In this document: positions 1 to 28,213 of the stretch, in pieces | Layout of the letters: each line of letters begins with the position of its first letter | How positions within the stretch are numbered: position 1 is the first letter of the stretch | Notes under the pieces: model-generated | The model's input: the letters and a program-made list of their open reading frames with translations, nothing else | What the model was told of the DNA's origin: nothing | Database searches by the model: none | Made by a program: the position numbers and the translations under genes | IMG/VR virus record: IMGVR_UViG_3300005529_000780 | Span: 1-28,213 of that record | DNA length: 28,213 nucleotides | Strand: one strand, 5' to 3' | Source of the DNA: a virus

Positions 1-386
1 CCATTGGCCGCGTTCGGGCCGGTCAACTCACCGATCGAGACGGAAGTCGCTCCGGATGCCGAGTTGTAAAGCTCGGTCAGGATTGCATTGCGCGCCTGCG
101 CATTTCGCTCGGGCGTAAAAACCGCGCAGCCGCTAAAAGCGAGTGCGAGAATGAGGGCGAGCGCCGTCGCTTTCGCGATCGCCGCCGAGCCTGCTGGCGG
201 TTGCGGTTGCGCTTGTCCGGACTTTGTGAGCCCGCGTGACACGACATAGCTCGCGATCATGCCGGCGATCGTGAGGATCGCCGTGGGATCGATGTGCCAG
301 CCGAATGCTTGATTGAGGAGTGCGACGATCATGCCGATGGCTGTCATCCAGAACTCCGTGGTTTTGTATCCTGGTTTTGTTTGCAT
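1..386 (-). CDS. Holin-like membrane protein with internal lipobox (partial, runs off left edge)
   Basis: The frame is open from an ATG at 386 to the window edge, giving at least 128 residues. It begins MQTKPGYKTTEFW, followed by two hydrophobic segments (about residues 12-30 and 35-52), then a Pro/Gln linker. A third hydrophobic stretch ends in a lipobox-like LAFSGC. The N-terminal half matches the holin-like protein at 18471-18857 (KTTEFWMT against RTSEFWIT), so the two are probable paralogues. The start lies 5 nt after the stop of the winged-helix gene. A GTG just before the third hydrophobic segment could start a separate lipoprotein in the same frame. A role in lysis is inferred from topology and context; the C-terminus is missing. 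Confidence 0.6.
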   Translation of the reverse strand, partial: MQTKPGYKTTEFWMTAIGMIVALLNQAFGWHIDPTAILTIAGMIASYVVSRGLTKSGQAQPQPPAGSAAIAKATALALILALAFSGCAVFTPERNAQARNAILTELYNSASGATSVSIGELTGPNAAN

Positions 387-391
387 AGCTT

Positions 392-658
392 TTATTGCCG
401 GCGCTCGTGCGCGAGCGTGCCGGCGGCGGTGATTTTGAAATAGTCGGTCGCGCCGAGCTGGTCCGGCTCCACTTCCACCTGCTTTGCGCTTACTAGGAAA
501 ACGAGCGCGGCGCGCACTTCATCGAGGGTAAAACCAAAGTCGCGCTCCAGCATGTGCTCGATCGCCTGCGCGCGCATCGAGAGCATCGGGCGCTCGGCGA
601 GGTAACGCCGCACCTCGCGCCGGCAATCCTCACGGCGTTGCTGGTTTTCAGGAGGCAT
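392..658 (-). CDS. Small winged-helix protein (second copy; VpaChn25_0724-like)
   Basis: This 88-residue protein has a charged N-terminus followed by a winged-helix pattern: a helix around LDEVRAALVFLVSAKQV, then a beta-wing, ending YFKITAAG. The ATG at 658 was chosen over an upstream extension because GGAGGG lies 7 nt before it. It overlaps the end of the preceding gene by 11 nt. Length and pattern match the 89-residue protein at 15847-16116 (EEEVKAELQYLIDAG, GYRITKAG), which sits at the position of the Mu-like VpaChn25_0724 family next to small terminase. A DNA-binding or packaging-accessory role is inferred, not shown. Confidence 0.65.
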   Translation of the reverse strand: MPPENQQRREDCRREVRRYLAERPMLSMRAQAIEHMLERDFGFTLDEVRAALVFLVSAKQVEVEPDQLGATDYFKITAAGTLAHERRQ

Positions 659-1040
659 CGTTCTTGCCCTCCAGCCGTCCGATCGCGCGCATGAGATCAT
701 TGCTCAGCGAATTGAAGCTCTGGTTCAGCGACCCGATCTGCCCGGTCAACTCTCCAAACTTCGAGTCGTTATTACTGCGATTGTCCGAGAGCTTGTCGCT
801 GATCGTTTTCTCCAGTCCCACGATTTTCTCATCGAGACGGCCTATCTCGCCATCGACATACTCCTTGCGCGCGAACTCCTCATCGATCGACGGACTGCGC
901 CGGAAAGCCGCGCGGATCTGCACCGCATAATGCACCGAGGCCAGCACAGCCGTGATCGCCAAAAACAACCAGACAAAAAACTGCATCTGCGCCGGTGTGG
1001 TAGGAAAGTTTTCTGCGAGGAAAGGAATCATGGCGTTCAT
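648..1040 (-). CDS. Membrane-anchored coiled-coil protein (DUF2730-like, second copy)
   Basis: This 130-residue protein has one transmembrane segment at about residues 20-42, a SIDEEFARKEYVDGE linker, and a long heptad-rich, Asn/Ser/Lys-rich helix to the C-terminus. The architecture equals that of Mu-like DUF2730 proteins found just before the terminase genes, and of the protein at 16116-16610 in this window. The ATG at 1040 overlaps the fibre stop codon (ATGA), so translation is probably coupled to the fibre gene. Finding this protein after the fibre rather than before the terminase suggests a duplicated cassette. An alternative role is an inner-membrane lysis or spanin-like component. Confidence 0.6.
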   Translation of the reverse strand: MNAMIPFLAENFPTTPAQMQFFVWLFLAITAVLASVHYAVQIRAAFRRSPSIDEEFARKEYVDGEIGRLDEKIVGLEKTISDKLSDNRSNNDSKFGELTGQIGSLNQSFNSLSNDLMRAIGRLEGKNDAS

Positions 1041-3712
1041 CGTCTTCCGATTTCAAAGCAGTCCATCAGCACTGCTTTTTGAACCGCCTCAGTATTGTTG
1101 ATGATGATTTGCGGGAGGCCCGCTCCGTAGAAATTTGTGGCGCTAGACGACCATACCTCGGTGGACCAGACACCGTTGGTCTCGACGGAGATGCCGACGT
1201 AGCCGTTGTAACACTTCACCGAAATCCAATGCCATGACGTGTCGGCAGCGACACCGGAATCCGCGACTGAACTCCCGTTCGCAAACGCGCGATAGTTCGC
1301 GTTCGAGCCAGGGTTAATGTCGATATAAACGCCATTGTCCGGCAGCGAATCGCCGCCAAGTGTCAGCCCGACGCCATAGCGGACGTTGGAAATACTGGTG
1401 AGCCGAAAATGCACGCGGAACTCGAAAATCGAATCGCTGAGCGCCATCGGGCGTTGCCCATTCACCGCCGCGTAAGTGCTGCCGTTTGCGTTTGCGGTGT
1501 TCGAGACTTTTAAAATGCCGTCGTAATAATCACCGCTCGTCGGCTGATAGCCCGCGAGCGTGATCGTGCCGCTGGCGGCCCATCCCCAGGCGCCGTAAAC
1601 GCTGCCGATATAGCTGGTGAAATCGTCGCGGACGACATTCCATTTCGGCCACGGATACACATCGTCGCGCACGGTGTTTGGCCTCTCGATCTTCTCATTT
1701 CCTTCGAGGCTGACCACAAAACCATTGTGCAGATGCGTCGGCGAGATAGCAGTCGCCGATGCGTAATCAACCAGGCCGTAAAAATCGGGCGACAAATCGA
1801 CGTATTTAAGGCCCGCACCGGTGTCGCTCAGCTCGCTGTAGAGCCTCCAGTTTCCGTTGGGCAGATGCACGTAACTGCATACCTCCATGTCAGAGGTCTC
1901 ATTCGTGCAACGCGCCCACGGCCCGACAGCGGTCGGTCCGCTGGCGATATTCTGAGAGCCTTGGTAGTAGGCCAAATAGTAACGCGGGCCGACTTTAAAA
2001 ATCTGCGCGTCGCGAAAGAAATTTCCGCTTCCGCCAGTGACGGTGAGTTGAGTTGGCGTCGTCCAGCTCGCAAGCGCGCCATCGGTGCTCTTCATCCAAT
2101 ACTGCGTTTGGACCGTTTGACCCGAATTTGCCTTTGTGAACGTGATGTAAAACGAGCCGTCGTCGTCTACGAAGGGATGCGGTCCCCATGTATATTCGCC
2201 TGCGCTTACAACCGCCGAAGTTGATACCGTCACCGGCGATGTGAAATTCACCCAGTCTTTGGTTTTCACATAGGCCCAATAGGCGACGTTGCCGTAGTTG
2301 CCCGTTTCAAACACGATCACCCATTCGCCGCGATACCGTGCCACTCGGCACGTCGCCACGTCTCCAATGCTGCCGGATAAATCGACGACCGGATTCCCGC
2401 TATTGCGCGCGGTGAACGTGATGCCGTCGACGGAGTCGTAGAGAAAAAGCCGGTTATCCCGCGTGCCGCTGACGTCCTTGAAGAAACCGCCGATGAATTT
2501 CACATTCGTGTGCAGCATTTGCGGATCAAACACGGTGCTGCCCGTGCCGCTGGCAACTACTCCACCGGCACTCGCGAGGTTAGCTGCAGTCGCCGCCGTG
2601 TCAGTGCTGCCGGCGCCCGCGCTTTGGCGCAACCCGGTAACGCTCGCCGGAAAGCGCGTATCGTTGCCGATCGCCGCAGTGCTCGACGTTGTGCCGGTTG
2701 ATACGGTAAGTGTGATCGTTCCGCCGCTAGTGCTGCTCGTCATGAGCGTGCCGGGCGCGACCGTGGTGATGCTCCCGCCGAGAGCGGTCGATGCGCCGTT
2801 GATCGTAATCGCGCCGCTGCTAACCAGGTTTGCATTTGGCACCGTGCCGGTGATGCCACTGAATCCCGCGAGCGCGAGACCACCATTCGTCGTCTGGAGA
2901 TTCGTCGGGGTTGTGGCAGACGTCACGAGTCCTTTTGAGTTCACCACATAGCTGCCGTTGCCGAGATTGACTGTGGTGCCGGTAATCACCGTGTTTAATG
3001 TGAGCGTGGTGCCGCTGAGTGTCGCGTCTCCGCCGATCACCAGACCGATCGTAATCGCGCCTTGCGAGCCGCTGAGTGTCAGGCCCGCGCTCGACGAGGT
3101 TACTTTTTGCACGTATCCGCCGGAGACGGTCCCAGCCGTGCCGCTGAGTGTAGAACTCCCGCTCGTGGCGGCATAAGTCGCGGTGCCGCTCAATCCCGCA
3201 GTGCCGCTGCTAGCAAACTGCGAAGGCGTCAGGCCACCGAATTTCTGCGAATCGACCGCCGTGCCGGTCACAGACAAGGCATCCGTGATTCCGTAGCCGG
3301 CGAGCGTGGTCGGTTTGCCGCTCAGCGAGCTAAACGCGCCGTCGAAGCTGCTCGTGCCTGCGCCGATCTGCGTGCGGAAGCTCGCGGCGTTCGTCGCGCT
3401 GGTCGCGAGCGTGCCGAAAAACGCATTGACGCCGATGTTATCGAGCGTGCTCGAATGCGCCTGCACGTTGGTCCCGATCGCGAGGCCGACGCGGGTGCGG
3501 AATGTCCCCGCGTCCACCGCGTGAAATTTCCCGTCCGTGCCGGTGGCGAGGAACGCGCCAAGGCCGTTGGTGCCGCTGGTGATTGCGATCGGCGGCAGCG
3601 CGCTGTTTGTGCCCGAGTTGATCGTGATGTCGTCAAAGCTCGGGTGGGTGCCGGCGAAGGTGGTGGCGAGCGCGCCGAGCGAAACGAACAGGGTGAGAAG
3701 GAGTTTTTTCAT
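1037..3712 (-). CDS. Tail fibre/spike with repetitive shaft and GH43-like propeller
   Basis: This is the largest protein here, at 891 residues. Residues 1-21 look like a Sec signal (MKKLLLTLFVSLGALATTFA). Residues about 22-400 are a Gly/Ser/Thr-rich shaft with repeated LSGTA-type units and IGxGTxxxxA-type phage-fibre repeats. Residues about 400-690 resemble a five-bladed glycosidase propeller, with EYTWGPHPFVDDDGSFYITF near 505-525 recalling GH43 blade motifs. Residues about 690-891 look like a concanavalin/LamG-type beta sandwich. This suggests host-surface glycan binding or cleavage; catalytic residues could not be confirmed. The gene is the last of the structural run and overlaps the next gene by 4 nt. 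Confidence 0.75.
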   Translation of the reverse strand: MKKLLLTLFVSLGALATTFAGTHPSFDDITINSGTNSALPPIAITSGTNGLGAFLATGTDGKFHAVDAGTFRTRVGLAIGTNVQAHSSTLDNIGVNAFFGTLATSATNAASFRTQIGAGTSSFDGAFSSLSGKPTTLAGYGITDALSVTGTAVDSQKFGGLTPSQFASSGTAGLSGTATYAATSGSSTLSGTAGTVSGGYVQKVTSSSAGLTLSGSQGAITIGLVIGGDATLSGTTLTLNTVITGTTVNLGNGSYVVNSKGLVTSATTPTNLQTTNGGLALAGFSGITGTVPNANLVSSGAITINGASTALGGSITTVAPGTLMTSSTSGGTITLTVSTGTTSSTAAIGNDTRFPASVTGLRQSAGAGSTDTAATAANLASAGGVVASGTGSTVFDPQMLHTNVKFIGGFFKDVSGTRDNRLFLYDSVDGITFTARNSGNPVVDLSGSIGDVATCRVARYRGEWVIVFETGNYGNVAYWAYVKTKDWVNFTSPVTVSTSAVVSAGEYTWGPHPFVDDDGSFYITFTKANSGQTVQTQYWMKSTDGALASWTTPTQLTVTGGSGNFFRDAQIFKVGPRYYLAYYQGSQNIASGPTAVGPWARCTNETSDMEVCSYVHLPNGNWRLYSELSDTGAGLKYVDLSPDFYGLVDYASATAISPTHLHNGFVVSLEGNEKIERPNTVRDDVYPWPKWNVVRDDFTSYIGSVYGAWGWAASGTITLAGYQPTSGDYYDGILKVSNTANANGSTYAAVNGQRPMALSDSIFEFRVHFRLTSISNVRYGVGLTLGGDSLPDNGVYIDINPGSNANYRAFANGSSVADSGVAADTSWHWISVKCYNGYVGISVETNGVWSTEVWSSSATNFYGAGLPQIIINNTEAVQKAVLMDCFEIGRR

Positions 3713-3717
3713 GTGGG

Positions 3718-4254
3718 TTAGCCGAGGGAAGTCATGATCACGCCGCCGTTGTTCCAGGGCTGGCCGACGGCGTGCGGGTCGCTGGTGGGGAGCGCCGCGA
3801 GGAACGTGGTATAGAACGCTGCGAAACCGCCTTGAGTGAGATACGTCGGGCCGCCCTCGCTGGTCGTTGGTCCGCTAATGATGCGCGGCTGCACGCTCAC
3901 TGCGAAATTCGCCGCGATCTGCAATTCATCGTCCACCGTCCAGTCGAGCTCGAAGTCCATCGAGACGGCGCCTTTGCCATTCATGTAATCGATCAGCCGA
4001 GTATCGCTGCAATCGAGCACGCCGGTGAAGGTGTAATCGTTTTCCGCCGTAAAATCGTCGAGATATGCCTTGACCGCGGGCGAGCTTCCCTGCGTGCCGA
4101 GCGCGAGCTGGAAATAAGGATTCTCGCCGGGCGATTGGTTGGCTCCGGACTGCTGCGTGATGATCGTGACCGGCACCTGCGCGCCGGCCTTGATCGCCGT
4201 GGTGGACGTCAATTTGGCCAAGCCCGTGGAGAGTTCGAGGGTGATGTTTAACAT
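3718..4254 (-). CDS. Hypothetical virion protein upstream of fibre
   Basis: This protein has 178 residues and is beta-rich, beginning MLNITLELSTGLAKLTST, with no signal peptide or membrane segment. Its final 30 residues are Gly/Asn/Pro-rich (PHAVGQPWNNGGVIMTSLG). It sits 5 nt upstream of the fibre gene and 3 nt after the putative-Ig gene, in one uninterrupted minus-strand run. I do not recognise a family. Position suggests a connector, baseplate or fibre-attachment component. The reading frame itself is secure: it is free of stops, tightly packed and codirectional. Confidence 0.6.
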   Translation of the reverse strand: MLNITLELSTGLAKLTSTTAIKAGAQVPVTIITQQSGANQSPGENPYFQLALGTQGSSPAVKAYLDDFTAENDYTFTGVLDCSDTRLIDYMNGKGAVSMDFELDWTVDDELQIAANFAVSVQPRIISGPTTSEGGPTYLTQGGFAAFYTTFLAALPTSDPHAVGQPWNNGGVIMTSLG

Positions 4255-4257
4255 TGG

Positions 4258-5271
4258 CTACGGTTCATTGGAGGTGGCGCCGGCATCCGCGATGCGCTCG
4301 GTGATTTTGAAAGTGAAAGGTTTGCTGCGGTATTTCCGCCCGCTGCGCAGGACCGCCAGCTGCATCTGTAGGGTGAGCACGCGCGGGGTGCCGTCGGCGT
4401 TATCGGCGAGGTCCTGGATGGCGTCCTTGACCGGGCTGGCATCGAGATCGAGAGCGAACTTGTAGTAGCTGCTGCCATCGACCGTGGTCTTCGCGACCGA
4501 GCCGGTGATCGTCATGTCGATGACCGGCGCATTTTCATCCATGATTTTGCCGGTGAGCCAGAGCGTGGTCACATCGTCGACATTCCCGTTTTGATCCACA
4601 GCCACCGCGAGCGTCGCCGTGTCGCTCTGGAAAAAATCGATCGCGCTGTTTTCCATGAAAAAACTGCGCACCGCACGCGGCGGCAGCAGGCTGAACTGGA
4701 GGTCGACCAGCGTGAGGTCGGCATGCAGCCAGGGGAGATAAAGCGGGTGCTCGGAGACGGTGAAGGTAAAGCTGAGCGGCGCGCTGTCGCCCGTCGCGTT
4801 TGTTGCGGCCACGGTGACTGCATAGCTGCCTGCAGCCGGCGGCTGGCCGCTGAGCAGCCCGGTGTCGGTGTCGAGATCGAGCCACGAGGGCTTGAGCGAA
4901 GCCGCCCAGCTCGTGGGCGCGCCGCTGGCGAGGAGCTGGATCGAGACTTCCGCCGCGAGATCGAATGGCGAAAGCACCGGGGCGGTTATGACCGGCACGG
5001 CTTCCGCGACTTCAAAACGAATGACACCCGAGACCAGCAGCGGCGTGGTATCGGCAACCGCCACGGTCACATCGTAGGTGCCAGCCGTGGGAAAGCTGCC
5101 GGAGATGAGCGCGGAATTGGTGAGCCCGCCGCCGTAGCCGCCCGAGATGGTGATGGAGTTTTCCGGCGCATCGGAGAGCGTCCAGACCGGGCTCTGCAGC
5201 GCGCCGGGCTCGTAGGTGACAAATTGATTGATGAGGCGTCCGGCGACGACGTCGATGGTGGCAAATGGCAT
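4258..5271 (-). CDS. Putative-Ig (He_PIG-type) domain structural protein
   Basis: This 337-residue protein holds at least two beta-sandwich repeats. The signature W-x-D-x-D-T-G-L-L-S-G-x-P (SWLDLDTDTGLLSGQPPAAG, about residues 128-147) followed by YAVTVAATNATGD is typical of putative-Ig/He_PIG domains. A second region before it (SFPTAGTYDVTVAVAD) has the same end-strand pattern. The C-terminal 150 residues form a different domain rich in DLD, TLWLTGK and KFALDLDASPVKDA. No signal peptide is seen. It probably forms part of a tail or adsorption structure alongside the neighbouring Ig protein and the fibre. The exact virion role is unknown. Confidence 0.65.
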   Translation of the reverse strand: MPFATIDVVAGRLINQFVTYEPGALQSPVWTLSDAPENSITISGGYGGGLTNSALISGSFPTAGTYDVTVAVADTTPLLVSGVIRFEVAEAVPVITAPVLSPFDLAAEVSIQLLASGAPTSWAASLKPSWLDLDTDTGLLSGQPPAAGSYAVTVAATNATGDSAPLSFTFTVSEHPLYLPWLHADLTLVDLQFSLLPPRAVRSFFMENSAIDFFQSDTATLAVAVDQNGNVDDVTTLWLTGKIMDENAPVIDMTITGSVAKTTVDGSSYYKFALDLDASPVKDAIQDLADNADGTPRVLTLQMQLAVLRSGRKYRSKPFTFKITERIADAGATSNEP

Positions 5272-5274
5272 GGC

Positions 5275-6177
5275 TTAGCTTGCCTCCAGTCCGATAGTAT
5301 TGGCGTCGAGCACCTCGGTGCTGCGCGCGCCGGGAATGCCGAAGCTGCCGGTCGCGGGAACCACCAGCAGCGGATCGCCGCCGGACGGGGTGACCGTGAG
5401 CGCAAGGTGGCGCTGCATCGCGCCGCAGGTGAGTTTTACCGGGAAATATCCATACTCCGTGGGCGTGCCGGTGATGTTCGAGCCGCTCACGGCAAGACCG
5501 GCGGGCAGCCCGGTCGCGCCGACCACCGGCGAATCGCCGATGTCGTCGCTGATCGTGTAGGTGAAGCTCGATCCGTGCGCGACGCTTGCGGTTGCTGCGC
5601 TGGTGATGTCGTGCTGCGAGCGGCCCGCCTGCTTTGCGACCAGCGTGCAGGGTGAGCTCAGGCCGGCTGCGGCATTTCCTGTTGCGCCGCCGGGCGCGGT
5701 CGTCACGGCGGTGAAATGGCCGCTATCGGCCACCGTGGCGACCGTTACGGGATATGCGAACAACGTCCCGCCATCGTCGATGCTCACGCGGTCGCCCACT
5801 GCGAGCCCGTGCGAGGCGAGCACGAACGTGCCACTGCTGATCGTCATCGAGCGCCCGTCGGCGGTCCATTTTTTGACGACGATCGTCTGCGTGGTGCTCG
5901 CCATGTCGCCGCCGCGCACCGAGGCATCGAACGTCACCGCGTAGGTGCGGTTTGCATCGGTAAAAACGTCGGTGCAGGCGAGCTTCAAGCCGAGCGCGCG
6001 ATCGACGGGGTCATCGGTCGGCGCGCCGAGCGAAAGACTGCTCGCCGCAAACCCGGCAATCGCCAGTCCAGCCGCGTAAACGTAGGAGGCATTGCGGCAG
6101 AGAATCGGGACGTGATAGTAAACGCCGGCATCGAGAATGCCGGGCGTCACCGGAGCGATGAAGACGGGGTCGCTCAT
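5275..6177 (-). CDS. Putative-Ig domain structural protein
   Basis: This 300-residue protein carries a C-terminal putative-Ig repeat (GLPAGLAVSGSNITGTPTEYG, about residues 223-243, then a strand FPVKLTC). Its N-terminal region (about 1-100) matches the start of the neighbouring He_PIG protein only in style. The middle contains a loop-rich beta module around GLAVGDRVSIDDGG. It starts with ATG directly against the stop of the gpG-like gene and precedes the other Ig protein by 3 nt. Ig-like repeats on virions commonly mediate weak surface binding, and that role is inferred here. Confidence 0.65.
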   Translation of the reverse strand: MSDPVFIAPVTPGILDAGVYYHVPILCRNASYVYAAGLAIAGFAASSLSLGAPTDDPVDRALGLKLACTDVFTDANRTYAVTFDASVRGGDMASTTQTIVVKKWTADGRSMTISSGTFVLASHGLAVGDRVSIDDGGTLFAYPVTVATVADSGHFTAVTTAPGGATGNAAAGLSSPCTLVAKQAGRSQHDITSAATASVAHGSSFTYTISDDIGDSPVVGATGLPAGLAVSGSNITGTPTEYGYFPVKLTCGAMQRHLALTVTPSGGDPLLVVPATGSFGIPGARSTEVLDANTIGLEAS

Positions 6178-6786
6178 TTAGAGGTTCCCTCCTTTTTGCA
6201 ATGCTGCGCCGATGAACCGGCGGGCTCCGCGCGCGGCGGCTTCGCCAAATTGATCGTTGCTCGGCAACAGCGAGCGGTCCTGCGACTGCGTCACGCTGCG
6301 CACCATCACGTAAAGCGCGACGAATGATTTTCCGTCGGCGGTTTTCATCGCGATAAACCGCGTTCCTTTTGGGATGAAAAGTTTGAGCTGGTCCCAGAGC
6401 TGCGCGGGACGGCGGTTGTAGGCGATCGCGTTGATCGGGATGCAGAGCGCCTTCGCGTTGATCGGGCGGATCGTGACGTCGCGAAACGCGCGGACCATGC
6501 CGGGATGATTGATGGTGAGCGTCGCCGCATCGGCATCCGCGGTGAGCGCGCCCGGTTGCGCGACTTTTTCCGCAGCCTGCGCGAGATGGTTCGACGGCGA
6601 AGCGCCCAGGCTGTCAGCGGTCTTGTGGCGCTCGGCGGCAATCGCGCGCAGATAATCCTCGGTCAAATACTGCACTTCCGCGCCCATTGCCTGGTGCAGC
6701 TCCATGCGGCCCGAGCCATGCAATGCGCTGGCGACGCGGCGCAGCGTTGCGCTCAGTTTTTCCGTGCCGGAAATGGTGACGTTCAC
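6178..6786 (-). CDS. Virion morphogenesis protein (Mu gpG-like)
   Basis: This 202-residue protein begins VNVTISGTEKLSATLRRVAS. The GTG start at 6786 overlaps the upstream stop (GTGA) and has AAGGAG 8 nt before it, so it is preferred over longer open frames. The first 70 residues are helical, as in Mu gpG-type tail-completion/virion-morphogenesis proteins (SATLRRVASAL, EVQYLTEDYLRAIAAE). The central part is beta-rich, and the C-terminus is helical (FGEAAARGARRFIGAALQKGG). Position directly after the gpF-like gene matches the Mu gpF-gpG order, although here both come after the capsid gene. A function in head-tail joining is inferred from the family. Confidence 0.6.
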   Translation of the reverse strand: MNVTISGTEKLSATLRRVASALHGSGRMELHQAMGAEVQYLTEDYLRAIAAERHKTADSLGASPSNHLAQAAEKVAQPGALTADADAATLTINHPGMVRAFRDVTIRPINAKALCIPINAIAYNRRPAQLWDQLKLFIPKGTRFIAMKTADGKSFVALYVMVRSVTQSQDRSLLPSNDQFGEAAARGARRFIGAALQKGGNL

Positions 6787-7646
6787 GCGGCCAGCTCCTT
6801 TCGCAACACGGCCTGCAGATCGGGCGAGAGCCGCGCAAACACGTCGTTGACTTCCTGCTCGCCCGGCGTGAGCTGCGCGCGCATCGGCGCTGGGATTTCG
6901 TTTTCCTCGATCAAGCCGAGATCGATGCACTCCGCGCGCGGGACGGCGCGCGTGGCCATGCCGCTGTTGAATGCAAAGGGAGGGAACGGATTTCCGAGCG
7001 TGTCGTCGAAACCGCCCGCGCCATCGCCCAGCGCTTCCCAGATCGGCGAATCTTTGAGCGCGATCATCGGTGCCTTGGCCGCACCTTCCCAATCGCAAAA
7101 CTCGCCAGCATCATGCCATCTTTCCTGCCAGCCGGCGGAATGACTCTCCGCCGAGCCGCGCGGGATCTCGCGGTGGTAAAGCCGCACCAACTCCCATGCC
7201 GGATATTCGCGCCGGGCGTATTCGCTGTTACCCGCGAGCACGCGCCCGAAGTTCGCCGCCACGCGCACGTTGGTCGACAGCATCAGGTCGATGCGGCCTT
7301 CGCTCGAGAGATCGCGCAGCGAGCCCCGTTCCGCCGGCGGGATCGCCGCCATGTCCTGCGGAAAACCGCGCTCCGGGTCATAGCCGAGCGACTTGAGCTT
7401 GCGCATCATCCGCAGCCGGGCGGTGGCGATGTTGTTTTTGCCCGCGAGCAGATCGTCCACCACGTCGGCCAGCTCCTGCACCGCCTCCGCATTCGTCATG
7501 CGGGCGGAGAACACCGAGCGCAGCCGCAACTGCCGCGAAAGCCCGCGAATATCCGCCGATGAAAAATCGGTCGGGAACAACGTGCGCCCGCGCCAATGCG
7601 TTTGCGCCGGAGTCGCGCGCGGAGTCTGGTCGAAGGCGACGCTCAC
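6783..7646 (-). CDS. Minor head/morphogenesis protein (Mu gpF-like)
   Basis: This 287-residue protein includes RIDLMLSTNVRVAANFGR, the gpF-type R-x-D/E-x-I/L-x-x-T-N-x-x-x-A-x-x-x-G-R motif, followed by a Trp-rich tail region. The GTG at 7646 is chosen because GGAGG lies 9 nt upstream. Longer starts would fold the 7669-7766 heptad repeat element into the protein. The C-terminus carries LTPGEQEVNDVFARL, which recurs almost exactly in the small membrane protein at 18894-19094. In Mu, gpF follows the portal; here it lies about 5 kb later, after the capsid, so the module is rearranged. The family role is a minor capsid protein involved in head assembly. Confidence 0.6.
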   Translation of the reverse strand: MSVAFDQTPRATPAQTHWRGRTLFPTDFSSADIRGLSRQLRLRSVFSARMTNAEAVQELADVVDDLLAGKNNIATARLRMMRKLKSLGYDPERGFPQDMAAIPPAERGSLRDLSSEGRIDLMLSTNVRVAANFGRVLAGNSEYARREYPAWELVRLYHREIPRGSAESHSAGWQERWHDAGEFCDWEGAAKAPMIALKDSPIWEALGDGAGGFDDTLGNPFPPFAFNSGMATRAVPRAECIDLGLIEENEIPAPMRAQLTPGEQEVNDVFARLSPDLQAVLRKELAA

Positions 7647-7668
7647 GGGCGGAAACCTCCGGTTTCGC

Positions 7669-7764
7669 ATTGCTGATTGCCGATTGCTAATTGCTGATTG
7701 GCAAAAATGGCGGCGCAGCCGCGATGCGTCCTCAATTTGCAATTAGCAATTAGCAATTGGCAAT
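7669..7764 (-). repeat. Heptad inverted-repeat element 1
   Basis: The gap between two late genes is filled by a structured element. Four ATTGCNN heptads at 7669-7696 plus a partial one face four CAATTNG heptads at 7733-7760, making opposed arms. Between them is a GC-rich core containing CGGCGCAGCCGCGATGC at 7711-7727, which recurs exactly at 16696-16712. Read on the minus strand, the element would fold as an imperfect AT-rich stem capped by a GC hairpin. It probably belongs to a dispersed host repeat family; that is inference. Confidence 0.75.
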
Positions 7765-8124
7765 TCACAAAGTCTCCTCCGGCCCGGCGTTCAGCCCGGT
7801 GAGCACCGCGCGGCCCATCTGGCTCGCCAGCTCATTCGCCAGCGCCGGGTCGCGATTGATCTCCTCGAGCAAATGCGGCAGCAGCGCGCGCAGCCCGCGC
7901 AACGCCTCCAGGTCGCCCGCGTGCAACGCCGCGGCAACCGCCTTGCAAAGCGGCTGCATGTCGCTTTCAAACGCGCTGGCGGCAGCAGTTTTTCCGGCTT
8001 CCGGCTGGAAGCTGACATTGGCGAGCTGCAGTTCCGCGATGAGCCGTTGCGCTTCCTCGCGCTTCGGCCCGGTCATGAGCGGCAGCGACTTCGTAGCGGC
8101 AGTGGTGAGAGCGGCGAGGTTCAT
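7765..8124 (-). CDS. Hypothetical small protein between DUF1320-type and gpF-like genes
   Basis: This 119-residue protein is entirely helical in pattern, beginning MNLAALTTAATKSLPLMTG, with Leu/Ala-rich amphipathic helices (EALRGLRALLPHLLEEINRD) and an acidic tail ending GPEETL. Its ATG overlaps the upstream stop (ATGA) and its stop abuts heptad repeat element 1. No membrane segment or signal is present. I do not recognise the family. By position it is a head or head-tail connector accessory. Confidence 0.55.
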   Translation of the reverse strand: MNLAALTTAATKSLPLMTGPKREEAQRLIAELQLANVSFQPEAGKTAAASAFESDMQPLCKAVAAALHAGDLEALRGLRALLPHLLEEINRDPALANELASQMGRAVLTGLNAGPEETL

Positions 8125-8579
8125 AGCCCGTCCATTCCCTTCCGCGTGTAGCGATCGCGATCTGTGCCCGTGACGGTGTCGATGCCGCCCGGTGTTTGCA
8201 TTTCGCCCTGGCCTGCCGGCGTGTCGGGCGTTTCGATCGGCGTAAATTTGTTGGGATCGGCTATGCGCAGCAGGTCGCTGTTATCGTTGCGGCGCGTCTC
8301 CTTTTGATCGTCGCTCAGCGACAACCCGATTCGCTCGCTGAGTGCGTAAAGCACGAGGTGATTGACGATGCTCTTGAGCGAGAGCGGAATTTTCGACGGA
8401 TCGGCATCGAGCGCGTTGCCGCCCTGCGCAATCGCCCGCCGCACCCGCGCGATCGCGTTCTCGATCTCCTCGGTCACCGGGTCGACCGCACCGATGGCAA
8501 CGGTGCGCGCCTGATCCACTAGCGCGCCGTGCCCGGCGGCTTTCAGATCGTCTGCGGTGATGGTGATCCAGTTTGGCAT
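8121..8579 (-). CDS. DUF1320-family protein (Mu gp36-like head-tail connector)
   Basis: This 152-residue protein begins MPNWITITADDLKAAGHGAL. The first 110 residues fit the DUF1320/Mu gp36-like helical pattern: an N-terminal WITITADDL segment, a helix EEIENAIARVRRAIAQGG, then LKSIVNHLVLYALSERIGLSLSDDQ. The tail is Pro/Gly/Thr-rich and probably disordered. In Mu-like phages this family follows the major capsid gene and is thought to act in head-tail connection; the order here is the same. It is preceded by a stable hairpin and has no clear Shine-Dalgarno. Confidence 0.7.
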   Translation of the reverse strand: MPNWITITADDLKAAGHGALVDQARTVAIGAVDPVTEEIENAIARVRRAIAQGGNALDADPSKIPLSLKSIVNHLVLYALSERIGLSLSDDQKETRRNDNSDLLRIADPNKFTPIETPDTPAGQGEMQTPGGIDTVTGTDRDRYTRKGMDGL

Positions 8580-8583
8580 TTTT

Positions 8584-8629
8584 GGTTCAAGACTGCCGCC
8601 CCGCGAAACGGAGCGGCAGGATAAGAACC
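8584..8629 (-). other. Stem-loop directly after the capsid gene
   Basis: An 11-bp stem with one mismatch (arms 8593-8603 and 8609-8619) closes a CGAAA loop. A second 5-bp pairing, GGTTC at 8584-8588 with GAACC at 8625-8629, extends it. It occupies the 63-nt gap between the capsid stop and the next start codon. No U-run follows, so it is more likely an mRNA stabiliser, processing site or attenuator than a strong intrinsic terminator. Confidence 0.5.
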
Positions 8630-8642
8630 AGCCGAAGGCTGT

Positions 8643-9734
8643 TTAGCTAACCGTGAACTTGCGGATGCCGAGCGTGCTCGTGACCTTGATCAGCTCGTAA
8701 TGCTCGACCGTGATGTCCACCAGCTTGCTGGTGACCTGCTGCACATACACGCGCACAGGGCCGCCGCCTTCGACGGGGCTGGTGAAACGCTTGATGTTGC
8801 TCGCGTCCTCGACGTCCGCGCCCGAGAGGGCGAAGAACATCAGCACGAGGTTATTCACGATCTCGGCCAGCGCCGCACCGCTCGCGCTGTAGCGCGCGTG
8901 GTCGATGTGCACCTGGTCGATGCCGAGCAGCATCGCGAGCGCTTCCGGCGTGAGGCTGGCACTCGCGTAGCCGCCCGCCGTGTTTTGCGCACGGAGCGAG
9001 AGGCCGCGTTTCGTCCAGGCGGTTTCGCCGTAGCCGATGCGGTTGCTGCGCATGCCGCGTGCCGTTGCGCCGGTCACGAGGTCGGTGAGCACGTCCTGAT
9101 CCGGATCCTTGCCGGCGGTCGTGTCCCACGTCTTCGCGGTGTTGGTCGCGGCGGCGGAAAGCAGCGCGATGGAACGCCGCAACGAATTGCGGTTGAGCCG
9201 GCGCCTGAGTTTCTCGACGGCACGGGCCTGATAGACCGGGAGGCCGCCAGCGAGGGCGCTGGTCGGGTCCGCGACTTCATCGAGGTCGATGCGGATACGC
9301 AAGCCGCGATTGTCGGTGCGGGCATGGGTTTCCGTGCCGGTATATTTCACCGTCGGGAACTCGGCGCCGATCGCACGCAGGTCGTCGTTCGCTCCGTCAC
9401 TCAGGAACTCCTCGATATTCGTGAACTCCTTGTAGGTGAAACGGCGCGGGACGCTGACTTGCGGCGCGAAGAATTCGAGGGCGTCCTCGATGTTCGACGG
9501 GTCGCGCCAGCCCACCGCATAGAGGGTGGCAGGCTCGTCAAAATACTGCTGCTGGAATACGCTTTCATTCGCGAGGTAAACCTCGCCCGGCTTGATGGTG
9601 CCATCGTTTTCCGATGCCACCAACTGGCGATCGAGCATGCGCTCGGTGGCCAGAACATTGGCGAGGTTCTGCGCGTTTTGCGCGATGAGAGCCCGCCCTG
9701 CTTGGATCTGCTTTTGTGTGAACTTGGTTTTCAT
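8643..9734 (-). CDS. Major capsid protein
   Basis: This 363-residue protein begins MKTKFTQKQIQAGRALIAQN. A GTG nine codons upstream is possible, but it would overlap the previous stop. An N-terminal helical arm is followed by a central domain with PGEVYLANESVFQQQYFDEP and VSVPRRFTYKEFTNIEEFLS, then IRIDLDEVAD and a paired helix region VEKLRRRLNRNSLRRSIALL. Length, the absence of a signal and position (after protease/scaffold and decoration genes, before the DUF1320 gene) fit an HK97-fold capsid subunit of the Mu type. The fold is inferred; no residue proves it. Confidence 0.7.
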   Translation of the reverse strand: MKTKFTQKQIQAGRALIAQNAQNLANVLATERMLDRQLVASENDGTIKPGEVYLANESVFQQQYFDEPATLYAVGWRDPSNIEDALEFFAPQVSVPRRFTYKEFTNIEEFLSDGANDDLRAIGAEFPTVKYTGTETHARTDNRGLRIRIDLDEVADPTSALAGGLPVYQARAVEKLRRRLNRNSLRRSIALLSAAATNTAKTWDTTAGKDPDQDVLTDLVTGATARGMRSNRIGYGETAWTKRGLSLRAQNTAGGYASASLTPEALAMLLGIDQVHIDHARYSASGAALAEIVNNLVLMFFALSGADVEDASNIKRFTSPVEGGGPVRVYVQQVTSKLVDITVEHYELIKVTSTLGIRKFTVS

Positions 9735-9742
9735 GTTGGTGA

Positions 9743-10111
9743 TTACTGCTTCAAAAACCACCAGTGAAAGACGCGAGCATCCGAGCCGCTGGTGGAAACG
9801 ACCTGGAAACTCGTGCCCGACACAACCGTGCCGAGCGTTAGATTTCCCGCGTTCGTCGTGCCGACTCCCTGGAGGTGGAAGATCGAGCCCGACGTGACGT
9901 TGGAATCGGTGATGGTGCAGGAGCCGCTGGTGAGGGCGGCGGTGCCGGTGCGGATGAGCGCGTAAGCCGCGCCACTGCCGAGACCGGGCAGCGAGACGGT
10001 GTTCGTCCCGCTGCGCTGGATGACGATGACGTCGCCCGAGGTCTGCGCGTGCACGGCGGGAACCGCCGCGAACGCGAGAGCCAGGCAGAGAATGGCAAAG
10101 AGGTTTCTCAT
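9743..10111 (-). CDS. Small exported-type beta protein within the head module
   Basis: This 122-residue protein has a clear Sec signal: MRNLFAILCLALAFAAVPAVHAQ with an AxA site at about residue 22 (text split here: VPAVHA then QTSG). The mature part is a Ser/Thr/Gly-rich beta domain ending FHWWFLKQ. It sits between the decoration-protein and capsid genes, 8 nt before the capsid start. The Shine-Dalgarno is weak. A secreted protein between capsid genes is unusual. It could be a capsid ornament with a non-functional leader, or a periplasmic phage factor. I do not recognise a family. Confidence 0.55.
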   Translation of the reverse strand: MRNLFAILCLALAFAAVPAVHAQTSGDVIVIQRSGTNTVSLPGLGSGAAYALIRTGTAALTSGSCTITDSNVTSGSIFHLQGVGTTNAGNLTLGTVVSGTSFQVVSTSGSDARVFHWWFLKQ

Positions 10112-10115
10112 GCCT

Positions 10116-10658
10116 TTAGGCGACGGTGACCGCATACGCGAAGCACGGCACGACCTCGACAAGGTCGGCATCGGCGCTGGCGGCGCTCAAGGCGCGACCG
10201 ACGACGTAATAAGTGCCGGTGGTGACCGGAAGCGTTTTGATTTTACCGCTCGCGGAGGCGACGACTGTGTCGCCTACTGAAATGGCGGCACTCGCCACCA
10301 TGCGCTCGGTGTCTTCATTGAGCCCGAGCAGGTTGACCGGCAGCGGATAGCTCAAATCGCTATTCGCCTGGTCGGCTGTGGGCGTCATGTCGGGCACAAC
10401 GCCGATCGGCACGTCCGTGGCCCCGCAGATGGCGATGTGGCTGGCATCGCTGCCCGCTTTTGCAAGCAGGTAACGCAGGGTGAAGGACGCATCCGCGAGC
10501 CGCGTGCAGCGGCCCTTGGGCGTGATGTTGATGGCGGTGATCGCGTTGGCGAAAAATTCGCCGGCGCGACCCGGTTTAGCCGCGAATGCTGCGAGCAGCA
10601 ACGCGGCGAGGATGGCGATGACAAAGATCGTCGCCAGGATGTTCGTAAGTGTGAACAT
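10116..10658 (-). CDS. Capsid decoration/cement-like protein with hydrophobic leader (DUF2190-like)
   Basis: This protein has 180 residues, with AAGGAG 8 nt before the ATG. Residues 5-27 are strongly hydrophobic (ILATIFVIAILAALLLAAFAA), which is unusual for a head protein. The mature part has the DUF2190/decoration pattern: RYLLAKAGSDASHIAICG, then PIGVVPDM, YPLPVNLLG, AISVGDTVVASASGKIKTLP, and a C-terminal ALSAASADADLVEVVPC, the common ending of small beta-barrel cement proteins. Its position just upstream of the capsid fits. The function is inferred from this pattern. Confidence 0.6.
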   Translation of the reverse strand: MFTLTNILATIFVIAILAALLLAAFAAKPGRAGEFFANAITAINITPKGRCTRLADASFTLRYLLAKAGSDASHIAICGATDVPIGVVPDMTPTADQANSDLSYPLPVNLLGLNEDTERMVASAAISVGDTVVASASGKIKTLPVTTGTYYVVGRALSAASADADLVEVVPCFAYAVTVA

Positions 10659-10733
10659 GGTTTTTTCTCCTTAGTTTGTTTGTTTGTTTTTGTTGCTGCG
10701 CGCGCGGCGTGATTGCCGCCCGCTCAGAGTGGT

Positions 10734-10916
10734 TTACTCCGCCGGCTCCTCCGCCTTGGGCGGTTCGTCGTGCGGATCGGTCGCGTCGTGCGCGGCCTGC
10801 GTTTGTAAAACTTCCAATGCCTGCGCGCGGGTGAGCCCGGCGGAGGTTTTGGCGGTGATTTCCTCCGCGCTGAATTCAGTGCGGACCGGCGTTTGTGCTT
10901 TTGGTTTTTTGGGCAT
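10734..10916 (-). CDS. Small acidic/basic-ended protein in head module
   Basis: This 60-residue protein begins MPKKPKAQTPVRTEFSAEEI, contains a helix around TRAQALEVLQTQAAHD, and ends in an acidic run HDEPPKAEEPAE. GGAGGAG lies 9 nt before the ATG, the best Shine-Dalgarno in this part of the operon, and this supports a real gene. It starts 6 nt after the protease/scaffold stop. No family is recognised; a scaffold-accessory role would fit its position and its charge split. Confidence 0.55.
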   Translation of the reverse strand: MPKKPKAQTPVRTEFSAEEITAKTSAGLTRAQALEVLQTQAAHDATDPHDEPPKAEEPAE

Positions 10917-10922
10917 GATTTT

Positions 10923-12281
10923 TTACTCCTCCCGCGCTCCTGCGCGTTTCATTTGGGCGAAGAGCTGCTGGCCCTCCGCGCTGTTGGCGACGGCCTCGAA
11001 GCGGTCTTCGTAAGCCTCGTTTGGAAATTCCTGCGCCCGCGCATTCATCAGCTCCTCAAACTTCGCGGTGCGTTCCCGCGCATCGTTGGTGAGCACGGCG
11101 TTTTTGCCGGCAAGATCGGTGGTCGTGGCCGTGGTCTTCACCGCCTGCCTCACGTTCGCCAGCTCGGCGGCTTTGGTTTCGAACGCTTCGCCCGCGTTGC
11201 AGAGCTCCTCGATCTTCGCGTCGCGGTCCGCGGTGATGATCTTGCCGCTCTTGACGAGCTGCTCGACGATCAGCGTCGCGCGGGCCTTGCGTTCGTTCGC
11301 GAAGGCTTCGCCTTTTTTCTCCGCCTCGGTTTTGAACGTGTCGCGCTCGGTGGCGATGTTGGCGAGGTCGGTATTGAAACGCTCAACGACGGCGCCGATC
11401 TCGACGCCATCCTTTTCGTTGACCAGCTCGACCACGAGTTTGCCGTCGGCTTCGCTCACTGCGAAGAGCGGCGGCTTTTCGTTCGCGAGCGTGTTGCGCG
11501 CTTTTTCCAGCGCCTCGATCACCTGCTCCATCGTCACGTCCTCGTCTTCCTTGAATCCGGCGATGAGCTTGAGCTTCGGCGGCACGACCGGCTTGTCCGC
11601 TGCGGGCACATCGTCGGCGGCTTCATTCGCCAGCGCCGCCGGTTTCACCGGGATCTGCGGTTCGTTGGTAAAGCCGACGCTCTTGACCGCCACCGGGCGG
11701 AAGATGGTGACGCCGCGTTCGCTGCCGCCGGGCAATGCCCGCCAGTTCACGCTGTGGCCGTGGAAAGCTTCGTTGGCGATGAGTTGCTCGCCGTCGACAT
11801 TCCAGTGCGGTTTCGCAAAAAGTCCATGATCGCCGCAAGGCACGCCGGTATTCGCAAAGTCGGCGCACGCGTTGCACGCTGGATCGTGACGCACCGCCAT
11901 CTCGCGGATGCGCCCGTAAGCGCGCGTGTCGGTGTGCACGTTTTTAAAGCGCGGATGATCGGGATGCCCGATATACCACGGCGCGCCGAGCGGCTGTGTG
12001 ATCTTGCGCGCCACGCCTGCAAAGGCGTTGCAGATCGTCTCCGCGTCGGTGCGTTCCATTCGCTGGATCACGCGCTTGCCGCTCTTGTCGACATTCGCGA
12101 AATCGCCAAACGGCGAGAGCTGCACCCAGCCGTCTTCACGCGGGGCAAAATGGTTGACGAACATCTCGGCCACGTCCGTTTCCTCCGCCGTTTCATTGGC
12201 GAAGAACTGCGAGCGGCGCGGGCAAAGCCCGGTGATGAATGCCGCGGCAAAGGCGGCGATGAATGAGCGGATTGTTTTCAT
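10923..12281 (-). CDS. Prohead protease/scaffold (Mu gpI-like)
   Basis: This protein has 452 residues from the ATG that overlaps the portal stop (ATGA). Longer upstream extensions run antisense-like through the portal frame and are rejected. Residues about 50-62 (GWVQLSPFGDFAN) and 103-110 (YIGHPDHP), followed by TRAYGRIREMAVRHD, match the Mu gpI-type protease segment W-x-x-L-x-P-F-G and Y-x-G-H-P-D. Residues about 190-210 (SVGFTNEPQIPVKP) close the protease part. Residues 235-452 form a long Ala/Glu/Lys coiled coil, the scaffold. A hydrophobic N-terminus (FIAAFAAAFITGLC) and a CNAC...C cluster at about residues 134-149 are unusual additions. Confidence 0.75.
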   Translation of the reverse strand: MKTIRSFIAAFAAAFITGLCPRRSQFFANETAEETDVAEMFVNHFAPREDGWVQLSPFGDFANVDKSGKRVIQRMERTDAETICNAFAGVARKITQPLGAPWYIGHPDHPRFKNVHTDTRAYGRIREMAVRHDPACNACADFANTGVPCGDHGLFAKPHWNVDGEQLIANEAFHGHSVNWRALPGGSERGVTIFRPVAVKSVGFTNEPQIPVKPAALANEAADDVPAADKPVVPPKLKLIAGFKEDEDVTMEQVIEALEKARNTLANEKPPLFAVSEADGKLVVELVNEKDGVEIGAVVERFNTDLANIATERDTFKTEAEKKGEAFANERKARATLIVEQLVKSGKIITADRDAKIEELCNAGEAFETKAAELANVRQAVKTTATTTDLAGKNAVLTNDARERTAKFEELMNARAQEFPNEAYEDRFEAVANSAEGQQLFAQMKRAGAREE

Positions 12282-13663
12282 GTTTGTGGTTTGTGATTTG
12301 CGAGGGCTTCCTCCACGAGCACCAGGAGGCGCTCGGCTTTTTGGTTGGCGAGAGATTGGTTTTGCGGCGGCTTGCCGGTTTCCTCGGGCGGAGTCGGAGC
12401 GGCGGAAGGTTTGAGCGGCGTGTCCTTCGGGTCGATGTCGGGCCGTCCGTAATGCTCCATGCGTTCGCGGGTGCCGAGCGGCGCGCCGGCCTTGAGCAGC
12501 CAGTCGTCGATTTTCAAGTCGAGATCGGTGTTTTCCTTTTCCGGCACGATCAGGCGGGAGTAAGCCAGCGGCGTGTCGGTCCCGAATTTTTGCAGGATGA
12601 CAAACCGGTCGATGTAAAGGTTGAGAGTGTCGGAGATCAGCGCCGCATCGTCCTCGAGCAGGATGTCGCCTTCGTCGGCCTGCACGCTTGCGCCTTTGTT
12701 GTCGGCGCTCATGGTGGAGAGATCGCTGCCGCGCCAGAGCGATACCATCGCGCGGTCCATGCGCTCGATCAGCGGCGGGAAAGGAAGTTGTCCCGAGCCG
12801 CTGTCGGCGGTCACGAGCTGGATCGGCTCCTTGATCGCGCCGTCGGCGCCGTAAACGACGCCGCTCCAGTTCTGGCCGAAGCTGGCAACCGCATCGCGCA
12901 TCGCCCTGCCGGCGTCGCTGTCCTTGGCCGCGTTCGTCTGGCCGAGCACGCCCGGTGTTCCAAACTTGTCCGAGTAGCTCACCCAATCCTTGAGCGGGAG
13001 ATTTTTGAACATGTATGCGACCGAACAGGCTTCCATGAGCCCGTCACCCTTGGTGATCATCCAGCCGCCCTCCTCCAGCGGCACGCCAAACGCGCCGCCC
13101 AGCGGCACGCGCAGGAATTGCAGCTTGCCGGTGCGGTTCTCGAAAAACCAGAGCGGAGTAAACCGCAGCTCGGCGGTGAGCACCTCGCCCGGCTGCCAGA
13201 CGATCTCGTGCACGGCGTAGTATTTGCCGACTGCGTCCATCATCTGCCGCACGAGGAGCGAGAAACCGCCCCGCTCGTTTTCATCGAGCGCGTTGACGGC
13301 GCTCAGGTTGTCGTAAAATTCATCGAGCGCCTCCGCGTGCAACGCCGCTTCGTCGGACTCCTCGCGCTGCAGCGATTCGCGTTTCAGTTTCGCGACATTC
13401 TTTTTGCGCTTGGCCGCAACGCCCTTGAGCACATCGTCGCGCCGCTCGATCGCATCCCAGAGCATCGCGGCATAAGCCACGTAGCCGAGCTGGAACTGGT
13501 CGAGCTGGGCGGAAAGGATTTGCGGGGTGAGCCCGCGCAGCGGATTGAAGCGCGTGCGCAACGCCAGCTCGACCACGTCCGCGCTGATCTCCGGCGTGGT
13601 CTTGAGCGGCGGCATTGCCGCTTTTCTGCCGCCAGTTCCGTTCAGTTTGGCCGGCGCTACCAT
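12278..13663 (-). CDS. Portal protein (DUF935, Mu gp29-like)
   Basis: This 461-residue protein starts MVAPAKLNG. The ATG at 13663 has GGGGGAG 8 nt upstream and overlaps the stop of the preceding 44-residue ORF, so it is preferred over an earlier in-frame ATG. The DUF935 pattern is clear: LRTRFNPLRGLTPQILSAQLDQF, then QLGYVAYAAMLWDAIERRDD, KYYAVHEIVWQPGEVL, LTADSGSGQLPFPPLIERMD and SLWRGSDLSTMSADN, with a C-terminal helical tail. Portals form the dodecameric DNA gate of the head. The tail is Pro/Gln-rich and overlaps the protease start by 4 nt, which points to coupled translation. Confidence 0.85.
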   Translation of the reverse strand: MVAPAKLNGTGGRKAAMPPLKTTPEISADVVELALRTRFNPLRGLTPQILSAQLDQFQLGYVAYAAMLWDAIERRDDVLKGVAAKRKKNVAKLKRESLQREESDEAALHAEALDEFYDNLSAVNALDENERGGFSLLVRQMMDAVGKYYAVHEIVWQPGEVLTAELRFTPLWFFENRTGKLQFLRVPLGGAFGVPLEEGGWMITKGDGLMEACSVAYMFKNLPLKDWVSYSDKFGTPGVLGQTNAAKDSDAGRAMRDAVASFGQNWSGVVYGADGAIKEPIQLVTADSGSGQLPFPPLIERMDRAMVSLWRGSDLSTMSADNKGASVQADEGDILLEDDAALISDTLNLYIDRFVILQKFGTDTPLAYSRLIVPEKENTDLDLKIDDWLLKAGAPLGTRERMEHYGRPDIDPKDTPLKPSAAPTPPEETGKPPQNQSLANQKAERLLVLVEEALANHKPQT

Positions 13664-13791
13664 TTCGCGGCTCCCCCTGTCGTTTTCAGTGCCGTTGCAA
13701 ACCCGTTGCAATGCCTTGCAAACGCGTTTTGGCGCGCGGTGAGGCCATTGATAAGGGTAAGGCCGAAATTCGGGCTTTTAGCGCGTTTCAT
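13657..13791 (-). CDS. Tiny ORF, 44 residues, coupled to portal gene
   Basis: A 44-residue frame starts at an ATG overlapping the previous tiny ORF's stop (ATGA) and ends at a TAG inside the portal start region (ATGGTAG). It begins MKRAKSPNFGLTLINGLT and contains GLTARQNAFARHCNGF, which loosely recalls the L-T-x-x-Q-x-x-F-x-x-x-Y helix at the start of many small terminases; that likeness is weak. Perfect chaining with both neighbours argues that it is translated. Its DNA carries three phased TTGCAA boxes, so the segment may also be selected as a site. Confidence 0.5.
   Translation of the reverse strand: MKRAKSPNFGLTLINGLTARQNAFARHCNGFATALKTTGGAAKW
13695..13721. repeat. Three helically phased TTGCAA boxes
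   Basis: The self-complementary hexamer TTGCAA occurs at 13695-13700, 13706-13711 and 13716-13721, with spacings of 11 and 10 bp, about one helical turn each. The array lies between the terminase and portal coding regions, about 32 nt before the portal start codon as read on the minus strand. It may be a binding site (packaging or transcription) or a by-product of coding. No protein partner can be named. Confidence 0.4.
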
Positions 13792-13901
13792 ACGGCGAGC
13801 TTGATCCCCAGTTTGCGTGCGATCGCGGCGACCTGCTCGCGGGTCCTGCCGCGCCGGATTTGGCGAAAGCCTTTGTTGTTGTGATGGCGGCGCGTTTTCA
13901 A
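13788..13901 (-). CDS. Tiny basic ORF, 37 residues, between terminase and portal genes
   Basis: A TTG at 13901 overlaps the large terminase stop (TTGA), and the frame ends in TGA overlapping the next ATG. The 37-residue product is very basic (MKTRRHHNNKGFRQIRRGRT if initiated with Met), then has a short helix REQVAAIARKLGIKLAV that resembles half of a helix-turn-helix. GGGGGTG lies upstream. It fills the gap exactly and lies between two packaging genes, so a nucleic-acid-binding packaging accessory is possible. I do not know of a named family. Confidence 0.5.
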   Translation of the reverse strand: MKTRRHHNNKGFRQIRRGRTREQVAAIARKLGIKLAV

Positions 13902-15280
13902 ATCAGCACCCCCGAGCGTCGTTCATAGCGGTCGCGTGGCCGGGCGTCCTCCACTTCGTCGAAGGCGAAATTGGAAAAGCTTTCCTTGCCCGCGTGGAGC
14001 GCGAGTGCCTTCGACCAGAAACGGTCGCAGTGCGAATCCTCGCTGTCGCCGACGAACCGGATATTGCCGGCGGTGGTGGTTTCCTTTTTGATCCCGCGCA
14101 GGTCGCGCCGCAGGTTTTCGTCCTTGGCGTAGCGGAGCGTGCGGTCCTCGTGCGCGCTGCGCAGCGGGAAGGCGAGATCTTCTTTTACCTGTCCGCTGAA
14201 ACGCACCGCTTCCACGCGATATTTGCCAAAGCGCTCCTGCGCGCGCTCGGCGAGTTGCATGCCGAGGCCGGTGGAATCGATGCACGCCCGGCGCATCTGC
14301 GGCAGCGCGAGCAGCCGGTAGAGCTCGTGCTCCTGCTCGGCAAAAGTTTTGTTGCGCAGCTCGATCCGCATCCGCTCCCACATGACGTCGCCGACCTTTT
14401 CCTCCACGTCGAAAACGGTGAGGTGCGCTTTGCGCGCGATGTCGGCGCCGAGGTAGAGCGGATTGTTGCAGGTTTCGAGGTAGGCAAAATCGCGCCGCGC
14501 GCTTTCATCCTCGCAGGCCTGGATCATGTCGTAAGTGATGAAGGCCGCGCCTTCATCCGCCGGCACGCAGCAATACTCCTGCAACCATTGTTCATGGTCG
14601 ATGCACTCGCGCTCGATCCGCGCAAGGAACTCCGCGCGCGTCTCCTTGTCGCCGGTGGCGGCGTTAATCTTCTCGACGATGCCCTGCTCGACCGCTTTGT
14701 GGATCGGCACCGAGTGGAGCGACCAGCCCATCGGGTTGCCACGTTCCTTGATGTCGGTGATGATGGAGTTGAAAAGCGAGCCGACGCCGCGATGCGTGCT
14801 GATCACCACGAACTGGCCGCCCCATTGCGTGGCCGGCTTGCCGATCGCATACGCCTCGCGCTGGTAATCGAGCTTGCGCAGCGCAAACTCGTCAATTTTC
14901 ACATGGCCGGTTTTGCCCGCGATCGCGTCGGGGTTCGCGGAGACGACATTGATCGTGCGGCCATTGGCGAACCTGAGCACGTAGGCGGTGAGATCCTTGT
15001 CGGAATCGATCACCACTTCGCCCAAATCCTCGGCGGCGTAATTGAGCACGCGGGCCCAGCGCTTGCAGTAGAGCAGGTATTGCTTCGCCTGCGTCTCATC
15101 GCGCGAGCTCACCCACACATCGAGCCGGGCATCCCTCGGCGCGACCTTGCGCACGCTGTCGTAGCTGTCCGCGTAGGAAAAACCGATCTGGCGCGATTTC
15201 TCGACAATCTTGAGGCGCGACTGGTCGTTGATCCAGTCCGCCTGGAACTGCATGAAATATTTCTCGGCGCGCGGGCTCAC
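13898..15280 (-). CDS. terL: Terminase large subunit (Mu gp28-like)
   Basis: This protein has 460 residues from a GTG at 15280 that overlaps the small terminase stop (GTGA), with GGGAG upstream. An ATG nine codons later (15253) is an alternative. Walker A is at about residues 28-35 (KSRQIGFS), the form typical of Mu-type terminases, and Walker B is at about 127-132 (VKIDEF). RNase H-type nuclease acidic residues appear in YLGADIARKAHL, RACIDSTGLGM and SHCDRFWSKALALH. The enzyme pumps and cuts DNA during head filling. It lies between the small terminase and portal genes, as in Mu. The upstream extension of the frame to 15850 is antisense-like and was excluded. Confidence 0.9.
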   Translation of the reverse strand: MSPRAEKYFMQFQADWINDQSRLKIVEKSRQIGFSYADSYDSVRKVAPRDARLDVWVSSRDETQAKQYLLYCKRWARVLNYAAEDLGEVVIDSDKDLTAYVLRFANGRTINVVSANPDAIAGKTGHVKIDEFALRKLDYQREAYAIGKPATQWGGQFVVISTHRGVGSLFNSIITDIKERGNPMGWSLHSVPIHKAVEQGIVEKINAATGDKETRAEFLARIERECIDHEQWLQEYCCVPADEGAAFITYDMIQACEDESARRDFAYLETCNNPLYLGADIARKAHLTVFDVEEKVGDVMWERMRIELRNKTFAEQEHELYRLLALPQMRRACIDSTGLGMQLAERAQERFGKYRVEAVRFSGQVKEDLAFPLRSAHEDRTLRYAKDENLRRDLRGIKKETTTAGNIRFVGDSEDSHCDRFWSKALALHAGKESFSNFAFDEVEDARPRDRYERRSGVLI

Positions 15281-15846
15281 AATAAATTGAGCTCCCGTTC
15301 GATTCGTTCGAGCGTTTCCTTGGTCACACCGCCCTTGCTCGCCTTCGCATCGCGCAACGCAGCCTGAGCCCGGTCGTAAGCTTCCGCTTTCTTTTCGAGC
15401 AGAAGCACGCGCCGGTTGGAAATCGCGATCTTCGCTTTTTCCAGCTCCGCTTTCATCTTCGCCGTCTCCTTGTGGAGCCGCAGGTATTCCATCTCGCGGA
15501 ACTCCTTCGAGTCCTCGCCCGCCTGCGCGATCGCGGTGAAGTAAAGCTGCCCGCTCTCGCGAATCTGCTCGGCACTCATGCCGGGGCATTCCGCTTTCAG
15601 CGATTGTTCGAACGCTTCCGCCTGCGCACGCAGGCCCGAGAAGACACGCCGCGAGCGCCAGCCATGCCACCAGCGCACGAGCTGCGAGCGGGTGACGGAA
15701 AGGCCGTCCTTCTCCAGATGCCTGCGCGTGACCTCGTAGCGGTCGCCTTTTTTGACCTTCATCAAAAACTCCGCGATCTCCTGCTGGCGTTCCTCCGGCA
15801 GGTTGCCGAGGAGCGAATCGGTGCGGAAAGAGACTTGCCTGCTCAT
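15277..15846 (-). CDS. Terminase small subunit (DUF3486-like, Mu gp27-like)
   Basis: This 189-residue protein begins MSRQVSFRTDSLLGNLPEER. The N-terminal part fits a DUF3486 pattern: LPEERQQEIAEFLMK, then a helix-turn-helix in which VTRSQLVRWWHGWRSRR is the recognition region. The C-terminal half is a long coiled coil (AKMKAELEKAKIAISNRRVL) suited to oligomerisation. It is immediately upstream of the large terminase, with a 4-nt overlap. Small terminases recognise the packaging site and load the motor. Sequence similarity to Mu gp27 is in pattern rather than in long identities. Confidence 0.75.
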   Translation of the reverse strand: MSRQVSFRTDSLLGNLPEERQQEIAEFLMKVKKGDRYEVTRRHLEKDGLSVTRSQLVRWWHGWRSRRVFSGLRAQAEAFEQSLKAECPGMSAEQIRESGQLYFTAIAQAGEDSKEFREMEYLRLHKETAKMKAELEKAKIAISNRRVLLLEKKAEAYDRAQAALRDAKASKGGVTKETLERIERELNLL

Positions 15847-16116
15847 TCACGCGAGACCCTCCAGCGCAAGGTGGTCGCGGCCTGCCTTGGTGATGCGGTA
15901 GCCGCTGTTCTCGGGCGAAATCTTTTTTTCCTCGCGGGCGACCATGCCGGCGTCGATCAAGTATTGCAGCTCGGCCTTGACCTCCTCCTCGGTGACGTTG
16001 TGGCCGCTCTGGCGCACGCCGATCCGCAGCGTCGCCACGGCGGGCCGGTAATTGCCGGAGGCTTCGAGCGCGATCAACAATGCGCCGCGCAGGAGTTCAC
16101 GCTGGGCCGCGTTCAT
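15847..16116 (-). CDS. Small winged-helix protein (VpaChn25_0724-like)
   Basis: This 89-residue protein has a helix MNAAQRELLRGALLIALEAS, then NVTEEEVKAELQYLIDAGMV as the recognition helix region, a wing, and GYRITKAGRDHLALE. It fits the VpaChn25_0724-type winged-helix proteins found between DUF2730 and small terminase genes in Mu-like phages. It shares its stop/start bases with both neighbours. A close-length paralogue lies at 392-658. DNA binding is inferred from the fold; its job in packaging is not known. Confidence 0.65.
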   Translation of the reverse strand: MNAAQRELLRGALLIALEASGNYRPAVATLRIGVRQSGHNVTEEEVKAELQYLIDAGMVAREEKKISPENSGYRITKAGRDHLALEGLA

Positions 16117-16610
16117 TATTCCTTCCTCCTCACGAGAGTCATCAAGTTTTGCTCCATGCGGGCGAGCATTTGCGTGTGCGTCTCGGTGGTGGCGCGCAGT
16201 GCGGCGACGGATTCTTTCGTGGCGGTGAGATGCTCGTGCAGGCCGCCGATGGATTTACTGCGCTTGCCGTCGAGGCTGTGGAATTGGTCCTCGATCTTTT
16301 TACCGAGCTCGTTTTGCACTTTGCTCAGCTCCTCCTTGGTCGCGCAGCCGATGACCTTATTTTCGAGCTCGCTTAAATCGACCTGCTTGGCGAGCAATGC
16401 GATCTCCTCGCCGATCGGCGGTTTGCGGTCGAAAAAGAGCTTCTTGACGATGAGCGCGGCCCCCAGCAGCCACACGGCGCATTCGAGCCACGGCTTGATC
16501 GTATCCGGCGGTGCCTCGGCGACGACGACCGGGAACGCCGGCCACGCTTCCCCAAACGTGGCCGGCACCCCAAACCCAATGGCAAAGAACGCCACCAGGA
16601 GTAAAAGCAT
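16116..16610 (-). CDS. Membrane-anchored coiled-coil protein (DUF2730-like)
   Basis: This 164-residue protein has a hydrophobic N-terminus MLLLLVAFFAIGFGV, a second membrane segment WLECAVWLLGAALIV at about residues 43-58, then KPPIGEEIALLAKQVDLSEL and a long coiled coil to LMARME-type heptads. DUF2730-type proteins occupy this place before the terminase genes in Mu-like phages. The ATG at 16610 is supplied by the last unit of heptad repeat element 2 and has no Shine-Dalgarno. A longer start at 16745 would translate the whole repeat and is less likely. It is paralogous in architecture to 648-1040. Confidence 0.6.
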   Translation of the reverse strand: MLLLLVAFFAIGFGVPATFGEAWPAFPVVVAEAPPDTIKPWLECAVWLLGAALIVKKLFFDRKPPIGEEIALLAKQVDLSELENKVIGCATKEELSKVQNELGKKIEDQFHSLDGKRSKSIGGLHEHLTATKESVAALRATTETHTQMLARMEQNLMTLVRRKE

Positions 16611-16745
16611 TGCTGATTGCTGATTGCCAGCCGAGCGAAGCGAGACGCCTTGGTGACATGGGGCAATTGCCAATTTGCCGGCCTTGTTTCCGCTGCGGCG
16701 CAGCCGCGATGCTTTCCCAATTAGCAATCGTAAATCAGCAATCAT
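16609..16745 (-). repeat. Heptad inverted-repeat element 2
   Basis: Heptads ATTGCTG, ATTGCTG and ATTGCCA at 16609-16629 face CAATTAG, CAATCGT, AAATCAG and CAATCAT units at 16718-16745. The interior is longer than in element 1 and adds GAGCGAAGCGAG and an internal CAATTGCCAATTTGCC unit. The core CGGCGCAGCCGCGATGC at 16696-16712 is identical to that of element 1. The element supplies both the stop codon of the upstream gene and the ATG of the downstream gene. It fills a 131-bp gap, the largest in the late operon. Confidence 0.75.
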
Positions 16746-16951
16746 AAATTCTCCTCTCCCTCCGCGAGCATCCCGGCGAAGAGCGATTCGGTGACGGTCT
16801 GGATTTCAATGCCGCGCCCGCTGATGGCCTTGGCGGGGTCGCTTTCCGCGCCGGGGAGTTCAAACTCCGCGTCGAAATCGACCTGCGCCTGCCGGTGCTC
16901 GTAGATTTGCCCCGTCTCTCTGTAATAAGTAACCGTGGCGATGATCCTCAT
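16742..16951 (-). CDS. Small hypothetical protein after endolysin
   Basis: This 69-residue protein begins MRIIATVTYYRETGQIYEHR, with a beta-rich N-terminal half and an acidic helical tail ending LFAGMLAEGEENL. Its ATG overlaps the endolysin stop (ATGA), and its stop lies inside heptad repeat element 2, so the repeat may have trimmed or replaced its original end. No membrane segment is present. I do not recognise it. By position it could modulate lysis or be a leftover between modules. Confidence 0.5.
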   Translation of the reverse strand: MRIIATVTYYRETGQIYEHRQAQVDFDAEFELPGAESDPAKAISGRGIEIQTVTESLFAGMLAEGEENL

Positions 16952-17514
16952 GCTGCCTGCGCCTCCACGCTCAGGCGGATGAATGCGACCACGTTTAAAA
17001 AGCCGCGCATCTTCGCAGCGACCTCGCCGCCGTCGCGCTGGCTGCCGTCGGCGTTGCGCGGGCCGCTGGTGTTGCCCTCGACCGTCGGGAAGCCGAGCTG
17101 CTGCGGGCCGCTGAAGGTTCTGCCGGTGACGATGCCGATGTGGTGCCCGGTGGGAAATTGAAACGCGACGATGTCGCCCGCCTGCAGCTCCACCGGCTGC
17201 GGCACGTCCTTTTTGTAAAAAATGTATTGGTTCGTTTCCTTCGCCCAGCTCACAAACTCCGCGACGCTCGCCATCGTGGGCCGCAGGCTCGGCGGGAAGG
17301 AGAGCACGCCGGGATGCGTTTTTAGAAACTGCTCGATGCACCAGACCACGAACGCGCAGCACCACGGGTAGCCATCGCGCACGGACGCCGGGGCGCCGAG
17401 CTTGGTTGCTTTTTGGTAGGCGACAATCTGCGAGCCGGTGTTGCTGTCGCCATCCTCGTGATGGCCGATCTGCGACTCCGCGATTTCCGCAAGGTCCGCG
17501 AGCGGGTTGATCAT
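16948..17514 (-). CDS. Endolysin, CHAP/NlpC-P60-like amidohydrolase
   Basis: This 188-residue protein has a papain-like core. The nucleophile is Cys52 or Cys53 in YPWCCAFVVWC, the His is at 124/125 in PTGHHIGIVTG, and a polar third residue lies in EGNTSG (about 146-151). This spacing fits the CHAP-type/TIGR02594 endolysins that cleave peptidoglycan peptide bonds. No signal peptide is present, so export needs a holin, and candidates lie on either side (17511-17705 and 18471-18857). The N-terminal 45 residues include LAEIAESQIGHHEDGD, typical of the family start. Both ends overlap neighbouring genes by 4 nt. Confidence 0.75.
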   Translation of the reverse strand: MINPLADLAEIAESQIGHHEDGDSNTGSQIVAYQKATKLGAPASVRDGYPWCCAFVVWCIEQFLKTHPGVLSFPPSLRPTMASVAEFVSWAKETNQYIFYKKDVPQPVELQAGDIVAFQFPTGHHIGIVTGRTFSGPQQLGFPTVEGNTSGPRNADGSQRDGGEVAAKMRGFLNVVAFIRLSVEAQAA

Positions 17515-17705
17515 TTGTAGTAAGCGTCCCCCGCGTCGTCGTTCTCGCCGCTCTCAACATCGGATGGATTGGGCATGAACCAGACGATCGCGATCACCGC
17601 GATGACCACCGCCATGAAAAGAATCGGGAACGTCCAAAACAGCGCCACCAACAGCACGAAAAGCGCGCTCAGGATGATCAGGGCTGAAATGGTGCTGAGT
17701 TTCAT
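17511..17705 (-). CDS. Small two-segment membrane protein (holin candidate)
   Basis: This 64-residue protein starts MKLSTISALIILSALFVLLV. It has two closely spaced transmembrane stretches (about residues 5-24 and 26-47), then an acidic, Asp/Glu-rich tail ending GDAYYK. It sits immediately upstream of the endolysin with an ATGA overlap, the usual place for a holin. The 22 nt before its ATG (17706-17727) contain a CCACCAAAAACCAAA tract and no Shine-Dalgarno. Two membrane segments with a charged C-terminus fit a small class II holin, but no family motif confirms this. Confidence 0.6.
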   Translation of the reverse strand: MKLSTISALIILSALFVLLVALFWTFPILFMAVVIAVIAIVWFMPNPSDVESGENDDAGDAYYK

Positions 17706-17727
17706 TTTGGTTTTTGGTGGAAATGGG

Positions 17728-18216
17728 CTACGGCACCGAGATGGCATCGCCGGCATTCGGCCCCGCCGTCTGCAAGCCTTTTGCGATCGCGTCGAGCACC
17801 GCCTTTGCCTCGGTGGGTGTTTTCGGGTTGGCGCTGGCGTAGGTGTCGGCCAGCTGCGCGCCGAGTTCCGCCCAGTGCGGTTTGTTCGGCGTATTGATTG
17901 CCACCAGGTTGCGCACGTCGTCGGCGGTGAGCAGGATCGGGATTTGAGCGTAAAAAGCTCCGCCGAGCGCCTGCGTGAAATTCCATTTTTTCTGCTGGTC
18001 GAATAGCGATGTGCCGAGGTTAAAAATGCCGCCTTCCACGATGCTCACCGTCTTTTTAAACGCGTAATCTTCGTTCGCGGAAATTTGCGCCTTTGCTTTT
18101 TCAGTCAGCACCACGCGCTTTTTCCCGTTGGCGTCGGTGATGGTATGGCAGCCAGTGAGAAGGCTCGACGCGGAGACCGCGGCGAGGATGAGGAGAGTGG
18201 GTATTTTGTGTTTCAT
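17728..18216 (-). CDS. Phage lipoprotein with lipobox, lysis region
   Basis: This 162-residue protein begins MKHKIPTLLILAAVSASS, followed by the lipobox LLTGC (Cys at about residue 22), so it is a likely lipoprotein processed by signal peptidase II. The mature part has a helical pattern (KAKAQISANEDYAFKKT, FNLGTSLFDQQKKW) and ends KGLQTAGPNAGDAISVP. It lies among the lysis genes, so it may be an outer-membrane spanin subunit, although at 162 residues it is long for Rz1. The gap before its ATG (18217-18238) consists only of A and C. Confidence 0.65.
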   Translation of the reverse strand: MKHKIPTLLILAAVSASSLLTGCHTITDANGKKRVVLTEKAKAQISANEDYAFKKTVSIVEGGIFNLGTSLFDQQKKWNFTQALGGAFYAQIPILLTADDVRNLVAINTPNKPHWAELGAQLADTYASANPKTPTEAKAVLDAIAKGLQTAGPNAGDAISVP

Positions 18217-18238
18217 TTTTTTGGGTTTGGTTTTGTGT

Positions 18239-18481
18239 TTAAACGGTTGCCGCTTCGCTGAGCGGGATGGCAAAAAAGCGGCGGGCGAAAGCGGCGCGTT
18301 CGTCGAGCCGCTCGAGCAGGAGATCGGCGAGGCTCTGCGGCTTTGGCGCGAGCAATGGCCGGAGCGATTCGCCGGTGGCGACCAGGCGGATTTTATTGCG
18401 CAGCCGCGAGCGGGTGAGCGGACAAGTGGTGTTCACGATTTCAAAGCGCAGGCCGTTCTCGGTGACGATCTCACTGGCCAT
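18239..18481 (-). CDS. Small hypothetical protein in lysis region
   Basis: This 80-residue protein from MASEIVTENGLRFEIVNTT has a short beta-rich start and a strongly basic middle (LTRSRLRNKIRL). A Leu/Arg-rich helix follows (SLADLLLERLDERAAFARRF) before the end at PLSEAATV. Its start overlaps the end of the holin-like gene by 11 nt. It has no signal or membrane segment and I do not recognise a family. Upstream starts as far as 18508 are possible but less favoured. Confidence 0.5.
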   Translation of the reverse strand: MASEIVTENGLRFEIVNTTCPLTRSRLRNKIRLVATGESLRPLLAPKPQSLADLLLERLDERAAFARRFFAIPLSEAATV

Positions 18482-18857
18482 TGGCCGGCGGGGTTGAGGT
18501 GGCGGCATCGAGCGCCTTCGCTATGCTCTCGCTTTTGAACGACTGGCGAATCGCCTGGTAAATGATCGGCGCGAGCGCATCGATCACCGCCGCGTAATGC
18601 TGCGGCAAGTGCCCGGTGATCGCGCCCGCGTTGAGCAGGAGCAGCGCGAGCAGTGTGATCCAAAATTCCGATGTGCGAAAACCGCTTTTAAACAACGCCG
18701 CCATCAGCTCCGGCGGGAGGTTGAGCGCGGGCTGGTTGGGCTTGTCTTGAACTGCGGATTCCGTTATTCCGTTGGCGACGGGGGAAACCGGGGCGGCTGT
18801 CGTAGTTGGGGCGTTGTCTGGCACGGGGGCGACAATGCCCGCAAACCCGCACCGCAA
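18471..18857 (-). CDS. Holin-like membrane protein (first copy)
   Basis: Up to 128 residues from a TTG at 18857. The start is uncertain: an internal ATG at PELMAALFKSGFR, with GGAG close by, would give a shorter product that aligns better with the copy at the left edge. The shared core is RTSEFWITLLALLLLNAGAI, one membrane segment, then a second weaker segment AAVIDALAPIIYQAI. A charged tail ends TSTPPANGQ. The Pro/Thr-rich N-terminal 50 residues would be an added linker. It lies in the lysis cassette, so a holin or antiholin role is likely but unproven. Confidence 0.55.
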   Translation of the reverse strand: MRCGFAGIVAPVPDNAPTTTAAPVSPVANGITESAVQDKPNQPALNLPPELMAALFKSGFRTSEFWITLLALLLLNAGAITGHLPQHYAAVIDALAPIIYQAIRQSFKSESIAKALDAATSTPPANGQ

Positions 18858-18893
18858 ACCATAGCTACGCTGGACTCAAATAACTCGATGGAA

Positions 18894-19094
18894 TTATTTT
18901 TGGCGAAAAAGCGCACACAGCGCCAGAATCAGCGCCAGCAGCAGCAAAAAGATGATTTGTGAAATGCGAGCTGCACGCGGTTCGCGCAATTCCCTCCGCA
19001 GCGCACGCTGCATTTTGCGCGGGAGCGACTCGAACACTTCATTGACCTCGCGCTCGCCCGGAGTGAGCGACTCCCAATTTTTTCGCCGTTTCAA
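18894..19094 (-). CDS. Tail-anchored small membrane protein with LTPGE motif
   Basis: A TTG at 19094 overlaps the preceding stop (TTGA), giving 66 residues; a GTG at 19130 would add 12. The soluble part contains LTPGEREVNEVFESLPRKMQ, which repeats the C-terminal motif of the gpF-like protein (LTPGEQEVNDVFARL). A single membrane segment, IIFLLLLALILALCALF, follows near the C-terminus, ending RQK. It is therefore a C-terminally anchored protein with a head-protein-like motif. Its place between the spanin-like and holin-like genes suggests lysis or head-membrane contact. Confidence 0.55.
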   Translation of the reverse strand: MKRRKNWESLTPGEREVNEVFESLPRKMQRALRRELREPRAARISQIIFLLLLALILALCALFRQK

Positions 19095-19528
19095 TGACGC
19101 GCAAACGGGCCATGATCCTGCCACATCCACGAGCCCGGCTGCGGCGTCGGCGCGGGTGCCGACGGTTCCTCGGGCTTATCACGCTCGGCGATCAACTCCG
19201 CGCGCGATTTGGCGAGCTGGTCGCGGTTTGCCTTGGCCGATGTTTTCAATGCGAGCTCGGTTTGCGACAGCGCGAGTCCGAATGGCTTGTGCGAGAGCAG
19301 ATCGATCAACGCTTCATCCGCCGCCGTCATTTCCTCCTGGATGCGCAGCACGCGCTCGTAGCTGAAAAACTCCCTCGTGCCTTCCGCCTCCAGTTCGTCG
19401 AAACCGGTCACGACGCGGCTGCGATTTTTCTCCACGTCCTCTTTCCATCCGGCGACTTGATTTTGCACTTTGAAATAAACCGCGAGGCCAAGCGCCACCG
19501 CGACCACTGCAACGATGAGGTTTTTCAT
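19091..19528 (-). CDS. Spanin-like (Rz-type) membrane coiled-coil protein
   Basis: This 145-residue protein has an N-terminal anchor MKNLIVAVVAVALGLAVYF, then a long charged coiled coil (KEDVEKNRSRVVTGFDELEA to LAKSRAELIAERD). A Pro-rich C-terminus PEEPSAPAPTPQPGS ends WMWQDHGPFARH. This is the topology of inner-membrane spanins (Rz). It starts 4 nt after the repressor stop, so it is the first late gene after the repressor. No nested Rz1 frame was recognised; the lipoprotein at 17728-18216 could be its partner. Confidence 0.55.
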   Translation of the reverse strand: MKNLIVAVVAVALGLAVYFKVQNQVAGWKEDVEKNRSRVVTGFDELEAEGTREFFSYERVLRIQEEMTAADEALIDLLSHKPFGLALSQTELALKTSAKANRDQLAKSRAELIAERDKPEEPSAPAPTPQPGSWMWQDHGPFARH

Positions 19529-19532
19529 TGTT

Positions 19533-20384
19533 TTACATCTCCTTGATCAATTTTCGCACTGGATAAATCCAGACGAAGTCTTCGCCGCGCCGTTCGATCG
19601 GCGCGTATTTCGGATTAAAACTGATGAGGCGGATCAGCGGCGCCTGCGGATCAATGAGCTGATACATTTTGCAGACGACGCCTTCGTTGCGCAGGCGCGC
19701 CACCACTACTTTCCCCTCGCGCGGCTGGTCGCTCCGCGCGCAGACGACGACATCGCCCGGCTCGATCTTGTCGATCATCGAGTCGCCCTCGATGCGGATC
19801 GCGATCGCTTTCGGGTCGTCGATCTCCACACTCACGAGATTTTCAAAATCGGAGATCTCATCGAAGTCGACGATTGCGCCGGCCTGCGCATAACCGACCA
19901 GCGGAATTTTGCGCACTTTGTTGAGGCGTGGTTCGTCGCCGAGCCGCGGGCGCTGCGCATTGACCGGCGTGGGAAATGGAGCGCGCGCCGAGATGACTCC
20001 CGCTTTGTTTAACAGCTTTTTCTCAATCGCTTTTTCGCCCCGTCGCATTTGCCGCAGCTCATCGACTGCGATTTTCAGCCGTGCTGAAAACTCCTCCTCG
20101 GTCAATCCGCTCGCCGCGATGTAATTTTCAAAACGCTGCCTCGGGTCGAATGACTCCGCGTGCTCGGAAACGACGCTGCTGCTGACTTGTTCGCGCGGCG
20201 ACGCGCTCACTATTTCGCGCTCGATCATTTCGAGTTGTTTTACAAAACGCGGGCCCGGCTCTCTCTCGCCCGCCTCGATCGCGGCGATGTAATTGCGGTC
20301 GTAAAGCATGCGCAACGCAAAGGCCGATTTTGAAAGACCTAGCTTTTCTCGGGCTGTTTTTGTTCTTTGCGAAATAGTTCGCAT
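19533..20384 (-). CDS. Repressor: XRE helix-turn-helix plus S24 LexA/CI-type autoprotease
   Basis: This 283-residue protein has an XRE-type helix-turn-helix at residues 8-55 (TAREKLGLSKSAFALRM, NYIAAIEAGE). A second helix-turn-helix-like segment at about 85-130 (ASGLTEEEFSARLKI, DELRQMRRGEKAI) is unusual. The S24 domain shows a cleavage site Ala168-Gly169 (YAQAG), nucleophile Ser202 (GDSM) and Lys225 (GKVVVA), so it should be inactivated by RecA-stimulated self-cleavage after DNA damage. It is divergent from the Ner-like gene across a 67-bp switch and is the prophage immunity repressor. It is followed by lysis genes after only 4 nt. Confidence 0.85.
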   Translation of the reverse strand: MRTISQRTKTAREKLGLSKSAFALRMLYDRNYIAAIEAGEREPGPRFVKQLEMIEREIVSASPREQVSSSVVSEHAESFDPRQRFENYIAASGLTEEEFSARLKIAVDELRQMRRGEKAIEKKLLNKAGVISARAPFPTPVNAQRPRLGDEPRLNKVRKIPLVGYAQAGAIVDFDEISDFENLVSVEIDDPKAIAIRIEGDSMIDKIEPGDVVVCARSDQPREGKVVVARLRNEGVVCKMYQLIDPQAPLIRLISFNPKYAPIERRGEDFVWIYPVRKLIKEM

Positions 20385-20391
20385 TTTTTCG

Positions 20392-20419
20392 TTGACGACT
20401 TTTTTGCAGTTGCTAATTT
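20392..20419 (+). promoter_or_regulatory. Predicted early promoter
   Basis: TTGACG at 20392-20397 and TAATTT at 20414-20419 are spaced by 16 bp and lie upstream of the Ner-like gene. The -10 hexamer is inside the predicted operator, so repressor binding would block early transcription. The assignment is by consensus only. Confidence 0.5.
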
Positions 20420-20448
20420 GTTAGCAGTTGCACGTTTCTTTTGCTAAC
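20411..20448. promoter_or_regulatory. Predicted repressor/Ner operator
   Basis: A perfect inverted repeat TGCTAA-tttg-TTAGCA spans 20411-20426, and a third half-site TGCTAAC lies at 20442-20448. The half-site spacing and location between divergent repressor and Ner-like genes fit a phage switch operator. It overlaps the predicted early -10 box. Confidence 0.6.
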
Positions 20449-20451
20449 CTC

Positions 20452-20652
20452 ATGCAGACTAGTTCACAAGACAATTTTACAATCGAAGCCAAAAAACGGT
20501 TGATCGACCTACGCCTCTCGGTGACCGGGCTGGCGATCGAATTAGGCTTTGCGCGCAACACCGTGAGCATGGCGCTGAATCACCCGGTGCTGCCGACCGT
20601 GCGCCGAAAGATCGCGCAGCGCCTGAAGCTCAAACATGGAGCCGCGCGATGA
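20452..20652 (+). CDS. Ner-like small helix-turn-helix regulator
   Basis: This 66-residue protein starts at the ATG at 20452 (MQTSSQDNFTIEAKKRLIDL); an upstream TTG at 20428 would place the start inside the operator. The helix-turn-helix is at about residues 22-45 (LSVTGLAIELGFARNTVSMA), with a basic C-terminus QRLKLKHGAAR. Its size, divergent orientation to the repressor and place as first early gene match Mu Ner, which lowers early and repressor transcription. It has no clear Shine-Dalgarno and may be initiated on a short leader. It overlaps the next gene by 4 nt. Confidence 0.7.
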   Translation: MQTSSQDNFTIEAKKRLIDLRLSVTGLAIELGFARNTVSMALNHPVLPTVRRKIAQRLKLKHGAAR

Positions 20653-20855
20653 AACGCCGCGAACTACTCCGCAAACTCGCACAGCGCGGCACGCTGGAAA
20701 TGGAAGGACTCCCGCTTTCCGAGCAGGCCGATTTGCACGAGGCCGCTTCGTTTTTGTTGACCGGCGATGAGCGCGAGCAGGCGCGCCTCACCGCCTTCAC
20801 GCTGCGGCAGGCAGAACGGCATCAACTCAAGTTTCAGGAGCTTCTGAGCAAATGA
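20649..20855 (+). CDS. Small hypothetical early protein
   Basis: This 68-residue protein is all helical and highly charged: MKRRELLRKLAQRGTLEMEG, then SEQADLHEAASFLLTGDERE and FTLRQAERHQLKFQELL. Both ends overlap neighbours by 4 nt. No known motif is seen. It could be a small DNA- or host-factor-binding early protein. The reading frame is supported by coupling to both neighbours. Confidence 0.55.
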   Translation: MKRRELLRKLAQRGTLEMEGLPLSEQADLHEAASFLLTGDEREQARLTAFTLRQAERHQLKFQELLSK

Positions 20856-21271
20856 CTGTCGCCGCAGCCAATCCCAAAGCCCGGCCACAGCCGAAAAGGC
20901 GGCCACGTTACACCGGACCGGTATTGCAGCGCTGGAAGCTGGATGCCGCCGCGCAAGGCTGGTTCGATTTTTTGGTGCCTTACAAGTCGGAGGTGATCTC
21001 GCCGGTGCAATGCGCGAAATCGCTCGGGCGCGACGTGCAGCATGTTTATTCGCTCATCGAGCGCGGGAAACTGGAGGCGCACGGGGTGCCGGGCCGCGAC
21101 GTGCAGCGCTACCGCATCACGCGCCGCTCGCTGGTGCTCTACATGGCCGAGAGCGCGAACTACTCGCCCAACGACCTCGTGGATCGCCTGGTCGATGTCG
21201 CCGCCACGCTCACCGACGCGCAGTGCGCGCTCTTCGAGCAAAAGCTCCGCGCCCGGAGGATCAAGCTGTGA
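20852..21271 (+). CDS. Excisionase-like DNA-binding protein (HTH_17-type)
   Basis: This 139-residue protein has a basic, Pro-rich N-terminus (about 1-22). A MerR/excisionase-type fold follows at about 50-105: SPVQCAKSLGRDVQHVYSLI, ERGKLEAHG and YRITRRSLVLYMAE form the helix-turn-helix and wing. The C-terminal helix ALFEQKLRARRIKL is basic. It sits third in the early operon, before the transposase genes. Such proteins bend or bind DNA; whether it acts on the phage ends or on promoters cannot be told. Confidence 0.6.
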   Translation: MTVAAANPKARPQPKRRPRYTGPVLQRWKLDAAAQGWFDFLVPYKSEVISPVQCAKSLGRDVQHVYSLIERGKLEAHGVPGRDVQRYRITRRSLVLYMAESANYSPNDLVDRLVDVAATLTDAQCALFEQKLRARRIKL

Positions 21272-21486
21272 CGACCACTCAAAACGAACTCCACGCCTCG
21301 ACGCGAATGGTTGAGCTTCGCCGCACTCAGCACTACAGCAACCGCAACTGGTCGATGTCGTTTAGATGTCCTGTTTGCGGACAGGAAAAGCGCCAAAATC
21401 TAAACCGGCTTGGAAAAAGGAAGATGGTTTGCAACGGCATTATTTCCGGCCCGACAGTTTTTAATCCTGGAAAGGCGACGCAATGA
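21268..21486 (+). CDS. Small zinc-ribbon-like early protein
   Basis: This 72-residue protein starts from a GTG at 21268 that overlaps the previous stop (GTGA), with GGAGG 8 nt upstream; this start was chosen over the much longer open frame. It has FRCPVCGQEK and a later single Cys (KMVCNG), which looks like an incomplete zinc-ribbon, with a basic linker NLNRLGKRK between. Its N-terminus is STRMVELRRTQHYSN. Function is unknown; nucleic-acid binding is plausible. Confidence 0.55.
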   Translation: MTTTQNELHASTRMVELRRTQHYSNRNWSMSFRCPVCGQEKRQNLNRLGKRKMVCNGIISGPTVFNPGKATQ

Positions 21487-21656
21487 AACCGTCCGTCGAT
21501 CCCGAGATTTTTTACACCACGGTGGAATCGGTCCACACCCGCGACCTCTTCGAGTTTGCCGGCATGGAATGCGTGATGCCGGTGATCGAGCACCGCACCA
21601 CCACCCCGCTGCGCGACGACGGCTCCTGCCACCTCAGTTTCCATTCCCTCTCCTAG
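21483..21656 (+). CDS. Small hypothetical early protein, 57 residues
   Basis: This short frame begins MKPSVDPEIFYTTVESVHTR, contains EFAGMECVMPVIEHRTTTPL and ends SCHLSFHSLS. Its ATG overlaps the previous stop and its stop lies 2 nt before the next gene, so it is well placed in the operon. Two Cys and several His residues could bind metal. No family is recognised. Confidence 0.5.
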   Translation: MKPSVDPEIFYTTVESVHTRDLFEFAGMECVMPVIEHRTTTPLRDDGSCHLSFHSLS

Positions 21657-21658
21657 CA

Positions 21659-22420
21659 ATGAAAAAAGCCAAAACCGTAGAAGTCGAAGTCATCACCTCT
21701 GAGCCGGATCAAAAGACGCTGGCAAAGCTCGCGCCTGAGATCGAGAAGCGGGAAAAATCGATGCTCCGCAAGGGGATCGATTTCAAATACGAAGTCGTCG
21801 CGCTCGGGCTTCTCTACAAAAAAGCGCAGGTGGCGTTTCGCTGCGACCCCGGCTATATGGCGCTCTCGTCAGGTGGAAACGTTTCCACCTCAAATAATGG
21901 GCAGGAGGATGGTTTCTACGCGTGGTGCGCGGCGCGAATGAAAGCGCCTTACGAGACGCCGGAGGAACGCAAAAAGTTTCGCAACAATGCGCGTTCGATC
22001 CGCAACTACATGATCGCCTGCGAGAATGCCGGTTTAACAAGTGAAAGCACGCTGGCGGATGTGGCGGCGGCGAAAAAGAGACACATCCTGCACGACAAGA
22101 CTCTCACGGAGCTTTACCGGCTCAAGGACAAGACCGAGACAAAAGACAACGGCGACGGCGAAACCGCGCCCAACCTCCACGCCGACGTGCTGGCCGATCT
22201 CGCCTCCGTGTGCGACTCGGTGCGGGCGCTGCGGGAGGATTTCAAGCCGGATGAGTTTGACACCGCGTGCAACACGCTGCGCGACACGCTCGCGGAAATG
22301 ACCGGCGAGGCGCTGGTGCATCGCGAGCATGGCGAAATCGTCGCGCACGAGGATGGCGCGTTTGCGCCCGTTGTCGGTGGTAAAAACGGCAGCGGTAAAA
22401 AACGGGGAGGACGCCGATGA
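21659..22420 (+). CDS. Early protein of unknown function upstream of transposase
   Basis: This 253-residue protein begins MKKAKTVEVEVITSEPDQKT. A helical region FKYEVVALGLLYKKAQVAF, then FYAWCAARMKA and KFRNNARSIRNYMIACENAG, distantly recalls DUF3102-type phage proteins; this is uncertain. The C-terminus is a helical segment (LADLASVCDSVRALREDFK) and a basic Gly/Lys tail. A 20-bp perfect palindrome lies inside the gene at 21871-21890, encoding GGNVST. It overlaps the transposase by 4 nt, so it may be translated with it. It may be a transposition or replication partner. Confidence 0.55.
   Translation: MKKAKTVEVEVITSEPDQKTLAKLAPEIEKREKSMLRKGIDFKYEVVALGLLYKKAQVAFRCDPGYMALSSGGNVSTSNNGQEDGFYAWCAARMKAPYETPEERKKFRNNARSIRNYMIACENAGLTSESTLADVAAAKKRHILHDKTLTELYRLKDKTETKDNGDGETAPNLHADVLADLASVCDSVRALREDFKPDEFDTACNTLRDTLAEMTGEALVHREHGEIVAHEDGAFAPVVGGKNGSGKKRGGRR
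21871..21890. other. 20-bp perfect palindrome inside an early gene
   Basis: AGGTGGAAACGTTTCCACCT is fully self-complementary with no spacer and encodes G-G-N-V-S-T in the gene's frame. It lies well inside coding sequence, not at a promoter. It may be a protein-binding site or an RNA/DNA hairpin. Its flanks (C on both sides) do not continue the symmetry. Confidence 0.75.
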
Positions 22421-24120
22421 GCCTCACCAACCAGAGTGCCTGGCAGCGCGCCCGCGCGATCAAGCTGCACGAGCATTTCAAGGCGATTGCAGTGCGGCTG
22501 CAGGGGCGAGGGGTGAAGATCGGCGAGGAACTGAAGCGCACCGCGCATTTGCTCGACGGGCGCACGCTCCATTTCCACGGCGGCAGCCACGTGCTGCGCG
22601 CCTCGCCGCAGACGCTGCGGCGCGAGTGGGACCGCTGGAACGCCGCCGGCCCACAGCGTCGCACGGCCAATGCGCTGCTGCTGCAATACCGCGCCGGCTG
22701 CGGCGGTCGCCGCGCCGTGCCGGCCAAGCTGGTGGCGGAGATTCATCGCCGCGCCACCATGCCCACCGGCGGGCGCGACAAGCATCGGCGCGCGCCGATG
22801 AGCCAGGTTTACAAAAGCCTGTGCGACGATTTTCTCGCGCGCCGTCCGCTGCCGGGGATCGATTATGCCGACTGGCCGGAGGGGGCGGAGTTCCCGTGGT
22901 CGCAGGCGACGATCCTGCGCAAGAAACCGGCACGCGCCCTGCGCCTCGGCGGCAACCTCGGGTTTGCGGCGCAAAAAGGGGCGAGCGCCTACGTGCTCAT
23001 GGATTACTCGGCCCTGCGCAAGTGCGAGCTTTACACGCTGGACGACGTCCGGCTCGACATCCTCTGCATCGACCCGCGCACGGGGCAGGCGGTGCAGGTG
23101 GTCTGCTACGTGATGATGGAGGTCGCGAGCCGGTTCATCGTCGCCTACCTGCTGATGCCGCGGCATGCGATCAACGCGATGGTCGTCTCCGAGCTGCTCG
23201 TGCACGGCCTGCAAACGCCCGGCTTCGGCATCGGCGTCGGGTATAAAACGCACATCCTTTTCGAGCGCGGTGCGACCGCGTGCAGCGAGGCGGAGCAAAA
23301 GGTGCTCGAAACCCTCACGGCGACCCTGGAGGGCGTGACCGAGGAACCGCAAAGCGGGATCAAGGTTCACCGCACCTCGATGAACGGCGGGGTCCGCTGG
23401 GTGGGCGCGCCGCGCGACAAGGCGAGCGGCAACGCCGCCGGAAAAGGCGTCATTGAAAGTTTCAACCGCCGGCTCCATTACGCGTTGCTGCATCTCCCCG
23501 GCCAGCGCGGCAACCACTGGGCCAACACGCCCGAAAACCTCGGCTTGAAAAAACTGGGCGAACGCGCCGCGCCCGGCAGCCTGGTCGCCGAGGCGGAAAA
23601 GCTGGCGCGTTTCAATGCCGAGCACGGGAACCGCCTCGCACTCAAATTGCCGCTGCTCACCGTGCCGCAGCTCCACGCGGCGGTGAAGGATGCCATCGCG
23701 CGGCACAATCACGAGCCGGGACACGCCTACACCGACCACGGCAAATTTACCGAGGCCGAAGTCTCGCCCGGTGTCTGGCGTCCGCTGCCGGATGATGCGA
23801 CCGAAGTAGCCGAGGCACTCCAGGCGGCGACGCCGGATGACACGGCGGTTTTCGATGTGCCGCCGGCTCCCGCGGAAAGCGGCGCGAAAACCTACACGCT
23901 CAAGGCGCCGGCACGTCCCGCCGGCCAGGCGATCTCGCGCGGACAGCGCTTCGCCATTTTCAACCGGCTCTGGCCGCAGGCGGAAGCCGCGCAGCCGCAG
24001 CTCAACCGCTTCGCGCTCATGCAGCGCGTCACCGGTTGCAACAATCTCGCCAAAATGGACGACGCGCAGTTTGCGCAGTTCATCGAGGTGGTCAGCAAAA
24101 TCGCAGCGAAAAAATCATGA
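22417..24120 (+). CDS. Transposase, MuA-like catalytic subunit (rve/DDE)
   Basis: This 567-residue protein has an N-terminal DNA-binding helix-turn-helix region (about 1-80, VLRASPQTLRREWDRW), then an RNase H-fold core. Alignment by eye to MuA places D1 in LYTLDDVRLDILCID (209/210), the second acidic residue in ILFERGATA (Glu283, where MuA has Asp336) and the last in GKGVIESFNRRLHY (Glu347). The E-x63-E spacing is near MuA's D-x55-E. There is no beta-barrel after the core; instead the C-terminal 60 residues include FALMQRVTGCNNLAKMDDAQ, which is GemA/DUF1018-like. The missing barrel is in the next frame. It joins phage ends to target DNA. Confidence 0.8.
   Translation: MSLTNQSAWQRARAIKLHEHFKAIAVRLQGRGVKIGEELKRTAHLLDGRTLHFHGGSHVLRASPQTLRREWDRWNAAGPQRRTANALLLQYRAGCGGRRAVPAKLVAEIHRRATMPTGGRDKHRRAPMSQVYKSLCDDFLARRPLPGIDYADWPEGAEFPWSQATILRKKPARALRLGGNLGFAAQKGASAYVLMDYSALRKCELYTLDDVRLDILCIDPRTGQAVQVVCYVMMEVASRFIVAYLLMPRHAINAMVVSELLVHGLQTPGFGIGVGYKTHILFERGATACSEAEQKVLETLTATLEGVTEEPQSGIKVHRTSMNGGVRWVGAPRDKASGNAAGKGVIESFNRRLHYALLHLPGQRGNHWANTPENLGLKKLGERAAPGSLVAEAEKLARFNAEHGNRLALKLPLLTVPQLHAAVKDAIARHNHEPGHAYTDHGKFTEAEVSPGVWRPLPDDATEVAEALQAATPDDTAVFDVPPAPAESGAKTYTLKAPARPAGQAISRGQRFAIFNRLWPQAEAAQPQLNRFALMQRVTGCNNLAKMDDAQFAQFIEVVSKIAAKKS
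24109..24120 (+). promoter_or_regulatory. Possible frameshift site: A6 run before ATGA overlap
   Basis: Six A residues at 24109-24114 precede TCATGA, where the catalytic transposase frame stops (24118-24120) and the barrel frame begins with ATG (24117). A -1 slip on the run would read AAA ATC ATG ATC and fuse the two frames without meeting a stop. Re-initiation at the ATGA is the simpler alternative. Confidence 0.45.
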
Positions 24121-25058
24121 TCTACCGCAACGCTCATCTCCCGACCCTCCCGCCCGCGCCGGTGGCGCCGCAGCAGGCCACACGCCTGCGCGAACGCACG
24201 AACGATCCCGCCCGCGAATACGCGCGCCGCCCCGGCACCGTGCAGCCGTTGCCCGATTGCGTGGCGGCGGTGATCCTCTGCAAGACCGGTTTTGCGGAGG
24301 TGGACCGGCACCAGATCACGATCACGCTCGAAGGCGAGCGGCTTTACTTTTCCAGCAGCGACTCGGTGACGATCGCGACCAAGAACGGCACCGGGCAAAA
24401 GGTGCTCTGGGCGATCAACCGGCGCGCGCCGGATGTGCTGCATATTCTGGACGAAAGCGGCGCTTACGTGGAGTCGATCCCGCTCAAGGACCGCGCCAAA
24501 TGGTTCGACGAAAGCGAGGCCAGCCGCGAGGCGCTGGCGGAAGCCCGCCGGCACATCGGGCGCGACATGGCCCGGCTCGCGGAGCTGCACCAGCCCGAGA
24601 CCCGCGAGGCGGTCGAGCGCGAGCAGCACAACGCCCGCGAGGTGCAGCAATATCTCGTCAACACTTTCCCGGCGGCAGGCAGCGACCGCGCTCACGCATC
24701 GGATAAACAAGAACAAGATAAGATCATCGCGCCGCGCCGGGAATCTCTTTTAACCGCATTCGCAGGTCGAACGCAGACGAAAGGCGCGACAGCCGACCCG
24801 GAGCGAGACGAATGCCCTGCTGCGCTCGTTTTGCAAGACGCGCGCAGCAGTAATTTTTCCCGCGCGCAAGGCGTCGCGGCAGCCATCGAGAACGTCGAGC
24901 ACCAGCGCGAACGCCACGCGGGCAAACAACGCTCGCTCGCCCGCCGCGTTGCTGCCGTGACCGACGACGACATCGACGCGCTCACCAGCGCCCCGCGCGT
25001 GCGCAACCCCGCGCCCGCCACCGCTGCCCCGGCGGAAGACATCGACTCAATCCTTTAA
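24117..25058 (+). CDS. Transposase C-terminal subunit: Mu-type beta-barrel plus helical tail
   Basis: This 313-residue protein has a linker at residues 1-60. The segment 64-120 (HQITITLEGERLYFSSSD to HILDESGAYVESIPLKD) aligns by eye with the MuA beta-barrel (domain II-beta) in strand order and ending. A basic/acidic helix follows (REALAEARRHIGRDMARLAE), like MuA domain III, the part that contacts MuB. Residues about 195-313 look disordered and are drawn from a different base composition. It overlaps the catalytic gene by ATGA and lies 48 nt upstream of the MuB-like ATPase. It probably completes the transposase in trans or by frameshift. Confidence 0.6.
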   Translation: MIYRNAHLPTLPPAPVAPQQATRLRERTNDPAREYARRPGTVQPLPDCVAAVILCKTGFAEVDRHQITITLEGERLYFSSSDSVTIATKNGTGQKVLWAINRRAPDVLHILDESGAYVESIPLKDRAKWFDESEASREALAEARRHIGRDMARLAELHQPETREAVEREQHNAREVQQYLVNTFPAAGSDRAHASDKQEQDKIIAPRRESLLTAFAGRTQTKGATADPERDECPAALVLQDARSSNFSRAQGVAAAIENVEHQRERHAGKQRSLARRVAAVTDDDIDALTSAPRVRNPAPATAAPAEDIDSIL

Positions 25059-25106
25059 CCCAAACCCAAACCCACAAAAAACCCGCAAATAATAAGGAGT
25101 AAAACA
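25057..25106 (+). promoter_or_regulatory. C/A-rich leader and strong RBS of the ATPase gene
   Basis: A 19-bp stretch AACCCAAACCCAAACCCAC at 25057-25075 is repeated exactly at 26820-26838, just before the Gam-like gene. It is followed by AAGGAG 7 nt before the ATPase ATG. This is the only non-coding gap in the early operon and may set high, independent translation of the ATPase. Confidence 0.6.
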
Positions 25107-26228
25107 ATGGTAACAATAGCCACAGCAGAAAACACAATCGCCGCCGAGGAACCGCCAGAAACCGCGCCGCCCACGGACGCGCAGATGGTCCAGCGCAATC
25201 AGAAATACCGGTTGCCCGGCGACCAGGTCTACAAGGCCACCCAGCACATGCCGGATGCGCAGCGCAGCGCGATTCGCTGGCTGCATCACCACGGCGTCGA
25301 TAACAACCTCGACCTCGAGGAGCTGGGCGCGATGATCAAGCAGCCCGGCGGCAAACCCTACAGCCGCGACTCCGTTTACCAGCTCCTCACCGGGCGTCGC
25401 GAAGCCGGCATCGAGAAGATGGTGCAAGCGATCGAGCGGCTGAAAAAGCTGATCGAGTCGCGGCGCGTGGTCAACAAGCTCGGCTTCATCGAGACATCGC
25501 TCACGCGGAAAATTTTCAGCGTGTGCGAAGCGGCGTTGACCTATCAAAAAATCGTCCAGATTTTTGGCGATTCGCAGATTGGAAAAACCGAGGCGCTGGA
25601 GGAATACGCGCGGCAAAACAACCACGGCCAGACCATCTACGTGCGCGTGCCGGAGGGCGGAGGGCTCAACTACTTCATGGCCTCGCTCGCAGACCGGCTC
25701 GGCTTTTCCAGCCAGCAGAAAATCCCCGAGCTGCGCGCCCGCGCCATCGCGTCCTTCGACAGCCGGATGCTGCTGATCGTCGATGAAATCCACAACATTT
25801 TCTCGACCGGCACCAACCTCACGCACTTCCGCGTGCCGGAGTTCATCCGCGAGATTTACGACCGCACGAAATGCGGCGTCGTCATCTCCGGCACGAACGT
25901 GTTTGAGGCCAAGCTCGCGAAGGCCGCGGGCAAAAAATTGTTCGACCAATTCCAGCGCCGCAGCCTCTGCAAGCTCCAGCTCCCGAACATCCCGACCGAC
26001 GACGATCTCGACACCTTTGCCGCCGCGCACGGGCTCCCGCCCGCCACCGGCGAGGCGTTCGAGGCGCAGACCACGATCATCACGCACGACGGCCTCGGCG
26101 TCTGGCTCACCTACCTGCGCGCCGGCAGCCACATGGCCACGAAAAAGAACAATAAGTTTACGTGGGAATGGGTGCTCAAGGCCCGCGACACGATTCTGGC
26201 GCTCGGGGAAATGAAGGGGGCGAAATGA
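25107..26228 (+). CDS. MuB-like AAA+ ATPase (target DNA activator)
   Basis: This 373-residue protein has an N-terminal helix-turn-helix-like region (about 52-100, LEELGAMIKQPGG, YSRDSVYQLLTGRRE), as in MuB. Walker A follows at 154-161 (GDSQIGKT) and Walker B at 222-227 (LLIVDE, then IHNIF). A sensor-1-like segment CGVVISGTN and a C-terminal helical domain complete it. MuB polymerises on DNA with ATP, captures targets and stimulates MuA. It directly follows the transposase subunits. The length is slightly above MuB's 312 residues because of the N-terminal extension. Confidence 0.85.
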   Translation: MVTIATAENTIAAEEPPETAPPTDAQMVQRNQKYRLPGDQVYKATQHMPDAQRSAIRWLHHHGVDNNLDLEELGAMIKQPGGKPYSRDSVYQLLTGRREAGIEKMVQAIERLKKLIESRRVVNKLGFIETSLTRKIFSVCEAALTYQKIVQIFGDSQIGKTEALEEYARQNNHGQTIYVRVPEGGGLNYFMASLADRLGFSSQQKIPELRARAIASFDSRMLLIVDEIHNIFSTGTNLTHFRVPEFIREIYDRTKCGVVISGTNVFEAKLAKAAGKKLFDQFQRRSLCKLQLPNIPTDDDLDTFAAAHGLPPATGEAFEAQTTIITHDGLGVWLTYLRAGSHMATKKNNKFTWEWVLKARDTILALGEMKGAK

Positions 26229-26530
26229 TCAAGTGGAACTGCACCAAAACTGATAGAGCGCTCATCAAGCAAATCGTGACGCGAGCGGCCAAAGACGCAC
26301 AGGAATTGGAAATCGATTACCCCACGCGCGACATCGAGATGGATGTCACCGCCGCGCATTGCAACGGCTGCCCGCTCGACTTGGAAAAATTGCTCCACGC
26401 CAGCGACGCCGATTTCGGCCACGACATCTTCGGCATCCGTCGCTTCATCGACCGCACCACCGGCAGGATCGACAGCGGGAAATTCCATCCGCGCTGCTCG
26501 CTCCCAGCCATCCTGGAGGCGGCGAAATGA
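26225..26530 (+). CDS. Small early phage protein (DUF6874-like)
   Basis: This 101-residue protein begins MIKWNCTKTDRALIKQIVTR and contains DIEMDVTAAHCNGCPLDLEK, HDIFGIRRFIDRTTGRI and FHPRCSL. This set of motifs (NGxPL, HDIFGI, DRxTG, FxPR) is the pattern I associate with DUF6874-type proteins of Mu-like phages, which are of unknown function. It overlaps both neighbours by 4 nt. It has three Cys and several His residues that may bind metal, but no complete finger is seen. Confidence 0.6.
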   Translation: MIKWNCTKTDRALIKQIVTRAAKDAQELEIDYPTRDIEMDVTAAHCNGCPLDLEKLLHASDADFGHDIFGIRRFIDRTTGRIDSGKFHPRCSLPAILEAAK

Positions 26531-26850
26531 GCGCGACACTTCAAAGTGCGGGACACGTCACCAGGCACCAGGCTTACCGCGATCTCGCGGGGAGCGTCTG
26601 CCCGTGTGGGGGCGTCAAGCTGCGCAACGTGCCGTTCTGCGGCCCGTGCCATTTCAAGCTGCCGAAACCGTTGCAGGCCGATCTCTTCGACCCGCGCGCG
26701 GATTACGTGACCGCCTACGAGCGCGCGCTCGAGCAGCTCCACCTGGAAAGCCCCGCCGCGCGCGAGGACATCCAAGGCAAAACCGCGATCCAGCACGGCG
26801 TGCAAGCCGTGATTCGCGAAACCCAAACCCAAACCCACCAAACCAAATGA
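26527..26850 (+). CDS. Small zinc-finger-like early protein
   Basis: This 107-residue protein has CPCGGVKLRNVPFCGPCH at about residues 25-42, a plausible four-Cys zinc site. An acidic region (LFDPRADYVTAYERALEQLH) follows, and then a Gln/Thr/His-rich C-terminus encoded by a CCCAAA repeat (26820-26838). The frame overlaps both neighbours by 4 nt. The repeat may function more as a leader for the Gam-like gene than as peptide. No family is assigned. Confidence 0.55.
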   Translation: MSATLQSAGHVTRHQAYRDLAGSVCPCGGVKLRNVPFCGPCHFKLPKPLQADLFDPRADYVTAYERALEQLHLESPAAREDIQGKTAIQHGVQAVIRETQTQTHQTK

Positions 26851-27371
26851 ACACACTCGCAGAAATCGAGATCGCCACGCGTGAGTTTTCCGACGCGCAT
26901 GAGGACCTCTCCTCAATCGTCTCCGGCCTCAACGAGGACATCGAGCGGCTCAAGCGCTCGCGCATTGCCGTCATCAAACGCCACGTCGCGCGGGCGACCG
27001 AAAAACATGCCGCGCTCGCGGCCATGATCGAGGGCAATAAAGCGTTGTTTGACAAACCGCGCACCATCGTCGTGCACGGCATCAAGATCGGGCTGCGCAA
27101 AGGCACCGGCGGCATCGATTGGGACGATGACGAGAAAGTCGCGTCGCTGATCAAAAAGCATCTGCCGGAGCAATACGAGGTGCTCGTGAAGACCACGCAC
27201 AAGCCGCAGGCGAAGGCGATGAAGCAACTCGAAGTCGGCGAGCTGAAAAAGATCGGCTGCCGCGTGGAGGAAACCGGCGACGTCGTCGTGATCAAGCCGG
27301 CTGACAGCGAAGTCGAGAAGATCGTCGCCGCGCTGCTGAAGAACGCGACGGAAAGCGAGGAGGTCGCATGA
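26847..27371 (+). CDS. Gam-like host nuclease inhibitor
   Basis: This 174-residue protein, the same length as Mu Gam, starts with an N-terminal coiled coil (EIATREFSDAHEDLSSIVSG, IERLKRSRIAVIKRHVARA). The domain IVVHGIKIGLRKGTGGIDW follows, then a helix VASLIKKHLPEQYEVLVKTT and ALKQLE/LKKIGCRVEETGD. The order fits Gam, a Ku-like DNA-end binder that protects linear phage DNA from exonucleases. It lies after the ATPase in the early operon, like Mu gam in the semi-essential early region. The assignment rests on pattern and length. Confidence 0.65.
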   Translation: MNTLAEIEIATREFSDAHEDLSSIVSGLNEDIERLKRSRIAVIKRHVARATEKHAALAAMIEGNKALFDKPRTIVVHGIKIGLRKGTGGIDWDDDEKVASLIKKHLPEQYEVLVKTTHKPQAKAMKQLEVGELKKIGCRVEETGDVVVIKPADSEVEKIVAALLKNATESEEVA

Positions 27372-27553
27372 GCATTTACCCGCCATCGAGCTCGCGCGAA
27401 ACGCCGGTCAGCCAGGAGCAGGCGCGGAGGCGCACTCAATCAAACTGGGTCTTTTTCGAGATTCAAGAGGTCGAACGGCAGATGTTTTTTCGCCTTTTCG
27501 CCATCCTGTTGCTCCTCCTTGCCATCGCGGTGCTGCTCTATTTCCACCCATGA
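27368..27553 (+). CDS. Small tail-anchored membrane protein
   Basis: This 61-residue protein has a polar N-terminal half (MSIYPPSSSRETPVSQEQAR), a central helix FFEIQEVERQ and a C-terminal membrane segment FRLFAILLLLLAIAVLLYF that ends in HP. C-terminal anchoring with a cytoplasmic N-terminus is implied. Both ends overlap neighbours by 4 nt. It could modify the host envelope or exclude superinfection; that is speculation. No family is recognised. Confidence 0.5.
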   Translation: MSIYPPSSSRETPVSQEQARRRTQSNWVFFEIQEVERQMFFRLFAILLLLLAIAVLLYFHP

Positions 27554-27816
27554 AAACCGCTTCTCCGCAATTGGCAATCGGCAATCAGCAATTAGCAATG
27601 CCCCGCTGGATTCACCGGTTCCGCATCGTCAGGCGGGTGGTCACCAGCAAACCGCCGGTGGCGGTCACCCGCTTTTTCCTCACCCGCAGCGGCTGCGCGT
27701 GGGTGGAGGATGCCCGGCACGCCGGCATCTTCACCAGCACCCGCAAAGGCGCCTCCGCCATCGCCGCCACTCACGGCGCGCAGGCCGAGGATGCGGAGGG
27801 GCTATTTGTGCTATGA
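27550..27816 (+). CDS. Small early protein whose start region contains a heptad repeat
   Basis: This 88-residue protein starts at the ATG at 27550 (ATGA overlap). An alternative ATG at 27598 (MPRWIHRFRIV) is supplied by the repeat. Residues 7-17 (QLAIGNQQLAM) are encoded by the heptads at 27568-27600. The rest is basic and beta/helix mixed (RRVVTSKPPVAVTRFFLTRS) with no membrane segment. The repeat probably inserted into an existing gene start. Function is not recognised. Confidence 0.5.
   Translation: MKTASPQLAIGNQQLAMPRWIHRFRIVRRVVTSKPPVAVTRFFLTRSGCAWVEDARHAGIFTSTRKGASAIAATHGAQAEDAEGLFVL
27568..27600 (+). repeat. Heptad half-element 3, inside a coding region
   Basis: Four heptads, CAATTGG, CAATCGG, CAATCAG and CAATTAG, are followed by CAATG. 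They match one arm of elements 1 and 2, but the core and the second arm are absent. It lies on the plus strand, ends at an in-frame ATG and keeps the surrounding frame open. Confidence 0.7.
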
Positions 27817-28049
27817 GCACCGCACAATCAAACTCGTTGCCAGAATGCCTGCGACGCGAACGCGAAGTGTTCGCTAAAGTGACCGGTTCTGCGGCCATCG
27901 TGGCATTATGTGGCGCGCGGACTAACGATAAGAGGACCGGACCTTGTGAGCGCGTCGCAGGGCATACCGGATGGCACGTCTCGGGACTAATGTCATGGAG
28001 CGATTTCAACCCGCGAGCGTTATTAAACGAAAGGCCGGAAAGCCGATGA
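27813..28049 (+). CDS. Small Cys/His-containing early protein
   Basis: This 78-residue protein begins MSTAQSNSLPECLRREREVF. It contains ALCGARTNDKRTGPCERVAG and HTGWHVSGLM, giving Cys, Cys and two His residues in a short span that could form a metal site. It ends LLNERPESR. The ATG overlaps the previous stop, and its own stop overlaps the next gene. No family is recognised. Base composition here is less GC-rich than in the transposase genes. Confidence 0.5.
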   Translation: MSTAQSNSLPECLRREREVFAKVTGSAAIVALCGARTNDKRTGPCERVAGHTGWHVSGLMSWSDFNPRALLNERPESR

Positions 28050-28213
28050 GCACGCAAACGAAAATCGAATGGTGCGACCACACGTTTAACCCGTGGATCG
28101 GCTGCACGAAGGTGGATGAGCTGTGCACGAATTGCTACGCGGAAACACAGGACAAATTCCGCGCCTGGACGCCGAAAGGATGGGGCAAAGGCAAGCCGCG
28201 CCAGCGCACGAGC
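28046..28213 (+). CDS. Phage Gp37/Gp68 family protein (DUF5131), truncated at right edge
   Basis: Only 56 residues are present before the window ends. The start MSTQTKIEWCDHTFNPWIGC followed by TKVDELCTNCYAETQDKF is the strong N-terminal signature of the DUF5131 (Gp37/Gp68) family: W-x-G-C-x-K-V then C-x-x-C-Y-A-E, a Cys cluster resembling radical-SAM-type cluster ligands. The biochemical function is not established. The ATG overlaps the previous stop (ATGA), so it belongs to the same early operon, which continues beyond the window. Confidence 0.8.
   Translation, partial: MSTQTKIEWCDHTFNPWIGCTKVDELCTNCYAETQDKFRAWTPKGWGKGKPRQRTS

Follow-up and report, generated by a model that had tools for sequence, protein, structure and literature searches.

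The locus described here raises the question of why a MuA-type transposase is encoded in two frames, and whether these frames give one fused protein, two separate subunits, or the remains of a broken gene. The whole stretch of DNA that was analyzed (the window) is a 28,213-base IMG/VR record, and it represents a Mu-like phage of soil Verrucomicrobia. It shares 11,784 bases at 100% identity with a contig of the soil Spartobacteria MAG Centralia_MAG_443, and because of this identity the two may not count as independent assemblies. An earlier note on this DNA had described two coupled frames of 567 and 313 residues with an A6 run at their junction, and we confirmed both the coordinates and the -1 relation of the second frame (Table 1). 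The locus carries a conserved two-gene form of the MuA-type transposase, and the frameshift part of the earlier reading is rejected. Our main reading, to which we assign a probability of roughly 0.8, is that the two cistrons encode a heteromeric MuA-type transposase whose catalytic and barrel/domain III parts are separate subunits, next to a MuB-like ATPase.

Table 1. Features of the transposase locus, in positions of the window
Feature	Position	Strand	Basis
Gene 5' of ORF1, ATGA overlap with ORF1	21651..22420	+	gene calls; without family match
ORF1, putative catalytic and end-binding subunit of MuA-type transposase, 567 aa	22417..24120	+	phrog_310, hhalign, invariant acidic residues
Predicted three-helix C-terminal tail of ORF1, residues ~505-567	23929..24117	+	AlphaFold2 helices, alignment of 8 tails
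Junction AAAAAATCATGA, ATGA stop/start overlap	24109..24120	+	A6 run specific to the window locus
ORF2, putative barrel and domain III-like subunit, 313 aa	24117..25058	+	hhalign with shuffle controls
MuB/TniB-like AAA ATPase, directly 3' of ORF2	25107..26228	+	AAA_22, TniB, phrog_296

The product of the gene that follows ORF2 matched AAA_22 (1.9e-12), TniB (5.6e-9), and the DNA transposition protein family phrog_296 (7.9e-25), and a Walker-A gene was found 3' of ORF2 in the window and in all five relatives with enough flanking sequence. The product of the gene upstream of ORF1 found no family match in Pfam and PHROG searches; a similar gene precedes ORF1 in two of the related loci (L016 and L017). 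Since this gene and ORF1 share an ATGA overlap, and four other gene pairs of the window also overlap by 4 nt, such an overlap is ordinary gene packing in the window phage.

The same split, which the earlier note had proposed to seek in related phages, was found in ten further loci with the same two genes, whose ORF1 proteins are 40-58% identical to that of the window. These relatives were obtained by an order-wide genome search together with alignment-based scans; scanning viral contigs and an annotated phage collection with single sequences returned no relatives. Two of the loci (L016 and L017) come from separate genomes of the same order, one from a genome of the same class (L040), and seven from IMG/VR contigs (L023-L026, L030, L032, and L034). 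In a maximum-likelihood tree of the catalytic part, the 11 split loci, including the window, form one clade with a support of 97/94, and the one-frame proteins fall outside it, the nearest being L007. The one-frame relatives compared were L005-L011, L013-L015, L018-L020, and L041, and an alignment of eleven one-frame Verrucomicrobiota proteins served as the reference A5. A phylum-wide search of Verrucomicrobiota genomes with ORF1 found, apart from one fragment, only single frames of about 680-870 codons. The MAG of the window phage (G001) also holds two more Mu-like transposases, L014 and L015, with 714 and 841 codons in one frame each. Whole-gene dN/dS was about 0.2-0.4 for ORF1 and ORF2 in four pairs, with ORF2 evolving somewhat faster, indicating that both frames are under purifying selection. 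Because the arrangement recurs in 11/11 loci of the clade, it is more than a product of chance, and the split is a real, old, and stable natural design.

The earlier note had taken ORF1 to be the catalytic part, stopping where MuA would go on into its barrel, and the profile comparisons bear this out, the end of ORF1 falling where the barrel begins in the one-frame proteins. Residues 49-438 of ORF1 match positions 148-451 of the 696-column phrog_310 transposase profile (E 7.6e-17), and the ORF1 family aligns to columns 79-468 of A5 with an E value of 1.4e-47 (hhalign). The acidic residues D209/D210, E283, and E347 are invariant across the split clade. Judging from these alignments, the catalytic core of ORF1 is related to that of MuA and has the conserved acidic residues. 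At the second position of the DDE triad, these proteins appear to have Glu, and a D-E-E triad in ORF1 and its relatives is possible. E283 (23263-23265) is invariant in 25 proteins, comprising every relative in the tree, whether split or one-frame, and stands in contexts such as ILFERG and LLENG; the second catalytic acid of Mu-like phages is Asp, within DN(G/T). A helical tail of about 60 residues ends ORF1 in 8/11 split loci, as seen from the aligned tails, and AlphaFold2 predicted its helices at 508-525, 531-539, and 549-563, with pLDDT mostly 83-89. The early-branching split loci L032, L034, and L040 have an ORF1 without this tail, and so do the one-frame relatives. Thus, the tail arose after the split or was lost in these three loci, and the split does not need it. 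By eye, the tail resembles the start of Mu GemA; hhalign gave an E value of 0.06 over 27 columns, and we do not claim this likeness.

ORF2 had been described as barrel- and domain III-like, a description now supported by sequence profiles, the structure models being of low confidence. Using hhalign, the profile of 11 ORF2 sequences matched the C-terminal part of the one-frame relatives with an E value of 2.7e-15, and the ORF2 family matched A5 columns 481-641 with an E value of 7e-12. When compared with a profile built from five MuA-family C-termini, those of Mu and of four related phages, the same 11 sequences reached a score of 46.3 (E 4.4e-6), and in the controls for this score the best of 150 column shuffles gave 21.1 and the reversed alignment 16.9, so that 0/150 scored as high. 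This match covers MuA from about residue 474 onward, namely the barrel and domain III, and the homologous core of ORF2 spans approximately residues 20-187. The MuA-family profile was required, as the comparison of ORF2 with MuA alone was not significant; ORF2 had no Pfam or PHROG family match, and a PDB sequence search returned nothing relevant. The profile matches argue that ORF2 is homologous to the barrel/domain III region of MuA-type transposases, here sited on a separate protein. Because A5 columns 79-468 take the ORF1 family and columns 481-641 the ORF2 family, the two proteins appear to be collinear parts of what elsewhere is one protein. The AlphaFold2 models, which were run with five sequences, had a mean pLDDT of 49.5 for ORF2 and 53.8 for ORF1. 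The low-confidence ORF2 model shows seven strands at 60-122 followed by helices at 134-182, and this predicted order, in which two long helices come after seven strands, fits a barrel plus domain III, although the model is poor. Foldseek and VIA-align searches with the low-confidence models gave generic strand or propeller matches, with no MuA match and no significant PDB match; since the models are weak, the missing structural match does not count against a barrel. Most ORF2 proteins also carry a shared short motif near the start (RNIH, TNIH, or similar), separated from the core by a variable linker, which fits genuine initiation at this site.

We propose that ORF1 and ORF2 would be translated as separate proteins, with translation probably coupled via the overlapping ATGA in four loci, the window included, and initiated independently elsewhere, and that the two proteins would assemble non-covalently at the phage ends. 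There, ORF1 would bind the ends and cut and join DNA, and ORF2 would hold the target DNA, its domain III part contacting the MuB-like ATPase of the neighbouring gene. In the Mu protein, IIbeta and IIIalpha are non-specific DNA binders, target recognition involves the barrel, and the contact with MuB is made by IIIbeta (PMC3362531; PMC3562280). A more tentative extension, which we give somewhat less than an even chance, is that the catalytic and barrel/domain III subunits are free proteins that assemble in unequal numbers, which would let target capture and contact with MuB be regulated or exchanged independently of catalysis. The strongest competitor of the heteromeric transposase, which we nevertheless consider unlikely, is that ORF2 is homologous to the barrel/domain III region but now has a role separate from catalysis, such as that of a target or MuB adaptor outside the transpososome; this would suit a gene of its own that can lie 1 kb from ORF1, next to MuB, and whose evolution is somewhat faster than that of ORF1. 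However, ORF1 is without its own barrel in 11/11 loci, and most insertions in IIbeta or IIIalpha are not tolerated by MuA (PMC3362531), so the barrel function is probably required and supplied by ORF2.

Two separately translated subunits must also be weighed against programmed -1 frameshifting at the A6 run, raised by the earlier note, which would yield a fusion of about 880 residues, alone or alongside both subunits. The geometry of the window permits such a shift, as ORF2 is read in frame -1 relative to ORF1, the A6 run stands right before the ORF1 stop with the ATGA overlap just after it, and the -1 frame is open for 276 nt upstream of the ORF2 ATG. However, the conserved A-runs that the earlier note had proposed to look for in relatives were missing, the A6 run being absent from the junctions of 10/10 relatives, and ORF1 contains no in-frame X_XXY_YYZ slippery heptamer. 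Since the window has 14 A6+ and 16 T6+ runs in total, the run at its junction is unremarkable. The spacing between ORF1 and ORF2 is -4 nt in the window, L016, L023, and L026, and -8 nt in L032; it is 2, 5, and 37 nt in L017, L040, and L034, and 194, 562, and 1039 nt in L024, L025, and L030, respectively. Genes or frames intervene in three relatives, namely a short frame in L024, a 116-residue gene matching phrog_29525 (E 1.1e-9) in L025, and several small genes in L030, the first two with an ATGA overlap. Among the intervening genes of L030 (L030:6749-7788) is one for a Cys-rich protein of 90 residues, which had no PHROG match. In L024, L025, L030, and L034 the ORF2 frame closes before reaching the ORF1 stop, and thus a single shift could not fuse the two proteins in these four loci. 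The conserved in-frame slippery site of an ORFAB-type frameshifted transposase is therefore lacking, and programmed frameshifting is very improbable, although low-level slippage at the window junction alone is conceivable. The last explanation, that one frame was broken by sequencing error or by decay of the window copy, might be suggested by intact one-frame relatives in the same phylum, two of them in the same MAG, but it is practically excluded by the ten other split loci, as the one-frame relatives sit elsewhere in the tree, outside a clade in which 11/11 loci are split at spacings beyond any single base change, and both genes are under purifying selection.

MuA is the model for large DDE transpososomes, in which all domains are present on every subunit, yet catalysis is performed by only two (PMC3562280). 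With the catalytic domain naturally separated from the barrel/domain III, one could test directly which domain must come from which subunits, and how many of them are needed. We infer that the split falls near MuA residue 455-461, adjoining the regions at 460 and 474-479 that tolerate insertions (PMC3362531). Insertions in the 474-479 loop raise the activity of MuA, and this loop is contact-free in the complex (PMC3362531); because the split lies close to it, evolution may have cut the MuA-like chain at a tolerant joint. As ORF2 lies outside the current Pfam and PHROG families, a transposition gene is left unannotated in these phages.

In the open-access literature, which was the scope of our search and excludes subscription papers, we found no precedent for a split MuA or a similar protein. 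The window resembles phage Mu in the order of end-binding, catalytic, barrel, and domain III parts followed by the MuB ATPase gene, and its proteins show profile similarity to MuA (663 aa) in both the N-terminal/catalytic and the C-terminal parts. In contrast, MuA is one polypeptide, whereas the window and its ten relatives use two cistrons, so the design that the earlier note had set apart from MuA is kept throughout these relatives; the second catalytic acid, Asp in Mu-like phages, also appears to differ, being Glu here. The one-frame MuA-type transposases of Verrucomicrobiota contain apparent collinear homologues of both ORFs and the same invariant acidic residues, but they are single frames of about 680-870 codons, have no tail on the catalytic part, and lie outside the split clade. 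Tn7 has a heteromeric transposase of TnsA and TnsB, in which the catalytic and C-terminal parts of TnsB remain joined and a nuclease has been added as the extra subunit. Thus, the window and Tn7 are alike in building a transposase from more than one protein, but in the window it is the MuA-like chain itself that appears to be divided.
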